The notes under the pieces were generated by a model. It saw only the letters and a program-made list of their open reading frames with translations, was not told the origin of the DNA and made no database searches. The position numbers and the translations under genes are program-made. From assembly GCA_017404985.1 (NCBI GenBank), contig JAFRBK010000023.1, positions 1 to 63,890 of the forward strand: a stretch of 63,890 bases of DNA, read 5' to 3'. Of the stretch, positions 1 to 63,890 are shown in pieces. Position 1 is the first letter of the stretch, and each line of letters opens with the position of its first letter. Source of the stretch: Clostridia bacterium. Lineage in GTDB: Bacteria > Bacillota > Clostridia > Christensenellales > Aristaeellaceae.

Positions 1-171
1 AATAACCCTTCTACGCCTATTAATACCAGGGTGCAGCTGATTGATATGATTCTGGAGCGGACCATGGGGAAGCCGGAGGAGACTATGCGGCTTTTGATGG
101 AGAAGGAGGATCGGGAAGCTGCGGAAGAGCGGATGGCGGAGATTATTCGGCTGGCGAAACAAAGTCGATGA
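1..171 (+). CDS. C-terminal fragment of an unknown protein (cut by window edge)
   Basis: The window opens inside this gene, leaving 56 codons before a TGA. The tail is charged and probably helical: RVQLIDMILERTMGKPEET, then a Glu/Arg-rich helix ending in LAKQSR. The RVQLIxMIL-RxxGKP pattern recalls small phage-type DNA-packaging or DNA-binding proteins, but I cannot assign a family from this stub. Its stop codon lies at the first unit of the tandem repeat that follows. Codon use resembles the rest of the window. Confidence 0.5.
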   Translation, partial: NNPSTPINTRVQLIDMILERTMGKPEETMRLLMEKEDREAAEERMAEIIRLAKQSR

Positions 172-382
172 AACTCAAAAATAATGAAACTCAAACGGGT
201 GAGGGACGGAGAACAGGCCGATGAAACTCAAAAATAATGAAACTCAAACGGGTGAGGGACGGAGAATAAGGCCGATGAAACTCAAAAATAATGAAACTCA
301 AACGGGCACGGGACGGAGAATAAGGCCGATGAAACTCAAAAATAATGAAACTCAAACGAGCGCGGGACGGAGAGGGAAGCGT
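168..382. repeat. Four-copy tandem repeat, about 54 bp per unit
   Basis: Units begin near 168, 221, 275 and 329, with periods of 53, 54 and 54 bp. Each unit contains AATGAAACTCAAA twice, 16 bp apart, followed by a G/A-rich segment (GGGACGGAGA), so the core word occurs about eight times. Units 2-4 share one open frame encoding MKLKNNETQTGEGRRIRP-like 18-mers, but unit 1 is out of phase by one base and no ribosome site precedes the frame, so I read it as non-coding. There are no unique spacers, so it is not a CRISPR array. Confidence 0.85.
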
Positions 383-459
383 GAAGTGAAAAGTTTAGAT
401 TTAGAGTTTGAAAGGAAGCGATCAGGATTTATTCGAATCGACCGGTGAGAATTCCGGAT

Positions 460-1017
460 ATGAAAGGGAAGATTTCCTATAAGAAACAGAAGGACAGCAG
501 GTATGTGATGTACGAGACCGGGCGGCGATATGACAAATACAAGAAATACAATGTTGTGAGCCGGATTTGCATCGGGATTCAGATTCCGGCGAGGCCGGAA
601 TACATGCTGCCGAATGAAAATTACTTCAGGATGATTACGGAGGGAGAACGGGTTATGAGTGAAAACGAACAGGAAGCTCTGGATGAATTTGAATTTGAAC
701 GGACACAGGCTTTTATGGTGCGGGACTTTTTTGAGCAGATGTACTATGAGTTTCAATACCATAGCAGGCGGCAGCCGAATACAGTGCTCAACGAGTACAA
801 GGTTCGGAAACTGAACAGAATCCTGGAGCCGCTGAAGGAAATGATGAAGGAAGAGCCGGGGGCAGAGTGGCTGGAGTTGATTCCGGAGCCGGTGGAAGAG
901 GAAGTTGAAGGCGGAGGGACCGTGATTCGAGGGATGACGTATAGTGATGTGATGATGGTTCTAACGCAGTTTCGGTGCCTGGAGGGGGAGTATTTTCAGA
1001 AGCTGCTGATTGGATGA
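460..1017 (+). CDS. Uncharacterised 185-residue protein
   Basis: Soluble protein without signal peptide or membrane segment. The N-terminal 60 residues hold a Tyr/Lys-rich stretch (YDKYKKYNVVSRICIGIQIP, then YMLPNENYF). The rest is acidic and helical, with an EPVEEEVEGGG linker near residue 150. The YxDKxKKY...R.CIG pattern is faintly like the N-terminal region of IS4/IS1634-type transposases, but no DDE domain follows, so this is only a hint. I chose ATG 460 over an in-frame GTG at 445; neither has a good ribosome site. Its stop lies just before the first copy of the 42-bp direct repeat. Confidence 0.55.
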   Translation: MKGKISYKKQKDSRYVMYETGRRYDKYKKYNVVSRICIGIQIPARPEYMLPNENYFRMITEGERVMSENEQEALDEFEFERTQAFMVRDFFEQMYYEFQYHSRRQPNTVLNEYKVRKLNRILEPLKEMMKEEPGAEWLELIPEPVEEEVEGGGTVIRGMTYSDVMMVLTQFRCLEGEYFQKLLIG

Positions 1018-1018
1018 A

Positions 1019-1060
1019 CGAAACAGAGTAAGGAATCACACACGCACCGCGCGCGACATG
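1019..1060 (+). repeat. 42-bp direct repeat, copy 1
   Basis: This copy matches 2290-2331 at 38 of 42 positions in the same orientation. It begins two bases after the stop of the preceding gene. Its core is GTAAGGAATC followed by a CAC/CGC-rich stretch ending in GCGACATG. The two copies bracket the broken surface-protein gene. Confidence 0.8.
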
Positions 1061-1189
1061 GACGGGCTTTTCTCAAAAAACAACAAAAATACAATATATA
1101 GTATCCAACCCATGATATAAAATACATAATAAGCAGCATTTGTGCGGGAAGCACTGCAGTATATCTGATGATTCCGGGAGAAAACCTCA

Positions 1190-2286
1190 ATGAAACAGAC
1201 ATTGAAACGAATCCTCCTGTTCATCCTCGCAGCAATGGTCGGGGCGTGTTCTGTGCCCCTGGCTTCCTTCGCGGCGGCGGCACCGGCTCCCGAGACGATT
1301 GAAATTACCGATCGTTTCAATTCCGGGGTAACGGAGGACGTGGGCTATATTCCGTCTGACACGGTGATCTGGCGGGACGAATGCTTTACACGCTCCTCCT
1401 TCCTGGGCTGCAGCCATCTGGCGGAGCTCTCCGCCGCGGCGGCCCTGACCAGTACTCCCTATGCCGATCCATCCCTGCCCCCGGCACAGAATGAACCGCT
1501 GGCCCCCAAATATGTCACGGAGTTCCTGACCGCGGCTCATTTTCAGGATGTGGAGACAAACAAATACTACACCACCCGGCAGGAAGAAAACTCCGTGGGC
1601 GCAGCCCTCGGCCACAAGACCATCCTGGAGGACGGCAAGCCTTATACCCTGCTGGCCATTGTGATTCGCAGCGCAAACTATACCCAGGAATGGGCCGGGA
1701 ACTTCACCATCACCAGGGACAGCTCCTCTGAAGAGCACTTCCACGCCGGTTTCAAGGCGGCACGGGACGAGGCCCTTCGTTTCGCAGCGTTTCCCTGCTT
1801 GCCCAAAACGGCGGCATCGTGGCGCCGTCCCACTATGTCCAGATGGATCTTGCCTGGGCCAAGGCCCGGCGGGCCAAAGGGATCTGGAACGATGTGGATT
1901 ATCGGGTGATCGAAGGCGCCGGTTCCGTATGGTACAAAGGCAGCGGGAAAACACAGCGCTTTGTTGCCAGCGGCGACGTGATCCTTTTCAAAGAACTGAG
2001 GATAGACGGCGTGCCGTTCCATGAAGGGGTGAATATCTCCTCCGGCAGCACCATCGCGGACATCAGCGCCAAAGCCATGGAAACGCTTTCCGTCGGAAAG
2101 CACACCGTGACCTTTGTCTATGCGGACGGAGAGGCTTCCGCCGACTTCAGCGTACAGAAAAAGCTGCCTCCTCCAACCGGGGACGCAGGGAATCCTACGC
2201 TGTGGTTCCTGCTGCTCATTCTCGGAGCCGCGGGCGTTTGCCTCCTCCTGCGTATCCTGCCGTATACCGCAAAACGCAGGAAATAA
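1190..2286 (+). pseudogene. Broken lipase-like surface protein with X-module and PPTGD tail
   Basis: The 5' part (1190 to about 1780) encodes a signal peptide and the start of a class-3-lipase-like hydrolase: AALGHKTI, a WAGNF motif and HAGFKAARDEALRF. The region expected to follow, holding the catalytic serine (GxSxG), is missing. Past about 1780 the reading continues in another frame into a common Gram-positive stalk module (YRVIEGAGSVW ... METLSVGKHTVTFVYADG), then PPPTGDAGNPTLW, a hydrophobic segment and a KRRK tail. So the two ends are present but the middle is lost and the frame is broken. An AT-rich stretch with an extended -10-like TGATATAAA at 1123-1131 may be the promoter. The tail resembles a sortase-type anchor but lacks canonical LPXTG. 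Confidence 0.75.
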
Positions 2287-2289
2287 TAC

Positions 2290-2331
2290 CGAAACGGAGT
2301 AAGGAATCGCACGCGCACCGCGGGCGACATG
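2290..2331 (+). repeat. 42-bp direct repeat, copy 2
   Basis: Second copy of the repeat at 1019-1060, differing at four positions. It too starts a few bases after a stop codon, that of the broken surface-protein gene. A short GTTTAGAGTTTAGAGTT sequence lies 20-40 bp further on; a similar GTTTAGA word also occurs near 390-405. Confidence 0.8.
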
Positions 2332-2364
2332 TCCCCCTGTTTCGGAGAGTGGAGAGTTTAGAGT

Positions 2365-3126
2365 TTAGAGTTCATCTATGAGGTCCTCGAGGGGGATGGG
2401 GAAGTCCAGGCGGCCGGCGGACTCGGGGGCGGCATAGCCGGGCTGGAGGAAGAAGACAGGGTTTCCGGAGGCGTCGAGGTAGAAGTCGTGCTCTGGATAG
2501 AAGACCAGGGAGAGTATCTCCTCGGTGAAGTCCGGATTCCGGTCGGGGAGGTCCATTTTCTGCAGCATATCCCAGACCAGGCCGCGGACGATGCGGTTGG
2601 CTTTTTCGGTCTGGCGGTCCTCCAGCCAGGTGTCGGAGCGGTCATCCGCTTCCAGGGTACCGAGCAGGTTCGGCAGGGCATAGGTGGAGTTCGGCATGCC
2701 GTTTTTCCGGGAAAAGACATGGCCTTCCCAGGTGAGACGCTCACTGCCTTCCTCCCTGTCCGAACGGCAGACCAGGAAGGAGATAAAGTCATCGTTATTG
2801 CAGGTAGAAGTATAGGTAATGGCGGTTTCGCAGGTGATGCCGCTTTCCGCCCAGGATTCCGCCATCAGGGGGACGCCGTTTTCCAGGGAGTCGGAGATGA
2901 AATAATCATAGAAGGTATTGACACGGTACGCATCCGGGTCGGACTCGTCCATGTACGGCAGCACATAGCTCCAGGCATAGTGGCCGGCATCCGGGTTTTC
3001 CGCGTCGTAGGGAATGGTGACCGAGCCGGACAGGTCCGGCCCCTGGGGCATCGGATCCGCCAGGGCCGCGGAGAGAACAAGGGAAAGCAGGAGCAGCGCC
3101 GCGGACAGGATGGCAAGGCGTTTCAT
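2365..3126 (-). CDS. Secreted DUF3298/RsiV-like protein
   Basis: 253 residues. A signal peptide (hydrophobic run from about residue 6, cleavage near SAALA-DP) precedes an RsiV/DUF3298-type extracytoplasmic domain. The C-terminal hallmark is visible: FYPEHDFYLDASGNPVFFLQ, then a PGYAAPESAGRLDFPIP strand pair; a DDFISFLV strand lies in the middle. In sigma-V systems such domains sense lysozyme, but here there is no membrane anchor or sigma factor, so the role is unknown. It is the last gene of a three-gene minus-strand operon, 20 bp after the zinc-ribbon protein. Confidence 0.75.
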   Translation of the reverse strand: MKRLAILSAALLLLSLVLSAALADPMPQGPDLSGSVTIPYDAENPDAGHYAWSYVLPYMDESDPDAYRVNTFYDYFISDSLENGVPLMAESWAESGITCETAITYTSTCNNDDFISFLVCRSDREEGSERLTWEGHVFSRKNGMPNSTYALPNLLGTLEADDRSDTWLEDRQTEKANRIVRGLVWDMLQKMDLPDRNPDFTEEILSLVFYPEHDFYLDASGNPVFFLQPGYAAPESAGRLDFPIPLEDLIDEL

Positions 3127-3146
3127 CGGACAGAACCTCCCGGTTT

Positions 3147-4943
3147 TTATTTCGTGTACGTATAGCGGGCGTTGAGCCAGGGCATGCCGTTATACAGGCT
3201 GTAGGCATCGGCGTAGATCCGGTAATAGTTGCCTATCTTCCACGTGGTTTTGGTGTAGTTTTCCAGCAGCACAGGCTGGGATTTTCCGTCCTCGCTGGAG
3301 TTGATGATGACACGCTGGGGCTTTTCGGATTCCTGGGACTGGACCACGCCGGTGATGACATAGACCTGGGAGCGGGCGGCCCGGACGCTCATGTTGCTGA
3401 GCAGCTCGGAATAACCATCCGCCGACAGCGGCCAGGCCCGCGTCGTATATTCGGAGGCCGGCGGCAGGTAATACACCACATGGTTGACCACGGACGTCTT
3501 TTTTCCGGGATAGGAGGCTTCAATCGTGATCGTATTGTTGCCGATCTTATCAAAGACCGCATTGAAGGAGAACTTGCCCTTGGAATCCAGCTCGGTGATG
3601 TTCAGATCGGAATGGGGCGTGGTTACGGTGACATAGGCGCCCGGCAGGGTCGTGGCGGAAACGGGCATGATCCGGTTGTTCGTGGTGCCGTAGGTGCCCA
3701 CGGCCAGGTCCAGCGGGATTTCCTGCTTTTCCCGATAGAGGACGACCGTGAGGTTGTTATCCCGGCAGTACTGGGAGCGGACGACGATGTTGAAGACGTT
3801 ATCCCCGATGGGCTGCACGGTGGCATTATAGGTCATTTCGCCGGTGTCGGAGGAAACGGTATCCGAACAATCGACGCCGTTGATCGTGACCCGGGAGCCC
3901 GGGCGGACGACGATTTTGATGGCGGTCATCGTGGTGGACACGGTGGTCCGGAGGGAATCGGGGGATTCGAGGGCTACAGGGCTGATCGGGATTTCGATTT
4001 CATAGGAAATGGGCGACATCGGCACCTGGCGGCCGGCGGAGGATTTCAGGAAGGGCGTTATGGTGACTTCCATGGTTTCGCTGAGGGCGCCTTCCAGATT
4101 GTCGTACCAGGTGTGGTCCGGAATCTCCAGGGTGGCAAACCCGTCCACGACGGAATAGCTGGCATGCAGCTCCCGGACATAGATGGAGGTGCCTTCCTCC
4201 CCGGGAATCATGACCAGATGCGCGGCCTGGCCGTCCAGAATGGTGGAGGAGATGATGACTCCCGGGTCGTTTTCCTTCGGGGCATTCCGGCCGGTGAAAT
4301 ACTTGTAGCCAAACCATCCTCCCGCGCCCAGCGCGCCGATCAGCAGCAGGATCAGAAAAGCCCGCAGCACAGCGGCCCGGCGGGATTTGCGGGAGGGAAC
4401 CATTTTGGAGAGGCTCTGGGTCATACTGTATTTATACCGGGAAGGGGAAGCGCTGTCGGAGGACGTCAGCGGATCCCAAGTGCGGGATTCCAGATAAACG
4501 CCGTTGGAATCCATATAGCGGACTTTCCGGCGGATTTCGGATTCATTCCGGGAAGCCACGCTGGCGTCCGATGTGCTGTGCATGGTCACGGTTTCCCGAT
4601 GCTGCAGTGATCGGGAGGGTTTCTGTTCCTTCGGGGGAGAATCCACCACGACATGGCTGACCCGGCCGGCGGCGGAATCGCGCAGGCGTTTCTGCAGGTC
4701 GGCACCTTCCTGTTTTCTTTTTTTCAGGTCCTGCATTTCCCGGGCCAGCTCGTCCCGGGGTTCGGGCCTGTTTTCGGTCTGGCCGAATTCGTCCGCCCGC
4801 AGGTAGGCCGTAGGCGCATCCCCGTCCCGCAGAGCGCTCTTCCATTCCAGCCTGGAAGCCGCGTCAATGTTCAGGGGAGCGCCGCAACGAATGCAGTGCG
4901 GCATGGAAGCGCGGTTCCACTGACCGCATTCAGGACATTTCAT
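3147..4943 (-). CDS. Zinc-ribbon single-pass membrane protein with large outer region
   Basis: 598 residues. The N-terminus is a C4 zinc ribbon (CPECGQWN ... CIRCGAPLN, residues 4-24). A charged cytoplasmic region of about 165 residues follows, then one transmembrane helix near residues 190-215 (AAVLRAFLILLLIGALGAGG). The remaining 380 residues lie outside and look like repeated beta-sandwich units (segments such as SRVTINGVDCS and GAYVTVTTPHSDLNI), ending in an OB-like stretch. The inside zinc ribbon plus outside beta-domains suggests an envelope-sensing or scaffold protein; the family is not recognised. It sits 20 bp downstream of an LCP gene and 20 bp upstream of the RsiV-like gene. Confidence 0.75.
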   Translation of the reverse strand: MKCPECGQWNRASMPHCIRCGAPLNIDAASRLEWKSALRDGDAPTAYLRADEFGQTENRPEPRDELAREMQDLKKRKQEGADLQKRLRDSAAGRVSHVVVDSPPKEQKPSRSLQHRETVTMHSTSDASVASRNESEIRRKVRYMDSNGVYLESRTWDPLTSSDSASPSRYKYSMTQSLSKMVPSRKSRRAAVLRAFLILLLIGALGAGGWFGYKYFTGRNAPKENDPGVIISSTILDGQAAHLVMIPGEEGTSIYVRELHASYSVVDGFATLEIPDHTWYDNLEGALSETMEVTITPFLKSSAGRQVPMSPISYEIEIPISPVALESPDSLRTTVSTTMTAIKIVVRPGSRVTINGVDCSDTVSSDTGEMTYNATVQPIGDNVFNIVVRSQYCRDNNLTVVLYREKQEIPLDLAVGTYGTTNNRIMPVSATTLPGAYVTVTTPHSDLNITELDSKGKFSFNAVFDKIGNNTITIEASYPGKKTSVVNHVVYYLPPASEYTTRAWPLSADGYSELLSNMSVRAARSQVYVITGVVQSQESEKPQRVIINSSEDGKSQPVLLENYTKTTWKIGNYYRIYADAYSLYNGMPWLNARYTYTK

Positions 4944-4963
4944 GCATTCCTCCGAAAGGTCAA

Positions 4964-5992
4964 TTAATCTTCGTCGTCATCAATGACCAGGAAGCTGTTC
5001 TGGAGGAAATCGGCCATGGCAGCACGGCAGGCTTCCCAATCCAGCTCCTGGGCATCCATATTGGCAAAATTGATGGCATGGGCGGCGCCGTTCGGCGGGA
5101 TCCGCAGTTCCTCAATCGTGCAGTCCCTGAGCCCGTAGGCATATTCCGCTGCCTGAAGGACTTCCTCCAGGTTCAGGTTGGTCATATTATTGTTATCCAT
5201 AATATTGTTGGCCAGGTCCTGGGCCTGCTCCCAGGTCATGACGCGGCACTTGTCCGCCAGGGTGCTCAGCACGGTGCGCACCCGCTGGGTGCGCATGAAA
5301 TCCCCGCCGCCGCCGGCTTTGCGGATCCGCATATAGAGCACGGCGGAATGGCCGGAGAAATGGTAGACACCGGGCGGGCAGGCCGCGCTGCGGTAGACAT
5401 CATATTTCCCGTCCAGGGACACAACGGAGCGCTCGGGGACCCGGTACCGGTTCAGATAGGCGATTTCCTCGCCGTTGATTTCGATATCCACGCCGCCCAG
5501 ATAGGAGATGATCTCCTGGATCTGGCTGAAATTGAAGAGGATATACTTTTCAATCCGGACACCGATATGCTCGCTGATCACCTTGCAGAGCGCTTCCGGG
5601 CCATAATCGTTATACACATAGTTGATCCGGCCGATTTTCTGGGAATCCTCGGTGCTGCTGGGCTTGGCGATCAGCGCATCCCGGATGAAGGAGGTCAGCA
5701 TGATGCGGTGGGACCGGGTATCCAGGGTCAGCAGAACCATGCCGTCGGTATTTCCATAATAATCCCGGCGCATCCCGTTTTCCTTGTTGACGGGCGGCGG
5801 GGCGTCAGCCGGGCGGGCCCCTTCCTTCCACTGGTCAATACACAGCAGGAGATAGTGGTGCTGGCCGTCAAAGGTGGCGGGGAGCTCATCCCAGGGGATC
5901 GTGGTAATCGGCTTGGGCTGGGCGGCCAGGGCGGACACCGAGGCAAAAACCAGCAGAACCGACAACAGGACACAGACCAGGCGACGCAGCAT
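4964..5992 (-). CDS. LytR-CpsA-Psr (LCP) family protein
   Basis: 342 residues with an N-terminal signal/anchor (LVCVLLSVLLVFASVSALA). LCP hallmarks are in order: NTDGMVLLTLDTRSHRIMLT, SFIRDALI, the GGVDIEING strand, then YMRIRKAGGGGDFMRTQRVR, which carries the arginines that bind polyprenyl pyrophosphate in this family. LCP enzymes transfer glycopolymers from undecaprenyl carriers to peptidoglycan outside the membrane. The C-terminus is acidic (IDDDED). It is the first gene of a three-gene minus-strand operon. The two co-transcribed neighbours are also envelope proteins, so the operon probably concerns cell-wall decoration or sensing. Confidence 0.88.
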   Translation of the reverse strand: MLRRLVCVLLSVLLVFASVSALAAQPKPITTIPWDELPATFDGQHHYLLLCIDQWKEGARPADAPPPVNKENGMRRDYYGNTDGMVLLTLDTRSHRIMLTSFIRDALIAKPSSTEDSQKIGRINYVYNDYGPEALCKVISEHIGVRIEKYILFNFSQIQEIISYLGGVDIEINGEEIAYLNRYRVPERSVVSLDGKYDVYRSAACPPGVYHFSGHSAVLYMRIRKAGGGGDFMRTQRVRTVLSTLADKCRVMTWEQAQDLANNIMDNNNMTNLNLEEVLQAAEYAYGLRDCTIEELRIPPNGAAHAINFANMDAQELDWEACRAAMADFLQNSFLVIDDDED

Positions 5993-6079
5993 AGCTTATT
6001 CCTTCCTTTCCGGAACGGCTTTCACGGGGGCAGCCGGAATCCCTGCGGAACCGGCTTCGAAAAATGCTTACACATCCTT

Positions 6080-6108
6080 ATTATAGGACAAAAAACGGAA
6101 AATGAAAA
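6080..6108 (-). promoter_or_regulatory. Probable promoter of the LCP operon
   Basis: On the minus strand a TATAAT (6085-6080) lies 17 bp downstream of TTTTCA (6108-6103), about 90 bp before the LCP start codon. The stretch is AT-rich within GC-rich surroundings. Confidence 0.55.
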
Positions 6109-6172
6109 GAAAAATATGACGAAAAACAGAAGAAGATGAAACAGAAAGTTAAAAAAGAGAGGCGGGCTGAAA

Positions 6173-6181
6173 TGGTATAAT
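6173..6181 (+). promoter_or_regulatory. Extended -10 promoter for the FAD oxidoreductase
   Basis: TGGTATAAT gives a TGn extended -10 about 40 bp before the start codon. No good -35 hexamer is seen. Confidence 0.5.
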
Positions 6182-6220
6182 CGGCAGGGAACCGAAATAC
6201 GGCAGTTAAGGAGACTTTTC

Positions 6221-7594
6221 ATGGATTATGATGTACTGATCGTCGGGGCCGGCCCCGGCGGGATTTTTACCGCCTATGAGCTGATGGAAAAGGCGAAGCA
6301 ACCGGTTCGGGTGGCGGTGTATGAGCAGGGGAACCCACTGGACCGGCGGAAATGCCCGATTGACGGGAGAACGGTGAAAGCGTGCATCGGGTGCCGGCAC
6401 TGCTCCATCATGAGCGGCTTCGGCGGCGCCGGGGCTTTTTCCGACGGCAAATACAACATTACCAACGACTTCGGCGGCAGCCTGCACGAACACGTGGGGA
6501 AGCAGAAGGCGCTGGAGCTGATGCGGTACGTGGACGGCATTAACCTGACCCACGGCGGGGAGGGGACCCGGCTGTATTCCACGGCCAACAGCGCGATCAA
6601 GCAGATGTGCCTGCAGCACGGGCTGCACCTGCTGGACGCGCAGGTTCGCCACCTGGGGACGGACATCAACTACGTGGTGCTGGAGAACCTGTACCTGGAG
6701 CTGAAGGACAAGGTGGAGTTTTTCTTCGACGCGCCGGTGGGCAGCGTGCGCCAGATTGACGGCGGATACGAAGTCGCGCTGGGAGACGGCACAACCGTGA
6801 CCGCGAAGCAGTGCGTGATTTCCGTCGGGCGCAGCGGCAGCAAATGGATGGAAGGCGTCTGCCGGGAGATGAACATTCCCACCAAGAGCAACCGGGTCGA
6901 CATCGGGGTGCGGGTGGAGCTGCCGGCGGAGGTTTTCCGCCATCTGACGGACGAGCTGTACGAAAGCAAGATCATTTACCGGACGGAGAAATTTGAGGAC
7001 CTGGTGCGGACCTTCTGCATGAATCCCCACGGGGCCGTGGTCAGCGAGAACACGAACGGCATCGTGACCGTCAACGGCCACAGCTACGAGGATCCGGCCA
7101 AGCATACCCCCAACACCAACTTCGCGCTGCTGGTGAGCAAGAAGTTCTCCGAGCCCTTCAAGGACTCCAACGGGTACGGCGAATCCATCGCCCGGCTGAG
7201 CAACATGCTGGGCGGCGGCGTGATGGTGCAGCGCTTCGGGGACCTGGTCCGCGGGCGGCGCAGCACACCGGGGCGGATCGCGGAATCCTTCGTAACGCCG
7301 ACGCTGGCGGCGACGCCGGGGGACCTGAGCCTGGTGATTCCCAAACGGATCCTGGACGGGATCATCGAGATGATTTACGCGCTGGACAAGATTGCCCCCG
7401 GCACGGCCAACGACGATACCCTGCTGTACGGCGTGGAAGTGAAATTCTACAACATGGAAGTGAAGCTGGACGAAAACCTGCAGACCCAGTATCCGGGCCT
7501 GTATGTGATCGGGGACGGGAGCGGGGTGACCCACAGCCTGAGCCACGCCAGCGCCAGCGGCGTCCACGTGGCGCGGACGATTCTGGGACTGTAA
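6221..7594 (+). CDS. FAD-dependent oxidoreductase (COG2509-like)
   Basis: 457 residues. The N-terminus is a classical Rossmann dinucleotide-binding site (VLIVGAGPGGIFTAYELM, GxGxxG at residues 9-14). A Cys-rich segment (CPIDGRTVKACIGCRHCSIM, residues 38-57) and GFGGAGAFSDGKYN follow, and a second FAD motif (YVIGDGSGVTHSLSHASASG) lies near the C-terminus. This matches the family of FAD-dependent dehydrogenases of unknown substrate common in anaerobes. AAGGAG lies before the ATG. Monocistronic, ending in a strong terminator. Confidence 0.85.
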   Translation: MDYDVLIVGAGPGGIFTAYELMEKAKQPVRVAVYEQGNPLDRRKCPIDGRTVKACIGCRHCSIMSGFGGAGAFSDGKYNITNDFGGSLHEHVGKQKALELMRYVDGINLTHGGEGTRLYSTANSAIKQMCLQHGLHLLDAQVRHLGTDINYVVLENLYLELKDKVEFFFDAPVGSVRQIDGGYEVALGDGTTVTAKQCVISVGRSGSKWMEGVCREMNIPTKSNRVDIGVRVELPAEVFRHLTDELYESKIIYRTEKFEDLVRTFCMNPHGAVVSENTNGIVTVNGHSYEDPAKHTPNTNFALLVSKKFSEPFKDSNGYGESIARLSNMLGGGVMVQRFGDLVRGRRSTPGRIAESFVTPTLAATPGDLSLVIPKRILDGIIEMIYALDKIAPGTANDDTLLYGVEVKFYNMEVKLDENLQTQYPGLYVIGDGSGVTHSLSHASASGVHVARTILGL

Positions 7595-7600
7595 GCAAAA

Positions 7601-7632
7601 CCCGGGAGGGAGGCCTCCCGGGAATCTTTTTT
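7601..7632 (+). terminator. Rho-independent terminator
   Basis: A perfect 9-bp stem CCCGGGAGG/CCTCCCGGG with GAGG loop, then AATCTTTTTT. It ends the oxidoreductase transcript and touches the stop codon of the convergent tmcAL. Confidence 0.9.
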
Positions 7633-8801
7633 CACTGGGTAACCGTTTTTTCGGTAAAGGGCAGGGTGGCGGGAAGGCCGCAGCACTGGGCCCGGATCCG
7701 CCAGGACGCCAGGTCCGCGGCGGAGGCTTCCGCCCGCCAGGCAGCGGGATCGGGGCAGATTCGGACCGCTGCGTTCCTCCAGGAGGCGGTCATGGCCGCA
7801 TTTTTCCGGAGCGCCAGCAGCAGCGCGGCGGAGGGCAGCGGGAGGCCCAGGAGCTGCTGCCGGGTGACGCCGAGGAGCGCATGGGCGCAGAGGCGGGAGA
7901 CCCGGGCGGCGGAATAGCGCCGGGAGGTCAGCTTTTCGATCAATTCCCGGGAAGACCGGGCGGAGACGCAGGCTTTGGCCAGGGCATCCCCGAGGCCTTC
8001 GGCGGCATCCGGCAGCGCCCGGAAGGCGGCGGGATCCATGCCGCGGAGGGTATGGAGCAGGATGGCATCCAGCACGGCGGGATCCGGCGTTTCCCCGGCG
8101 AGAAAGCGGGCTTTCAGCCGGGTTTCCGTTTCCGGCGGCACCGCCCGGAACGCGGCGGCGTAATCGCCACGGGAAAGCGCGCCGCGGACGGCGGAGGCGG
8201 AGGGGTATTCCGGATCTACACTGGACGCATGGTATTCTCCCCGGCGGGGAACCATGACCGGGACCAGGGACAGGTTCAGGCGGCGGATGGCCCGGAGATA
8301 GCAGACGGCCAGGGTGTTATTCGGGGAGGAGAGGATGGCGCCCGCGCCGGGTAGCACCCGGCCGGCCGCCGCGGCCAGGGCGGCGGGATAGCCCAGGCCG
8401 CCGGCCAGACGGGCCTTCAGGGTTTCCCGAAAGCCCGGCAGCGGGTTTTCCAGCAGATCGGCCACCTGATGCAGGGCGGCCGGGTCCGGGGTTTCCACGC
8501 CGAAGGCGAGATGGGTGGCCCCAAGGCCGGCCAGCAGGGAAACGGCGCCGAGGGCATAATGCTCCGCGTCACGGACGGCCCAGAGGACGGGGAGGGCGAA
8601 GACCGCGTCCGCCCCCGCGGACACGGCACAGGCAGCCCGGTCGTGGGGGGAGAGCAGGGAACAGTCCCCGCGCTGCTTGAAACAGGGGGAGAGCGCAACA
8701 TAGACGGCATCCGGCTGCACGAGGCGCTTCGCCTCCCGCAGATGATACAGGTGGCCGTTATGGAAAGGATCATATTCCGCGACGATGCCGAGAATGGCCA
8801 T
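7632..8801 (-). CDS. tmcAL: tRNA(Met) cytidine acetate ligase
   Basis: 389 residues. It begins MAILGIVAEYDPFHNGHLYHL, the nucleotidyltransferase-like N-terminus with the HxGH site (NGHLYH) typical of TmcAL/YlbM. SPNNTLAVCYLRAI and VPRRGEYHASS(V) follow, also family signatures. The enzyme activates acetate with ATP to acetyl-AMP and forms N4-acetylcytidine at the wobble base of elongator tRNA-Met. ATG 8801 is chosen over an upstream in-frame codon because GGAGGTGG lies 6 bp before it. It is divergent from acetate kinase, another enzyme of the acetate pool. Confidence 0.93.
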   Translation of the reverse strand: MAILGIVAEYDPFHNGHLYHLREAKRLVQPDAVYVALSPCFKQRGDCSLLSPHDRAACAVSAGADAVFALPVLWAVRDAEHYALGAVSLLAGLGATHLAFGVETPDPAALHQVADLLENPLPGFRETLKARLAGGLGYPAALAAAAGRVLPGAGAILSSPNNTLAVCYLRAIRRLNLSLVPVMVPRRGEYHASSVDPEYPSASAVRGALSRGDYAAAFRAVPPETETRLKARFLAGETPDPAVLDAILLHTLRGMDPAAFRALPDAAEGLGDALAKACVSARSSRELIEKLTSRRYSAARVSRLCAHALLGVTRQQLLGLPLPSAALLLALRKNAAMTASWRNAAVRICPDPAAWRAEASAADLASWRIRAQCCGLPATLPFTEKTVTQ

Positions 8802-8861
8802 GGGATTCCACCTCCGGAAAAACCATATCATTTCAGTCTTCCTTTTTCAAGAGAGAACGTG

Positions 8862-8867
8862 TATAAT
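8862..8867 (+). promoter_or_regulatory. -10 element of the ackA promoter
   Basis: A perfect TATAAT lies 56 bp before the ackA start codon. No convincing -35 is present at 16-18 bp. A GGAG ribosome site follows nearer the gene. Confidence 0.5.
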
Positions 8868-8922
8868 ACTGTAGGTTATCATTCAATAAGACTGAGTTCA
8901 ATGAAAAGGAGTTTGAGAAACA

Positions 8923-10161
8923 ATGAAAATTCTGGTTGTGAACGCGGGTTCCTCCTCCCTGAAATATCAGCTGATCGACATGGACGGCGAGATTGAGCTG
9001 GCCAAAGGCCTCGTGGAGCGCATCGGCATCGCGGGCAGCAGGCTGAAGCACAGCGCCGGCGAAAAGAAGACGGAGATTTCCCAGGAGATTCCGGACCACG
9101 AAGCGGCGGCCCAGCTGATGCTTCAGATCCTGCAGGATCCGGAATTCGGCGTGATCAAGAGCACGGACGAAATCGGCGCCGTGGGGCACCGTGTGCTGCA
9201 CGGCGGCAACGCGTTCACCGCCTCCGTGATCGTCAACGACGCCGCGAAGCAGGCGATCCGCGACTGCTTCCCGCTGGGGCCGCTGCATAACCCCGCGAAC
9301 CTGATGGGCATCGAAGCCTGCGAAAAGGTCATGAAGGGGACACCCCAGGTGGCCGTGTTCGATACCGCGTTCCACCAGACGATGCCGCCGAAGGCCTACA
9401 TGTACGGCGTGCCGAAGATGTATGAAGAAAAGCTGCACGTCCGCCGCTACGGCTTCCACGGCACCAGCCACCGCTATGTGAGCCGCCGCGTGTGCGACTT
9501 CCTGGGCATCAAGCCCGAGGGCAAGCGGATCATCATCGCCCATCTGGGCAACGGCTCCAGCCTGAGCGCCGTGAAGGACGGCAAGTGTGTCGACACCTCC
9601 ATGGGCCTGACGCCTCTGGAAGGCCTGCTGATGGGAACCCGGTGCGGCAGCTGTGACCCCGCGGTGGTGCAGTTCATCGCCAACAATCCCCTGAAGGAGG
9701 ACGGGACGCCCCTGGGCCATCCGATCAGCGTGGACGAAGTGCTGACGATAATGAACAAGAAGAGCGGCCTGCTGGGCATCAGCGGAAAGAGCAGCGACTG
9801 CCGGGATATCGACGACCTGGCGGCCAAGGGCGATGAAAACGCGAAGCTGGCGCAGGAGATGCTGATCTACGGCATCAAGAAATACATCGGCGCCTACGCC
9901 GCCGCCATGGGCGGGGTCGACGTGATCTGCTTCACGGCCGGCATCGGCGAAAACAACGCGGACCTACGGGCCAGGGTCATCGACGGCATGGAATTCCTGG
10001 GGGGGAAAATCGACCCCGAAAAGAACAAGACCCGCAAGGAAGCCGTGATCTCCGCCGACGACAGCAAGGTGACGGTGTGCGTGATTCCGACGAACGAGGA
10101 AATCATGATCGCCCGGGATACGCTGGACCTGGTGACCACGGGCAAGGTCCGCGACAACTAA
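8923..10161 (+). CDS. ackA: Acetate kinase
   Basis: 412 residues, full family length. Signatures: KILVVNAGSSSLKYQLID at the N-terminus (ATP-binding fold), FDTAFHQTMP, RRYGFHGTSHRYVS with the active-site His/Arg, and FTAGIGENNADLRA near the C-terminus. It interconverts acetyl phosphate + ADP with acetate + ATP, the substrate-level phosphorylation step of acetogenic fermentation. No pta gene lies next to it; it is monocistronic here and divergent from tmcAL. Confidence 0.97.
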   Translation: MKILVVNAGSSSLKYQLIDMDGEIELAKGLVERIGIAGSRLKHSAGEKKTEISQEIPDHEAAAQLMLQILQDPEFGVIKSTDEIGAVGHRVLHGGNAFTASVIVNDAAKQAIRDCFPLGPLHNPANLMGIEACEKVMKGTPQVAVFDTAFHQTMPPKAYMYGVPKMYEEKLHVRRYGFHGTSHRYVSRRVCDFLGIKPEGKRIIIAHLGNGSSLSAVKDGKCVDTSMGLTPLEGLLMGTRCGSCDPAVVQFIANNPLKEDGTPLGHPISVDEVLTIMNKKSGLLGISGKSSDCRDIDDLAAKGDENAKLAQEMLIYGIKKYIGAYAAAMGGVDVICFTAGIGENNADLRARVIDGMEFLGGKIDPEKNKTRKEAVISADDSKVTVCVIPTNEEIMIARDTLDLVTTGKVRDN

Positions 10162-10175
10162 AAAGCCCCGAAAAC

Positions 10176-10218
10176 CCGTGAAAAGATTGTTGACAAACCA
10201 TTTTCACGGAAGTATAAT
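10176..10218 (+). promoter_or_regulatory. Strong promoter with a palindrome centred on the -35
   Basis: TTGACA (10190-10195), 17-bp spacer, TATAAT (10213-10218): a consensus sigma-A promoter for DUF177-rpmF. A perfect 9-bp inverted repeat, CCGTGAAAA (10176-10184) and TTTTCACGG (10201-10209), is centred exactly on the -35 hexamer, so a dimeric regulator bound here would block RNA polymerase. No T-run follows the right arm, so it is not a plain terminator of ackA. Confidence 0.75.
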
Positions 10219-10246
10219 ACCAAATGGTCACTTTTGAGGTGAGGAC

Positions 10247-10738
10247 ATGAAGCTGAACGTTTCCGAGGCTTTATCCCATCCCGGCCAGGAGTATCGGTTT
10301 AATGACACGCAGGCCATTGCGGATCAGGAAATCGGCGGTGACACGGTCCGGCTGGACGACTGCACTGTGGAAGGAACCTTCCTTTCCGACGAGGACGGGA
10401 ACATTTCGGTCAAGGGGACGATCAGAACCACGGCCCACGCTCCGTGCGCCAAGTGTCTGGAAGAGGCCAGCGCCGAGGTTTACAACGAGTTCGACGAGAC
10501 CTTTCTCCGGAACGGGGACATGGAGGATGATGAGATCTTCGCTTACGAAGGCCATCAGGTTGAGATGGAAAAGCTGGTCATGTCATACGCCGTGATGGCT
10601 CTGCCAATCCGCTTCCTTTGCAGGGAGGATTGCCCGGGCCTCGAATACAGGGACCCGGATGTTGCCCCCGCTGAACCGGGTATTCAATATCCGTTTGCCG
10701 GGTTGCAGCAATTGCTTGAAAACAATGAGGAGGTGTGA
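10247..10738 (+). CDS. yceD: DUF177/YceD-like protein
   Basis: 163 residues with the family core: a zinc-type pair of motifs (CAKC near residue 65, CREDCPG near 125) and the YNEFDETFL strand after CLEEASAEV. DUF177 proteins are almost always encoded directly before rpmF and are linked to 23S rRNA maturation in bacteria and plastids. The gene ends 3 bp before rpmF and is driven by the promoter at 10190-10218. The usual downstream plsX/fab genes are absent. Confidence 0.9.
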   Translation: MKLNVSEALSHPGQEYRFNDTQAIADQEIGGDTVRLDDCTVEGTFLSDEDGNISVKGTIRTTAHAPCAKCLEEASAEVYNEFDETFLRNGDMEDDEIFAYEGHQVEMEKLVMSYAVMALPIRFLCREDCPGLEYRDPDVAPAEPGIQYPFAGLQQLLENNEEV

Positions 10739-10741
10739 AGA

Positions 10742-10933
10742 ATGGCTCTTCCGAAAGGGAAAATTTCTAAGGCTCGCAAGCACAGCCGCCGCGCCAACTG
10801 GAAACTGAGCATGCCGGGAATCAGCGAATGCCCGCAGTGCCACCAGATGAAGCTGGCCCATCGTGTGTGCAAACATTGCGGTTATTATAAAGGCGTCCAG
10901 GTCGTCAATATGGACGAGAAAAAGAACGCCTGA
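10742..10933 (+). CDS. rpmF: 50S ribosomal protein L32
   Basis: 63 residues. ALPKGKISKARKHSRRANWK is the typical basic start. CPQCHQMK and CKHCGYY form the C4 zinc ribbon, so this is the zinc-binding version of L32. GGAGG precedes the ATG. It is co-transcribed with the DUF177 gene. Confidence 0.97.
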   Translation: MALPKGKISKARKHSRRANWKLSMPGISECPQCHQMKLAHRVCKHCGYYKGVQVVNMDEKKNA

Positions 10934-10967
10934 TTGACGACTGCTTTTTTACCGGAACACATTTTGC

Positions 10968-10998
10968 AGCTCCGCCCTTCAGGGACGGGGCTCTTCTT
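10968..10998 (+). terminator. Probable terminator after rpmF
   Basis: An imperfect 11-bp stem (AGCTCCGCCCT ... AGGGACGGGGCT, one G-T pair and a bulge) followed by CTTCTT. The T-run is short, so some read-through into valS is possible. Confidence 0.55.
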
Positions 10999-11042
10999 GT
11001 ATCCGGCGTGCATCCGACCAAATAAGAACGGAGGGAACTGCC

Positions 11043-13697
11043 ATGGAGAAAAAGATGTCCGGCGCTGATATGGAAACCCGGTTCAACCCGCAGGCGATCG
11101 AAGCGGACCTTTACAAAGCCTGGGAGGAAGCCGGCGCTTTTACCGTGCACCGCGTGGAGGGAAAGAAGCCCTTCACCATCGTCATGCCGCCGCCCAACAT
11201 TACCGGGCAGCTGCACATGGGCCATGCCATGGACTGCATTCTGCAGGACGCGCCGATCCGCTACCACCGGATGAAGGGGGATCCCACCCTGTGGCTGCCG
11301 GGAACGGACCACGCGGCCATCGCCACGGAAGTCAGGATCGTGGACACCATGCGGAAGGAAGGCCTGACCAAGCAGGGCATCGGCCGGGAGGCGTTCCTGG
11401 AGCGCGCATGGAAATGGAAGGAAGAGTTCGGCGGCAGGATCGTGCACCAGCAGCGGAAAATGGGCGTCAGCTGCGACTGGAGCCGGGAACGCTTCACGAT
11501 GGACGAAGGGTGCAGCAAGGCCGTGCGCGAAGTGTTCGTGCGCCTGTATGAAAAGGGCCTGATCTACCGCGGGCAGCGGATGATCAACTGGTGCCCCGCC
11601 TGCCGCAGCGCCCTGAGCGACGCCGAAGTGGAATACAAGGAGCAGGACAGCCATCTGTGGCATATCCGCTATCCCGGCGCGGACGGCAGCGAAGGCGTGA
11701 TCGTGGCGACCACGCGGCCGGAGACCATGCTGGGCGACACCGGCGTGGCCGTGAACCCCGCGGACGAGCGGTACACGGACCTGGTGGGGAAGAACGTGAT
11801 CCTGCCCATTGTGAACAAGGAAATCCCCGTGGTGGCGGACGACTACGTGGAGATGGACTTCGGGACGGGCGCCGTGAAGATGACGCCGGCCCACGACCCG
11901 AATGACTTCGAGGTGGCCCAGCGCCACAACCTGGAAATCATCACGGTGACCAACGACGACGGCACCATGAACGAGAACGCCGGGCGCTTCAACGGCATGG
12001 ATCCCATGGAATGCCGGAAGGCCGTGGTGGAAGAGCTGGAGAAGCTGGGCCTGCTGGTGAAGGTGGAGGACTACAGCCACAACGTGGGCTTCTGCTACCG
12101 CCACGGGAAGACGCCGGTGGAGCCGCGGCTGAGCGAACAGTGGTTCGTGCGGATGAAGCCACTGGCGGAGCCGGCCATCCAGGCCGTGCGGGAAGGGAAG
12201 ACCAAGTTTGTGCCGGACCGGTTCAGCAAGACATACTACAACTGGATGGAAAACATCCGCGACTGGTGCATCAGCCGCCAGCTGTGGTGGGGCCACCGGA
12301 TTCCCGCCTGGTACTGCGAGGAGTGCGGCGAGATGACGGTGAGCCGGGAGGATATAACCGTCTGCCCGAAGTGCGGCGGCAAGGTGCGCCAGGATGAGGA
12401 CGTGCTGGACACCTGGTTCAGCTCCGCGCTGTGGCCTTTCTCCACACTGGGATGGCCGGAAGAGACGGAGGACCTGAAATACTTCTATCCGACCAGCATG
12501 CTGGTGACGGGATACGACATTATCTTCTTCTGGGTGGCGCGGATGATCTTCAGCGGGATCGAGCATATGGGCGAGACGCCCTTCGAAACCGTGCTGATCC
12601 ACGGCCTGGTGCGGGATGAGCAGGGGCGGAAAATGTCCAAGTCCCTGGGGAACGGCGTGGATCCGCTGGAAGTGCTGGAAGAATACGGCGCCGACGCGCT
12701 GCGCTTCAGCCTGGTGATGGGCGTGAGCCCCGGAAACGATACCCGCTACAGCCGGGACAAGGTGGAAGCGGCCCGGAACTTTGCCAACAAGGTGTGGAAC
12801 GCCAGCCGCTTCGTGCTGATGAACGTGACGGAGAAAAAGGAGTTCCTGCCGGAACAGCTGGAGACCGCGGACAAGTGGATCCTGAGCCGGCTGCAGGAAA
12901 CCGTGAAGGACGTGTCCGACCACATGGAGGACGGCGACTTCGGCCTGGCTGCCACCAAGATCTACGACTTCGCCTGGAGCGAGTTCTGCGACTGGTATAT
13001 CGAGCTGAGCAAGAGCCGGCTGCTGGGCGAAGACGGGGAGAGCAAGGAAACCGTGAAGGCCGTGCTGCTGTACGTGCTGACTGACCTGCTGAAGCTGCTG
13101 CACCCCTTCATGCCTTTCCTGACAGAGCAGGTGTACAAATACCTGCCGGAGAGCGAAGGCTTCCTGATGCTGCAGAAATGGCCGGAGGTGAAGCCGGAGC
13201 TGAGCTTCGCCGAGGATGAGCGGAAAATGCAGGCCGTGATGGAAATCATCCGGACGATCCGCAACCTGCGGAGCGAGATGAACGTGGCGCCCTCGAAGCG
13301 GACCCGGCTGATGCTGCTGGCCGGGGAAGGCTGGAACGGCACCCTGCTGGGCGGCGAAGGCTATTTCCGGAAGCTGGCCGGCGCCGAAAGCCTCGAAATG
13401 ATTACCGACCGCGGACAGGTGGCGGAAAAGACCGTGTCCGCCGTGACCACGGCGGCCGAGCTGTTCATTCCGCTGGGCGACCTGGTGGACTTCGAGAAGG
13501 AAATTGCCCGCCTGACGAAGGAAAAGGACAACCTGCTGAAGGAAATTGAACGGGCCCAGGGCAAACTGAACAATCCGGGCTTCGTTTCCAAGGCGCCGGC
13601 GCAGCTGGTGGCCCAGGAAAAGGAAAAGCTGGAAACTAACCGGGCGAAGGCCGAAGCGCTGGAGAACCGGATTCAGGAGCTAAAGGAAAGCCTGTAA
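11043..13697 (+). CDS. valS: Valyl-tRNA synthetase
   Basis: 884 residues, full length. The class I signatures are HMGH (residues 58-61, within NITGQLHMGHAMD) and KMSKS (530-534). A CP1 editing domain lies between them (TTRPETMLGDTGVAV). A zinc-type CEECGE/CPKCGG pair sits near residues 425-445. The protein ends in the Val-specific coiled-coil tRNA arm (LVDFEKEIARLTKEKDNL). It charges tRNA-Val with valine in the cytoplasm. ACGGAGGG lies before the ATG. The roughly 110-bp leader has no T-box signature. Confidence 0.97.
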   Translation: MEKKMSGADMETRFNPQAIEADLYKAWEEAGAFTVHRVEGKKPFTIVMPPPNITGQLHMGHAMDCILQDAPIRYHRMKGDPTLWLPGTDHAAIATEVRIVDTMRKEGLTKQGIGREAFLERAWKWKEEFGGRIVHQQRKMGVSCDWSRERFTMDEGCSKAVREVFVRLYEKGLIYRGQRMINWCPACRSALSDAEVEYKEQDSHLWHIRYPGADGSEGVIVATTRPETMLGDTGVAVNPADERYTDLVGKNVILPIVNKEIPVVADDYVEMDFGTGAVKMTPAHDPNDFEVAQRHNLEIITVTNDDGTMNENAGRFNGMDPMECRKAVVEELEKLGLLVKVEDYSHNVGFCYRHGKTPVEPRLSEQWFVRMKPLAEPAIQAVREGKTKFVPDRFSKTYYNWMENIRDWCISRQLWWGHRIPAWYCEECGEMTVSREDITVCPKCGGKVRQDEDVLDTWFSSALWPFSTLGWPEETEDLKYFYPTSMLVTGYDIIFFWVARMIFSGIEHMGETPFETVLIHGLVRDEQGRKMSKSLGNGVDPLEVLEEYGADALRFSLVMGVSPGNDTRYSRDKVEAARNFANKVWNASRFVLMNVTEKKEFLPEQLETADKWILSRLQETVKDVSDHMEDGDFGLAATKIYDFAWSEFCDWYIELSKSRLLGEDGESKETVKAVLLYVLTDLLKLLHPFMPFLTEQVYKYLPESEGFLMLQKWPEVKPELSFAEDERKMQAVMEIIRTIRNLRSEMNVAPSKRTRLMLLAGEGWNGTLLGGEGYFRKLAGAESLEMITDRGQVAEKTVSAVTTAAELFIPLGDLVDFEKEIARLTKEKDNLLKEIERAQGKLNNPGFVSKAPAQLVAQEKEKLETNRAKAEALENRIQELKESL

Positions 13698-13709
13698 GGA
13701 ATTGCAACA

Positions 13710-13740
13710 GGACGGGCTGCGGGATTCCGCAGCCCCGTCC
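13710..13740 (+). terminator. Hairpin between valS and rsmH
   Basis: A 13-bp GC stem (GGACGGGCTGCGG / CCGCAGCCCCGTCC, one bulge) followed by GTGATTTT. The weak T-run suggests partial termination between valS and the rsmH-rsmI pair. Confidence 0.6.
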
Positions 13741-13770
13741 GTGATTTTGGAAACGGGAAGGAGGGATTGC

Positions 13771-14721
13771 ATGGAATTTCAGCATGTGCCGGTGCTGCTG
13801 GGGGAAGTGCTGCAATGGATGAATGTGACACCGGACGGCGTATACTGCGACGGAACGCTGGGCGGCGGCGGGCACAGCCGCGCCATTCTGGAAGCGAGCG
13901 GGGGAACGGCCCGCCTGTACGGCATCGACCGGGATGAGACCGCTATCTGCGCGGCTTCCGAACGCCTGAAGGGCTTTCCGGGATTCCATGCGATCCGGGG
14001 GAACTTCCACGACGGGAAGCAGCTGCTGGCGGAAGCCGGCGCCGGCCCGCTGGACGGGGTGCTGCTGGACCTGGGGGTTTCCAGCCCGCAGCTGGACACG
14101 CCGGAACGGGGATTCAGCTACCACGCGGACGCGCCGCTGGACATGCGGATGGACCGGGAAAAGGGAATGACCGCCGCGGACTTCCTGAACACCGCCGGGG
14201 AGCAGGAAATCGCCCGGGTGATCAAGGAATACGGGGAGGAAAAATGGGCGGCCCGCATCGCGAAAATCCTCTGCGAGCGCCGGGCGAAAAAACCGCTGGA
14301 GACGACCTTCGACCTGGTCGACGCTGTGGACGCGGCGATCCCGAAAGCGGTGCGCAGAAAGGATGACGGGCATCCTGCCCGAAGGACCTTCCAAGCGGTG
14401 CGCATCGCGGTGAACGACGAGCTGGCGCCGCTGGAGCAGGCGCTGAAGGATTTTGTATCCTGCCTGAAGCCCGGCGGTAGGATCTGCGTCATCACCTTCC
14501 ACAGCCTGGAGGACCGGATCGTTAAACGATGCTTCAAAACCCTGGAAAACCCCTGCGTCTGCCCGCCGAAGGCGCCGATCTGCACCTGCGGGAGGAAGCC
14601 GGAGGTGAAGGTGCTGGGCGGCGGGGCGATTCCGCCGTCGGAGGAGGAAACGGAGCAGAATCCCAGGGCCCGGAGCGCCAAGCTCCGGGTGGCGGAGAAA
14701 CTGAACCGGGAGGAAACATAA
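13771..14721 (+). CDS. rsmH: 16S rRNA (cytosine1402-N4)-methyltransferase
   Basis: 316 residues. It starts MEFQHVPVLLGEVLQWM; DGTLGGGGHSRAIL is the SAM-binding motif I. Further family motifs are LLDLGVSSPQLDTPERGFSY, DMRMDR, RRTFQAVRIAVN and ITFHSLEDRIVK. It methylates N4 of C1402 in 16S rRNA. ATG 13771 is chosen because GAAGGAGGG precedes it; earlier in-frame codons lack family sequence. The gene ends directly against rsmI (TAA then ATG), whose product methylates the same nucleotide. It lies outside any cell-wall (dcw) cluster, its usual home. Confidence 0.96.
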   Translation: MEFQHVPVLLGEVLQWMNVTPDGVYCDGTLGGGGHSRAILEASGGTARLYGIDRDETAICAASERLKGFPGFHAIRGNFHDGKQLLAEAGAGPLDGVLLDLGVSSPQLDTPERGFSYHADAPLDMRMDREKGMTAADFLNTAGEQEIARVIKEYGEEKWAARIAKILCERRAKKPLETTFDLVDAVDAAIPKAVRRKDDGHPARRTFQAVRIAVNDELAPLEQALKDFVSCLKPGGRICVITFHSLEDRIVKRCFKTLENPCVCPPKAPICTCGRKPEVKVLGGGAIPPSEEETEQNPRARSAKLRVAEKLNREET

Positions 14722-15582
14722 ATGGGCACGCTGTATGTTGTGGCGACCCCGATCGGAAACCTGCAGGACCTTTCGCCCCGGGCAGTGGAAACGCTGAAGC
14801 AGGCGGACCGGATCATCGCCGAGGATACCCGGGTCACGATGAAGCTTTGCCAGGTGTTCGGGCTGCATGCCCGCCTGGTGAGCTGCCATCGGCACAATGA
14901 GGACAACAAGGCGCCCGGGCTGGCGGAGGAGATCCTTGAACAGAACCTGACGGCGGCCCTGGTGACGGATGCCGGCACGCCCTGCATCTCCGACCCCGGG
15001 CATGAGGTGGTGGCCGCCTGCGTTGAACGGGGCATTCCGGTGATTCCCATTCCCGGATGCTGCGCGGGCATCGCCGCGGTCTCCGTCAGCGGGTTTGACG
15101 CCCGGGAGTTCGCCTTCTACGGCTTTCTGCCCCGGGAGAAAAAAGCCCTGCGGGAAAAGCTGCGGCAGATTGCCGGCGGGATCCGGGTGGCGGTTGTGCA
15201 TGAATCCCCCTTCCGGATTATCGGGCTGACGGAAACGATCCTGGAGGAAATTCCGGACTGCCGAATGGCGGTCTGCTGTGACCTGACCAAGATGCATGAA
15301 AAGACCCTTTACGGGTCCCCGCAGTCCGTGCTCACGGCACTGAGGGAAAACGAAAAGGCGGAGAAGGGCGAATACTGCGTGGTGCTGGAACTGCCGGAGA
15401 AACCGCCGGAAACGGAAGCGCCGGAGGAAGGCGGGCTTCCGATCGAAGCCCGGCTGATCCGGCTGATGCAGGACGGAAAATCGCTGCGGGAAGCCCAGGA
15501 GGACCTGATGGCTTCGGGAGAAAAGAAAAACGCGGTCAAGCAGGCCGCGCTGGCGCTCAAAAAACTGTTCACGGAACCATAA
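14722..15582 (+). CDS. rsmI: 16S rRNA (cytidine1402-2'-O)-methyltransferase
   Basis: 286 residues. The tetrapyrrole-methylase fold is clear: TLYVVATPIGNLQDLSPRA at the start, IAEDTR, the VTDAGTPCISDPGHEV motif, and PIPGCCAGIAAVSVSG. The C-terminal 50 residues form the usual helical tail. It adds the 2'-O-methyl group to C1402, completing m4Cm with RsmH. Its ATG directly follows the rsmH stop, so translation is probably coupled. It ends at a bidirectional terminator. Confidence 0.96.
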   Translation: MGTLYVVATPIGNLQDLSPRAVETLKQADRIIAEDTRVTMKLCQVFGLHARLVSCHRHNEDNKAPGLAEEILEQNLTAALVTDAGTPCISDPGHEVVAACVERGIPVIPIPGCCAGIAAVSVSGFDAREFAFYGFLPREKKALREKLRQIAGGIRVAVVHESPFRIIGLTETILEEIPDCRMAVCCDLTKMHEKTLYGSPQSVLTALRENEKAEKGEYCVVLELPEKPPETEAPEEGGLPIEARLIRLMQDGKSLREAQEDLMASGEKKNAVKQAALALKKLFTEP

Positions 15583-15589
15583 AAAAACG

Positions 15590-15615
15590 GGCCGGAAGCG
15601 ATGCTGCTTCCGGCC
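15590..15615. terminator. Bidirectional terminator (rsmI / glgP)
   Basis: A perfect 10-bp stem GGCCGGAAGC/GCTTCCGGCC with GATGCT loop. An A-run on the left serves the minus-strand glgP transcript and TGCTTTG on the right serves rsmI. Confidence 0.85.
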
Positions 15616-15633
15616 TGCTTTGACGGACGGCCA

Positions 15634-17973
15634 TTACACGTTCCAGATTTCCTTTGCGTACTGCCGGATGGTGCGGTCGGAGGAGAACTTGCCGGCATTG
15701 GCGATGTTCAACAGGCACTTCTTCTCGAAAGAGGTGTTGGTATCGCCGGCATCCCGGATGGCCTGCAGTTTGGTTTCCAGATAGCTATCGAAGTCTTTGG
15801 CCACAAAGTAGTGGTCCGGTTTATGCCAGCTGGCGCCCTTGAGGATGGCGTCGTGCAGTTCGGCGAAGGCGCCGTCATCATCCGGGAAGGTGCCGTCGAC
15901 CAGGGTATCCAGCGCCTTGCGGAACGCGGCATTCTTCTTATAGATCTTCACCGGATCATAGGTTTTCTTGATGGCGTTCAGCTCCTCGACGGTGGCGCCG
16001 AAGATGTAATTGTTTTCGCGGCCGGCTTCCTCGACGATTTCCACATTCGCGCCGTCAAAGGTGCCCAGGGTGACGGCGCCGTTCAGCATCAGCTTCATGT
16101 TGCCGGTGCCGGAGGCTTCCGTGCCGGCAGGGGAGATCTGCTCGGAGATATCCGCGGCGGGAATGATCTTCTCCGCCCAGGAGCAGTTATAGTTCGAAAC
16201 GAAGACGACTTTCAGCCGGTCACTGGTTTCCGGATCGGCATTCACCTTTTCCGCGATCAGGTTGATCCAGTGGATAACCGCCTTGGCGCGGTCATAGCCG
16301 GGAGCGGCTTTGGCGCCGAAGATGAAGGCCACCGGCGGAAGGTCTTTCAGCTTGCCGTGCTTCAGCTGGTCGTAAATCGCCAGGATGGACAGGGCGTTCA
16401 TGAACTGGCGCTTATACTCATGCAGGCGCTTGACCTGCACATCGAAGACCATGTCCGGGGAGAGGACAACGTTTTCCCGCTTCAGGATCTCGGCGCAGAG
16501 CTGCTTTTTCTTTTCCTTCTTCACCGTGTGGAACTTTTTGCAGAGCGACGCGTTGACCATGGGTTCCAGCTTCTTCAGCTGATTCAGGTCCGTTTCAAAG
16601 CCATGGCCGATGCAGGAGGCGATCAGGTCGCAGAGCTCCGGGTTGCACAGGCCGAGCCAGCGGCGCTGGGTGATGCCGTTGGTTTTGTTCTGGAACCGTT
16701 CGGGATAGAGCTTATACCAGGCGGCAAAAACATCATCCTTCAGGATTTCCGTGTGGAGGGCGGCGACGCCGTTGATGGCGTGGGTGCCGTAGGTGGCCAG
16801 CCAGGCCATATGCACCCGGCCGCTTTCGATGATGCAGCAGTCGGTGCCGAGGGGCTGGCCGAGCTTCTTCATTTCCTTCTTAAAGCGGGCGTCAATCATC
16901 CGGATGACCGCGACGATATCGGGACAGACGGAGGAGAGCAGGCGGAGATCCCATTTTTCCAGCGCTTCCTGCATCACGGTGTGGTTTGTATAGGCAAAGG
17001 TGTCCCGGGCGATCAGGAAGGCGTCCTCAAAGGGAATGCCGTCTTCGCCCAGCAGGCGGATCAGCTCGGGGATCGCCATGGAGGGATGGGTATCGTTCAG
17101 CTGGGCCGCGACTTCCTTCGCAAAGAAGGAATAATCACTGCCGTGGCGCTTCCGGTAGCCCCGCAGGATATCCTGCATGGTGGCGGAAACCAGCACATAC
17201 TGCTGCTTGACCCGCAGCTGGCGCCCTTCCTTCTTTGTATCATTGGGATAGAGGAACTTGACGATATCTTCGGCCTGGTTTTTGTTCGCGGCCGCTTTGG
17301 CGTATTCCTGGTTGTTAAACAGCCGGAAGTCGACTTCGTGAAGGCTTTCGGTCTGCCACAGGCGCAGGGTGCCGATGTTCTTCATGCCATAGCCGATGAC
17401 GGGCATATCATAGGGAACGGCCAGCACGTCGCCCGTTTTCATATGGACCACCACGGCATCCTCCAGCCGGCGGATGGACCAGGGATCCCCGAAACGGGAC
17501 CAGTCATCCGGCTCCTCCACCTGGCGGCCGTCCACGAAGGTCTGCTTAAACAGGCCGTAGCGGAAACGCAGGCCGTAGCCGGTCAGGGGGACATTACAGG
17601 TGACGGCGCTGTCCAGGAAGCAGGCAGCCAGCCGCCCGAGGCCGCCGTTGCCGAAGGCGTCATCCTCCACATCCTCGAGGACGGCGATGTCGACGCCCTT
17701 TTCCGCCAGCAGGGCCTTCACTTCGTCCAGGCAGCCCATGCAGTACAGGTTATTGTATACCAGCCGGCCGACCAGGAATTCCATGGACAGGTAATAGGCC
17801 TGGCGGCGGGGGAAGCGCTCCGCCTCTTTTTTCATCCAGACGGGGGCGATCGCTTCCATGGCCGCGCCGGAAAGCGCGTTATGGAGCTCCCAGGCGGAAG
17901 CCTGCTGAAGGTTCTTATGGGTTTCGGCGAGGAGCCGCTGTTCGGCGGTTTTGACGAGCTGTTTCGCGTTCAT
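15634..17973 (-). CDS. glgP: Glycogen/maltodextrin phosphorylase (GT35)
   Basis: 779 residues, typical for the family. Visible motifs: YYLSMEFLVGRLVYNNL, DDAFGNGGLGRLAACFLDS, the RFRYGLFKQ stretch, KRLHEYKRQ, and the pyridoxal-phosphate site EASGTGNMKLMLNGA with Lys at residue 627. It releases glucose-1-phosphate from alpha-1,4-glucan ends by phosphorolysis in the cytoplasm. It lies 8 bp after malQ in the lacI-malQ-glgP operon, so it probably works on maltodextrins as well as stored glycogen. Confidence 0.97.
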   Translation of the reverse strand: MNAKQLVKTAEQRLLAETHKNLQQASAWELHNALSGAAMEAIAPVWMKKEAERFPRRQAYYLSMEFLVGRLVYNNLYCMGCLDEVKALLAEKGVDIAVLEDVEDDAFGNGGLGRLAACFLDSAVTCNVPLTGYGLRFRYGLFKQTFVDGRQVEEPDDWSRFGDPWSIRRLEDAVVVHMKTGDVLAVPYDMPVIGYGMKNIGTLRLWQTESLHEVDFRLFNNQEYAKAAANKNQAEDIVKFLYPNDTKKEGRQLRVKQQYVLVSATMQDILRGYRKRHGSDYSFFAKEVAAQLNDTHPSMAIPELIRLLGEDGIPFEDAFLIARDTFAYTNHTVMQEALEKWDLRLLSSVCPDIVAVIRMIDARFKKEMKKLGQPLGTDCCIIESGRVHMAWLATYGTHAINGVAALHTEILKDDVFAAWYKLYPERFQNKTNGITQRRWLGLCNPELCDLIASCIGHGFETDLNQLKKLEPMVNASLCKKFHTVKKEKKKQLCAEILKRENVVLSPDMVFDVQVKRLHEYKRQFMNALSILAIYDQLKHGKLKDLPPVAFIFGAKAAPGYDRAKAVIHWINLIAEKVNADPETSDRLKVVFVSNYNCSWAEKIIPAADISEQISPAGTEASGTGNMKLMLNGAVTLGTFDGANVEIVEEAGRENNYIFGATVEELNAIKKTYDPVKIYKKNAAFRKALDTLVDGTFPDDDGAFAELHDAILKGASWHKPDHYFVAKDFDSYLETKLQAIRDAGDTNTSFEKKCLLNIANAGKFSSDRTIRQYAKEIWNV

Positions 17974-17981
17974 CGGATGTA

Positions 17982-19454
17982 TTACCTCCTGTTGGTCTGC
18001 TTGTTCAGCAGAAAATATTTCATGGAAAGAGCACCGGTCAGCTGCCCGGGCAGCATGCGCCAGAGCCAGTTGCCGCCGATGGTGCTGGGGAAGTTCATGC
18101 GGGCGGAGCCGCCCAGGCCGAGAACATCCTGCATCGGCACGATGACGGTGTCGCAGGGAAGCTTGAAGAGCGCCCGAATAAAGGCTTCGGGGGCTTCGCT
18201 GACCTGGGAGAAGCCCAGCGTCTTCATCGCGAACTCCAAGACTTTGGGATCCGCTTTTTCCGCCCAGCCCAGGGTGGTATCGTTATCATGGGTGCCGGTA
18301 TAGGCCACATAGTTTTTCGTATAGCAGCCCGGGTAATGCGGGTTGGTTTTATCCCCGTCGAAGCCGAAGGTCAGGACCTTCATTCCGGGGAAGCCGCACC
18401 ATTTCAGCAGCTGTTTGACCCGGCGGGACTGATTGCCCAGGTCCTCGGCAATAATGGTGATATTCGGCACTGCCGCATTCAGGCGGCGGAAAAGCGCCTT
18501 GCCGGGGGCCTTGATCCAGCGGCCATGGCGGGCGTCCGGCGCGCCGTGGGGAATCGAATAATAATTGGCGAAGCCGATAAAGTGGTCAATGCGGACGATG
18601 TCATAAAGCTCCGCCATGCCTTTCATCCGGTCGACCCACCAGCCAAACTTGTGGAAACGGAGATAGTACCAGCGGTAGAGCGGATTGCCCCAGAGCTGGC
18701 CGTCCGCGGAGAAGATATCCGGGGGCACGCCGGCCACCCGCGTTGGCACCCGGTTTTCATCCAGCTGGAAAACCTCCGGATGGGTCCAGGTGTCCACGGA
18801 ATCCTCGGCCACATAGATCGGCATATCCCCGAAGAGCTTGATGCCATGCTCTTTGCAGTAATCCTTCAGCTCGAACCACTGGCGGCGGAAGAGGTACTGG
18901 CAGAAGATGTGGAAGGCGATTTCATCCTTCAGCTGCGCCCGGGCTTTTTCCAGGGCTTCCGGCTTTCGCATCCGCAGGTCCTGATCCGGCCAGCGGGACC
19001 ACATCACCTGGCCAAAGTGATCCTTGATGGCGGTGAACAGCGCGAAATCGCTGACCCAGGGGTTTTTTGCCGTAAAGTCTTCCAGCTGTTTTTCGAGGCG
19101 GCTGCCGGACTGCTCAAAGCACTTCCGGAGCAGACGGTTTTTGTTCCGTTTCACCGCTTCGTAATCCACCCGGTCCTCCTCGGCCGGAACGAACTCCTCG
19201 CTGTCCTCATAGGAAAGCAGCCCATCGTCCCGGAGCTTTCGGCAGGAAATGAGCAGGGGGTTGCCGGCGAAGACGGAGGAGGACTGGTAGGGGCTGTCCC
19301 CATAGCCGGTGGGGCCGACGGGGAGCACCTGCCAGATGCTCATGCCGGCCGCCTGGAGGAAGTCAACAAATTCGTACGCCTCCTGCCCCAGCGTGCCGAT
19401 TCCGCCCGGGGAAGGCAGGGACGAAATATGCATCAGGATACCGCTTGAACGCAT
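17982..19454 (-). CDS. malQ: 4-alpha-glucanotransferase (GH77)
   Basis: 490 residues. It starts RSSGILMHISSLPSPGGIGT, the family N-terminus, with IWQVLPVGPTGYGDSPYQ close behind. Catalytic residues: Asp290 in VRIDHFIGF (nucleophile), Glu337 in IIAEDLG (acid/base) and the Asp of TGTHDNDTT. It transfers alpha-1,4-glucan segments between maltodextrins, making chains long enough for the phosphorylase. AAAGGAG precedes the ATG. It sits between lacI and glgP. Confidence 0.96.
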   Translation of the reverse strand: MRSSGILMHISSLPSPGGIGTLGQEAYEFVDFLQAAGMSIWQVLPVGPTGYGDSPYQSSSVFAGNPLLISCRKLRDDGLLSYEDSEEFVPAEEDRVDYEAVKRNKNRLLRKCFEQSGSRLEKQLEDFTAKNPWVSDFALFTAIKDHFGQVMWSRWPDQDLRMRKPEALEKARAQLKDEIAFHIFCQYLFRRQWFELKDYCKEHGIKLFGDMPIYVAEDSVDTWTHPEVFQLDENRVPTRVAGVPPDIFSADGQLWGNPLYRWYYLRFHKFGWWVDRMKGMAELYDIVRIDHFIGFANYYSIPHGAPDARHGRWIKAPGKALFRRLNAAVPNITIIAEDLGNQSRRVKQLLKWCGFPGMKVLTFGFDGDKTNPHYPGCYTKNYVAYTGTHDNDTTLGWAEKADPKVLEFAMKTLGFSQVSEAPEAFIRALFKLPCDTVIVPMQDVLGLGGSARMNFPSTIGGNWLWRMLPGQLTGALSMKYFLLNKQTNRR

Positions 19455-19482
19455 GATAAGGGACTCCTTTCATCCATAAAAA

Positions 19483-20508
19483 TCATCCAATTCTGGCGGG
19501 ATTTGGCGCGGCAAGCGATTCCCGCGGGCGCCAGAAGGCATCCACCAGGACATTGCGGGGAGCGGCGCCGTTTTCCAGCATATCGAGCAGCAAATGAAGG
19601 CTGTTCGCGGCAATTTCGTCGATCGGCTGCTCCACGGTGGCCAGCCGCGGAACGGTGAACCGGCTGATGGCGGTGCCGTCAAAGCCGACCACGCTGACAT
19701 CCTCCGGCACGCGGAGATTCAGGTCTGTCAGCGCCCGCACCGCGCCGACCGCCATGCTGTCGCTCATGGCGAAGACCGCTGTCGTTCGGGGGTGACTGGC
19801 AAAGTATTCCCTGGCGGCGTCGTAGGCAGATTCATAGGAAAAGCGGCATTCCCGGTAATCATCTTCCGGAAAGGAGAGCCCGTGTTCCGCCCAGACATCA
19901 CAGAACCCCTGGAAACGCATGGCCAGCGAATCACCGGCGACCGGATTGGAACCGAACACCGCCACCTTCCTGTGGCCGAAGGACCAGAGGGACTCCCCGA
20001 CTTTCCGGCCCAGGGCCCGGTCGTTAATCGACACGGAGGAAGCGCGGGGCAGGGAAGCGTTTTCCCCGTTCACCGTTGTGAACACCACGGGGATTTCCAT
20101 CCCATGGATGGCGCGGACCCGATCGTCAATCAGGCTGCCGACGAAAAGCAGCCCCTTGACACGGTGCTGGCGGGTCAGGCGCAGGGCGGTGGCAAACTCG
20201 TCATCCTTCTCGTCAATATATTCAGTAATAAAGGTGTCCTCCAGATCCGCGGCCCGGGTCAGAATGGCTTCGGACAGGGAATTCAGGAAGGGGTTGGAGC
20301 GCCCCCGGATCACCATGCCGATGACCTCGCTGTTCTGCTTCAGCCCCCGGGCGTTGGTGTTGCCGACGAAGTGGCATTCCTCAATAATCCGCTCAATTTT
20401 CTCACGGGTTTCCCTGTTGACATCGGGCCGGTGGTTCAGGACCCGGCTGACCGTGGTGACAGAGACGCCGGCAAGGGACGCGATATCGCGGATCGTATAG
20501 GTCTTCAT
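19483..20508 (-). CDS. LacI-family transcriptional regulator of the maltodextrin operon
   Basis: 341 residues. The helix-turn-helix is textbook: TIRDIASLAGVSVTTVSRVL, then the hinge NTNARGLKQ. A periplasmic-binding-like sensor domain follows (residues 60-330), with DRALGRKVGESL and SVVGFDGTAISRF. As first gene of lacI-malQ-glgP it probably responds to a maltodextrin and represses its own operon through the palindrome at 20558-20571. It could equally be a CcpA-like global regulator, but position favours a local one. Confidence 0.92.
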   Translation of the reverse strand: MKTYTIRDIASLAGVSVTTVSRVLNHRPDVNRETREKIERIIEECHFVGNTNARGLKQNSEVIGMVIRGRSNPFLNSLSEAILTRAADLEDTFITEYIDEKDDEFATALRLTRQHRVKGLLFVGSLIDDRVRAIHGMEIPVVFTTVNGENASLPRASSVSINDRALGRKVGESLWSFGHRKVAVFGSNPVAGDSLAMRFQGFCDVWAEHGLSFPEDDYRECRFSYESAYDAAREYFASHPRTTAVFAMSDSMAVGAVRALTDLNLRVPEDVSVVGFDGTAISRFTVPRLATVEQPIDEIAANSLHLLLDMLENGAAPRNVLVDAFWRPRESLAAPNPARIG

Positions 20509-20557
20509 GGTTTCAGCCTCCGAGTTCTAAGGGGTGTTCGCAAACCGGAAACGATAA

Positions 20558-20571
20558 CGGAAACGTTTTCG
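20558..20571. promoter_or_regulatory. LacI-type operator
   Basis: CGGAAACGTTTTCG is a 14-bp near-perfect palindrome (one mismatch) with the AACGTT centre typical of LacI-family sites. It lies about 50 bp upstream of the lacI start, where it would give autoregulation of lacI-malQ-glgP. A second GGAAACG half-site lies just to its left (20546-20552). Confidence 0.7.
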
Positions 20572-20618
20572 GGCAAAGGATATCACAGACCGCCCCATCC
20601 GTCAAGAGGAAAAGGCAG

Positions 20619-20647
20619 TTGATTTTTTACGGTTTCTTTAATATAAT
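20619..20647 (+). promoter_or_regulatory. Promoter of the LRR protein gene
   Basis: TTGATT (20619-20624), 17-bp spacer, TATAAT (20642-20647), about 35 bp before the start codon. It lies divergently from the lacI promoter region. Confidence 0.65.
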
Positions 20648-20682
20648 ATCAGAAAGGTGTTCAAAAAAAGGAGGTGGCTGTG

Positions 20683-21384
20683 GTGGCCAGACGTTTCTGG
20701 GCTGCGTTTCTGGCAGTGATGATGATGCTGGCCTGCACGGCGGCCTTCTGTGAAGATGACGACGAGGAATTCGAGGAGTTTGACGACGATCCGAATGGCT
20801 TCAACTATTTCAATGACATCAGCGGCTTTGAAGAGCGCAATTTCAACGTGGAGAACGGGGACTACACCTATCAGCTGACCGAGGACGGGGAAAGCGCTTT
20901 CATCGTGAAATACCACGGGCCGGAGGCGGACGTTGTGGTGCCGGACCACATGGAAGAGTATCCGCTGGTCGGGATCGGGGACCACTCCTTCGAAGATTTC
21001 GCGGTCAACATCACCAGTATCACGCTGCCGGAGGGAATCCTATGGATCGGCGTGCAGGCCTTCGCGACCTGCGACAAGGTGACATCCATCGAGATTCCGG
21101 AGGGCGTTGAACTGCTGGGGGACCGATGCTTCCTCGGCTGCAAGGCGCTGGAAAGCATCACGATTCCGGATTCGGTGACTTCAGTGGGGGATATGGCCTT
21201 CGCCGTCTGCCTGAACCTGAAGGAGATCGCGTTCGGGCCCAATCTGGAAAGAATCGGGATGGCGGCGTTTCAGGCATGCCAGGCGCTGGAAAAGGTGACC
21301 ATTCCCGAAGGGACCGAGGTGGCGGAAAACGCTTTTCTCGGGTGCTCCCCCGACCTGGAGATTATCCGGGTCAAGGCTGAATAA
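20683..21384 (+). CDS. Secreted leucine-rich-repeat protein (BspA-like)
   Basis: About 233 residues. The signal peptide (FWAAFLAVMMMLACTAAFC) is followed by a very acidic stretch (EDDDEEFEEFDDDP). Then come about five BspA/TpLRR-type repeats of 23 residues (VTSIEIPEGVELLGDRCF, LESITIPDSVTSVGDMAF, LKEIAFGPNLERIGMAAF). Such proteins are exported and often bind host or plant surfaces or other cells. Several in-frame GTG codons lie at the start; GTG 20683 is best because AGGAGG (20669-20674) is 8 bp before it. Monocistronic. Confidence 0.82.
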   Translation: MARRFWAAFLAVMMMLACTAAFCEDDDEEFEEFDDDPNGFNYFNDISGFEERNFNVENGDYTYQLTEDGESAFIVKYHGPEADVVVPDHMEEYPLVGIGDHSFEDFAVNITSITLPEGILWIGVQAFATCDKVTSIEIPEGVELLGDRCFLGCKALESITIPDSVTSVGDMAFAVCLNLKEIAFGPNLERIGMAAFQACQALEKVTIPEGTEVAENAFLGCSPDLEIIRVKAE

Positions 21385-21394
21385 GCGAAACCCC

Positions 21395-21433
21395 AAAAGG
21401 TACCATCAGGAACCGCTCCTGATGGTACCTTTT
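21395..21433. terminator. Bidirectional terminator overlapping a coding end
   Basis: A perfect 17-bp inverted repeat (AAAAGGTACCATCAGGA and complement) with a 5-base ACCGC loop. It serves both the LRR gene and the convergent hydrolase gene. The last codons of the hydrolase (GTIRSGS) are encoded by the hairpin itself. Confidence 0.92.
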
Positions 21434-22308
21434 TCATCCCGCTGAATGATCCGGACCATTTTTTCGAGGGCCGGTTTGGCTTCGGCAATCGGAAACAGCG
21501 GATAGGCATGGTTCATTTCTTTTCCGACAATCAGTTCATTCGACGGATCGGGAGGAAGCAGGCTGAAGAACCCGGTGATATCGGGATAAAACACTTCACT
21601 GGTGCCCACAAACACGGTTACGCGGCGGATTCCTTTCAGGCTGCCGTAAACCGGGCTGACCCGCCAGTCGCGAAGATCCAGGCTGCCGGCCCAGTGCCGC
21701 GCACAGATGCGCAGGGAGGGAACCGACAACAGGGGGTCCGCGGCTTCATACCGCGGGATCGCTTCGTTTTCCATGGCCAGATCGACCCAGGGGGACATCA
21801 GGATCAGTTCATCCGGCGGCCGGATCCCCTCCGAAAGGAAGCATTCCGCCAGCGCAAGGGACAGGCCGCCTCCCGCGGATTCTCCCATCAGAATGATTTT
21901 CCGGCCGGGATGGGCCGCGGCATAGTCCCTGTACAGCGGCACCAGCAGGCTGAAAGCCTCCTCCCAGGTTGCAAAGGGCAGGAGGCGGTAGGCCGGCGCA
22001 ATCAGCTCCGCGCCGGTTTCCCGGATAAGCTTTTCCAGAAAGAACCAATGGGGCAGGATAAAATCATGAAAATAGGCCCCGCCGTGAAGATACATGACCG
22101 TGTACGGGGCATTCGGGTTCTCATTGGCATAGAAAACACGGCCGTGGGGAAGGTCCTCATGCCTTGTTTTCAGGGAAAGGGGAGGGGGACAGGGCTTTTC
22201 CCCCCTGCGGAGGGCTTCGGCGATTTTCAGCTCCGTTTCCGCTGCCGACTGCTTCGGCCAGAGCTTCAGCAGGTCTGACACGACCCTGGCCCGGATACTC
22301 CTGCTCAT
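21406..22308 (-). CDS. Alpha/beta-hydrolase esterase (HSL-like)
   Basis: 300 residues. The hormone-sensitive-lipase-like oxyanion motif HGGAYFHDF and the nucleophile elbow GESAGGGLSLALAE are clear. The acid is expected in the SEVFYPDI region and the His in MNHAYPLFP. It should cleave short-chain esters in the cytoplasm (no signal peptide). ATG 22308 is preferred over one six codons earlier because GAGGAG lies 4 bp before it. It lies about 60 bp downstream of the diguanylate cyclase gene on the same strand. Its 3' end forms the terminator hairpin. Confidence 0.85.
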   Translation of the reverse strand: MSRSIRARVVSDLLKLWPKQSAAETELKIAEALRRGEKPCPPPLSLKTRHEDLPHGRVFYANENPNAPYTVMYLHGGAYFHDFILPHWFFLEKLIRETGAELIAPAYRLLPFATWEEAFSLLVPLYRDYAAAHPGRKIILMGESAGGGLSLALAECFLSEGIRPPDELILMSPWVDLAMENEAIPRYEAADPLLSVPSLRICARHWAGSLDLRDWRVSPVYGSLKGIRRVTVFVGTSEVFYPDITGFFSLLPPDPSNELIVGKEMNHAYPLFPIAEAKPALEKMVRIIQRDEKGTIRSGS

Positions 22309-22368
22309 ATGGCTCCTCTGCTGCACGTATATTGGTGAACCGCGTTTATTGCGGCGGTTTGCCGGGTT

Positions 22369-23529
22369 TCAGACTGCCTTTTCCCTGGATCCGCCTGTGC
22401 GCGAAGCTTTCTGCCTGGACCTTTTTCTTCTGTACAGATATTCATCCGCTTTGGCGACCAGGCTGTCCATGGTCTGGCCCGGTTCATACTCCGTATACCC
22501 AATGCTGATCCTGAGCCGGAAAGGCAGGCTGGAAGACGCGTTATAGTCCCTGAACAATCCTACCGTACGGGCTTTATAGGCTTCCGGATTGTTATCGGGG
22601 AAGCCCATGACCAGAAACTCGTCCCCGCCGTAACGAACGACAACGGACCGCATGTTCTGAACGCTCTGCAGCAGGAGGCGCGCCGTGGCGATCAATGCCT
22701 GATCCCCCGCGGGATGCCCATACTGGTCATTGATCTGCTTGAAACCGTCCAGATCCATCATGAACAGGTACAGCCGGTTGTCCGGGGAGGAAAGCTTTGA
22801 ATATTCCGAAAACGCGTTATCCAGGGCCTTCCGGTTGTTCAGCCCTGTGAGGCTGTCCCGCATGACCTCCTGATCCAGCGCGCTCAGATAGATCAGGATG
22901 ATGGAAACGGAAGCGCAGGTCCAGGTCCCGGGCATGCCCGTAAACGGCATGGAGACGAGGGTGCCGACGACAGGGATCACATAGAAGCCGAGCAGCTTCC
23001 TGATTTCCTCCCGGGGGACAGCGCGGTTTTTCCGGACCAGGCAGTAAAGAATATGGAAGAAGGACACAAGCAGCATGGAAACGGCGCCGATCTCCTGCAC
23101 CCAGAACAGCGGCCCCCGGACATACACATTGTTTTCATCCACATAGAAAATCCAGCCGGTCTTGATCGACAGGATATTCAGGGCCAGAAAGACCAGGCCC
23201 GGCAGCAGAACAACCCATGACCATTTTTTCGGGATGTTGTAACCAAGGGCATCCAGCACATACAGATACCACATGCAGCCGAGCAAAACGCCGGCGCCGA
23301 GGAAAAGCGCATTGATGATATAATTGAGGGCAATTCCGCCGGGGAACTTTCTGCCGTCCACCAGCATCCAGAGAGTATCCAGCACAAGCACGGCCATGAT
23401 GCCGAAAACCACATTCCGGAAGCGGATGATCCGCATCTGCTGGTTGACGTTCCGGATGCTCTGCCAGACAATGACACACAGGATCAGGAGACAGATTGCA
23501 TTCAGCTCAATATGGATTGCCGCTTCCAT
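22369..23529 (-). CDS. Membrane diguanylate cyclase (GGDEF)
   Basis: 386 residues. Seven predicted transmembrane helices (residues about 10-215) form the sensor. A GGDEF domain follows: DSLTGLNNRKALDNAF, FMMDLDGFKQINDQYGHPAGDQ, and an intact VVVRYGGDEFLVMG with GGDEF at 301-305. It should make cyclic di-GMP from GTP at the inner membrane face. No inhibitory RxxD site is seen at the usual position before GGDEF. The 7TM sensor is of a class often found in clostridia; ligand unknown. Confidence 0.9.
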   Translation of the reverse strand: MEAAIHIELNAICLLILCVIVWQSIRNVNQQMRIIRFRNVVFGIMAVLVLDTLWMLVDGRKFPGGIALNYIINALFLGAGVLLGCMWYLYVLDALGYNIPKKWSWVVLLPGLVFLALNILSIKTGWIFYVDENNVYVRGPLFWVQEIGAVSMLLVSFFHILYCLVRKNRAVPREEIRKLLGFYVIPVVGTLVSMPFTGMPGTWTCASVSIILIYLSALDQEVMRDSLTGLNNRKALDNAFSEYSKLSSPDNRLYLFMMDLDGFKQINDQYGHPAGDQALIATARLLLQSVQNMRSVVVRYGGDEFLVMGFPDNNPEAYKARTVGLFRDYNASSSLPFRLRISIGYTEYEPGQTMDSLVAKADEYLYRRKRSRQKASRTGGSREKAV

Positions 23530-23630
23530 CCCTGACCCCCCTTTTCAATTGAAACCACACAGTAATCCATTTTACCATCATTTGACAGGAATGTCCATAT
23601 GCCCGAAGGGGGCTAAGCCCGATTTGATTG

Positions 23631-23659
23631 ATGACAAGGGGGGAAAAAAAGATTATAAT
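23631..23659 (+). promoter_or_regulatory. Promoter of the peptide-export operon
   Basis: ATGACA (23631-23636), 17-bp spacer, TATAAT (23654-23659), 50 bp before the first gene. It is the only strong promoter I see before 34.1 kb on this strand, so it probably drives all ten genes. Confidence 0.7.
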
Positions 23660-23709
23660 ATTGCATGCAAAGAGAAACAGAAAAACGGCAGAAAGGACAA
23701 AGAAAAGCG

Positions 23710-23949
23710 ATGAATGAAAAAGCAGTCAGGCTGAGCATGGAAGCGCTCAGGGCGGTCAGCGGCGGCCAGGAAAAACCGGACCTGGACTGGTCGCAGGTTC
23801 CGGAAGCATATCAGGAACAGTGGGATGACCTGTTTTCCATGCGCTACACCGCGGAAAAAAACGGGGACAGGGAAGCCTATGACCGGTACAGCGAGGAATT
23901 TACAAAGCTGACGCAGTTCCTGATGGAAAAATACAGCAGAGGAAACTGA
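23710..23949 (+). CDS. Small peptide with a double-glycine-type leader (candidate export substrate)
   Basis: 79 residues. The start MNEKAVRLSMEALRAVSGG reads like a double-glycine leader: hydrophobic residues at -4, -7 and -12 from the GG and a Val-Ser before it. Cleavage after Gly19 would release a 60-residue acidic, Tyr/Trp/Glu-rich peptide (DLDWSQVPEAYQEQWDDL, ... LMEKYSRGN) without Cys, so neither lanthionines nor disulfides are expected. It is the first gene after the promoter and lies 300 bp before a C39-peptidase exporter, the enzyme type that cuts such leaders. No nitrile-hydratase-like leader is present. It could instead be a small cytosolic helical protein. Confidence 0.6.
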   Translation: MNEKAVRLSMEALRAVSGGQEKPDLDWSQVPEAYQEQWDDLFSMRYTAEKNGDREAYDRYSEEFTKLTQFLMEKYSRGN

Positions 23950-24010
23950 AGAAACCAAGGGGAGCAACGCCTTCCCCCGCATCAAAATTTCCGGGAAAGG
24001 ATGAAGCTTG

Positions 24011-24232
24011 ATGGGCGGCATATACAGAGAAAAAGCAGTGCAGCGGGTGAACCGGCCTGAGGACCTGAACGACTATGTCCGCGTTACGACGCCCTCGGTA
24101 TGGATTGTGCTGATTGCAGTTTTGCTGCTGCTGGCCGGAATTCTGGCCTGGACGATCTTCGGGAGCGTTGACGTTCACAATGAAGACGGCTCCGTGACGG
24201 AAACGCATCCGATTTCCTTTGTGACGAACTGA
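24011..24232 (+). CDS. Miniature HlyD-like membrane anchor of an NHLM-type exporter
   Basis: 73 residues. YREKAVQRVNRPEDLNDYVRV matches the N-terminal cytoplasmic segment of NHLM-system HlyD proteins. One transmembrane helix follows (WIVLIAVLLLLAGILAWTIF), then FGSVDVHNEDG and only about 20 more residues. Normal HlyD adaptors continue for 250 or more residues with coiled coil and barrel domains; here they are absent and the stop is clean, with no trace of the missing part before the next gene 16 bp on. A TTG three codons' worth of bases (24008) upstream is an alternative start. It probably docks the exporter rather than spanning an outer layer. Confidence 0.72.
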   Translation: MGGIYREKAVQRVNRPEDLNDYVRVTTPSVWIVLIAVLLLLAGILAWTIFGSVDVHNEDGSVTETHPISFVTN

Positions 24233-24248
24233 AGGACGGGCCGGAAAA

Positions 24249-26438
24249 ATGGCAGAGAAGACAAAACTGAAGCAGCCTGTCGCAAAAGGTGTTGCGAAAG
24301 TGCCTGTGATCATGCAGCTGGAGGTGCTGGAATGCGGCGCCGCCTGCCTGGCCATGGTGCTGGCGTATTACGGCAAATGGCTTCCGCTGGAAGAGGTTCG
24401 GCGCGACTGCGGCGTTTCCCGGGACGGCAGCAATGCCGGGAACATCATGGAAGCGGCCGAAGGCTACGGCATGGAGGTTGAAGGCTACCGGATGGAGCCG
24501 GAGACGCTGCGGGAGGAAGGGACCTTTCCCTGCATCATTCACTGGAACTTCAACCATTTTGTCGTGTGCGACGGCTTCAGGGGAAAGAAGGTTTACCTGA
24601 ACGACCCGGCCAGGGGAAACTACGCGGTTCCCCTGGAAACCTTCGACGAGTGCTTTACCGGGATCGTTCTGACGATGAAGCCCGGGGAAAAATTCGTGCC
24701 GGGCGGGAAGCCGAAAAGCGTGTGGGACTTTGCACGCAAACGTCTGGAAGGGGCGCACACCGCCCTTTTGTTTGTTGCGCTGACGACGGTGATTTCCTCC
24801 CTGGTCGGGATTCTGAGCTCCGGGTTTTCCCGGGTATTTCTGGACAAAATGCTGACGGGCAAGGAGCCGGGCTGGTATGTTCCGTTTCTGGCAGGCATGT
24901 CGGCCATTGCCGTGATCAGCCTGGTGACCGCGTGGATTCAGGCGATTTATTCCCTGGCGCTGAACGGGAAGATGGCGGTGACCGGGAGCTCCGCTTTCAT
25001 GTGGAAAGTGATGCGGCTGCCGATGGAGTTCTTTACCCAGCGGATGGCCGGGGACATCCAGACGCGGCAGCGCTCGAACGCTTCCATCGCGGGACGGCTG
25101 GTGGACACGATCGGGCCGCTGGTGCTGGACACCCTGATGATGGTTTTCTACCTGGCGGTGATGCTGCGGTATTCATGGCTGCTGACGCTGATCGGCGTGG
25201 CCTCCGTGCTCCTGCAGCTCCTGGTATCCAACATCATCTCCAAAAAGAGGGTCAATATTACCCGGGTCATGATGCGGGACAGCAGCAAGCTTTCCGCAGT
25301 GACCACATCCGCCATGGAAATGATTGAGTCCATCAAGGCCAGCGGTTCGGAGAACGGGTATTTTGAAAACTGGGCGGGATACCAGGCTTCTGTCAACACG
25401 CAGAATAACCATTACACGGAGCTGAACCAGTATCTCGGACTGGTTCCGAAGGCATTGTCGGCCCTGGCGAACACGGCGATTCTGGTTCTCGGCGTCTGGC
25501 TGACGATGCGGGGCGAATTCACCGTCGGCATGGTGATGGCTTTCCAGGGCTTTCTCTCCTCCTTCATGAGCCCGGCTTATTCCCTGATCGGAGCCGGGCA
25601 GACGATCCAGGAAATGCGCACGGATATGGAGCGCGTTGAGGACGTGATGGAATACCCGGATGACGTGATGCTGGAAAAGCTCTCGGAGCCGCCGGAAGAC
25701 AAAAAGGAATACAAAAGGCTCAGCGGCCGCCTCGAGATGCGGAACGTTACCTTTGGGTACAACCCGATGCAGCGCCCGCTGATCGAGAACTTTAACCTGA
25801 CCGTGGAGCCCGGCCAGCGGATTGCCTTTGTCGGGACGTCGGGCTGCGGAAAGTCGACGCTGTCCAAACTGATCTCGGGCCTGTACCAGCCCTGGAGCGG
25901 GGAAATCCTCTTTGACGGCATTCCGATCCAGGAACTGGACCGGGAGGTTTTCACCAGTTCCCTCGGCGTGGTGGACCAGGATATCATCCTGTTTGAAGAT
26001 TCCATTTCCGGGAATATCCGGATGTGGGACGACACAATCGAGGACTACGAAGTGATTCTCGCAGCCCGGGACGCGCAGATCCACAACGAGATCCTGAAAC
26101 GGGAAGGCGGATACGAATACCAGGTGACCGAAGGCGGAAAGGATTTCTCCGGCGGAGAGCGCCAGCGGCTGGAAATCGCCCGCGTTCTGGCCCAGAACCC
26201 GACGATTCTCATCCTGGATGAAGCGACCTCCGCCCTGGACGCCCAGACGGAATACGACGTCGTCCGGTCGATCAATGACCGGGGGACGACCTGCCTGGTG
26301 ATCGCCCACCGCCTTTCCACCATCCGCGACAGCGACGAGATCATCGTGATGGACCAGGGCAAGGTTGTGGAACGCGGCACCCACCAGCAGCTCATGGAAA
26401 TGAACGGCATTTACAGGGCGCAGATCGCCAGCGACTGA
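24249..26438 (+). CDS. C39-peptidase ABC exporter (NHLM_ABC1/PCAT type)
   Basis: 729 residues. The N-terminal C39 peptidase has Cys29 (QLEVLECGAACLAMV), His103 (NFNHFVVCDG) and Asp119 (LNDPARG), so it should be active. A six-helix ABC membrane domain follows (residues about 170-450), then the ATPase with Walker A (GTSGCGKST, Lys535), signature FSGGERQRLEIARVL and Walker B ILILDEATSALD. Such proteins cleave double-glycine leaders and export the peptide. The overall form matches the first ATP-binding exporter of NHLM bacteriocin systems. It is flanked by the HlyD-like anchor and a small protein leading into a second exporter. Confidence 0.93.
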   Translation: MAEKTKLKQPVAKGVAKVPVIMQLEVLECGAACLAMVLAYYGKWLPLEEVRRDCGVSRDGSNAGNIMEAAEGYGMEVEGYRMEPETLREEGTFPCIIHWNFNHFVVCDGFRGKKVYLNDPARGNYAVPLETFDECFTGIVLTMKPGEKFVPGGKPKSVWDFARKRLEGAHTALLFVALTTVISSLVGILSSGFSRVFLDKMLTGKEPGWYVPFLAGMSAIAVISLVTAWIQAIYSLALNGKMAVTGSSAFMWKVMRLPMEFFTQRMAGDIQTRQRSNASIAGRLVDTIGPLVLDTLMMVFYLAVMLRYSWLLTLIGVASVLLQLLVSNIISKKRVNITRVMMRDSSKLSAVTTSAMEMIESIKASGSENGYFENWAGYQASVNTQNNHYTELNQYLGLVPKALSALANTAILVLGVWLTMRGEFTVGMVMAFQGFLSSFMSPAYSLIGAGQTIQEMRTDMERVEDVMEYPDDVMLEKLSEPPEDKKEYKRLSGRLEMRNVTFGYNPMQRPLIENFNLTVEPGQRIAFVGTSGCGKSTLSKLISGLYQPWSGEILFDGIPIQELDREVFTSSLGVVDQDIILFEDSISGNIRMWDDTIEDYEVILAARDAQIHNEILKREGGYEYQVTEGGKDFSGGERQRLEIARVLAQNPTILILDEATSALDAQTEYDVVRSINDRGTTCLVIAHRLSTIRDSDEIIVMDQGKVVERGTHQQLMEMNGIYRAQIASD

Positions 26439-26455
26439 CGGGGGAGGTGAACCGG

Positions 26456-26662
26456 ATGGGCATATATGACGAACAGGTCCAGGCGCGCAAGGCGTCGGAC
26501 CAGGAGAAATTTGTCGATTCCATATACGAGATTGCCGGTTCGGTGATGGGCCGGCGCGTCAGCGACGCCCTGAACGACGACCGACGGGTTGCGGAGGACG
26601 CGATCGGGGATATTCTGAAGTATTACCATGCCAAACCCGCAGAGGTACCGGAGGAACTCTAG
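26456..26662 (+). CDS. Small protein between the two exporters
   Basis: 68 residues, soluble and charged: a helix with KFVDSIYEIAGSVMGRRVSD, then DAIGDILKYYHAKPAEVPEEL. The tail ILKYYHAKPAEVP resembles the cytoplasmic N-terminal segment found before the RPSGIMRR-like region in long NHLM_ABC2 proteins, so this looks like a piece of the second exporter made as its own chain. ATG 26456 follows GGGGAGG by 8 bp. The stop lies 3 bp before the next ATG. A second peptide substrate is a less likely alternative, since no double glycine is present. Confidence 0.6.
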   Translation: MGIYDEQVQARKASDQEKFVDSIYEIAGSVMGRRVSDALNDDRRVAEDAIGDILKYYHAKPAEVPEEL

Positions 26663-26665
26663 GAC

Positions 26666-28663
26666 ATGAACGAGATCCTGGAATACCAGCTCCGGCCCCA
26701 CGGGATCATGCGCCGCAGCGTGAAGCTGGACGAAAAATGGGACAGGGAAGCATCCGGAGCGATGCTGGCCACCCGGAAGGACGACGGCACGGTGGTTGCG
26801 CTGATTCCGCTGGGCGTGAACCACTACCGCTTTTATGACCATAAAAACAAAAAAAACGTCGTGATTGACCGGCATAACCGGGGCCTGATCTCGGAGGATG
26901 CCATCGCATTCTATAAACCATTCCCGCTGAAGAAGCTGGACCTTCGCACCCTGCTCAAATATATTCTGGACCAGGTTGCCCTGTCGGATGTGGTGTATCT
27001 GCTGCTGGCCATGCTGGCGGTGCTGGGCGTGGGCATGCTCCTGCCCTGGCTGAACAATCTTCTCTTTTCCGATGTCATTGCGTCCGGCAGCTATCGGATG
27101 CTTCTGGGCGCAGCGATCTTCATGGCCTGCGCCACGCTGAGCCGCCTCCTGTTCGGCTCCGTCCGGGACCTGCTTTCCGCGCGGATCAGCATCCGGCTGA
27201 ACAATAACGTTCAGGCGGCGACGATGATGCGGGTGCTGTCCCTGCCGGTGAGCTTTTTCCGGAATTACAGCGCCGGCGAACTCAGCACCCGGGCCGGGTA
27301 CATGAGCACCCTGTGCAACCAGATCGTCCGGTCCTTTCTGAACACCGGGCTGACAGCGGTTTTCTCGCTGGCGTATATTTCCCAGCTGATGACCTATGCG
27401 CCGTCCCTGACCGTGCCGGCGCTGGCGGTGATGGTGCTGACGCTGGCGGTGACACTGGTGACCATCGTTGCCCAGATGAAGGTGACCAAACAGCAGATGC
27501 TGGTTTCCAGCCGGGAAAACGGCATGAGCTATGCCATGATCTCCGGCATTCAGAAAATCCGCCTGACCGGGTCGGAAAAACGGGCGTTTGCGCGGTGGGG
27601 ACGCCTGTATGCCAAGGAAGCGGCGCTGTCCTACAATCCGCCGTTTTTCCTGAAAATCAGCCCGGTCATTACCATGGCGATCTCGCTGGCCGGCACGATC
27701 GTGATTTATGCCTTTGCCATCCGGAACGGGGTCAGCGTCGCGGAATACTACGGTTTCAACACCGCCTACGGCGCGCTCAGCGGCGCCTTTTCGGCAGTGG
27801 CCGGGATCGCTTCGGTGATTGCCAATATCCGGCCCATGATGGAAATGCTGCAGCCCTTCATGGAGACGGTTCCGGAAGTGGCGGAAAACAAGACCGTTGT
27901 CACCCGTATTTCCGGCGGAATCGAACTGAACGACGTCACGTTCCATTATGAAGGCAGCGACCGGCTGATCCTGGACGATATGGACCTGAAGATCAAGCCC
28001 GGCCAATATGTGGCCATCGTAGGCCGGACGGGGTGCGGAAAGTCGACGCTGATGCGCGTGATGCTGGGCTTTGAGACGCCGCAGCGCGGCTCCGTATATT
28101 ACGACGGATATGACCTGAAGAAGATTGACCTGCGTTCCCTGCGCCGGAAGATCGGCACGGTGATGCAGAACGGGAAGCTTTTCAGCGGCGACCTTTATTC
28201 GAACATCGTGGTGACGGCGCCCTGGCTGACGATGCAGGATGCCTGGGAGGCGGCGGAAACCGCCGGCATTGCCGAGGAGATCCGCCGGATGCCCATGCAG
28301 ATGCATACCATGGTGCTGGAAGGGCAGGGAGGGCTTTCCGGCGGCCAGCGGCAGCGGATCCTGATTGCCAGGGCCATCGCCCCGAAACCGAAGATCCTGT
28401 TTTTTGACGAAGCCACCAGCGCCCTGGACAATGTGACGCAGAAGAAAATATCCGACGCGCTGGAAAACCTGAAATGCACCCGGGTGGTGATTGCGCACCG
28501 GCTGTCCACGATCCGGGCCTGCGACCGGATTCTTGTGCTGGACAACGGGAAGATTGCCGAAGACGGCACCTATGACGAGCTGATTGCGCAGAACGGCATT
28601 TTTACAGAGCTGGTTGCAAGGCAGCAGCTGGAGGACGAATCAACAAAGGGGAACGCGACATGA
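26666..28663 (+). CDS. Second NHLM-type ABC exporter (no peptidase)
   Basis: 665 residues. The N-terminus (LRPHGIMRRSVKLDEKW, then MLATRKDDGTVVALIP) is the cytoplasmic domain typical of NHLM_ABC2 proteins, replacing the C39 domain. Membrane helices span residues about 100-380. The ATPase has Walker A VGRTGCGKST, signature LSGGQRQRILIARAI and Walker B ILFFDEATSALD. With the C39 exporter it probably forms a heterodimer or two-step pump. The next gene starts inside its stop codon (ATGA overlap). Confidence 0.9.
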   Translation: MNEILEYQLRPHGIMRRSVKLDEKWDREASGAMLATRKDDGTVVALIPLGVNHYRFYDHKNKKNVVIDRHNRGLISEDAIAFYKPFPLKKLDLRTLLKYILDQVALSDVVYLLLAMLAVLGVGMLLPWLNNLLFSDVIASGSYRMLLGAAIFMACATLSRLLFGSVRDLLSARISIRLNNNVQAATMMRVLSLPVSFFRNYSAGELSTRAGYMSTLCNQIVRSFLNTGLTAVFSLAYISQLMTYAPSLTVPALAVMVLTLAVTLVTIVAQMKVTKQQMLVSSRENGMSYAMISGIQKIRLTGSEKRAFARWGRLYAKEAALSYNPPFFLKISPVITMAISLAGTIVIYAFAIRNGVSVAEYYGFNTAYGALSGAFSAVAGIASVIANIRPMMEMLQPFMETVPEVAENKTVVTRISGGIELNDVTFHYEGSDRLILDDMDLKIKPGQYVAIVGRTGCGKSTLMRVMLGFETPQRGSVYYDGYDLKKIDLRSLRRKIGTVMQNGKLFSGDLYSNIVVTAPWLTMQDAWEAAETAGIAEEIRRMPMQMHTMVLEGQGGLSGGQRQRILIARAIAPKPKILFFDEATSALDNVTQKKISDALENLKCTRVVIAHRLSTIRACDRILVLDNGKIAEDGTYDELIAQNGIFTELVARQQLEDESTKGNAT

Positions 28664-29481
28664 CGAAACACAGGGAAGCAGCCAGGGAGAGCTTTCTCCG
28701 CTATGCGGAACAATACGATACGGCAAACCCAATGATCCGGCATAAAATTGAGCACACCTTCCGCGTGGCAGAACTTTCTGAAAAATACGCGGCGGCGATG
28801 GGGATGACGCAGGAGGACGCGGACTGCGCGTGGTTTTTCGGGCTCCTGCACGATTTCGGGCGCTTTGAACAGGCCCGCCGCTACGGCACCTTTGTGGATT
28901 CCCAGTCCGTGGACCACGCGGAGCTGGGGGCGGACCTGCTTTTCCGGGACGGGCTGATCCGGCTTTTTCCGGCGGAGGAGTATCCGGAAGGAACCATCGC
29001 GATGGCTGAGCCGGTGATCCGCCTGCACAACAAGCTCACCCTGCCGGAAACGCTGGATGCCAGGACGCGGTGCTTTGCAGAAATCCTGCGGGACGCGGAC
29101 AAGACGGACATCTTTCGGGTGATTGCCAGCATTCCTTTCGAGGACCGGATCGGCAGCAGCAAGGGGCGCTTTACCGAAGAGGAGGGGGCAAGCCCGGCCA
29201 TCATGGCCTGCGTGGCGGAGCACCGGTGCGTGCCCGGAAAGCTTCGGCGATCCCGCTTTGACGGGCATATCGCCCACTGTTGCATGGCTTTCGAAATGGT
29301 GACGGAGGCGGGGCGCCGGACGGTACGGGAAGAGGGATGGCTTCAGAAGCTGCTGGCGGAAACCGATCCGGCAGGGAAGCCGATCTGGACGGAAAAAGAA
29401 ACCGAACAGCTGCGCACGCTGCGCAGCGAAATTGAAAAAGCATGGGGAGTTTCCCTGGAGGGACAGGAGGGACCGCAATGA
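28660..29481 (+). CDS. HD-domain phosphohydrolase
   Basis: 273 residues. HD-domain metal ligands: HKIEHTFRVAELS (first His) and FFGLLHDFGRFEQARRYGTF (HD pair), then DHAELGADLLF and a later DADKTDIFRV. HD enzymes cleave phosphate bonds, often in nucleotides or second messengers; the substrate is not deducible here. It overlaps both neighbours by 4 bp (ATGA), so it is translationally tied to the exporter and the acyltransferase gene. No signal peptide. Confidence 0.82.
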   Translation: MTKHREAARESFLRYAEQYDTANPMIRHKIEHTFRVAELSEKYAAAMGMTQEDADCAWFFGLLHDFGRFEQARRYGTFVDSQSVDHAELGADLLFRDGLIRLFPAEEYPEGTIAMAEPVIRLHNKLTLPETLDARTRCFAEILRDADKTDIFRVIASIPFEDRIGSSKGRFTEEEGASPAIMACVAEHRCVPGKLRRSRFDGHIAHCCMAFEMVTEAGRRTVREEGWLQKLLAETDPAGKPIWTEKETEQLRTLRSEIEKAWGVSLEGQEGPQ

Positions 29482-30452
29482 TTCTTGCACTGTACGGAGC
29501 CGGCGCCATGGGACGGGAATTCAAATATATCGCCGGGGAAACCGGGGAGTGGGCGGAGATCGTTTTTATTGACGACCACGCCGCCGCGGAATCGCTGCTG
29601 GGCTGCCCTGTGGTCGGGTTCCATACGTTTCGGAAACAATATGCTCCGGAAAACGTCCGGTTCGCGGTGACCATCGGTGAACCGAAATTCCGACGGGAGG
29701 CTTTTCAGCGGATGGAAGAGGCCGGATTTCAGGGCGCCAGGGTGGTCCATCCCTCCGCATGCATCAGCCCGGACGCCGAGATCGGGGAAGGCGCGGTGAT
29801 CGCCCACGGAGCGTATATCGGCTCCCAGGCGCGCATCGGGAAAAACTTCTATGGGGCCAAGGGCGCTTCCATCGGCCATGATGCCGTCATCGGGGACCAT
29901 ACCCGGATCGGGGTCGGAGCCTTTGTGGGCGGGCACACCGTGATCGGAACCAATGCATTTATCGGAAGCGGGGCCATGCTGAAGGACCGCATCCGGATCG
30001 GCGATTACAGCGTGGTTGCCATCGGAAGCGCCGTGTTCACCGACGTGGCGGACCATACCACGGTGATGGGCAACCCGGCCAGAATCTACAACGAAGGAAA
30101 CCAGGAACTGCTCTACGCCCCCAGCCGCGAAGCGGCGGAACAGGGCAGGGAGCAGGCGCAGGAAAAACCGGCCCGGGAGGAAGGACTTACGCCGGACCGG
30201 ATTGCCGAGCTGTACTGGGAAGCATTTTCCCGCAATTTCGAGGGCATGGAATTCAATCCTGTCACGTTCCACTTCCACGATTCCGGCTGGGATTCCATCG
30301 CACAGATGGGCCTGATCAGCCAGCTGGAAGACACTTTCCGCATTTCCTTTAAGGGACGGGAGACCATGAGGATCAACTCCTACCGCACCGGCCTGGAATA
30401 CGTGAAGAAAAAACTGGAAGAAACAGACAGGAAAAAGGGAAGCGAGGGCTGA
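29478..30452 (+). CDS. NeuD-like hexapeptide acyltransferase fused to an acyl carrier domain
   Basis: 324 residues. Residues 1-75 form a PglD/NeuD-type N-terminal fold (MILALYGAGAMGREFKYIA). Residues 80-210 are left-handed beta-helix hexapeptide repeats (SPDAEIGEGAVIAHGAYIG, IGTNAFIGSGAMLKD), ending NPARIYNEG. After a charged linker, residues 240-320 are an acyl carrier domain with GWDSIAQMGLI, Ser273 being the expected phosphopantetheine site. NeuD/PglD enzymes acylate amino or hydroxyl groups of sugars; a fused carrier suggests the acyl group is delivered from the pantetheine arm. The AMP-forming ligase that could load it begins 2 bp downstream. ATG 29478 overlaps the HD gene stop. Confidence 0.82.
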   Translation: MILALYGAGAMGREFKYIAGETGEWAEIVFIDDHAAAESLLGCPVVGFHTFRKQYAPENVRFAVTIGEPKFRREAFQRMEEAGFQGARVVHPSACISPDAEIGEGAVIAHGAYIGSQARIGKNFYGAKGASIGHDAVIGDHTRIGVGAFVGGHTVIGTNAFIGSGAMLKDRIRIGDYSVVAIGSAVFTDVADHTTVMGNPARIYNEGNQELLYAPSREAAEQGREQAQEKPAREEGLTPDRIAELYWEAFSRNFEGMEFNPVTFHFHDSGWDSIAQMGLISQLEDTFRISFKGRETMRINSYRTGLEYVKKKLEETDRKKGSEG

Positions 30453-30454
30453 CC

Positions 30455-31882
30455 ATGGGAAAACTATGGGATTTTGAGCCATACGGCGACGAAGCGGCGC
30501 TGATTACGGATACCGGGGGCGCGATCACATACCGCGCTCTGTCCGCTCTGGCAGCGGAAACGGAGGCTGCAATCGGCAAAGACGGCGGCAGGAAACCGGT
30601 GATGTTCGTATGCCGCAACACGCCGGGCGCCATTGCAGGCTACATTTCGCTCATCAACCTGGGATATCCCGTGCTGCCGGTTTCGGCGGACACCCGGGAG
30701 GAGACGAGAAAGGCCCTGATGAACCTATACCGCCCGGGATTCCTGATGGTGCCGAAGGACATGCGCCCAGGCTACGCCGCCATGAAGGAAGAAGGCGAAT
30801 TCAGGGACTATGTGCTGCTGAGGACCAACTACGGAGAAACCTATCCCATTCACCCGGAGCTGGGCCTTCTGATTCCCACATCCGGCTCCACCGGGTCCGC
30901 CAAATACGTCCGCCAAAGCTGGGAAAACCTGCGCTTCAACGCCGCGGCGATCGCAGGATGCCTGGGGATTGCCCCGACGGACAAAGGCATCACATGCCTG
31001 CCCCTGCAATATACCTACGGCCTTTCCATGCTCCATGCGAACCTGCTGCGGGGAGCGGCCACGGTGGTGACGGAGAGCGGCGTGATGGACCCGGAATTCT
31101 GGGACCTGTTTGAGGCGGAGGGGGTGACGCTTTTCCACGGCGTGCCCAATACCTACGAGATGCTGCACCGGATCGGGCTGTTCGAAGACGATTTTCCGAG
31201 CCTGCGCACCCTGAGCCAGGCCGGCGGAAAGCTTTCCCGGGAGCTGCAGGCATACTATGCCGGCTATGCCGAAAAAAGCGGGAAGCGCTTCATCATCATG
31301 TACGGGCAGAGCGAGGCGACGGCCGCCATTACCTGGCTGCCTCCGGAGGATGCCCTGCGGAAGCCGGGATCCGTCGGCATCGTGATTCCGGGCGGAAAGA
31401 TCAGCCTCATCGACGCGGAGGGGAATCCCGTAACCGGGGAAAATAAACGCGGCGAGCTGTGCTACGAAGGGCCCAACGTGGCCATGGGCTACGCGCAGCA
31501 GGGCGAGGACCTGGCGAAGGGGGACGAAATGCACGGCCGGCTGCGGACCGGGGACATTGCGGAGATCGACGGGGAAGGATATGTGGCCGTCACGGGCAGG
31601 CTGAAGCGATTCATCAAGATGGCCGGGCACAGGATCAGCCTGGACGAGGTGGACAGCATCATCATGGACGAACTGAACATTCCCAGCGCCAGCGTTGGGA
31701 CAGACGACCATCTGGCGGTATTCGTGACAGACGAACAGTACAGGGAGATGGTGGGCGCCCTGATCCGGGAGAGAATCAGCGCGGCCCAGAAAGGCCTCCG
31801 GGTGCTGGTGATTTCCGAATTCCCGAGAAACGAGGGAGGGAAGATTCTCTATGCCGCGCTGCAGGAAGGAGCGGAAAAATGA
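30455..31882 (+). CDS. AMP-forming acyl ligase (ANL superfamily)
   Basis: 475 residues. Core motifs: TSGSTGSAKYVRQSW (P-loop, from residue 142), YGQSEATAAITWLP (A5), GELCYEGPNVAMGY, LRTGDIAEIDGEGYVAVTGR (A7-A8), KRFIKMAGHRISLDEVD, and a C-terminal NEGGKILYAAL whose Lys is the adenylation lysine. It should activate a carboxylic acid as acyl-AMP and load a thiol, most likely the carrier domain encoded directly before it. The substrate pocket cannot be read by eye. It overlaps the hydrolase gene by 4 bp. Confidence 0.87.
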   Translation: MGKLWDFEPYGDEAALITDTGGAITYRALSALAAETEAAIGKDGGRKPVMFVCRNTPGAIAGYISLINLGYPVLPVSADTREETRKALMNLYRPGFLMVPKDMRPGYAAMKEEGEFRDYVLLRTNYGETYPIHPELGLLIPTSGSTGSAKYVRQSWENLRFNAAAIAGCLGIAPTDKGITCLPLQYTYGLSMLHANLLRGAATVVTESGVMDPEFWDLFEAEGVTLFHGVPNTYEMLHRIGLFEDDFPSLRTLSQAGGKLSRELQAYYAGYAEKSGKRFIIMYGQSEATAAITWLPPEDALRKPGSVGIVIPGGKISLIDAEGNPVTGENKRGELCYEGPNVAMGYAQQGEDLAKGDEMHGRLRTGDIAEIDGEGYVAVTGRLKRFIKMAGHRISLDEVDSIIMDELNIPSASVGTDDHLAVFVTDEQYREMVGALIRERISAAQKGLRVLVISEFPRNEGGKILYAALQEGAEK

Positions 31883-32754
31883 TGAGAAACGACGGTAAAC
31901 GGGCGGGAATCGTTCAAAACACAGCTGGACTGCTGATTCTGCTGATTCTTTTGGCGCTGCTCCCCGCGGCTTCCGCGGGCGGGGAGGCGGCGGAAGCCCT
32001 TTCCTACCGGGTGGAGGAATGCAGCCTGGAACGGGACAGCATGCACCTGTTCGGGGAACTCTATCTGCCGGAAGGCGCGGAGGGGCCGCTTCCGCTGGTT
32101 ATTCTCTGCCACGGCCTGGGAAGCAACCATGAGAAAATGGTGCCCTACGCGGAGTTTTTCGCCGAAAACGACACCGCTGCCTACGTGTTTGATTTCATCG
32201 GCGGAAGCGAGGTAAGCAGGAGCGACGGAAAGATGACGGAGATGTCCGTGCTCACCGAGGCGGAGGACCTGGACGCGGTGATTGACTATTTCCGCGGAGA
32301 CGAACGGTTTGCGGAAGGCAAACTCTTTCTCTTCGGCGGAAGCCAGGGCGGGATGATCTGCCTGTATACGGCAGGAAAGCGGCCCGGGGATATCGCGGGG
32401 CTCGTGGCGCTGTATCCGGCGCTGAACCTGCAGGACATCTGCCGGCAGGACACAGCGAACGGCGTTCCGGATACCGTGCAAATCAGAAACCACATTGTCG
32501 GCAGCGTGTATCTGAAGGATATGCTTACCTTCGACATCTATGAGGTGATGAAAAACTATACGGGCCCGGTGCTGCTGATGCACGGGACGGCGGACCCCAT
32601 GGTTCCCGTAAGCTACGCAGAGAAAGCGGCCGAGGTGCTTTCCGACGCGGAACTGATCATCCTGGAGGGCGCTGGACACGGCTTCAAGGGAGCGGATCTG
32701 GAGCGGGCCGCAAACGACGCCCTCCGGTTCATCCGGGGAGAAAAACCGGAATAA
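31879..32754 (+). CDS. Secreted alpha/beta hydrolase
   Basis: 291 residues. ATG 31879 overlaps the ligase stop (ATGA) and begins a signal peptide (LLILLILLALLPAASAGG). The fold follows: LPLVILCHGLGSNHEKM (oxyanion loop), nucleophile elbow LFGGSQGGMI, Asp in LLMHGTADPMVPV and His in EGAGHGF, so the triad Ser-Asp-His is complete. It resembles carboxylesterases or acyl-peptide hydrolases acting outside the cell. In this operon it could remove an acyl group from the exported product or from a wall polymer; this is inference. Confidence 0.85.
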   Translation: MMRNDGKRAGIVQNTAGLLILLILLALLPAASAGGEAAEALSYRVEECSLERDSMHLFGELYLPEGAEGPLPLVILCHGLGSNHEKMVPYAEFFAENDTAAYVFDFIGGSEVSRSDGKMTEMSVLTEAEDLDAVIDYFRGDERFAEGKLFLFGGSQGGMICLYTAGKRPGDIAGLVALYPALNLQDICRQDTANGVPDTVQIRNHIVGSVYLKDMLTFDIYEVMKNYTGPVLLMHGTADPMVPVSYAEKAAEVLSDAELIILEGAGHGFKGADLERAANDALRFIRGEKPE

Positions 32755-32773
32755 AGAAAGGACAGCAGGAATT

Positions 32774-34093
32774 TTGTCAACACAGCTCATTATCTGCCTG
32801 GTTATCTTCGGGCTGACGTGCATCGGCTATCTGACCGGCGCGGGGAGCCTGGCCGCTGTGGCTATGGCCTCCGTTGCCGCCCTGAGCCTGACCGGGTGCC
32901 TCACCGCGGAGGAGACGCTGGCATACTTTTCCAACGGGACCGTGATCATGATTGGGGCCATGAGCGTGGTGGCTGCCGGCTTCGGCAGGACCCGCTTCTG
33001 CGCCGGCCTTGCCGGCGGAATCTCACGGGCCGCCAAAGGCCGGCCCGCCATGGTGCTGCTGCTTTACTGCATCCTGACGATGCTCCTGAGCCAGATGGTC
33101 CAGAGCCCCGTGGTCGTCTTCGGCATTGCGGCGCCCCTGTGCATGGCTTCCGCAGACGCCATGGGGATTCCCAGATCCAGATTTGCGCTGGCGCTCGGCG
33201 TCGTTTCCATTGCCACATGCAGCACGCTTCCCATCGGGACCGGCGCCACCCAGGCTGCTGAGCTCAACAGCTACATCAGCGCATACTACGACAAGATTGC
33301 GAACTTCTCCGGAACCCTGCCGGAGATGGGCTTTTTCGATCCCATGAAGGCGCGGCTGCCCATGCTGGTTTTCACGGTGATATACTGCGCCCTGGCCATG
33401 CCACGCTTCACGCCTGACCGCACGGCAGGGGAGGCGGGAGACGAGGTTGCGAAGGGAGCCACAAAGCCGCCGCTGGCAGCCTTTCCGGAAATCGCCGGCA
33501 TCGTAATCTTTTTCGGAACGGCCGCGGCGCTCATGCTCCAGGCCGGCGCGCTCCGGTTCCTCGCCGCCTGGCAGATTTGCCTGGCCGGTGCTGTGCTGAT
33601 GGTCTTCTGCGGCGTGCTGAAGCCGAAGGAAGCCGGGGAAGCCATTCCCGTGAGCATGCTGCTGCTGATTATCGGGGCGCTGGCCATGGCGGGAGCCCTT
33701 TCCGGCACCGGGGCGGGCAGCCTGATCGGCGGCTGGATTGCGGGGCTGGTTGAATCGGCCCACAATAACTATCTGGTCGGGTTCATCTTCTTCTTTTTCC
33801 CGTTTCTGCTGGCCCAGTTCATGTCCAACCGGGGCGCCATGCTGCTCTTTTTCCCCATTGCCATCGCGGCCTGCCATCAGGTCGGCGGCGATCCCCGGGG
33901 CCTTCTGATCCTGATCGAGGCAGGGGCCTTGACGGCGTTCATGACGCCCATGCCGACCGCCGCTGTGCCCTATATGATGGCATACGGCGGATACCGCCAG
34001 CAGGACCTGGTGAAAGGCGGCTGGCTCTACGCCGTCATCAGCTGCATCCTTTCCGTCGGCTGGGTGATGACTGTCATGCCTGTATTGCCGTGA
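32774..34093 (+). CDS. SLC13/ArsB-type permease
   Basis: 439 residues, about 11-12 membrane helices. The ion-transporter features are two related halves with loops such as GTVIMIGAMSVVAAGFGRTR, SQMVQSPVVVFGIAAP, TLPIGTGATQ and LAQFMSNRGAMLLFFPIAIA. Relatives move di- or tricarboxylates or oxyanions with sodium or protons. The start is TTG (32774) behind AGGACAGCAGGA. It is the last gene of the operon, 19 bp after the hydrolase, and may import the acid used by the ligase or handle a product of the secreted hydrolase. Confidence 0.8.
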   Translation: MSTQLIICLVIFGLTCIGYLTGAGSLAAVAMASVAALSLTGCLTAEETLAYFSNGTVIMIGAMSVVAAGFGRTRFCAGLAGGISRAAKGRPAMVLLLYCILTMLLSQMVQSPVVVFGIAAPLCMASADAMGIPRSRFALALGVVSIATCSTLPIGTGATQAAELNSYISAYYDKIANFSGTLPEMGFFDPMKARLPMLVFTVIYCALAMPRFTPDRTAGEAGDEVAKGATKPPLAAFPEIAGIVIFFGTAAALMLQAGALRFLAAWQICLAGAVLMVFCGVLKPKEAGEAIPVSMLLLIIGALAMAGALSGTGAGSLIGGWIAGLVESAHNNYLVGFIFFFFPFLLAQFMSNRGAMLLFFPIAIAACHQVGGDPRGLLILIEAGALTAFMTPMPTAAVPYMMAYGGYRQQDLVKGGWLYAVISCILSVGWVMTVMPVLP

Positions 34094-34349
34094 ACTCTGC
34101 ATCCCGAAATAACGGGACGGCATGCGGGAATTCGGAATTGTTACATAAAAAATCAGAAAAGTGATTCCCATATATTTCCGGTTGCATTTTCAGGCAGAAT
34201 ACTATATTGTTTTTACAACGTGATACAGCCATTATAAGCCTTTCCTGCTGACGGACACCGGGAAGCGTGACGAGGGAAAATCCGGTTACACCAATACGGA
34301 TGATCCAAATGGCTCACATGATTCTGAAAGGAAAAGAGGATATCTGAAC

Positions 34350-34538
34350 ATGAGTGAAAACATGGATCGGCGTCCGCCGCGTCCGCCGCGTCCGCGGCCC
34401 TGCGAAGCCTGCGGCAGCGAGAATCTGGACGTTGAACGGAAGGGGGACGTGATCGTTATCACCTGCAAGGATTGCGGTCATGTGGTCGAGAAGCCAATCC
34501 CGCCTCATCCCCATCATGGTCCGGGCAAGGACGAATGA
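34350..34538 (+). CDS. Small zinc-ribbon protein
   Basis: 62 residues: a Pro/Arg-rich start (RRPPRPPRPRP), then CEACGSENL and CKDCGHVV, a C4 zinc ribbon, then a Pro/His-rich tail (PIPPHPHHGPGKDE). Similar small ribbons bind nucleic acid or act as protein modules. GAGGATA lies before the ATG. It has its own terminator. The 256 bp upstream (34094-34349) hold no gene; I see no convincing promoter or structured RNA there. Confidence 0.7.
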   Translation: MSENMDRRPPRPPRPRPCEACGSENLDVERKGDVIVITCKDCGHVVEKPIPPHPHHGPGKDE

Positions 34539-34546
34539 TGAACGAG

Positions 34547-34577
34547 TATCCCCGGCAGGCATCTTCTGCCGGGGATA
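34547..34577 (+). terminator. Terminator after the zinc-ribbon gene
   Basis: A 12-bp stem TATCCCCGGCAG/CTGCCGGGGATA with a 7-base loop, followed by TTCTGT. The T-run is weak but the stem is strong. Confidence 0.75.
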
Positions 34578-34657
34578 TTCTGTATCGAAAAAAAGCATAG
34601 CCGGAAGCACCTTCTTCGGGCCCACCAGGGAAAACCGATTCAGTTTTTTTCCCACGC

Positions 34658-34687
34658 TTGTTGAAGCCTTCGTTTTTATGCTATACT
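34658..34687 (+). promoter_or_regulatory. Promoter of the CBS-protein gene
   Basis: TTGTTG (34658-34663), 18-bp spacer, and an extended -10 TGCTATACT (34679-34687), about 40 bp before the start codon. Confidence 0.6.
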
Positions 34688-34725
34688 GATACAGGATTTT
34701 CTTTATAAGAACAAGCAAGGAAAGG

Positions 34726-35436
34726 ATGCGGGATACGATGGAACAACCGAGCAATGCGGAACGGTTTATTATTGCTTTTGCGAAAATTGAAAGGAGCCTG
34801 AACGAGATTACCAGGCGGCCGAAATATGTTCCTTTCAAAACGAATGCCCGGGTGGCGGCGCGGTACAACGCCGTGGTCAGCAACCATCTGGAGGAACTGA
34901 ATACCTTCGCGGAACTGCGCAACCCGATGGTTCACCAGCGGGACAACAAGGATGAAATCCTGGCGCAGCCGACGGATGCCGTGACGGAAAGCATTGAACG
35001 GATCGCGGAGCTTTTGCAGAAGGACCAGAGCGTGATCACATATGCCACTTCGCCGGTGATCAGCTGCCAGACAGAAGACAAGCTCAGCGATGTTGTGGCA
35101 TGCATGGATGAACGCAAATTCCACCGATTACCGGTCTACTCCGACGGAAAGTTTATGGGGGTGCTGAATACCCTGGATGTAATCCATTTCATTTTGAGCC
35201 ATGACATTCAATCGGAAAAGGTATCGGATATTCTGGACGAAGCCTCGAAGGAATCCGTGCTCTTCCTGAAAAAGGATACCCTGCTGAAGGAAATGACCAA
35301 AATGTTTGAGGATTTTATTTCCCAGAACCTTCCGGAACCGGTGGTCCTCGTGACAGAGACGGGCCATTATGACGAGCCGCCGCTGGGCATCATCACGCCG
35401 ACAGACATGGTGCGGATCGTTTCCAGCCTGGCGTAA
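34726..35436 (+). CDS. CBS-domain pair protein
   Basis: 236 residues. The first 100 are helical, with ARVAARYNAVVSNHLEELNT and ELRNPMVHQ. Two CBS domains follow: MDERKFHRLPVYSDGKFMGV...LNTLDVIHFI (residues about 110-165) and LLKEMTKMFEDFISQNLPEPVVLV...GIITPTDMVRIV (about 185-235). CBS pairs bind adenine nucleotides and usually regulate a partner. ATG 34726 has AAGGAAAGG directly upstream; ATG 34738 is possible. It lies 47 bp before the debranching enzyme, so both may share a transcript. Confidence 0.8.
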   Translation: MRDTMEQPSNAERFIIAFAKIERSLNEITRRPKYVPFKTNARVAARYNAVVSNHLEELNTFAELRNPMVHQRDNKDEILAQPTDAVTESIERIAELLQKDQSVITYATSPVISCQTEDKLSDVVACMDERKFHRLPVYSDGKFMGVLNTLDVIHFILSHDIQSEKVSDILDEASKESVLFLKKDTLLKEMTKMFEDFISQNLPEPVVLVTETGHYDEPPLGIITPTDMVRIVSSLA

Positions 35437-35483
35437 GAGATGCCGGACGGCCATGGAGGGACCAGGAAAAGGAGCCTGCGAAC

Positions 35484-37589
35484 ATGAGAGACATTGAAAC
35501 CTTTCCAACACGCGAAATGAACGGAATCCGATATACGGCAGGGAAAGCCGACCTGTTCGGCGCGACGGTCCTGGAGGACAGAATCGTCAATTTTGCCGTA
35601 TACTCCAGACATGCCACGGCTTGCTGGCTGGTGCTGTTCCATCTGGGGGACGCCGAACCCTTTGCTGAGCTGCCGATTCCGGAGGAGTACCACATCGGCA
35701 GCACATATGCCATCATGGTCTTTGACCTGGACTGGGAAAACACTGAATACGGCTATCGGTTCGACGGGCCCTTTGACCTGCGGATGGGACACCGCTTTGA
35801 CAAAACCAGGATTCTGCTGGACCCGTATGCGAAGCTGGTTTCCGGCCGGGAGAAATGGCACACGCGCCAGTATCCGAGGGACGGCTTTCAGTTCCGGGGC
35901 CGGATTATTCCCGAGGACTACGTATGGGAAGGCGACCATCCGCTGAACACGCCGATGAAGGACCTGGTCATCTATGAGATGCATGTGCGCGGGTTTACAA
36001 TGGACGAATCCAGCGGCGTGGAAGCCAGGGGAACTTTCGCCGGCGTGGTGGAGAAAATCCCGTATCTGAAGGAACTTGGCATCAACTGCATCGAATTTAT
36101 GCCGCTGTTTGAGTTTGATGAATTCTTTCCGGCGCTGGACGACACACACTGCAACTACTGGGGCTACGCCACCTGCAACTTTTTTTCTCCGAAGGCCGGC
36201 TATGCCGCGCTGGGGGAGAAAGGCTTTGCGGCGGACGAAATGAAGAACATGGTGAAGCAGCTCCACAAAAACGGGATCGAAGTGATTCTGGATGTTGTTT
36301 TCAACCATACCGCGGAATACGGGGACGAAGGGGACTGCATTTCCTTCCGGGGCATCGACAACAGAACCTACTACCTGCTCAACCCTGACGGCTCCTATGC
36401 CCACTATTCAGGCTGCGGCAACACATTCAACTGCAACAATCCCATTGTGCGGGGCTTTATCATCGATTCCCTTCGCTACTGGGTGACCCACTACCATATT
36501 GACGGATTCCGGATTGACGAGGCGCCGATTTTTGCCCGGGGAGAGGACGGGCAGCCGATGGTCAGCCCACCCCTGGTGGATTCGTTAAAGAGGGATCCGA
36601 TTCTGAGCCGGACCAAGCTGATTTCAGAAGGATGGGATGCCGGCGGCCTGTTTACCATCGGGCGTTTTCCCAGGGGATGGGCGGACCTGAATCCCCGGAT
36701 GCGGGACCACGTGAAATGCTTCGTCAAAGGGAACGCGGACTGCGGCCCCGGTGTGGTCGCCTCCATCGAAGGATCGCCGGACATGTTTCCGAACCGGGCG
36801 CCGGATGCGTCCGTGAACTATATTGACTGCCATGACGGGTTCAATTTGTATGACCTGACTGCTTACAACACGGGGCACAACGAAGGCAACTCGTATCCCT
36901 CCATGACGGACGGCGGGGACGGGTGCTCCTGGAACTGCGGCGTGGAAGGGGAGACAGACGACCCGGAAGTGAACGCGCTGCGGAAACGGCAGATGAAGAA
37001 CATGATGACGCTGCTGCTGCTTTCCAGAGGTGTGCCCATGTTCTACTCGGGAGACGAATTTGCCAACACGCAGTTTGGGAACACCAATGCTTTTTCCCAG
37101 GACAATCCGGTTTCCTGGCTGGATTGGACACGGCTGGAGAAATTCCGCGACGTATATGAATACACCAGAAGGCTGATTGCCTTCCGGAAGGAACACCCGG
37201 TGATCCGGAAAGGGGATTTCTTCACGGGAAACAACGCGACCGGATACCCGGAACTGTCCTGGCACAGCGAAGAACCGTGGCATCTGAACCGGTTTATGCC
37301 TTTCCTGACCTTTGCCCTGATGTACAGCGAAGCTGCCGCGGATACCGGAGCGGAAGAGGACTGCTTTATTTACTGCGCTTTCAACGCCCACTGGGAGGAG
37401 CACACCTTCACGCTGCCGGTGATTCCGGCGGGAATGAAATGGACCGTCGTGCTTGATTCAGGGGACGAGGAATTCCGGGAGTGCGGCAGGCAACCGGACG
37501 GCCGGGTGACGCTGATGCCGAGAAGCTGCATGCTGCTTCAGGCCGGGAACCTGAAAAGCGGGGCGGCCGGCAGGAAAAACAAAGGGTAA
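35484..37589 (+). CDS. Glycogen debranching enzyme / isoamylase-type GH13
   Basis: 701 residues. The N-terminal CBM48-like domain (residues 15-120) is followed by a GH13 barrel. Catalytic residues: Asp345 (HIDGFRIDEAP), Glu382 (KLISEGWDAGG) and Asp451 (YIDCHDGFNLYD); earlier barrel motifs include VIYEMHVRGFT and VILDVVFNHTAE. It should cut alpha-1,6 branches of glycogen or branched dextrins, providing linear chains for GlgP and MalQ encoded at 15.6-19.5 kb. GlgX and TreX are the closest family names, but substrate length preference cannot be read. AAAAGGAG precedes the ATG. Confidence 0.9.
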   Translation: MRDIETFPTREMNGIRYTAGKADLFGATVLEDRIVNFAVYSRHATACWLVLFHLGDAEPFAELPIPEEYHIGSTYAIMVFDLDWENTEYGYRFDGPFDLRMGHRFDKTRILLDPYAKLVSGREKWHTRQYPRDGFQFRGRIIPEDYVWEGDHPLNTPMKDLVIYEMHVRGFTMDESSGVEARGTFAGVVEKIPYLKELGINCIEFMPLFEFDEFFPALDDTHCNYWGYATCNFFSPKAGYAALGEKGFAADEMKNMVKQLHKNGIEVILDVVFNHTAEYGDEGDCISFRGIDNRTYYLLNPDGSYAHYSGCGNTFNCNNPIVRGFIIDSLRYWVTHYHIDGFRIDEAPIFARGEDGQPMVSPPLVDSLKRDPILSRTKLISEGWDAGGLFTIGRFPRGWADLNPRMRDHVKCFVKGNADCGPGVVASIEGSPDMFPNRAPDASVNYIDCHDGFNLYDLTAYNTGHNEGNSYPSMTDGGDGCSWNCGVEGETDDPEVNALRKRQMKNMMTLLLLSRGVPMFYSGDEFANTQFGNTNAFSQDNPVSWLDWTRLEKFRDVYEYTRRLIAFRKEHPVIRKGDFFTGNNATGYPELSWHSEEPWHLNRFMPFLTFALMYSEAAADTGAEEDCFIYCAFNAHWEEHTFTLPVIPAGMKWTVVLDSGDEEFRECGRQPDGRVTLMPRSCMLLQAGNLKSGAAGRKNKG

Positions 37590-37604
37590 AGGCGGGCCGT
37601 GCGG

Positions 37605-38616
37605 ATGAACAAGATCACAAAAAGAGGCATCATCGCATTTTCGCTGCTGCTCCTGATGTGCATCCTGAGCGGGGTTATTCTGTATCGGATGGAATATGCC
37701 TGGCATCAGGAAAAGGAACTGAGGCAGGACCGGATCAAACTGAACTCCGTTGCGGAGATGATGGACCGTGTGGACGAAACGCAGGAAGCCGCGGCCCAGT
37801 TTTACGAAACGCAGATGCAGAACAACCTTCGCTTCATGACGCAGATGCTGAAGGAAGACCACACGCAGGAAGGCAGCTATACCGGCCCGCGGCGCTTTAC
37901 GGACGGCGCGGTGGTTGAACTGGACGGGGAGAAGGTGATCTGGCCCGAGGACATGCCCACGGACTTTCCAAAGCTCAGCGCGGATCAGATCCGTCAGGGA
38001 GACCGGTACCAGGCTGTGATTGGCGGCGAGAACGGCGAGGGAACCAAAGTAATCATTACCTTGGCGGAAGGTCGCGGAGAACGTGTACTATATGGACTGG
38101 ACCGCGGAAAGGGAGATTCTGGACGACCAGTATTCGGAGCTGAGGAATGAGGACTTCCTGAAGGCCGCGGAGCAGTCCTTCAACGGAAACCTGCTGATGG
38201 TTTCCCTGGACGAGGATGAGCTGCCGCTGCTCTGCGAAACGGTGGCGTATCCGGATACTGACCATGCCGTGGACCTGGGGTTCAGCCGGGAAACCATTGC
38301 GGAGCAGCGCCTGGACATGCAGGTGAACGGGGAAGCGTGCCTGTGCGTATACCAGGCGCTGGAAAGCCAGAATGCCGAGCTGATCTACATCAAGCCGAAA
38401 CAGGCGATGGTTGAATGGTCGATGCTGCACGCCGGAACAGTCGCAGCGCAGATGTTCATCATTCTGGCGACCATCCTGTTCTATGTCCTTTCCGTATACC
38501 GCTATGTGGCCGGCGGAAGCCTGCCGGAACAGAAAGCCTGGAAATACCAGCCGGCAAACCTGCGCCGTACCGTCATCATGGCGGGCGGGGAAGCTATACG
38601 AGATGAAACAGCCTGA
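37605..38616 (+). pseudogene. Frameshifted, truncated membrane sensor
   Basis: The first part encodes a membrane helix (GIIAFSLLLLMCILSGVIL) and an outer domain; near 38069 the frame shifts by one base (LAE then VAENVYYMDWTAE in the other frame). The second frame finishes the outer domain and a second helix (VAAQMFIILATILFYVLSVY). After the helix only 35 residues remain, with no output domain (no kinase, GGDEF or phosphatase), so the 3' end is probably lost too. The layout is that of an extracytoplasmic-sensor receptor. An ACGAGATGAAA word occurs twice, 31 bp apart, at the 3' end (38599, 38630) and may mark the deletion. A single-base sequencing error cannot explain the missing output domain. 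Confidence 0.7.
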
Positions 38617-38664
38617 AACGGCATTTTACGAGATGAAAGGAGCACCGTAACCGGTGACAGGACG

Positions 38665-39240
38665 ATGAATACGGAAAGAATGGCTGAGTACAGGTCTGCT
38701 GAAGAGAACTTCTTTGATCTGGACCACGAAAACAAAATTGCTCATATTGTCCTTCAATATGAGCAGACGGGAGATATTTTCGAACAAAGCATGAGAACAA
38801 AGATTCCCAGGCTGTGCAGCGATTTTATTGATTGGATCATCAGTTCCTTCGACTATGTGCCGAAAAAATACAAGGCGGATTTATGCATATCGTTCGATGA
38901 CATGGGCGGGTATACAACGCAGCAGCTGGAGGATATTTTTCGCAAGAATTTCCAGCTGGAACTCAAAATCCGGAACCGACAGGCAAACAAACAGAAAATC
39001 CTTGCCCTCCTGCTGTGCCTGATCGGGTTTGCCTTCATTGCGGTTTCCTTCTTTGTGAACAAAAACTGGCAGGATGAGGGAACCCTAAAAGAAGTGATTG
39101 CATATGTTCTCGATATTGCGGCTACCGTGCCCTTCTGGGGCGCCCTGGATATTCTGCTGATTGAAAACAGTGAAAGAAGAGGGCGGCTGATCAACCTAGG
39201 AATCAAATTCCACAAACTGACGGTTTGCCAGGCAGAATAG
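38665..39240 (+). CDS. Uncharacterised protein with two membrane helices
   Basis: 191 residues. A soluble N-terminal part of about 110 residues (DLDHENKIAHIVLQYEQTGDI) precedes two helices (ILALLLCLIGFAFIAVSFFV and VLDIAATVPFWGALDILLI) and a short basic tail. No signal peptide. It is less GC-rich than its neighbours, with more AAA/ATT codons. The family is not recognised. It ends 10 bp before the convergent PPK2 gene with no terminator between. Confidence 0.65.
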   Translation: MNTERMAEYRSAEENFFDLDHENKIAHIVLQYEQTGDIFEQSMRTKIPRLCSDFIDWIISSFDYVPKKYKADLCISFDDMGGYTTQQLEDIFRKNFQLELKIRNRQANKQKILALLLCLIGFAFIAVSFFVNKNWQDEGTLKEVIAYVLDIAATVPFWGALDILLIENSERRGRLINLGIKFHKLTVCQAE

Positions 39241-39249
39241 CTGCTGTCA

Positions 39250-40113
39250 TCACTCGAGTTCCTTTTGCAGCACTTCTTTATACTGTTCAAACTGATCCAG
39301 CCGCTCACGGGTGACTTTCGGATAATGGGGATTCATTTCCTCCAGGGTATGAAGGATGATCTCGCTGACGACATAGCGCATATACCATTTCTGGTCCGCA
39401 GGAACAACATACCAGGGGGCATTTTTCGTTGCGGTTTTGTTGATGGCGATTTCAAAGGCTTCCTGATAATCGTCCCAGTACTGGCGCTCCTCAAAGTCAG
39501 AAGCGGAGAACTTCCAGTTCTTTTCCGGCTCTTCAATCCTGGCCTGGAAACGGCGGGCCTGTTCCTTTTTCGAAACATTCAGGAAGAACTTGACAACCCG
39601 GATGCTGTTGTGCCACAGATACCGTTCGTAATTGCAGATATCCTCATACCGGTTCTCAAGGGCTTTTTCGGGATCGATCCTGTCCGCATAGAGCTGGTTT
39701 TTCCAGAGCTTCTTGACCCTGTAAATCAACACTTCTTCATAATGGGAACGGTTAAAGATCGCAATGTCTCCCTTCATCGGGGCCTGCTGCACAACACGCC
39801 AGAGGAAATCATGCGCCTGCTCCGTTGAAGACGGGGATTTGAAGGCAGCCTCGCTGACACCGTGAGGAGACAGGCAGGAGAGGACTGCGGCGATCGTTCC
39901 GTCCTTTCCGGCGGCATCCATGGCCTGGAACAGGAAAATGACGCCTTCTTTCTTTTCGGCGTAGAGCTTTTTCTGAAGCGCGGAGATCTTTTCGAAGTTC
40001 TTCTGCATCTTCGCTTCGGCTTTTTTTCGATCCGGCTCGAGAGAGGTTTCTTTGGTGGACACATCGGACAGCTTAAACTTCCTGCTTCCATCATACCGGT
40101 ACTCTTTCAGCAT
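39250..40113 (-). CDS. Polyphosphate kinase 2 family
   Basis: 287 residues. The Walker A-like loop FLFQAMDAAGKDGTI and the Walker B-like FNRSHYEEVLIYRV identify PPK2; the lid KFFLNVSKKEQARRFQAR is also typical. PPK2 enzymes move phosphate between polyphosphate and nucleotides in the cytoplasm. The one-domain length fits PPK2 class I or III, which make ATP or other NTPs. The N-terminal 60 residues are basic. GGAGGGAATCAG precedes the ATG. Confidence 0.92.
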   Translation of the reverse strand: MLKEYRYDGSRKFKLSDVSTKETSLEPDRKKAEAKMQKNFEKISALQKKLYAEKKEGVIFLFQAMDAAGKDGTIAAVLSCLSPHGVSEAAFKSPSSTEQAHDFLWRVVQQAPMKGDIAIFNRSHYEEVLIYRVKKLWKNQLYADRIDPEKALENRYEDICNYERYLWHNSIRVVKFFLNVSKKEQARRFQARIEEPEKNWKFSASDFEERQYWDDYQEAFEIAINKTATKNAPWYVVPADQKWYMRYVVSEIILHTLEEMNPHYPKVTRERLDQFEQYKEVLQKELE

Positions 40114-40332
40114 CTGATTCCCTCCATTATTCTGCGCCGAAGCGCATGATGTATTTTTGTTTCTTTATATGATATTTTATCACAGGGGAAGGCTTCGGAC
40201 AAGGGCGTAAATTGCTGATTCTGCCGGAGAAACGCTTGCATGAAAGAAGGAATAATGATAAGATAATGTAAAACTTCAGGGATTATTCTGCGGAGCGCAG
40301 AAGAAAAAAATAACGAAAAGGAGACTGTTACA

Positions 40333-40803
40333 ATGGCGAAAAAAACATGGGACGAGAAACTGGCTGCACTGAGCGAAGAGCTTGAAAAACTGAGCAAAAA
40401 GACGGCTACGGCGGCGGAAGACGCGAAGGCTGTTCGGGAACTGAAGGAAGATGCCCTGAAGGAAATGATCAGCGATACCAAGGGTGACATCGCCGCGATG
40501 CAGGAAAACCTCCGGATTGCCGACGAAGAGAACAAGAGCAAGCTGAGCTCCGCCCTGCTGAAGGCCCAGATGACGGTTCGGGCCAAGATCGAAGACCACA
40601 AGGTCGCCCGGGACAAGAAACTGTTCGAGGCGTATATCAACGACCAGATCGACTATATCCTCGATTGCTATGATTCTGCCGCATGGCTGATTGCCAACGC
40701 GCAGCTGGCCATTCTGGAGACGATGGATGCCGTGATCGAGTATGATGCCAAGTACGGCGAGAAGACGGAAGAAGCGCCTGCCGAAGAAAAGCCCGAGGCC
40801 TGA
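40333..40803 (+). CDS. Coiled-coil protein of unknown function
   Basis: 156 residues, almost entirely helical and charged. Residues 5-35 (LAALSEELEKLSKKTATAAE) have heptads; the middle KAQMTVRAKIEDHKVARDKK is basic and the tail (EKTEEAPAEEKPEA) acidic. The LNNEL-free stretch YINDQIDYILDCYDSAAWL may be a hydrophobic face. No domain recognised. AAAAGGAG precedes the ATG. It has its own terminator and is divergent from PPK2. Confidence 0.75.
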   Translation: MAKKTWDEKLAALSEELEKLSKKTATAAEDAKAVRELKEDALKEMISDTKGDIAAMQENLRIADEENKSKLSSALLKAQMTVRAKIEDHKVARDKKLFEAYINDQIDYILDCYDSAAWLIANAQLAILETMDAVIEYDAKYGEKTEEAPAEEKPEA

Positions 40804-40819
40804 TTTTTCAGTGCTTTCT

Positions 40820-40843
40820 CCCTCCGGATCCGGATCCGGAGGG
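40820..40843 (+). terminator. Terminator after the coiled-coil gene
   Basis: A perfect 12+12 bp inverted repeat, CCCTCCGGATCC and complement, followed by CTTTCGCATTTT. The two arms touch, so the centre bases form the loop. Confidence 0.85.
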
Positions 40844-40912
40844 CTTTCGCATTTTGGCCCGCATTTCTTCGGGCCTGACGGGGGGGACCTTGTGAAATCC
40901 AGTCAGGCGTGG

Positions 40913-40941
40913 TTGCGGAAAATCCTGGAAAATGGTAGAAT
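40913..40941 (+). promoter_or_regulatory. Promoter of the phosphatase gene
   Basis: TTGCGG (40913-40918), 17-bp spacer, and extended -10 TGGTAGAAT (40933-40941), 80 bp before the start codon. Confidence 0.5.
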
Positions 40942-41022
40942 GATGCAGGAAAAACTGCCCGGCGGCCGTATGGCGCGGGCAGCAGGTTCATCGGAAGAAA
41001 CGAAAAAAGGAGACTTACAAGA

Positions 41023-42333
41023 ATGAAAAAGGGGCTTTGCCTGTTACTGTGCGCAATCATGATCCTGATGGCGGGGACTGCATTCACAGAATCAGCGGAA
41101 CAACCGGCCTACACGCTGGACCGGATGGTGGTGCTGAGCCGACATAATATCCGCTCGCCGCTGTCCGCGACCGGGTCGCTGCTGGACCGGCTGACGCCGC
41201 ACCAATGGTTCGAGTGGACCTCCAATACATCCGAATTGTCCCTGCGCGGAGCCATGCTGGAAACGACTATGGGCCAGTATTTCCGCCTGTGGCTGGAAAA
41301 GGAAGGGCTTTTTCCCGAAAACTATCTTCCGGAGGACGGCGCGGTTCGCTTCTATGCCAACGGGCTGCAGCGGACGCAGGCTACCGCCCGGTACTTTTCC
41401 GCGGGACTCCTGCCGGTGGCTGTGGTGCCGGTGGAGCGCAAGGTGGAATATAACGAGCTGGACGGAACCTTCCTGCCCCTGCTTCAGTTCAGCAGTGAAG
41501 AATACCTGCAGGACGTGCTGAAAGAAATATCGGAGATGAGCGGCGGGAACGGCATGAACGGGATCCGCGATTCCGTGAAGGAGGGGATCCTGACCGCGAT
41601 GGCCGTGACGGACATGGAAAAATCGGAGGCTTACCAGGCCGGCGAGGTTGGCAACCTGCTGGAGGACGATAACCCGCTTACGCTGGAACCCGGGAAGGAG
41701 CCGGCTGTCGGCGGCCCCCTGAAAACGCTTACTTCGGTAGCGGATGCGCTGGTGCTCCAATACTACGAAGAGCCCGACAATCTCAAGGCCGCTTTCGGGC
41801 ACGAGATTACGGAGAAGGACTGGGCGGCCATTGGCAGCATCCTGAGCGAACGGATTAAAGGGCTCTATATGGCGCCGAGCCTGGCACCGCATCTTGCGCA
41901 CCCGATTCTGGAGGAAATCTACCGGGAAATGAACACAGAAGGGCGGAAATTCTCCTTCCTCTGCGGGCATGATTCCACCGTTGCACCGGTACTGGGGGCC
42001 CTTGGCGTGGAAGAATACACGCTGCCGGGCGCCATTGAAACGGTTACGCCGATCGGGGTCAAGCTGGTATTCGAACGGTGGATTGACCGGGAAGGCAAGG
42101 CTTTCTGGAAGGCGAGCTTGGTGTACCAGAGCGTGGACCAGCTGCGCAGCATCGAACCCCTGTCCCTGGAAAACCCGCCGATGATTTGCGCGCTGTCCTT
42201 CACAGGGATTGAAGCAAACGGGGACGGGATGATTCCGGAGGAAGCCATGATGAACCTGTTCCGTTCAGCGATTGACAAGTACGACGAGCTGGTAGAAAAG
42301 TATACGGAAGAAGAGATGCCGGAGGCAGCCTGA
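41023..42333 (+). CDS. Secreted histidine acid phosphatase (phytase-like)
   Basis: 436 residues with signal peptide (LLLCAIMILMAGTAFTESA). The catalytic RHNIRSP motif (residues 40-46, RHGxRxP type) and the HD pair in CGHDSTVAPVLGAL (His316-Asp317) define the branch-2 histidine phosphatases. Middle sequence VRFYANGLQRTQATARYFSAGL is the usual third conserved block. Relatives are phytases and glucose-1-phosphatases that free phosphate outside the cell. GGAG lies before the ATG. It ends at a strong terminator. Confidence 0.9.
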   Translation: MKKGLCLLLCAIMILMAGTAFTESAEQPAYTLDRMVVLSRHNIRSPLSATGSLLDRLTPHQWFEWTSNTSELSLRGAMLETTMGQYFRLWLEKEGLFPENYLPEDGAVRFYANGLQRTQATARYFSAGLLPVAVVPVERKVEYNELDGTFLPLLQFSSEEYLQDVLKEISEMSGGNGMNGIRDSVKEGILTAMAVTDMEKSEAYQAGEVGNLLEDDNPLTLEPGKEPAVGGPLKTLTSVADALVLQYYEEPDNLKAAFGHEITEKDWAAIGSILSERIKGLYMAPSLAPHLAHPILEEIYREMNTEGRKFSFLCGHDSTVAPVLGALGVEEYTLPGAIETVTPIGVKLVFERWIDREGKAFWKASLVYQSVDQLRSIEPLSLENPPMICALSFTGIEANGDGMIPEEAMMNLFRSAIDKYDELVEKYTEEEMPEAA

Positions 42334-42393
42334 CGGGGAAATACAGCCGTGGAAAGCCCTTCTTCGCAAGGGAAAATGATTCCAGGAACAATG

Positions 42394-42425
42394 GATGCCC
42401 GCCATCGCGTACGATGGCGGGCATC
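42394..42425 (+). terminator. Terminator after the phosphatase gene
   Basis: A perfect 14-bp stem GATGCCCGCCATCG/CGATGGCGGGCATC with a 4-base CGTA loop. It is followed by CTGCTGTC, so the T-run is poor; the very stable stem still suggests termination, possibly for both strands. Confidence 0.75.
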
Positions 42426-42453
42426 CTGCTGTCAACACGGAAACCGGGGCGGG

Positions 42454-42645
42454 TTATTTGCGCTTGCTCTTGCTGCTCATCTGGCGCAGTTCGGCATCCA
42501 GCTCTTTAAAGACGCTCTTGGGGCTGACTTCATCCAGAAGCTCTGCCATTTTCATGGCCTGGTCTTCGGTCAGGTTTTTGTTGCCGGTTACGGTGCGGAA
42601 TTTAGAGGTGACGATGTAGGTACGGATCTTCTTCGCCGGTTCGTT
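42454..42645 (-). pseudogene. Start-less remnant of a small gene
   Basis: The minus strand stays open for 63 codons and reads like protein (KIRTYIVTSKFRTVTG, MAELLDEVSPKSVFKELDAE, then a SSKSKRK tail). A stop lies directly upstream in frame and there is no start codon before an internal ATG, so the 5' end is lost. The basic tail and codon use look real. The rest of 42334-42865 holds only the terminator at 42394-42425 and otherwise nothing I can name. Confidence 0.45.
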
Positions 42646-42865
42646 TTATGTTTTTTGATGATTCAGGAATGATATACGGTTTTTGCCTGCGCGCAAACCG
42701 CTGCATCAAACCCTGAATTGTTCTTGTATTGAAATCATTTTACCATTGATGATGGCGGGACGCAATAAATGTTTTGCGGGATTCGCGGCGCTGCTTTCGG
42801 GATGAACAACCGGATTGACAACAGCAATTTACGGAACTTCCGCCGGCATACGGAGCGCGGCGGCT

Positions 42866-44542
42866 TTATTCCGCACCGGCGCAGATGTTGAACAGTTTCT
42901 GGGTATCCTCGAACTTGCCGTCATAGCTGCTGTTCATGACAATACAGAGATAACGCTCCTCGCCGACAGCAAACACGGATACCAGGCAGTTTCCGGCCCG
43001 GGAAGTCGTGCCGGTTTTCACCCCGTATACCGCGCTGTTATAATGCGGGCTTTCCGAAAGCAGCATCTTGTTCGTGTTTTTGAGGGAGACGGTTCTTCCT
43101 TCGCTGCTGGTGATCAGGTCCCGCGGGAGGCCGCAGATTTCCGCAAGCACGGGATTGCTCAGGAACACCCGGGCGATCTTCAGGATGTCTTCGGCAGTGG
43201 TCAGCTGTCCACTGTCATCCAGCCCCACCACATTTTTCACGGTGGTATGGCTCGCGCCGAACTTTTCCGCATTTTGGTTCATGGCCTGGACGAAAACCTT
43301 CACGGAGTCATTGGCGGAAAGGGACTGGTCACCGGCCTGCTGCCGGCCGCAATAGACGGCCAGCACATAGGCTGCATCGGCGCCGGAGGGCAGCAGGAGA
43401 CCTTCCAGCAGATCATGGACGGTCAGCGTCATGCCGTATTCCAGACCGGCGCGTGCCGCATCCAGCGGGGGAATATAGACTTCCATGCCCAGCTGAACCG
43501 TTTCCTCCGGCTGTGCGATTTCCAGCACGGTCAGCGCGGTCAGCATTTTGATGGTGGAGGCGGGATAGATCGGATCGCCGCTGCCCACGGCAAAGATCGT
43601 CCAGTCGTCCTCCGGGCGGTCCCCAAGCCGGACCAGCAGAATGTTCCTTGCTTCAAGCAGCAGGTTTTCGGTATGGTAAACCTTCGGCGCCGGGGTCGGC
43701 GACGGGCTCGGCGATGGCGTCGGAGTCCGGGTCGGTTCCGGGGTTTTCTCCGATGCGGAAGCTGTCGGCTCTGCGGCCGCATCGGCGGAGGCTGTCGGTT
43801 CCGCTGAAGATTCAGGGGCTGCAGTCGGTTCTGCGGCGGCGACAGCCGCGGCCGTTACCGGCGCTTCATTGGTTCTGACCCGGGCTTTGGGAATGGTCAT
43901 GAAATAGTTCACGGCGAACAGGGCGATTTCCATCGAGACGACCAGGATTGCACAGAAACGGTTCAGCAGCATATGGCGTCGCCAGGTACGGGGAATTGCG
44001 GGTAGCAGCACACGCCCCACCCGGGTGCGCTGAAAGCCGAGCTTCTGCTGCAGCATGCACAGAAGGGCGCCGAGAACGCTGCCCAGCGTGTTCAGAAGGA
44101 TATCGTCTACATCCGGCACGCGGTAGTTAAAACACTGGGCAAATTCCACGAACAGGGAAAGGCTCGCTCCGGCTGCTGCTGCTTTGGCAAGCTGCCTTTT
44201 CCGGGAATCGGCCGGGTAGAGCAGGACTTCAAAGAAGCCGAGAGGCATAAAAAGCAGGACGTTTCCGAAGAAATTGAACGGATGGGCCAGCCATTCCTTC
44301 AGGGCCCGGAAGGGGATCAGGTTGACACGATCAGCAGAAAAACTGAACCGGCGGTAGAAATACGTCGGGACCAGCAGGTTATAGAAAAGATAGCCCATGT
44401 ACAGGGCAAACATGACCAGGAGGGTTTTCAGCCAGACGTTCTGCTTTTCCTCCCGCATTTGCCTGCGGAATATGAAAGCGAGGAGAACCACCGAATAAAC
44501 CTCCGTCAGAATAAACCCGATCCAGGATTCAAGGCTGAACAT
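42866..44542 (-). CDS. VanZ-like membrane domain fused to a D,D-carboxypeptidase
   Basis: 558 residues. ATG 44542 (AGGAGG 7 bp upstream) begins a five-helix VanZ-like domain (residues 1-200; FNFFGNVLLFMPLGFFEVLL, VEFAQCFNYRVPDVDDILLNT is family sequence). A Pro/Thr/Ala linker (about 245-300) follows, then an S11 penicillin-binding domain: SxxK at Ser329-Lys332 (YPASTIK), SGA at 386-388, KTG at 509-511. The middle motif normally reads SxN; here Asn is Ala. It should trim D-Ala from peptidoglycan stem peptides outside the membrane. The linker's low complexity and the rare domain pairing are notable. Confidence 0.88.
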   Translation of the reverse strand: MFSLESWIGFILTEVYSVVLLAFIFRRQMREEKQNVWLKTLLVMFALYMGYLFYNLLVPTYFYRRFSFSADRVNLIPFRALKEWLAHPFNFFGNVLLFMPLGFFEVLLYPADSRKRQLAKAAAAGASLSLFVEFAQCFNYRVPDVDDILLNTLGSVLGALLCMLQQKLGFQRTRVGRVLLPAIPRTWRRHMLLNRFCAILVVSMEIALFAVNYFMTIPKARVRTNEAPVTAAAVAAAEPTAAPESSAEPTASADAAAEPTASASEKTPEPTRTPTPSPSPSPTPAPKVYHTENLLLEARNILLVRLGDRPEDDWTIFAVGSGDPIYPASTIKMLTALTVLEIAQPEETVQLGMEVYIPPLDAARAGLEYGMTLTVHDLLEGLLLPSGADAAYVLAVYCGRQQAGDQSLSANDSVKVFVQAMNQNAEKFGASHTTVKNVVGLDDSGQLTTAEDILKIARVFLSNPVLAEICGLPRDLITSSEGRTVSLKNTNKMLLSESPHYNSAVYGVKTGTTSRAGNCLVSVFAVGEERYLCIVMNSSYDGKFEDTQKLFNICAGAE

Positions 44543-44666
44543 ACAGGAACCTCCTGCCGTTTTTTTTTCAGAAACTGTATTTATTGTAGCCGCTGCGGGG
44601 AAGAATTGCAAATGCGCCGCTTCCGGAAAACCGCCCCAATGCACCGGTTTTGCCGGAGACGGCATG

Positions 44667-44693
44667 AAAAAAGCGCGGCGTCGGGCGCCGCGC
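44667..44693 (-). terminator. Terminator of the zinc-ribbon to dgt operon
   Basis: On the minus strand GCGCGGCG and its complement form an 8-bp stem with a 5-base loop, followed by six T. It lies just past the zinc-ribbon coiled-coil gene. Confidence 0.85.
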
Positions 44694-44701
44694 GGAAAGG
44701 A

Positions 44702-45403
44702 TTACTGGATAATCATTCGGCCGCAGGTTTCGCATTCCACCAGCGCGCCGTTCTTGATTTTGGACAGCGTAGCGGAGGGAAGGGATGTGTTGCAGCCGGA
44801 ACACTGGCCGTAGCTGAGGCGAACCACCGGCGGCGAAATATGCCGCTTAATCACCTCATATTCTTCCAGAAGTGCCGGATCCACCGAAGCCTCCAGGCCC
44901 TTGGCGATTTTCCGCTGGTTTTCCAGCTCCACCTTCTTCAGGCGGGATTCCTCCTCATATTCGGCCTTGAGCTGGTCAAAGTTCTTCTTGGCGGCGGCGG
45001 CTTCCCGGCGAACCGTCATCTGCAGCTTGTCGTGGGAAGCGGCTTCCCTGGAAATATGCCCGATTTCCACTTCATACTGCCGGATGGTCTCCCGGCATTT
45101 GCTGACCTCAGCCAGGAAAGCCTTGACTTCCTCGCTGGTCTGGGGCGGACTTGCCTCAAAACGTTCCTGGAGCGCTTTCAGCTGGGCTTCCGCGTTAACG
45201 ACCGCCTGGGAAATGATTTCCTTCCGGTCCGCCATGGCGGCGATTTCATCCTCAATCTGTTTATACTGCTTCTGGCGATCCTTGATCAGCTCCACTGTTT
45301 TTTCCACTTTCTGGCGGGTGGGAGAGCGCTTGATCGCCGTGGCAATGGCCTCGGCCTTCAGATCCTCTGTCTGGTATGCCCACAAGGCTTCAAACTTATC
45401 CAT
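44702..45403 (-). CDS. Coiled-coil C4 zinc-ribbon protein (zf-RING_7/DUF164)
   Basis: 233 residues. Residues 5-175 form a long coiled coil (VEKTVELIKDRQKQYKQIED, AEAQLKALQERFEASPPQ). The C-terminus has CSGCNTSLPS and CETCGRMIIQ, the C4 zinc ribbon of the family. Such proteins are almost always encoded next to Nif3, as here (33 bp after it), and have been linked to nucleic acid or phosphorylated substrates, without agreed function. Last gene of the minus-strand block. Confidence 0.88.
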   Translation of the reverse strand: MDKFEALWAYQTEDLKAEAIATAIKRSPTRQKVEKTVELIKDRQKQYKQIEDEIAAMADRKEIISQAVVNAEAQLKALQERFEASPPQTSEEVKAFLAEVSKCRETIRQYEVEIGHISREAASHDKLQMTVRREAAAAKKNFDQLKAEYEEESRLKKVELENQRKIAKGLEASVDPALLEEYEVIKRHISPPVVRLSYGQCSGCNTSLPSATLSKIKNGALVECETCGRMIIQ

Positions 45404-45436
45404 CAGGGAACCTCCTTCCGACAGGAGAACCGCCTG

Positions 45437-46207
45437 TCACGGCTGCAGGGGAAAACAATATGCGGGTACTGCAGACTTAAAAACCCGTATTGTACATTCT
45501 ATCTCATTCAGTGCATTTTGTAAAGCTTCCGCCAGGGCAAAGAGGCCCGGGGTCTCGGTGGCGTAGTGGCCGCATTCAAAGGCTACGATGCCGCGGTCGG
45601 CCATGGCGAGGGCACGATGATGCTTGATTTCACCCGAGAGGAAGGCGTCGCAGCCGGCATCCGCGGCCTGGACCCACTCATCACTGCCGCCGCCGGAGCA
45701 GAGCCCCAGCTTCCGGACCAGCGCGTCCTCCGGGCCCATCAGCCGGACCGTGGCTTGCAGGGAATCCGACAGGAAGGCAGCCAGCTCGGCGGCGGGCATG
45801 GGCTCCGGCAGGAAACCACAGCGGAAAAAGCCTTCTCCGCTCACGTCCGCCAGGCAGCAGAGGGCGGCCAGCGTATCGTTGATGCCGCCGGGCGCCTGGT
45901 CCAGATTGGTGTGGGCGGCAATCATGGAGATGCCGTTTTCCAGCATTCTGGAGACCAGCCGGCCTTCATAGTCCTCATCCGTTATGGACTTGCGCGGAGA
46001 GAACATCAGGGGATGATGGGTCACAATCAGGTTGGCTCCCACCGCCAGCGCCTCATCAATGACGGATTCCGTCACATCCAGGGCGAAAAGGACGCCGGAG
46101 ACCTCCCGGGAGGGAGAACCGACCAAAAACCCGGAGTTATCGAACTCTGACTGGGTTTCAAAGGGGGCTACCGCATCGATGATGTCATAGATCTGCCTGG
46201 CTGTCAT
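45437..46207 (-). CDS. Nif3-like dinuclear metal centre protein
   Basis: 256 residues. Metal-binding motifs: ANLIVTHHPLMFSP (HHP), MIAAHTNLDQAPGGIND, and near the end DAFLSGEIKHH...FECGHYATE. The family forms hexamers with a two-metal site and has been proposed to hydrolyse nucleotides or act in GTP-cyclohydrolase-like chemistry; function remains unclear. The start overlaps trmK by 23 bp. The trmK-nif3-zinc ribbon order is common in Bacillota. Confidence 0.93.
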   Translation of the reverse strand: MTARQIYDIIDAVAPFETQSEFDNSGFLVGSPSREVSGVLFALDVTESVIDEALAVGANLIVTHHPLMFSPRKSITDEDYEGRLVSRMLENGISMIAAHTNLDQAPGGINDTLAALCCLADVSGEGFFRCGFLPEPMPAAELAAFLSDSLQATVRLMGPEDALVRKLGLCSGGGSDEWVQAADAGCDAFLSGEIKHHRALAMADRGIVAFECGHYATETPGLFALAEALQNALNEIECTIRVFKSAVPAYCFPLQP

Positions 46208-46898
46208 GCGCTTTTCCTCCGATCATATTTATTTTCCGGGTATAAGAATCCATATCAGCAAGAACCTGTTCCATAAGCGCCGTATCCGGCACTTCGGCGG
46301 ATTTCAGCCCCTTCAGTTCATGGGCCAGAATGTCCCGACGCCGGGCCAGGAAAGGAATGAGGCAGGGGGAGGCGGATTCAAAAAGGCAGGTGCCGAGCCG
46401 CAGTTCCTGGGCGGAGAGGGAAACCGCGCCGGGCAGGGCACGGATGACCAGATAAAACCGGCCGGCGGCAAAGCAGGGCTCCTCCCGGTCCGCGTGATAG
46501 CCGATGTCCATGAGGGCCGCACGGATCAGCGGCCAGTCCGTATGGGCGGAAAGAATCAGGGTTGCCCCCTGCAGCTTTTGCCGCCCGGAGAGAAGAATCT
46601 CCCGGATTGTCCGTCCGCCCATGCCTGTGACCGAGATGGCTTCGCAGGGCCCGGAGAGGGGAGAAAGCCCCTCACCGAGGCAGAGGGTAACCCGATCCAG
46701 CAAACGGCGGCGGACCATTTCCCGCCGGGCGTTGTCGAGGGCGGATGGGCTCCGGTCGGTCAGCACCATATGCTGACAACGGCCGCGCTGCAGCAGCGCG
46801 GCCGGCAAATGCGCGTGATCGGTTCCGATATCCGCCGCCAGGCGGCAGGCGGGATAGAGACCGTACGCCAGGGACAAGCGTTCGTCCAGCATCGTCAT
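46185..46898 (-). CDS. trmK: tRNA (adenine22-N1)-methyltransferase
   Basis: 237 residues. It begins LDERLSLAYGLYPACRLAADIGTDHAHLPAAL, giving SAM motif I (DIGTDHAHLP). VTGMGGRTIREIL and LILSAHTDWPLIRAAL are further family marks; a C-terminal coiled coil follows. It methylates N1 of A22 in tRNA D-loops. An ATG two codons later is an alternative start. It lies directly after rpoD and overlaps nif3. Confidence 0.93.
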   Translation of the reverse strand: MTMLDERLSLAYGLYPACRLAADIGTDHAHLPAALLQRGRCQHMVLTDRSPSALDNARREMVRRRLLDRVTLCLGEGLSPLSGPCEAISVTGMGGRTIREILLSGRQKLQGATLILSAHTDWPLIRAALMDIGYHADREEPCFAAGRFYLVIRALPGAVSLSAQELRLGTCLFESASPCLIPFLARRRDILAHELKGLKSAEVPDTALMEQVLADMDSYTRKINMIGGKAHDSQADL

Positions 46899-46913
46899 GC
46901 AATCCCCGAACTG

Positions 46914-48044
46914 TCAGTCCAGATAATCCCGGAGCTTTTTGCTGCGGGAGGGATGGCGGAGTTTCCGGAGCGCTTTGGCTTCAATCTGGCGGATTCTTTC
47001 GCGGGTAACGTTGAATTCCTTGCCCACTTCCTCCAGAGTCCGCTGATGTCCGTCATCCAGGCCGAAACGAAGGCGAAGCACCTTTTCCTCCCTAGGGGTC
47101 AGCGTGTCCAGCACATCCATGAGCTGCTCCTTCATCAGGGCGAAAGAAGCGGCTTCCGCGGGAGCCGGCGCATCCTCATCCGGAATGAAGTCGCCCAGAT
47201 GGCTGTCCTCCTCCTCGCCGATCGGCGTTTCCAGCGAGACGGGTTCCTGGGCGATTTTGATGATCTCCCGAACCTTCGCCTCAGAGATGTTCATCTCCTT
47301 GGCAATTTCCTCCGGCGTGGGTTCCCGGCCGTATTCCTGCAGCAGCTGGCGGGAAACCCGGATCAGCTTGTTGATGGTTTCCACCATATGGACAGGAATG
47401 CGGATGGTGCGGGCCTGGTCGGCAATGGCGCGGGTAATTGCCTGGCGGATCCACCAGGTGGCATAGGTGGAAAACTTGAAGCCCTTGCGGTAATCAAACT
47501 TCTCGACGGCCTTGATCAGGCCCAGGTTGCCTTCCTGAATCAGATCGAGAAACAGCATGCCACGGCCCACATACCGTTTGGCAATGGAAACCACAAGGCG
47601 CAGGTTGGCTTCCGCCAGCTTCTGCTTGGCGGCTTCATCCCCGGCTTCGAGGCGCTTGGCGATTTCAATTTCCTCATCCGCGGTCAGGAGCGGCACCTTG
47701 CCGATCTCTTTCAGGTACATGCGGACAGGGTCGTCAATGCTGATGCCTTCCGGAACGGAAAGGTCCAGCACATCGGCAGAGAGATCCTCCTTTGCCGAAG
47801 CGGCTGCTTGGTCCGCAGCCTGCTCATCATCCAGCCCTTCATCGGATGCGCCCGCAGAGTCGTTCACAACAGAGACGCCATAGGCATCCAGCGTTTCAAG
47901 AACACGGTCCAGCTGGTCGGAATCCATTTCCAGCTCCATTAGCCGGTCCATGATCTCTTTATACGTCAGCGTCCCCTTGGATTTTCCGTACTCATACAGT
48001 TCATTCAGTTTTGCTTGCTTGTTTTCTGGTGAAAGCACCGACAA
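46914..48044 (-). CDS. rpoD: Primary sigma factor
   Basis: 376 residues. Region 1.1-like start ([20 protein letters not shown]), then [18 protein letters not shown] (1.2), [20 protein letters not shown] and the [20 protein letters not shown] / [13 protein letters not shown] pair (2.1-2.4), and the 4.2 helix-turn-helix ([20 protein letters not shown]). It directs RNA polymerase to the TTGACA/TATAAT promoters seen throughout this window. The start codon appears to be TTG behind an AAAAGGAGAGG ribosome site. Its acidic middle (residues 65-95) is family-variable. It follows dnaG. Confidence 0.97.
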
Positions 48045-48106
48045 CGGGAATCCTCTCCTTTTTTATCTCATACGTCGCAGGGGCTGAGGGAAACAGGGAC
48101 TACGGT

Positions 48107-49885
48107 TTATGCATATCGGTTCAGCTGCATGCTGATTTCCTGAGCCTCCTTCATGGCAGCGGAAGCTTCATCGCCGGACAACCGGTCCACCTGGTCGCTC
48201 AGTTCCTTCAGGCGCTTTTCCAGGGCGGTTCTCCGGATCCGGTTCACACAGTCACGGGCCATGGCGATCATCTCATCGGTATCCCTGGCGGCCGGCGTCA
48301 GCAGAATCCGGGTGAAGCGCGAACGGCTCGCGTCATCCGGCGCGGCGGACACCAGGGCGGCCGGGCTCATGCCGGCGAGCAGATTCGCATATATTGATTT
48401 CAACTCGTCATCCCCAAAATCCTTTTCTTCGACGATATCTTTCGGGATTTGTCCGGAAGCGAGCAGGCTGAGGAGCATTTCCTGGGCCCGGATATCCTCG
48501 GAAACCGGCGCCTGGCCGGCTTCGGGAGACCTGGGCGTTTTTACGGCGGGCCGGCGGGGAACGGCGTCTGTTTCCTCCGGAGGTTTCACGCTTTGGATCT
48601 GCTCCATCAGGATTTCCCGGGAGAAACCGGTTTCGACCGACAGGGAGCGAAGGTGCGTTTCGCGTTCGACGGGATCCAGCGGCGCCAGGATCCTGGCGGC
48701 TTCCCGGGCGAAAGCGATCCGCCCGTCCGGGGAGGACAGGTCGGATTCGGCCCGGAGGCGGCGGAGCCGGTAAGCGGCCGGCGTCAGTATCGGGAGCTTC
48801 CGGAAGCCTTCGGCCCCGTCCCGGCGGACAAATTCATCCGGATCCAGCCCGTCGGGAAAATCGAGCACCCGGACAGGAACGCCTTCCTTCTCGAATATTT
48901 CGAGGCCGCGGAGAATCGCGTTCTGGCCGGCGGAATCCCCGTCATAGCCGAGGTACACCATCGGGGCAAAACGGCGCAGGAGCTGGGCCTGCTCCGGGGT
49001 CAGGGCTGTTCCCAGCGTGGCGCAGACGCCTTCGACACCGAACTGGGCCAGGCTGACGACATCCATATACCCTTCCACCAGAACCACCCGTTCCAGATGG
49101 CGCTGCTGGCGGAGCAGGTTGGCGGCATACACGCCTTTTCGCTTATTGAATACCGGGGTATCCGCCGTGTTCAGGTATTTCGGCTCCTGCTTGTCCAGAT
49201 TTCGGCCGCCGAAGGCGATCACATTCTTGTACATGTCGATAATCGGGAACATGGCCCGGTGGCGGAACATGTCAAAAGAATGTATTTTTCCGGAATCAGT
49301 TTCCGGCGTTTTGACAACCGTGAGGCCCGCACCGGCCAGCTCCTCCAGCGTAAAGCCCTGATTCAGCAGATGGTCCGTCAGCCTGCTCCATTCCTCAGGG
49401 GCCGCGCCGAGTCCGAACTTCCGGATCACCCCATCGGAAAGGCCGCGGCGATCCCGGAGGTAGGAGAGCACTTCCCGGCCTTCCGGCCGGAACAGCATCT
49501 CATGATAAAACCGGGCCGCTTCCCGGTTGGCTGCGTACATCCGTTCCCTGCGGGAGCGGCGCATTTCGTAATCCGCATCATTTTCCATTTCAGGCATGGC
49601 CATATGGGCCCGCTCCGCCAGCAGCTGGACGGCCTCCGGGAAACTGAGACGCTCTATCTCCATGACGAAATGGATCACGTCGCCGCCGGCCTTGCAGCCG
49701 AAACAGTAAAACAGCTGGTGCTCCCCGTCCACCGAGAAGGAGGCGGTTTTTTCCCCGTGAAAAGGACAGAGGCCCCAGTGCTTTCGCCCGTTTTTCTTCA
49801 GGCTGACATAACCGGAGACAACCTGGACGATATCGGAACGGGAACGAAGCTCGTCCATCCAGGCAGAAGGATATCTGGAAGCCAT
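48107..49885 (-). CDS. dnaG: DNA primase
   Basis: 592 residues. The N-terminal CHC2 zinc finger (CPFHGEKTASFSV ... FYCFGCKAGGD) is complete. A Toprim core follows (VVLVEGYMDV, VYLGYDGDSAGQ), then the DnaB-binding C-terminal helices. It makes RNA primers for replication. ATG 49885 is chosen over a TTG just before it. The gene lies between dgt and rpoD, the classical macromolecular-synthesis arrangement minus rpsU. Confidence 0.96.
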   Translation of the reverse strand: MASRYPSAWMDELRSRSDIVQVVSGYVSLKKNGRKHWGLCPFHGEKTASFSVDGEHQLFYCFGCKAGGDVIHFVMEIERLSFPEAVQLLAERAHMAMPEMENDADYEMRRSRRERMYAANREAARFYHEMLFRPEGREVLSYLRDRRGLSDGVIRKFGLGAAPEEWSRLTDHLLNQGFTLEELAGAGLTVVKTPETDSGKIHSFDMFRHRAMFPIIDMYKNVIAFGGRNLDKQEPKYLNTADTPVFNKRKGVYAANLLRQQRHLERVVLVEGYMDVVSLAQFGVEGVCATLGTALTPEQAQLLRRFAPMVYLGYDGDSAGQNAILRGLEIFEKEGVPVRVLDFPDGLDPDEFVRRDGAEGFRKLPILTPAAYRLRRLRAESDLSSPDGRIAFAREAARILAPLDPVERETHLRSLSVETGFSREILMEQIQSVKPPEETDAVPRRPAVKTPRSPEAGQAPVSEDIRAQEMLLSLLASGQIPKDIVEEKDFGDDELKSIYANLLAGMSPAALVSAAPDDASRSRFTRILLTPAARDTDEMIAMARDCVNRIRRTALEKRLKELSDQVDRLSGDEASAAMKEAQEISMQLNRYA

Positions 49886-49937
49886 CAATGTTCACCTGTC
49901 CTGTAAGATTGCTCTGGTTCGGTTTGGAGGGAAAAAG

Positions 49938-50942
49938 TCAAAATGCCTGAAAAGAGGACGGAACGAAAAGTTCGGTAAACTTGCGCGTGGCATAGCGATC
50001 CGTCATGCAGGAGAGAAAGTCGCAGACGCTGCGCTCCGTCCCGTCGCGGTAACCGATCATGACGAATTCCTCCGGCATTTCCCCGGGATGGGCACAGTAA
50101 TGGTCGAAAAGGTGGCGAAGCACGTAGTCGCAGCGGGCTTCCTCCGGATCCCGCCATCCGTTCCGGTATACTTTTTCGAACATGAATTCCCGCAGGCCGT
50201 CCATGGCGGCCTGTACGGCCGGGCTCATGGAGAGATGGGGCCGGCCTTCGCTTTCACGAACCACATCGGTGATCATCGTGTTGATTCGCTCCCCATGGGT
50301 GCTTCCGAGCACTTTCATGATGTCCGGCGGCGGATCGAAGGGCTTCAGGATGCCGGCGCGGAGGGCATCGTCCAGATCGTGGTTCAGATAAGCGATCCGG
50401 TCCGCTTTGCGGACACATTCCGCTTCCGCTGTTTCCGGCGGCAGGCTGCCGGTATGGCGCAGAATGCCGCTGCGGACCTCCGCCGTCAGGTTCAGGCCTT
50501 TGCCACCGTTTTCCAGCAGGTCTACCACCCGCAGGCTCTGTTCATTATGGCGGAACCCTTCGGGCAGAAGCTCATTCAGGGTTCTTTCCCCGATATGGCC
50601 GTAAGGCGTGTGGCCCAGGTCATGCCCGAGGGCGATGGCTTCGGTCAGGTCTTCATTCAGGCGAAGGGCGCGCGCCAGCGTCCTGGCCACCTGCGCCACT
50701 TCCAGCGTATGGGTCAGGCGGGTGCGGTAATGATCCCCCTCGGGAGAAAGAAAGACCTGGGTTTTGAATTTCAGGCGGCGGAAGGATTTGCAATGGATAA
50801 TCCGGTCCCGGTCCCGCTGAAAATCGGTCCGCAGGTCACAGGGCGAAACGGGCACGGCACGCCCGGCAGACTCGGCTGAATGGGCAGCCCAGGGGGCCAG
50901 CAGGCTGAATTCCTGCTGCTCCAGCCTTTCCCGGATGTTCAT
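49938..50942 (-). CDS. dgt: dGTP triphosphohydrolase-like HD protein
   Basis: 334 residues. HD motif residues: THTLEVAQVARTLARAL, LGHDLGHTPYGHIGERTL (HD pair) and a later Asp in RKADRIAYLNHDLDDAL. FQRDRDRIIHCKSFRRLKFKTQVF is the usual start of the family. It should split deoxynucleoside triphosphates into deoxynucleoside and triphosphate. ATG 50942 follows AGGGGGGGA; the reading frame upstream is not conserved-looking. First gene of the minus-strand block, about 50 bp before dnaG. Confidence 0.92.
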   Translation of the reverse strand: MNIRERLEQQEFSLLAPWAAHSAESAGRAVPVSPCDLRTDFQRDRDRIIHCKSFRRLKFKTQVFLSPEGDHYRTRLTHTLEVAQVARTLARALRLNEDLTEAIALGHDLGHTPYGHIGERTLNELLPEGFRHNEQSLRVVDLLENGGKGLNLTAEVRSGILRHTGSLPPETAEAECVRKADRIAYLNHDLDDALRAGILKPFDPPPDIMKVLGSTHGERINTMITDVVRESEGRPHLSMSPAVQAAMDGLREFMFEKVYRNGWRDPEEARCDYVLRHLFDHYCAHPGEMPEEFVMIGYRDGTERSVCDFLSCMTDRYATRKFTELFVPSSFQAF

Positions 50943-51009
50943 GACGATCCCCCCCTTACCGCATATACTATATACAACAAAAAGATGAAAAATCCTTCTT
51001 TCCGGTCCC

Positions 51010-51037
51010 TTGACAAGGCAGGGGAAACCGATACAAT
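51010..51037 (+). promoter_or_regulatory. Promoter of the M16C peptidase gene
   Basis: TTGACA (51010-51015), 16-bp spacer, TACAAT (51032-51037), 60 bp before the start codon. Confidence 0.65.
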
Positions 51038-51099
51038 GATTCCATGCAGCCAAATAAGGCGTTCCCGGCATAAGCCCGGAATGACAGAAGGAGAAACGA

Positions 51100-53979
51100 A
51101 TGGATATTCAGATTCACCAGGAAATGTATGGCTTTGAGGTTACCGATGTCCGGGAATGCAGCGAATTTCGCGGCAGGGCCGTGAATATGGTTCATCGGAA
51201 AACGGGTGCGGAGCTTTTCTGGGTTGACAACGGCGCGGAAAACATGGTGTTTTCCATTGCTTTTCGGACCCTGCCGGAGGACAGCACAGGCGTGTTCCAC
51301 ATCCTGGAGCACAGCGTGCTGTGCGGCAGTTCCCGCTATCCGGTCAAGGAGCCCTTTGTGGAACTGCTCAAGAGCAGCATGAGCACTTTCCTGAACGCGA
51401 TGACTTTTCCGGACATGACCATGTATCCGGTGGCCAGCCGCAATCCGAGGGATTTGCTGAACCTGACCGGCGTATATCTGGACGCGGTATTTCATCCGGA
51501 AGTCATCCGGGACGAGAAACGCTTCTGCCAGGAAGGGTGGCATATCGACCGGGACGAGGAAGGAAACCCCGAATACCGGGGTGTTGTCTTCAATGAAATG
51601 AAGGGCGCCATGAGCGATACGGACAACCTGATTGAACATCAGCTGATGAAGCAGATGTTCCCAGATACCTCCTACGGCTTTAACAGCGGCGGGGATCCGG
51701 AGGTGATTCCGGACCTGACCTACGAAAAATTCAGGGAGATGTATGACCGGCACTATCATCCGTCCAATGCCTGCATTTATCTGGACGGAGCGGTGCCGCT
51801 GGAGGAAATGCTCCGCCTGATCGGCGGATACCTGGATGAATACGAAAAGCGGGAAAGCCGGCCGGAATTCCGGTACCAGGTTCCGGTCGCCTCCGAGGAA
51901 ACGATCCGGTACGAACTGGGCGAGGACGAGGACGAAAAGAACCGCGGCCACTGGTCCCTGGCCCGGCTGACGGGGACCTGGCGGGACAAGCCTGACAACA
52001 TGGCGATGGAGATCATCGGGGATGTGCTGACCGGGAGCAATGAAGCCCCGCTGAAACGGGCGGTGCTGGAACGGGAACTGGCGCAGGACCTGAGCATCAC
52101 CGTGGACGATTCCACGCTGCAGAGCTGGATCGTGATCCATGCCGAAAATGTTACGGACGGCCGGGAGGCGGAGCTGGAAGCCCTGATCCGGGAAACCGGC
52201 GAGGACATCCGGAAGAACGGCCTGGACCGGAACGCGGTGGAGGCCTCCATGAACCGGGCCATTTATCACCTGCGCGAGGAAGACGAACCCCAGGGAATCA
52301 GCCGCTGCATTCGCTGCACCGGTGAATGGATTTTCGGCGGGGATCCGCTGGATGCCCTGCAGACGCAGGAACTGATCCGGGAGCTGAAAAAGATGCTGGA
52401 GGACGGGCGCTTCAACAGCCTGGCAGCGGATATGCTGCTGAACCGCGAAGGCGCGGCAATCCTACACACGCTGCCCTCCAGAACCCTGGGAGCGGAGAAA
52501 CGCCGGGCGGAAGCGGAGCGGCTCCGCAGGATTACGGAGGGATGGACGCCGGAAGAAAGAAAGGCAAACGGCCGGCTGATTGAGGAACTGGACGCCTGGC
52601 AGAAAACGCCGGACAGCGAGGAAGCCCTGGCCACCCTGCCCATGCTGAAAAAGGAAGATGCTGACGTAACGCCTGAGTGGACGGAAACAGAAACTGAGGA
52701 GTGCCTGGGGGTGACCGTGCTGCACCACGTGATTCCCGCCAACGGCGTCGTCCACGTCCGGGCGTATTTTGCCCTGACGGACCTGAATCTGGAGGAAATC
52801 ACAAAGGCGGGGCTGGCGGCTGCCATGCTCGGAAAGCTCCCGACGAAACACCATGATGCGCTGACGCTGCAGCAGGAGATCAAGCGGTATACCGGAACGC
52901 TGGGTTTCAGCATCATCACCCGCGCTTTCCCGGATCGGGAGGATGTATGCACGCCCTATCTGGCCGCTTCCATGAGTGCGCTGGCTGAAAACGCTGAAAA
53001 GGCCCAGGAACTGATGGCGGAAATCCTGACGGAAACCCTGCTGGACCAGCCGGACCGGATCAGTGAGATGGTTTCCCAGACGGAGCTTTCGGTCCGCCAG
53101 AAGAGCCTGACTGCCGGAACGATGTTCGCGGTGCGCCAGGTGACGAGCCTGTACAGTGCGGACGGCGCGGTGAAGAACGCACTGGACGGAGCACCGGCCG
53201 CGGCCTGGATTCACCGGTTTGCCAGGGAAACGGACAGGGAAATGGACGATTTCCGGCAGCTGGGAGAGCGTATGATTCGGCAGAACATATGCCGGAAACG
53301 GATGCTGATCAGCTATACGGCCGATGAAAAGCAGCAGCCGGAGGCTTTCATCCGCTGCTTCCCGGAGGGAACAGAAGCGCCGGAAACCGCAGCATATTCC
53401 GCGGAAAGCCGGAAAGCGGTCGGATTCCGCATTCCGGCCCAGATCGGGTTCGCTGCCAGGGGCTACCGGCTGAACCGGTGCGGCATGGCGTTCTCCGGCG
53501 CCATGTGGCTGGCTGCCAGCATTCTGAGCCTGGGATACCTGTGGAACAAGGTCCGGGTCCAGGGCGGCGCCTACGGCGCCGGGATGCAGACGGACCGCCT
53601 GGGCAACCTGTTCAGCTTTTCATTCCGGGATCCGACACCGGCGAGAACCCTGACCATGGATGCCGGTGCCTCGGACTTCCTGAAAGAATTCTCGAAACAG
53701 GAAGGGGAAATGGACAAGTATATCATTTCCAGCCTGAATGAGCTGAATCCGCTGCTGAGCCCCCGGGATAAGGGCATAGCCGCAGACCTGCGGATCCTCT
53801 CCGGTTACACGCGGGAAATGGCGGAGAAAACCCGGAAAGAGATTCTGCATGCGACGCCGGAAGACCTGGTTGCCTGCGGGGAAGCCCTGGACGCCTTCGC
53901 CCGGGATGGCAGCGTTTGCGTGGTGGGGCATAAGGAAGCGCTGGACGCCTGTCAGCTGGATGTAGTTGAAGATTTGTGA
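51100..53979 (+). CDS. M16C zinc peptidase (PreP/insulinase-like)
   Basis: 959 residues, full M16C length. The inverted zinc motif HILEH (His67-Glu70-His71) and the distal Glu166 (VVFNEMKGAMSD) are intact in the first half. The second half repeats the fold without a metal site, as in presequence protease. No signal peptide, so it acts in the cytoplasm on peptides, probably small unfolded ones such as cleaved leaders. AGAAGGAG precedes the ATG. Monocistronic, ending at a strong terminator. Confidence 0.94.
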   Translation: MDIQIHQEMYGFEVTDVRECSEFRGRAVNMVHRKTGAELFWVDNGAENMVFSIAFRTLPEDSTGVFHILEHSVLCGSSRYPVKEPFVELLKSSMSTFLNAMTFPDMTMYPVASRNPRDLLNLTGVYLDAVFHPEVIRDEKRFCQEGWHIDRDEEGNPEYRGVVFNEMKGAMSDTDNLIEHQLMKQMFPDTSYGFNSGGDPEVIPDLTYEKFREMYDRHYHPSNACIYLDGAVPLEEMLRLIGGYLDEYEKRESRPEFRYQVPVASEETIRYELGEDEDEKNRGHWSLARLTGTWRDKPDNMAMEIIGDVLTGSNEAPLKRAVLERELAQDLSITVDDSTLQSWIVIHAENVTDGREAELEALIRETGEDIRKNGLDRNAVEASMNRAIYHLREEDEPQGISRCIRCTGEWIFGGDPLDALQTQELIRELKKMLEDGRFNSLAADMLLNREGAAILHTLPSRTLGAEKRRAEAERLRRITEGWTPEERKANGRLIEELDAWQKTPDSEEALATLPMLKKEDADVTPEWTETETEECLGVTVLHHVIPANGVVHVRAYFALTDLNLEEITKAGLAAAMLGKLPTKHHDALTLQQEIKRYTGTLGFSIITRAFPDREDVCTPYLAASMSALAENAEKAQELMAEILTETLLDQPDRISEMVSQTELSVRQKSLTAGTMFAVRQVTSLYSADGAVKNALDGAPAAAWIHRFARETDREMDDFRQLGERMIRQNICRKRMLISYTADEKQQPEAFIRCFPEGTEAPETAAYSAESRKAVGFRIPAQIGFAARGYRLNRCGMAFSGAMWLAASILSLGYLWNKVRVQGGAYGAGMQTDRLGNLFSFSFRDPTPARTLTMDAGASDFLKEFSKQEGEMDKYIISSLNELNPLLSPRDKGIAADLRILSGYTREMAEKTRKEILHATPEDLVACGEALDAFARDGSVCVVGHKEALDACQLDVVEDL

Positions 53980-53993
53980 TGCTGAGGAAAAGG

Positions 53994-54024
53994 AGCAGCC
54001 GGAACCGCGATGGTTCCGGCTGCT
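53994..54024. terminator. Bidirectional terminator (M16C / GH67)
   Basis: A 13-bp stem AGCAGCCGGAACC/GGTTCCGGCTGCT with a GCGAT loop. GATTTT follows on the plus side. On the minus side the next bases (TCCTTTTCC) are T-rich for the convergent GH67 transcript. Confidence 0.87.
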
Positions 54025-54042
54025 GATTTTCCGGTTTTATTC

Positions 54043-55866
54043 TTATTCGTAAATCGTTCGTCCCTGCCCGTCCGGAATGCCGGAGAGGCGGTGGAAGAAT
54101 GTATTGATGATGTCGCACCATTCCCGGGCGTTATGAACCTGCCGGTCCATCCGCTCCAGAATCACGGCCCGGTCCTCCTCCGGAAAGGGCAGGGAACGCA
54201 GCGTTTCACGCATGGCTTCCGTTTCCGCATATCCTTCAAAGTGGTCGTCATAGATTCGCTGCACCAGCGTGCGCCCATCCTTCATACGGAAGGAATAGGG
54301 CAGCCGGTGGTAGAAAAGCAGGTACAGGTCGGGGCAGGAAGCGGGGTCTTCATATTTCTTTCGGATTTCTTCCGGGTACTGGCAAAGATAACCGGTTCCT
54401 TTTTCGGTGCGGTCAATGCCGACCGCGTCCCGGCTGGCCTTGTGGTAGGTGCCCCACAGGTCATATTCATAACCGGAGGGATTCGGCCCGTAATGGTCGT
54501 GCGGCGTAACCATCCAGCCGATTCCCAGCGGGGCGGTATATTTTTCATACGTACGGCGGGAGGAAAGCAGGCAGTCCGCCAGCTTCTTTTCCTGTTCCGC
54601 CGGGAAACCATAGGTGAGCCGGGCCCAGAGCTCCGTGCTGCGCCGGGGATCCGTATGGGGATCCCAGCAAAGCAGGCCGTAACCAAAGAAGTTGGCGGCG
54701 GCCAGCGGATGCCCGGTGTAGTTCGCATCGTCGCCCCAATTGGACACCGCGGCGACGGACATGATGGCGCTGTCCGGAAGCTCTTCGAAAATCTCCTGCC
54801 ACATGGGCATCATGGTATAGAGGTCGATCTGGTGGCCGGTGTATTCCTGGGCCAGCTGAAGCTCCAGCGCCAGATGGGTTTTCGGCATGGCCAGCAGCAG
54901 GGGGGATAGGGGCTCCCGCACCTGGAAGTCGAAGGGGCCATGCTTGACCTGCAGGATCACATTGGATGCAAACTGCCCGTCCAGCGGCGCGTAATGGTCG
55001 TAGGCGGCCTTCGGCCGGTCGGTTTTGGTATCCCGCCAGTCCTGGCGGCAGTTATAGACAAAGCAGCGCCAGACGATCACCCCGCCGAAGGGACGCACCG
55101 CCTCCGCCAGCATATTGGCGCCTTCAGCGTGGTTCCGGCCGTAGGTGAAAGGCCCGGGACGGCCTTCGCTGTCCGCCTTGACCAGGAAACCGGCCAGATC
55201 GGGAACCGCCCTCCAGACCCTGGACGCGGTTTCCGCCCACCAGGCCTGCACCCTGGTATCCAGTGGGTCCGCGGTCGGGATGCCGTGGCGCATGGGCTGG
55301 GAATAATCCACGGAGACCATCAGCCGGATGCCGAAGGGACGGATAATTTCCGCCAGCCGGGCCAGGTCGGGCAGGTCATCCTCCAGCAGCAGCTGGCCCG
55401 GGAAATGAACATTGACATTATTGATACACAGCACATTCAGGCCGACAGAGGCCATCAGGCGGGCGATGACCCGGATCCGTTCCGGATTGTAATCCAGCTT
55501 TCCGCCGCGGAAAAAGAGGCTGCTGCCGGAATAGCCCCGCTCCACGGTGCCGTCTGGATTGTCCCAGCAGTTGATCATCCGGAGCGCATAGCGCGGAGCG
55601 GATTCCAGCCGGTCCGGCAGTTCCTCGCAGGCGGTGAGTGAGAAGATCAGGCGCCAGGCGCCGTACAGGAGCCCAGCGGGGCCGCCGGCGATCCGGTAGC
55701 CGGATTTCTCCCGGAAAAGGCAGAAACCGTCCCCCATGGCCGGAACGGATTCCAGCGTAACGGAACAGTCCGGCAGGGCATGGGCCAGTTCCAGCCGGGC
55801 AGCCTCCTCCGGCGTCCGGAGGGATTCGGGAACGGAGAGCGGAAAGCGATTCAGCCAGGCATTCAT
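54043..55866 (-). CDS. Alpha-glucuronidase (GH67)
   Basis: 607 residues. Family sequences in order: YALRMINCWDNPDGTVERGY, VLCINNVNVHF, GFLVKADSEGRPGPFTYGRN, ILQVKHGPFDFQVREP, and GHQIDLYTMMPMWQEI. GH67 enzymes remove 4-O-methylglucuronic acid from the ends of xylo-oligosaccharides. No signal peptide, so it works on imported aldouronic acids. AAGAAGGA precedes the ATG. No xylanase or transporter lies beside it. Confidence 0.94.
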   Translation of the reverse strand: MNAWLNRFPLSVPESLRTPEEAARLELAHALPDCSVTLESVPAMGDGFCLFREKSGYRIAGGPAGLLYGAWRLIFSLTACEELPDRLESAPRYALRMINCWDNPDGTVERGYSGSSLFFRGGKLDYNPERIRVIARLMASVGLNVLCINNVNVHFPGQLLLEDDLPDLARLAEIIRPFGIRLMVSVDYSQPMRHGIPTADPLDTRVQAWWAETASRVWRAVPDLAGFLVKADSEGRPGPFTYGRNHAEGANMLAEAVRPFGGVIVWRCFVYNCRQDWRDTKTDRPKAAYDHYAPLDGQFASNVILQVKHGPFDFQVREPLSPLLLAMPKTHLALELQLAQEYTGHQIDLYTMMPMWQEIFEELPDSAIMSVAAVSNWGDDANYTGHPLAAANFFGYGLLCWDPHTDPRRSTELWARLTYGFPAEQEKKLADCLLSSRRTYEKYTAPLGIGWMVTPHDHYGPNPSGYEYDLWGTYHKASRDAVGIDRTEKGTGYLCQYPEEIRKKYEDPASCPDLYLLFYHRLPYSFRMKDGRTLVQRIYDDHFEGYAETEAMRETLRSLPFPEEDRAVILERMDRQVHNAREWCDIINTFFHRLSGIPDGQGRTIYE

Positions 55867-56146
55867 GGTTCAGATCCTTCTTTCAGCACGATTTCGGCGC
55901 CATGATGAAGGGCGCTCTTCAGGGCGGAGATGGTTTTTCAGGCAACGCAACCATTATAAAGCAAAAGAAACATGAAAACCATAGGCACGCAGAAGTTTTT
56001 CCGCAGACGAGCGACCTGCTGCTGCCATGGCAGTTGTTCGCCTTTATCCCCATGAATTCCGGGAAAAAGCAGGAGAAAACAGGGCCTTTGTCCAATATTG
56101 AATTTATCAGGATGATTATATCCGATGTAATGAAAAAGGAGACCAG

Positions 56147-58351
56147 ATGGAAAGATACCGTCTTCCAGAACAGGAACAAAAACTGTTTGAAAGCCTCGCG
56201 CAGCCTTTCGCCGTTTATCAGTTTCTGGATAAACGGGTGGTGACGATTGCGCTTTCGGACGGTTTTTGCGAGCTTTTCGGATACTCGGACCGCGCGAAAG
56301 CCTGTGAGGACATGGATCACAACATGTACAGGGACACGCACCCGGACGATGCCGCGCGGATTGCCAATGAAGCCTTCCTCTTCGCGACCCGGGGCGGGAA
56401 GTATGAAACCATCTACCGCTCCAGGATACCGGGGAGCACAGAATACCGGGTGATCCACGCCCACGGCCGCCATGTGGTAACGGAGGACGGGGCTCGGCTG
56501 GCCCAGGTGTGGTATACGGATGAAGGCTATTATACAGAAGACCCGCAGGCGGACGAAAACAGGCTGAGCCGCATGCTTAGCAATACGCTTCACCGGTTCA
56601 GCCTCCTGAAAGCCAGCAACTACAATTATATGACCGGGCTTCCGAGCATGACCTATTTCTTTGAACTGGCGGAGGCCGGAAAGCAGGCCATGCAGGAGCA
56701 GGGCAAGGAAGCAGTGCTGCTGTTCATTGACCTGAACGGCATGAAATACTACAACAAGACCAACGGGTTTGCCGAAGGGGATAAGCTCCTGACCGCCTTT
56801 GCCAAACTGTTGGCGGACATATTCAGCAATGAAAACTGCTGCCATATCGCAGGGGACCATTTTGCGGCTTTTACCCAGGACGAAGGGGTTGAGGAAAAGC
56901 TCTGGCAGCTGTTCCGGGAAGCGGAAGGGCTCAACGGAGGCAAGAGCCTGCCCGTTCGCGTGGGCATCTATTCCGTACGGATGGAGGATGTGCCGGTCAG
57001 CACAGCCTGCGACCGCGCCAAGTTTGCCTGCGATTCCATCCGGAAGAACTACGCCAGCGGATTTTCCTACTACGACCAGCAGCTGAAGGACAATGTAGAT
57101 AAACGACAGTATATTCTGACCAATTTTGACCAGGCGCTTGCCCAGCAGCAGATCCAGGTTTATTACCAGCCGATCGTTCGCGGCGTGAACGGCCGGGTAT
57201 GCGATGAGGAAGCGCTGGCCCGGTGGATTGATCCGGTAAAGGGATTCCTTTCCCCGGCGGATTTCATTCCGTACCTGGAGGAAGCCGGCCAGATCTACCG
57301 GCTGGACCTGTATGTGCTTGAAAGAATCCTGGAAAAAATCCGCATTATGGAAAAAGCCGGCCTCTTTATTGTTCCGCAGTCCCTGAACCTGTCCCGGTCG
57401 GACTTCAACTCCTGTGACATCGTGGAGGAAATCTGCAAAAGGGTGGATGCCGCTGGGGTGGAACACCGGCTGATTACCATCGAGATCACAGAGAGCACCA
57501 TCGGCAGCGACGTGGACTTCATAAAGGAACAGGTGGAACGATTCCGGGAGCTGGGCTTCCCGGTGTGGATGGACGACTTCGGAAGCGGGTACTCCTCCCT
57601 GGACGTGCTGCAGTATATCCGGTTTGACCTGGTGAAGTTCGACATGGTTTTCATGAAACGGCTGGGCGAAGGGGAAAGCGGCCGGATTATCCTGACGGAG
57701 ATGATGCGGCTGGCCGCGGCCCTGGGGCTGGACACCGTGTGCGAAGGCGTGGAAACAGAGGCCCAGGTGCGGTTTCTGAAGGAGATTGGCTGCTCCAAAC
57801 TGCAGGGATTTTATTTCCTGAAGCCGATTCCCCTCGGGCAGATCCTGGAACGGTATGAGAAGGGCTCCCAGATCGGATTTGAAAACCCGGAGGAGGCGGA
57901 TTACTACGCCGCCATCGGGCAGTTCAGCCTGTATGACCTGAGCATGGTCACCAGCGACGCTGACGGCGCTGTTTCCGACTATGACAACAGCATTCCCATG
58001 GGCATCGTACAGATCGGGAACGGCAGGGCAGAATTTATCCGGACCAATCAGGCGTACCGGAACCTGCTGATCCGGAACCTGGGCCTGAATCCGGCGGCGG
58101 GTTCAGCGGACATGCTGGAACTGCCGGAAGCCGTTTCTGTTTCCCTGGCTGAGATGATCACCAAAAGCCTGGGGGATTCCATCCGTTCCTTTGTGGATGA
58201 TCGGCTGCCGGACGGCACAGATACCCATACCATGCTGAAGAAAATCGGCGCCAATCCGCTGAACGGGAAAACGGCAGTGGCCATTACCGTGCTGACGGAA
58301 AAAAGGACAAGGGAAGGTACCCGGCCCTGGAATCGGACGGAGAAAAACTGA
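56147..58351 (+). CDS. PAS-GGDEF-EAL cyclic-di-GMP phosphodiesterase
   Basis: 734 residues, soluble. A PAS-like domain (15-130) is followed by a GGDEF-type domain (160-320) whose active loop reads HIAGDHFAAF rather than GGDEF, so it is probably a GTP-binding regulator. The EAL domain (325-570) keeps CDEEALARW, SLNLSRSDF, ITIEITEST, WMDDFGSGYSSLD, VKFDMVF and CEGVETEAQ, consistent with active hydrolysis of c-di-GMP. A PAS-like tail ends the protein. It opposes the GGDEF enzyme at 22.4 kb. AAAAAGGAG lies before the ATG. Confidence 0.92.
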   Translation: MERYRLPEQEQKLFESLAQPFAVYQFLDKRVVTIALSDGFCELFGYSDRAKACEDMDHNMYRDTHPDDAARIANEAFLFATRGGKYETIYRSRIPGSTEYRVIHAHGRHVVTEDGARLAQVWYTDEGYYTEDPQADENRLSRMLSNTLHRFSLLKASNYNYMTGLPSMTYFFELAEAGKQAMQEQGKEAVLLFIDLNGMKYYNKTNGFAEGDKLLTAFAKLLADIFSNENCCHIAGDHFAAFTQDEGVEEKLWQLFREAEGLNGGKSLPVRVGIYSVRMEDVPVSTACDRAKFACDSIRKNYASGFSYYDQQLKDNVDKRQYILTNFDQALAQQQIQVYYQPIVRGVNGRVCDEEALARWIDPVKGFLSPADFIPYLEEAGQIYRLDLYVLERILEKIRIMEKAGLFIVPQSLNLSRSDFNSCDIVEEICKRVDAAGVEHRLITIEITESTIGSDVDFIKEQVERFRELGFPVWMDDFGSGYSSLDVLQYIRFDLVKFDMVFMKRLGEGESGRIILTEMMRLAAALGLDTVCEGVETEAQVRFLKEIGCSKLQGFYFLKPIPLGQILERYEKGSQIGFENPEEADYYAAIGQFSLYDLSMVTSDADGAVSDYDNSIPMGIVQIGNGRAEFIRTNQAYRNLLIRNLGLNPAAGSADMLELPEAVSVSLAEMITKSLGDSIRSFVDDRLPDGTDTHTMLKKIGANPLNGKTAVAITVLTEKRTREGTRPWNRTEKN

Positions 58352-58423
58352 CTGCGGCTACCGGGTTCCTGCACGACGAAAACGGGCTGTGGGCTTCATG
58401 GCCCGGCATGAGGGGAACTGGCG

Positions 58424-59279
58424 TTACCGGCGGTCAGCGGAAGTCCTGAGAAGGGCAAGAACCAGGATGCTGCCGGCCAGGATGCACAGAATCCAGAGGG
58501 CAGGGGAAGCACTGTCGCCGGTTTGCGGAACCGCATTTTCGATGATGACCGTTGTCGTGGCTGTGCCGTCAGCGAAGGAAACGGTCGCAGGGTATTCGCC
58601 GACTGCCAGAGTATTCAGGTATTCCAGGATTGCGCCACAGCACATTTTTCAGGTCTTCATGCTGCGGATTGATGCCGGTATCGATTACCGCGACCACCAC
58701 GTCATCCCAGCCTTCCGGCCACAGGCCGCAGGCCTGTGTGGAAATGGCTTCCTCTGCCGGAAGGCCCCAGGACAGGGCGTTTTCCCCGGCATTGTTTACG
58801 GCTGTCGGCGGATTCAGGTAATACTGGCAGCGGGCCAGCGCGTCATTCAGGCTGTATTCATAGTTCCCGCTGCCGTCATAGCTTTGCGGCTCCCAGATGA
58901 CGTTTTTCTCCGCGCGGGCGATTTCGGGGTTTGCGGAAAGCAGGGAAACCAGTTCCTCGGCATCCCGGCCCGCACACCGTACCAGTCCCAGCACCAGGTC
59001 ATCGTCCGCCTGAAAAACATCGAGAAGATCATAGTCCGTGCCCAGGCTTTCCGCAAGGATCCGGTCTGGGTCTGCAGTATCCGTAACGGCTTCCGGTCTG
59101 AAAGAAACGATGGCCTCATGTTCCACCCATCTGGTTCCGGCGCTGGATTCCGCCTGGACCGGAGCGGCAGAAAGAACCATCACCAGGGCCAGCATCAGAA
59201 CCGGAATCAGACCGATACCCCTGCCTGCTTTTTCATCATGCAACCTGGTTCCCTTCATGAATTGTTTTTTCGGATTCAT
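58424..59279 (-). pseudogene. Internally deleted subtilase with PQTGD tail
   Basis: The 5' part encodes a signal peptide (LMLALVMVLSAAPVQA), a pro-region (VSFRPEAV ... EPQSYDGSGNYEYS) and the catalytic Asp block VVVAVIDTGINPQHEDLKNVLW. Right after NPGIPE the frame changes and only the last 60-70 residues of a surface protein follow: YLNTLAVGEYPATVSFADG, ENAVPQTGDSASPALW, a helix and RTSADRR. The His and Ser blocks of the S8 catalytic domain are gone. GAATAC occurs twice, 9 bp apart, at the junction. ATG 59279 is my start choice; an ATG seven codons later is possible. Confidence 0.8.
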
Positions 59280-59323
59280 TGTTTTCTGACGAGGGCCCGC
59301 ACCGGGGCTGATTTCTGTTCCGC

Positions 59324-59746
59324 TCAGGAAAATTTCCACAGGTTGATGCCGAGGCCGGGATCCTTTTCCCGGCTGACATTGCCGTCAAGGGTCCGGACGA
59401 ACATTTCGCAGGTGGCGCCGACCCGCATCCGGAGAACATGGCCGCCGTGAACGGTATGGTCTCCGCCAGCCAGGGCCGCATGCAGATGGATATAGGGCTT
59501 TTCATCCACAAAAGTAATACTGCCGGACAGATTCGTGATCTCCATGAAGCCGGACAGCTCCTCCTCATGATAGGCCTGGGCCTGAAGGTTATAAACCCCA
59601 ATCAGGGCCTGGTCGGCGGCGCCGATGGCATCCACCTGGGCCAGGTGGATTTTTTCATCTCTGCAGAGAGTCGCCAGGGTTTCCATGATTTCTTCGCCGC
59701 GGTCGATCCGGACCATATATGTATCCCCAAAACGCTTAAACTCCAT
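59324..59746 (-). CDS. PPC-domain (DUF296) DNA-binding-like protein
   Basis: 140 residues, a single PPC domain. FGDTYMVRIDRGEEIMETLATLC starts it; AQVDAIGAADQALIGVYNL, the metal-type HLHAALAGGDHTVHGGHVL and EMFVRTLDG are the family marks. The domain forms trimers and in bacteria occurs alone; it has been linked to DNA binding but the role is unsettled. It lies about 45 bp upstream of the broken subtilase on the same strand. Confidence 0.88.
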   Translation of the reverse strand: MEFKRFGDTYMVRIDRGEEIMETLATLCRDEKIHLAQVDAIGAADQALIGVYNLQAQAYHEEELSGFMEITNLSGSITFVDEKPYIHLHAALAGGDHTVHGGHVLRMRVGATCEMFVRTLDGNVSREKDPGLGINLWKFS

Positions 59747-59876
59747 GTATGATTTCCTCGCTTTCCATCAAAATACAGAAAAATTAGTTCCCCGGTTTTC
59801 TCAGATATATGGTATTATACTACAAGGATGCATCGGTGAACAGCCCGACATCCGGGAAAAAGGGAAGGGATAAAGG

Positions 59877-60323
59877 ATGTTTTATAATCGGATTTTGCTG
59901 ATTACGTTTATTGCCTGGTTATGCACCCAGCTGGCCAAGGCGATCATCTACTGGATCATCAATAAATCGTTTTCTGTCGAACGGCTCTTCGGCGACGGCG
60001 GGATGCCGAGCGTCCACTCAGCCGTCGTGATGGCGCTGGCCACTTCGGTGGGCCTGCAGTGCGGCTGGGATTCCCCGTTTTTTGCCATTGCGGGTATTCT
60101 TGCGCTCATCGTGATGCACGACGCGGTCGGCGTCCGGCAGGAAACCGGGAAACAGGCCAAGGTGCTCAACAATATCCTGAGCCTTCTGCAGCCAAAGGGC
60201 GAAGGGGAACAGAACCCTGCGGAAACCCTGAAAGAACTGGTGGGACACACCGGCCCGCAGGTAATCGTCGGCGCCCTGGGAGGAACCATTACGGCATTTC
60301 TCCTGAACATGGTGCTGCCGTAA
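59877..60323 (+). CDS. Divergent PAP2 family membrane protein (DUF212)
   Basis: 148 residues with four membrane helices. Family marks: FGDGGMPSVHSAVVMALATS (phosphatase-like SxxH core), MHDAVGVRQETGKQAKVLN and GHTGPQVIVGALGG. The family is related to PAP2 lipid phosphatases but lacks some of their motifs; the substrate is unknown, probably a lipid-linked phosphate. AAGGGAAGGGA lies before the ATG. Confidence 0.92.
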   Translation: MFYNRILLITFIAWLCTQLAKAIIYWIINKSFSVERLFGDGGMPSVHSAVVMALATSVGLQCGWDSPFFAIAGILALIVMHDAVGVRQETGKQAKVLNNILSLLQPKGEGEQNPAETLKELVGHTGPQVIVGALGGTITAFLLNMVLP

Positions 60324-60369
60324 GATTCAGCATTGGGAATTGCATTGCTGAAAAAAAGGATAAAACATA

Positions 60370-60398
60370 TTGACATCGCGAAATCTTCTGCGTATATT
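60370..60398 (+). promoter_or_regulatory. Promoter of the small secreted protein gene
   Basis: TTGACA (60370-60375), 17-bp spacer, TATATT (60393-60398), about 40 bp before the start codon. Confidence 0.75.
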
Positions 60399-60440
60399 AT
60401 GATGTAACAATACAAACATAAGAAAAAGGGGGAAAACAAA

Positions 60441-60995
60441 ATGAAAAAAATAATTGCTGTTCTGACTGTCCTGTGCCTGCTCTGCGCGTCTTTTGCTGCG
60501 CTGGCCGAGGCCCCTGCCGCTGAGGAGAAAGCTGCTTTTGAAAACGGAGTCAAGTTCGGCATGAGCCAGGCTGAAGTGATCGCCATCGAAGGAGCCCCGA
60601 ATGAAAAGGACGTCGAACACACGAAAGGCCCGGTGACTTTCACTGAACTGGAGTACAAAAAAGTTCCCGACACCATGCTCGACAATGCGACTGTCGACCG
60701 GAAATACCTCTTCGTTGAGGACAAACTGGTTGCGGTTCGTTTCGATATTGAAACCAGAAACATTTCCTATGAGAAAGTCAAGGAAGCGCTTTCCGCGAAG
60801 GGTGAATTCACTGCGCTGGACATCACCATCCTGGGCAACGGCATCTACGCGGTGGATGACGATGGAACTCCCGAATTGAACGTGCTGGCCTTTGTCGACG
60901 CCGAGCGGAAGATCATGACCATTCTCGAGCTGGATGACGATGGCGACGATATCGACGTGACCATCGTGGACCTGAGCGCGGATTATATTAAATAA
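60441..60995 (+). CDS. Small secreted protein of unknown function
   Basis: 184 residues with signal peptide (IIAVLTVLCLLCASFAALA-EA). The mature part holds FENGVKFGMSQAEVIAIEGAP, the helix-G-x-P pattern of SmpA/BamE-like or DUF-type envelope folds. A beta-rich middle follows (YLFVEDKLVAVRFDI) and an acidic tail (ELDDDGDDIDVTIVDL). Strong promoter, GGGGG ribosome site and a tetraloop terminator suggest high expression. Family not firmly recognised. Confidence 0.72.
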   Translation: MKKIIAVLTVLCLLCASFAALAEAPAAEEKAAFENGVKFGMSQAEVIAIEGAPNEKDVEHTKGPVTFTELEYKKVPDTMLDNATVDRKYLFVEDKLVAVRFDIETRNISYEKVKEALSAKGEFTALDITILGNGIYAVDDDGTPELNVLAFVDAERKIMTILELDDDGDDIDVTIVDLSADYIK

Positions 60996-61010
60996 GGTTT
61001 TCGATTCCCG

Positions 61011-61037
61011 AAAAGCTGCTTCGGCAGCTTTTTTTGT
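61011..61037 (+). terminator. Rho-independent terminator (UUCG loop)
   Basis: Stem AAAAGCTGC/GCAGCTTTT with a TTCG tetraloop and a run of seven T. Confidence 0.95.
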
Positions 61038-61079
61038 TGTGTGCCTGGCTTGAAGGAACGCTTTTGACCGATTTGCTGT

Positions 61080-61109
61080 TTGAACAATCCGGCGATAGTA
61101 TGATATAAT
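61080..61109 (+). promoter_or_regulatory. Promoter of the LRR gene pair
   Basis: TTGAAC (61080-61085), 18-bp spacer, TATAAT (61104-61109), about 45 bp before the start codon at 61152. Confidence 0.7.
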
Positions 61110-61151
61110 GCACGTGAGCTTCCATAAAATTCCAGCAAAGGAAGGATCAAT

Positions 61152-62213
61152 ATGAAAAAACGGATACTGTGGGCGCTTGCAGCCTGCCTGCTGCTGGTGC
61201 TGGCTGCCGGAGGCGCCCAGGCGGAGGAGAAAAGGTATATACATCCGGAGATTACAGCTATACGGTGAATTCCTATGGCGAGGCGACACTTCTGTCCATG
61301 CCCGCTCCGGAGGATGCTGCAGAGCCCCTGTTGGTTCCCTCCGCTGTGAAAGGCCACAAGGTGATTTATCTGGATGCTTCCTGCGTTCCTGTGGATGTGG
61401 ACGAGGTGCTGCTGCCCCAGGGCTGTTTCATGCGCCATTACCAGATGCAGACGCATGAGTTTCGCGCATACTGGTATCTCGATTACGAAAGAATCCGGGA
61501 GCAGGAGCTCGATGACCGGATTCCCCATTCCTATGTGAAACCGGGGGAGTATCTGCTGACCGGGCCCGCCTACCTGTATTCCCTAAACGGTGAAAGGGAA
61601 GATCTGGTACAGGATTACTATCTCTATCCCACCTCGGTCAACGGGGCGAAAAACTGGATCGAAACCTCTCCTGACTCTGTCACGAGCTATACCAGCGGGC
61701 CCTACACTTATATCAAGATCTCCCCGGATACGGCGGCGATCTGCAGCTTCAGCGACGAGGGAACCAGAAAGGTGAACGTGCCGGAAACGCTGGATGGGCT
61801 GACGGTGGTAGCCCTTACCACCCGGTATGGCTGGGGAGTCGCAATCAACGCAGCTTTGGCAAAGGAAATCACGCTGCCCGCGACGCTGAAGGTGATCGGA
61901 GACTATGCGATCTATGCCCCGGAAGTGAAGGAACTGGTTATTCCGGAGGGCGTGGAGGAGATTGGCGGCTGGAGCATCGAGACCTATTCGGTCAAGAAAA
62001 TGACGATGCCATCCACGCTGAGAAAAATCGGGCCGCGCGCATTTAACGGCTGCAGGAGCTTGAAACAGGTTACCATGGGGGGCCGGCGTTGAGGAAATTG
62101 ATCCCACCGCCTTTGAGGATACGGCGAAGAAGTTCACCATCATTGCACCAAAGGGCAGTTATGCTGAAGCTTTTGCAAAAAAAATGAAATACGGCTATAA
62201 GAAGGGCAAGTAA
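61152..62213 (+). pseudogene. Frameshifted LRR paralogue
   Basis: The gene starts like its neighbour (KKRILWALAACLLLVLAAGG) but the frame breaks near 61228, within GAGGAGAAAAGG; the body continues in another frame (VYTSGDYSYTV ... MTMPSTLRKIGPRAFNGC). A second break at the G6 run 62077-62082 moves the last LRR block and tail (GVEEIDPTAF, ... YGYKKGK) into a third frame. Removing one G at 62077-62082 restores the paralogue's sequence there. Both breaks are small indels near short homopolymers, so replication slippage or sequence error are both possible. It shares a lead promoter with the intact copy. Confidence 0.75.
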
Positions 62214-62296
62214 TCCAGCCACTGGAAAAACGGAGAAAAACCGGATGAAGCGCTGCCGGAAATGCTTCAGTGCAACACAATAAGGAAGGCTGACAC

Positions 62297-63784
62297 ATGA
62301 AAAAAAGGATGCTGTGGGTGCTCGCGGCCTGCCTCCTGCTGGTGCTGGCGGCAGGATGCGCACCGGCAAGGGGAGAACAGGTTTTCACCTCCGGAGATTA
62401 CCGGTATACCTTGGATAAGGATGACGCAGCGACGATCCTGGCAATGCCTGCTGCAGATCCGGAAGACATGTGGCTGGTGCCCAGAACCGTGGACGGCCAT
62501 TCAGTGAAATATGTCGACGTTTCCGACCTTCCTGAGAATATCCATCAGATCCTGACCCCGCCGCGGTGTTCCCTGAAATACACCGAAAAATTGGACCATG
62601 AGGTTTTTGAATTTCTGTATCTCGATTATGAATATGTGCAGGATGCCCATTACGATACTTCTCCCCATATTATCATGGGCCCGGATGACCTGATCCTGAG
62701 TGGGCATCCGTACCGTTACGCCGCAGGAGGAAAACGGGAAGACCTGGTGCAGGATTATTACCTTTACCCCACTTCCGCGAACGGAAAGAAGATCTGGTTT
62801 TATCTGTACCACGACTATGTCACGCTGTATACCAGCGGTCTTTATACGTATTATAAACTGTCCCCGGAGACCATTGCCATCTGCGAATACAGCGACAGGG
62901 ATCCCAAAAAAGTGACGGTTCCGGAGACCGTGGACGGGCTGGCCGTGGTGTCGATCAACGCCCTTCCAGATATGGTGACTGTGCTTTTTGCCACCTATGC
63001 TACGGAGATCCAGCTTCCTTCGACGCTGAAGGTTCTCGGGAGGTCCGCTATTTATTCCTCCAAGCTGAAGAAACTGGTCCTGCCGGATGGGCTGGAGGAA
63101 ATCGGAGATCACAGCATCGAGGTCTGGAGCTTGAAAAATGTGGCCCTGCCGTCTTCTCTGCGGCGGATCGGAGTCCGCTTTATGCATATCAAAACCGGAA
63201 AACTGGTGATTCCGGACGGCGTCACGGAGATTGCCCCCCACGCCTTTGACGACCTGTTTCTGAAGACCCTGGAGCTGCCCGACAGCCTTGCGGAGATTCC
63301 TGCTGAAATGTGCACGAAGCAAGGCAGCCTGCAGTCAATCACCATTCCGGCCGGCGTAACATCCATCGGCCGTTCCGCATTCAGGGACTGCAGCGGGCTG
63401 AAAACGGTGAAGGCCAAGGGGAATGTGTTAAAGCGCATTGGGGATTTTGCCTTCGCGGATTGCAAGGCCCTGAGCAAGTTTGAGTTTCCGGAGGGGCTGC
63501 AGGAGATCGGCAACCAGTCTTTCTATGGCTGTAAAACGCTGGACAAACTGACCATGCCTTCGACGCTGCGGAAAATCGGGTACTGCGCCTTCGGTGAATG
63601 CACGGGGCTGAAAAAGATTACCATTGGGGCTGGCGTGGAGGAAATTGATCCGGATGCCTTTGCTTTCGGAGCGAAGAAGCTGACAATCATTGCGCCGGAA
63701 GGCAGCTATGCGGCTGAGTTTGCGGTGCAGAACGGATTCAACTATCAACCGAGTCTTATGTACCTTGGGTGGGTGAGTACTTGA
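62297..63784 (+). CDS. LRR lipoprotein (BspA-like)
   Basis: 495 residues. The lipobox LLVLAAGC (Cys22) predicts a membrane-anchored lipoprotein. After a 170-residue non-repeat region (DLVQDYYLYPTSANGKK), about eight LRR_5 repeats follow (LEEIGDHSIEVWSLKNVALP, LKTVKAKGNVLKRIGDFAF). The end, NGFNYQPSLMYLGWVST, lacks the short basic tail of the broken paralogue and overlaps a gene on the other strand by 29 bp, so the original 3' end may have been replaced. AAGGAAGG lies before the ATG. Confidence 0.83.
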   Translation: MKKRMLWVLAACLLLVLAAGCAPARGEQVFTSGDYRYTLDKDDAATILAMPAADPEDMWLVPRTVDGHSVKYVDVSDLPENIHQILTPPRCSLKYTEKLDHEVFEFLYLDYEYVQDAHYDTSPHIIMGPDDLILSGHPYRYAAGGKREDLVQDYYLYPTSANGKKIWFYLYHDYVTLYTSGLYTYYKLSPETIAICEYSDRDPKKVTVPETVDGLAVVSINALPDMVTVLFATYATEIQLPSTLKVLGRSAIYSSKLKKLVLPDGLEEIGDHSIEVWSLKNVALPSSLRRIGVRFMHIKTGKLVIPDGVTEIAPHAFDDLFLKTLELPDSLAEIPAEMCTKQGSLQSITIPAGVTSIGRSAFRDCSGLKTVKAKGNVLKRIGDFAFADCKALSKFEFPEGLQEIGNQSFYGCKTLDKLTMPSTLRKIGYCAFGECTGLKKITIGAGVEEIDPDAFAFGAKKLTIIAPEGSYAAEFAVQNGFNYQPSLMYLGWVST

Positions 63785-63890
63785 AGCCATGAGCCTCTCG
63801 TTTGGCATTTTCCCTGTCCGCCTTTCTCTGATTGGCAAGTTCTCGCTTCCTGACCTGTAGTTCGGCATCTGGTCGGTATCGGTTGTTCAA
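63756..63890 (-). CDS. C-terminal fragment of an unknown protein (cut by window edge)
   Basis: The minus strand is open from the window end to a TAA at 63758-63756, giving about 44 residues: a very basic helix (DAELQVRKRELANQRKADRE) and tail HGFKYSPTQGT. It overlaps the 3' end of the LRR lipoprotein gene by 29 bp. The Arg/Lys-rich helix suggests a nucleic-acid-related protein, but I cannot name a family. Confidence 0.4.
   Translation of the reverse strand: MNNRYRPDAELQVRKRELANQRKADRENAKREAHGFKYSPTQGT

Follow-up and report, generated by a model that had tools for sequence, protein, structure and literature searches.

An NHLM-like exporter and a conserved acyl-activation module in one gene row of a Clostridia bacterium

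Introduction

The closest described relative of the exporter reported here is the NHLM/NHLP export system, which is represented by the families TIGR03794, TIGR03796, and TIGR03797 (BMC Biol 2010, PMC2887384). Our locus resembles this system in having an ABC transporter with a C39 peptidase domain, a second ABC transporter without peptidase, an HlyD-type protein, and a Gly-Gly peptide (PMC2887384). It differs from the system in that its HlyD-type protein comprises 73 amino acids (aa), its second transporter is split by a stop codon and scores under the family cut-off, its precursor has no NHLP/N11P match, and an acyl module stands behind the second transporter. Furthermore, thiazole/oxazole or lanthionine enzymes are absent from the ten products of the locus.

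The acyltransferase of the acyl module, here named NeuD-ACP, shares its N-terminal domain, beta-helix, and residue H134 with the sugar acyltransferases NeuD, PglD, and VioB (TIGR03570). Unlike these proteins, it is fused to a putative C-terminal carrier, and sugar-nucleotide genes are absent among the ten. Stand-alone AMP ligases with a carrier of their own are known as the DltA-DltC type. The window ligase and carrier resemble such pairs in consisting of a stand-alone ligase and its own carrier; in contrast to them, the carrier is fused to a cytosolic acyltransferase, and by family score the ligase is far under the DltA cut-off (82 versus 476 bits). A search limited to open-licence papers found no published description of an HD/NeuD-ACP/ligase cassette.

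Results

The window, i.e., the whole stretch of 63,890 nucleotides that was analyzed, is contig C3 of a 2.98-Mb draft genome (52 contigs, 85% complete) from a relative of rumen Clostridia. It contains a plus-strand gene array at positions 23710 to 34093. An earlier note on this DNA had described ten plus-strand genes under a strong promoter, with gaps of no more than 60 bp. All ten frames are present, but the one read as a 68-residue protein is the N terminus of the second ABC transporter (ABC2), and the gap between the leader peptide and HlyD genes measures 61 bases. At positions 23631 to 23659 of the plus strand, a sigma-70-like promoter site (ATGACA-17-TATAAT) agrees with the consensus at 11 of 12 positions; since the pattern scan found 12 sites versus 5.9 expected in shuffles, the match is weak by itself. 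Further promoter-like sites lie within ABC2 at 28071 (10/12) and 28404 (9/12), and terminator-like sites occurred at chance frequency (17 versus 16.8 expected). The three ATGA overlaps mentioned in the note were located as four-base overlaps between ABC2 and HD (28660 to 28663), HD and NeuD-ACP (29478 to 29481), and ligase and hydrolase (31879 to 31882).

The array and a divergent GGDEF-like gene upstream of it (22369 to 23529; named by eye) have one intergenic region in common, which holds the leader promoter site and a minus-strand promoter-like site (23597 to 23569). Among 11 chosen genomes, the divergent flank neighbor was matched in one and the downstream CBS-like neighbor in none.

The array starts with the gene of a leader-type peptide of 79 aa (23710 to 23949), in which a 19-aa leader ending in VSGG, a Gly-Gly site, is followed by a 60-aa core without Cys. 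The peptide belongs to no Pfam family and has no NCBIfam match at an E value of 0.1, and thus no NHLP/N11P precursor match. No relative was found at an E value of 0.01 among the loci compared, and the best further match in its own genome is weak (E value, 0.96).

The mini-HlyD gene (24011 to 24232) encodes a membrane anchor with a short tail, 73 aa in total. It matches only positions 1 to 44 of the 421 positions of TIGR03794, with 29 bits versus a cut-off of 156. Counted from the furthest start, HlyD has 72 to 96 aa in 4 of the 41 related loci with an HlyD match (L072, L073, L074, and L101) and 140 to 263 aa in the other 37; L104 has no match. HlyD is therefore small compared with the 421-position model at every locus where it was matched. 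Judged from its sequence relatives, the mini-HlyD is a lineage trait.

ABC1 (24249 to 26438; TIGR03796 and PF03412) is a C39 peptidase-permease-ATPase scoring 934 bits, above the TIGR03796 cut-off of 853. The core of ABC2, a permease-ATPase without C39 matching TIGR03797, extends from 26666 to 28663, and its N-terminal part (26456 to 26662) is closed by an in-frame TAG at 26660 to 26662. A separate 68-residue gene was rejected, as this part has the same frame as the core and the six-frame TIGR03797 match covers both with the one TAG inside; counted whole, ABC2 thus spans 26456 to 28663. Both parts are fused in the relative L009, and none of the 42 other related loci has an in-frame stop in the tested ABC2 stretch. 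The TAG may be a real variant or reflect an error in the sequence. ABC2 stays below the TIGR03797 cut-off of 709 bits, scoring 684 bits alone and 692 when its N-terminal part is included, as do the unsplit relatives L072 (704) and L009 (697). In line with the proposed twin NHLM-type exporter with a leader peptide, ABC1 over its cut-off, ABC2 just under it, and the Gly-Gly site support an NHLM/NHLP-like exporter with a Gly-Gly peptide. The small size of HlyD and the absence of modifying enzymes were also borne out: family scans of the ten products revealed no lanthionine, YcaO, or radical-SAM protein.

Among 45 genomes of the genus, 33 contained ABC1 matches at an E value of 1e-160 or better (51 matches, one of them the window's). 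We read 42 of the 50 nonwindow matches, 40 of which extend 800 bases or more beyond ABC2. At each of these loci ABC1 was followed by ABC2, a few being cut by a contig end; two further ABC pairs of the window's own genome are included. HD, NeuD-ACP, or ligase genes were found at none of the 42. The eight unread matches (G150, G175, G173, G132, G165:C24, G177:C247, G176:C7, and G161:C13) had no ligase match (E value, 1e-30) on the same contig. Relatives differ in the genes that follow ABC2. In L073 (11599 to 14471), two STAS genes, a SpoIIE gene, and an HATPase_c_2 gene stand directly behind the NHLM-like ABC2, resembling a partner-switch regulator set within an export operon; by eye, L074 has similar genes there. 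About 6 kb behind the NHLM-like pair, L074 (17152 to 18075) also encodes three similar peptides of 78 to 101 aa in tandem. The first two have a Gly-Gly site; for the first, neither Pfam nor NCBIfam gave a match at an E value of 0.01.

The acyl module of the window begins with an HD-domain phosphohydrolase-like protein (28660 to 29481; PF01966). It is followed by NeuD-ACP, a NeuD/PglD-type beta-helix acyltransferase with a putative acyl carrier domain (29478 to 30452; TIGR03570), an AMP-forming acid ligase (30455 to 31882; PF00501, 148 bits), an S33-type alpha/beta hydrolase (31879 to 32754; PF12146, 71 bits), and an SLC13/DASS-like permease (32774 to 34093; CitMHS, PF03600, 116 bits). The HD, AMP-binding, hydrolase, and CitMHS matches are all over the Pfam cut-offs, and the NeuD part is over that of TIGR03570 (184 versus 161 bits). 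The permease is under the TIGR00785 cut-off (104 versus 199 bits). By eye, the hydrolase has an N-terminal hydrophobic, signal-like segment. The carrier tail scores 19.3 bits with PF00550 (cut-off, 20.8); its Ser273 is invariant in 20 sequences, and an AlphaFold model of NeuD-ACP (mean pLDDT, 69) places helices in the tail, one of which starts at Ser273.

Other key residues were also invariant: H134 of NeuD, which we take to be the catalytic His, in 20 aligned sequences; H64, D65, and D147 of HD (model pLDDT, 89) in 18; and the TSGSTG motif and Lys463 of the ligase in 13. Presumably, these residues and Ser273 have the roles known from their families. Given this invariance, the ligase, acyltransferase, carrier, and HD protein look active. 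The sole solved relative of the HD protein at an E value of 1 is the HD hydrolase 2pq7 (20.8 bits). The solved structures closest to the NeuD part are a pilin glycosylation protein (4m98), VioB, and perosamine N-acetyltransferase. A defence system was considered and rejected, since PADLOC, run on the eight products other than ABC1 and ABC2, gave nothing beyond weak Cas3-HD scores (23 to 26 bits), which belonged to the HD protein.

In the genus, ligase matches at an E value of 1e-30 occur in 12 of the 45 genomes, and the HD, NeuD-ACP, and ligase trio occurs in seven, the window's included. The trio has a patchy distribution, requiring at least four changes on a valS tree that covers 30 of these genomes; G156, G151, and G168, which are among the nearest species by valS (90 to 92%), carry it. 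At an E value of 1e-60, NeuD-ACP was found in its own genome only among 391 genomes of the class; at 1e-20, it was matched in 6 of 150 genomes of a family sample, at full length in two, its own and G112. When 84,980 species genomes were scanned by motif, 25 loci were obtained, of which L136, a plain NeuD relative (28%), was left out. Six of the remaining 24 (L115, L116, L121, L122, L127, and L129) are contigs of genus loci, so that the two sets are not independent.

HD stands beside NeuD-ACP in 21 of the 24 module loci, and the ligase is present in 23, the exception, L135, ending inside NeuD-ACP. A hydrolase (57 to 59% identity) lies directly upstream of HD in seven loci, and L125 has one of 39% on the far side of the module. 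Relatives of the SLC13 permease (60 to 77%) stand beside the module in nine loci, in two pieces in L123 and L124. None of the 24 loci contains an NHLM pair, and in L135, the nearest locus by HD (75%), the gene upstream of HD is divergent and unrelated. In the relatives, the hydrolase gene precedes HD and the SLC13 gene faces the ligase or precedes HD, whereas the window has the two genes behind the ligase and on its strand. Since the two genes recur in another order or orientation, we infer that the window holds a rearranged version of a set of five genes that belong together. As judged by gene content, HD, NeuD-ACP, ligase, hydrolase, and SLC13 form a real module, in which the hydrolase and SLC13 are shared only partly. 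The row of ligase, carrier, and acyltransferase noticed earlier is thus a conserved module that recurs in other loci, and the trio, partly with hydrolase and SLC13, represents a compact conserved cassette.

Genome G186 has a second, cut-down trio copy (L186:7613-9509), with HD run into NeuD-ACP and a shortened ligase, which adjoins a Gly-Gly peptide and the N-extended ABC exporter described below. In L036 and L037, a more distant ligase paralogue was observed together with separate NeuD and carrier genes, transketolase, thioesterase, LuxE, and LuxC. In L033 (7557 to 9326), a MATE transporter with a C-terminal extension lies directly behind the ligase and is a further exporter type by the module.

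A different, N-extended ABC exporter is encoded near the module in 7 of the 24 loci. It lies directly upstream of HD in L126 (a fragment at a contig end), L127, L129, and L131, directly upstream of NeuD-ACP in L128, and on the opposite strand, about 4 to 5 kb away, in L115 and L116. The last four bases of the exporter gene are also the first four of HD in L127 and L129, as with ABC2 in the window. At an E value of 1e-150, this exporter was found in 7 of the 45 genus genomes, namely, all six nonwindow trio genomes (G151, G168, G112, G166, G186, and G156) and 1 of 38 trio-less genomes. The association with the trio has a Fisher P value of 1e-6, but the query had been chosen for its nearness to the trio in four of the six, so that only G186 (53% identity) and G156 (49%, on a different contig from the trio) are independent. 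The window genome, which is 85% complete, had no match at this E value. In the nine SLC13-type loci, no such exporter scored over 400 bits in the flanks read, some of which were short. A GHKL-like reading of the N-terminal extension, made by eye, was dropped: Pfam lists none at an E value of 1, and against one HATPase_c_2 protein, a profile comparison reached a probability of 0.6%.

Gly-Gly peptides were also found near the module. Counting the window, a motif scan matched 8 of the 25 module loci, and 6 after L122 and L130 had been set aside as false by eye. Among 40 control stretches (751 kb from ten genus genomes, three stretches under 7 kb), one was matched and judged false by eye, leaving 0 of 40. 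The Fisher P value against these controls is 0.002 for 6/25 and 0.006 for 5/24, although the motif was fixed after examples had been seen, which makes the counts post hoc, the controls were not matched per locus, the module loci are of unequal length, and L119 and L120 are near-copies. As raw hits, 6 of the 42 NHLM loci also matched the motif. Five peptides with a conserved DGTV core form a family, A5 (L116:4680-4913, L119:13943-14176, L120:13969-14202, L186:9564-9806, and L188:5385-5603); the member tested has no Pfam family over cut-off. A5 is spread over 20 of the 45 genus genomes at an E value of 0.1, many matches being weak, and occurs in the window's own genome (G000:C47). Because several members adjoin TRAP-transporter-like genes (named by eye) and the family is spread over the genus, its position near the trio may reflect an indirect association. 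In L229 and L240, A5 members adjoin phage-like genes (by eye). Gly-Gly leader peptides with LysM-like cargo are encoded in L030 (17126 to 17473; passes Pfam LysM) and, by eye, in L119 (212 to 448 and 7210 to 7446).

Discussion

A reading of the ten genes as one system was not supported. The note had named a consistent lack of acyl genes beside the exporter pairs of relatives as evidence against its interpretation, and this largely holds: within the genus sample, acyl genes were found at 0 of 42 NHLM loci, and in the wider scan an NHLM pair was found at 0 of 24 module loci. Likewise, acyl genes recurring beside an exporter and a precursor, as in an acylated RiPP cluster, were seen in neither set. 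The gene content and order of the window are plain, and each module is present without the other elsewhere. We therefore favor, with a probability of about 0.6, the reading that two self-sufficient modules have come to stand in a single row of genes in this lineage, where they need not act on one product. As relatives have either one without the other, their joining is probably lineage specific; the arrangement was seen in one genome only, and the row may be cotranscribed.

Under the two-module reading, ABC1 would cut the 79-aa peptide behind Gly-Gly and export it together with ABC2 and the minimal membrane anchor, in the manner of NHLM/NHLP systems. In the acyl module, a putative carboxylic acid substrate would be imported by the SLC13 permease or released outside by the hydrolase. 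The ligase would activate the acid, which may then be loaded on the carrier domain, and the beta-helix domain might drain the carrier by passing the acyl group on to an acceptor, either an amine or an amino sugar. The HD protein would act on a phosphorylated acceptor or product.

The overlap of ABC2 and HD at their exact gene ends counts against two separate modules, since it suggests coupled translation; so do the four-base overlap of another ABC exporter with HD in L127 and L129 and the Gly-Gly peptides near the module. Alternatively, exporter and module may be coupled: an acyl group made or attached by the module would leave via whichever ABC exporter heads the operon, the NHLM pair of the window having replaced the N-extended exporter of relatives. 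This coupling would fit the presence of the N-extended exporter in all six other trio genomes, often directly upstream of HD, its lack of a match in the window genome, the patchiness of the trio on the valS tree, and the Gly-Gly peptides near the module. We consider it a reasonable but less likely alternative, given that the exporter query was preselected by nearness to the trio, that the nine SLC13-type loci lack such an exporter over 400 bits in their flanks, that the genus-wide A5 peptides may be neighbors only, and that the window genome is incomplete. Still more doubtful is the broader claim that HD, NeuD-ACP, and ligase are an export-linked acylation cassette of rumen Clostridia, acting on a Gly-Gly peptide or its partner with interchangeable ABC exporters. 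If the exporter link is true, the locus combines peptide export with acylation by ligase, carrier, and transferase; if it is false, it is a warning against reading one operon as one pathway.

That sequences of different origin were wrongly joined at the ABC2/HD border is very improbable. The draft consists of 52 contigs and the arrangement occurs in one assembly only, but ABC2 and HD are both whole and overlap exactly, the kilobase containing the join is flanked by sequence with a G+C content of 0.599 upstream and 0.618 downstream, and three of the nearest species by valS carry the trio. Compatible with two modules, and a tentative possibility of somewhat better standing than coupling to the exporter, is that the acyl module contributes to a surface glycan, producing an N-acyl amino sugar from a carrier-bound acyl group independently of the peptide. 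The ten products include no aminotransferase, dehydratase, or glycosyltransferase, which speaks against a glycan product. The structural proximity of the NeuD part to 4m98, VioB, and perosamine N-acetyltransferase is in its favor, as is the ligase paralogue that stands with separate NeuD and carrier genes in L036 and L037.
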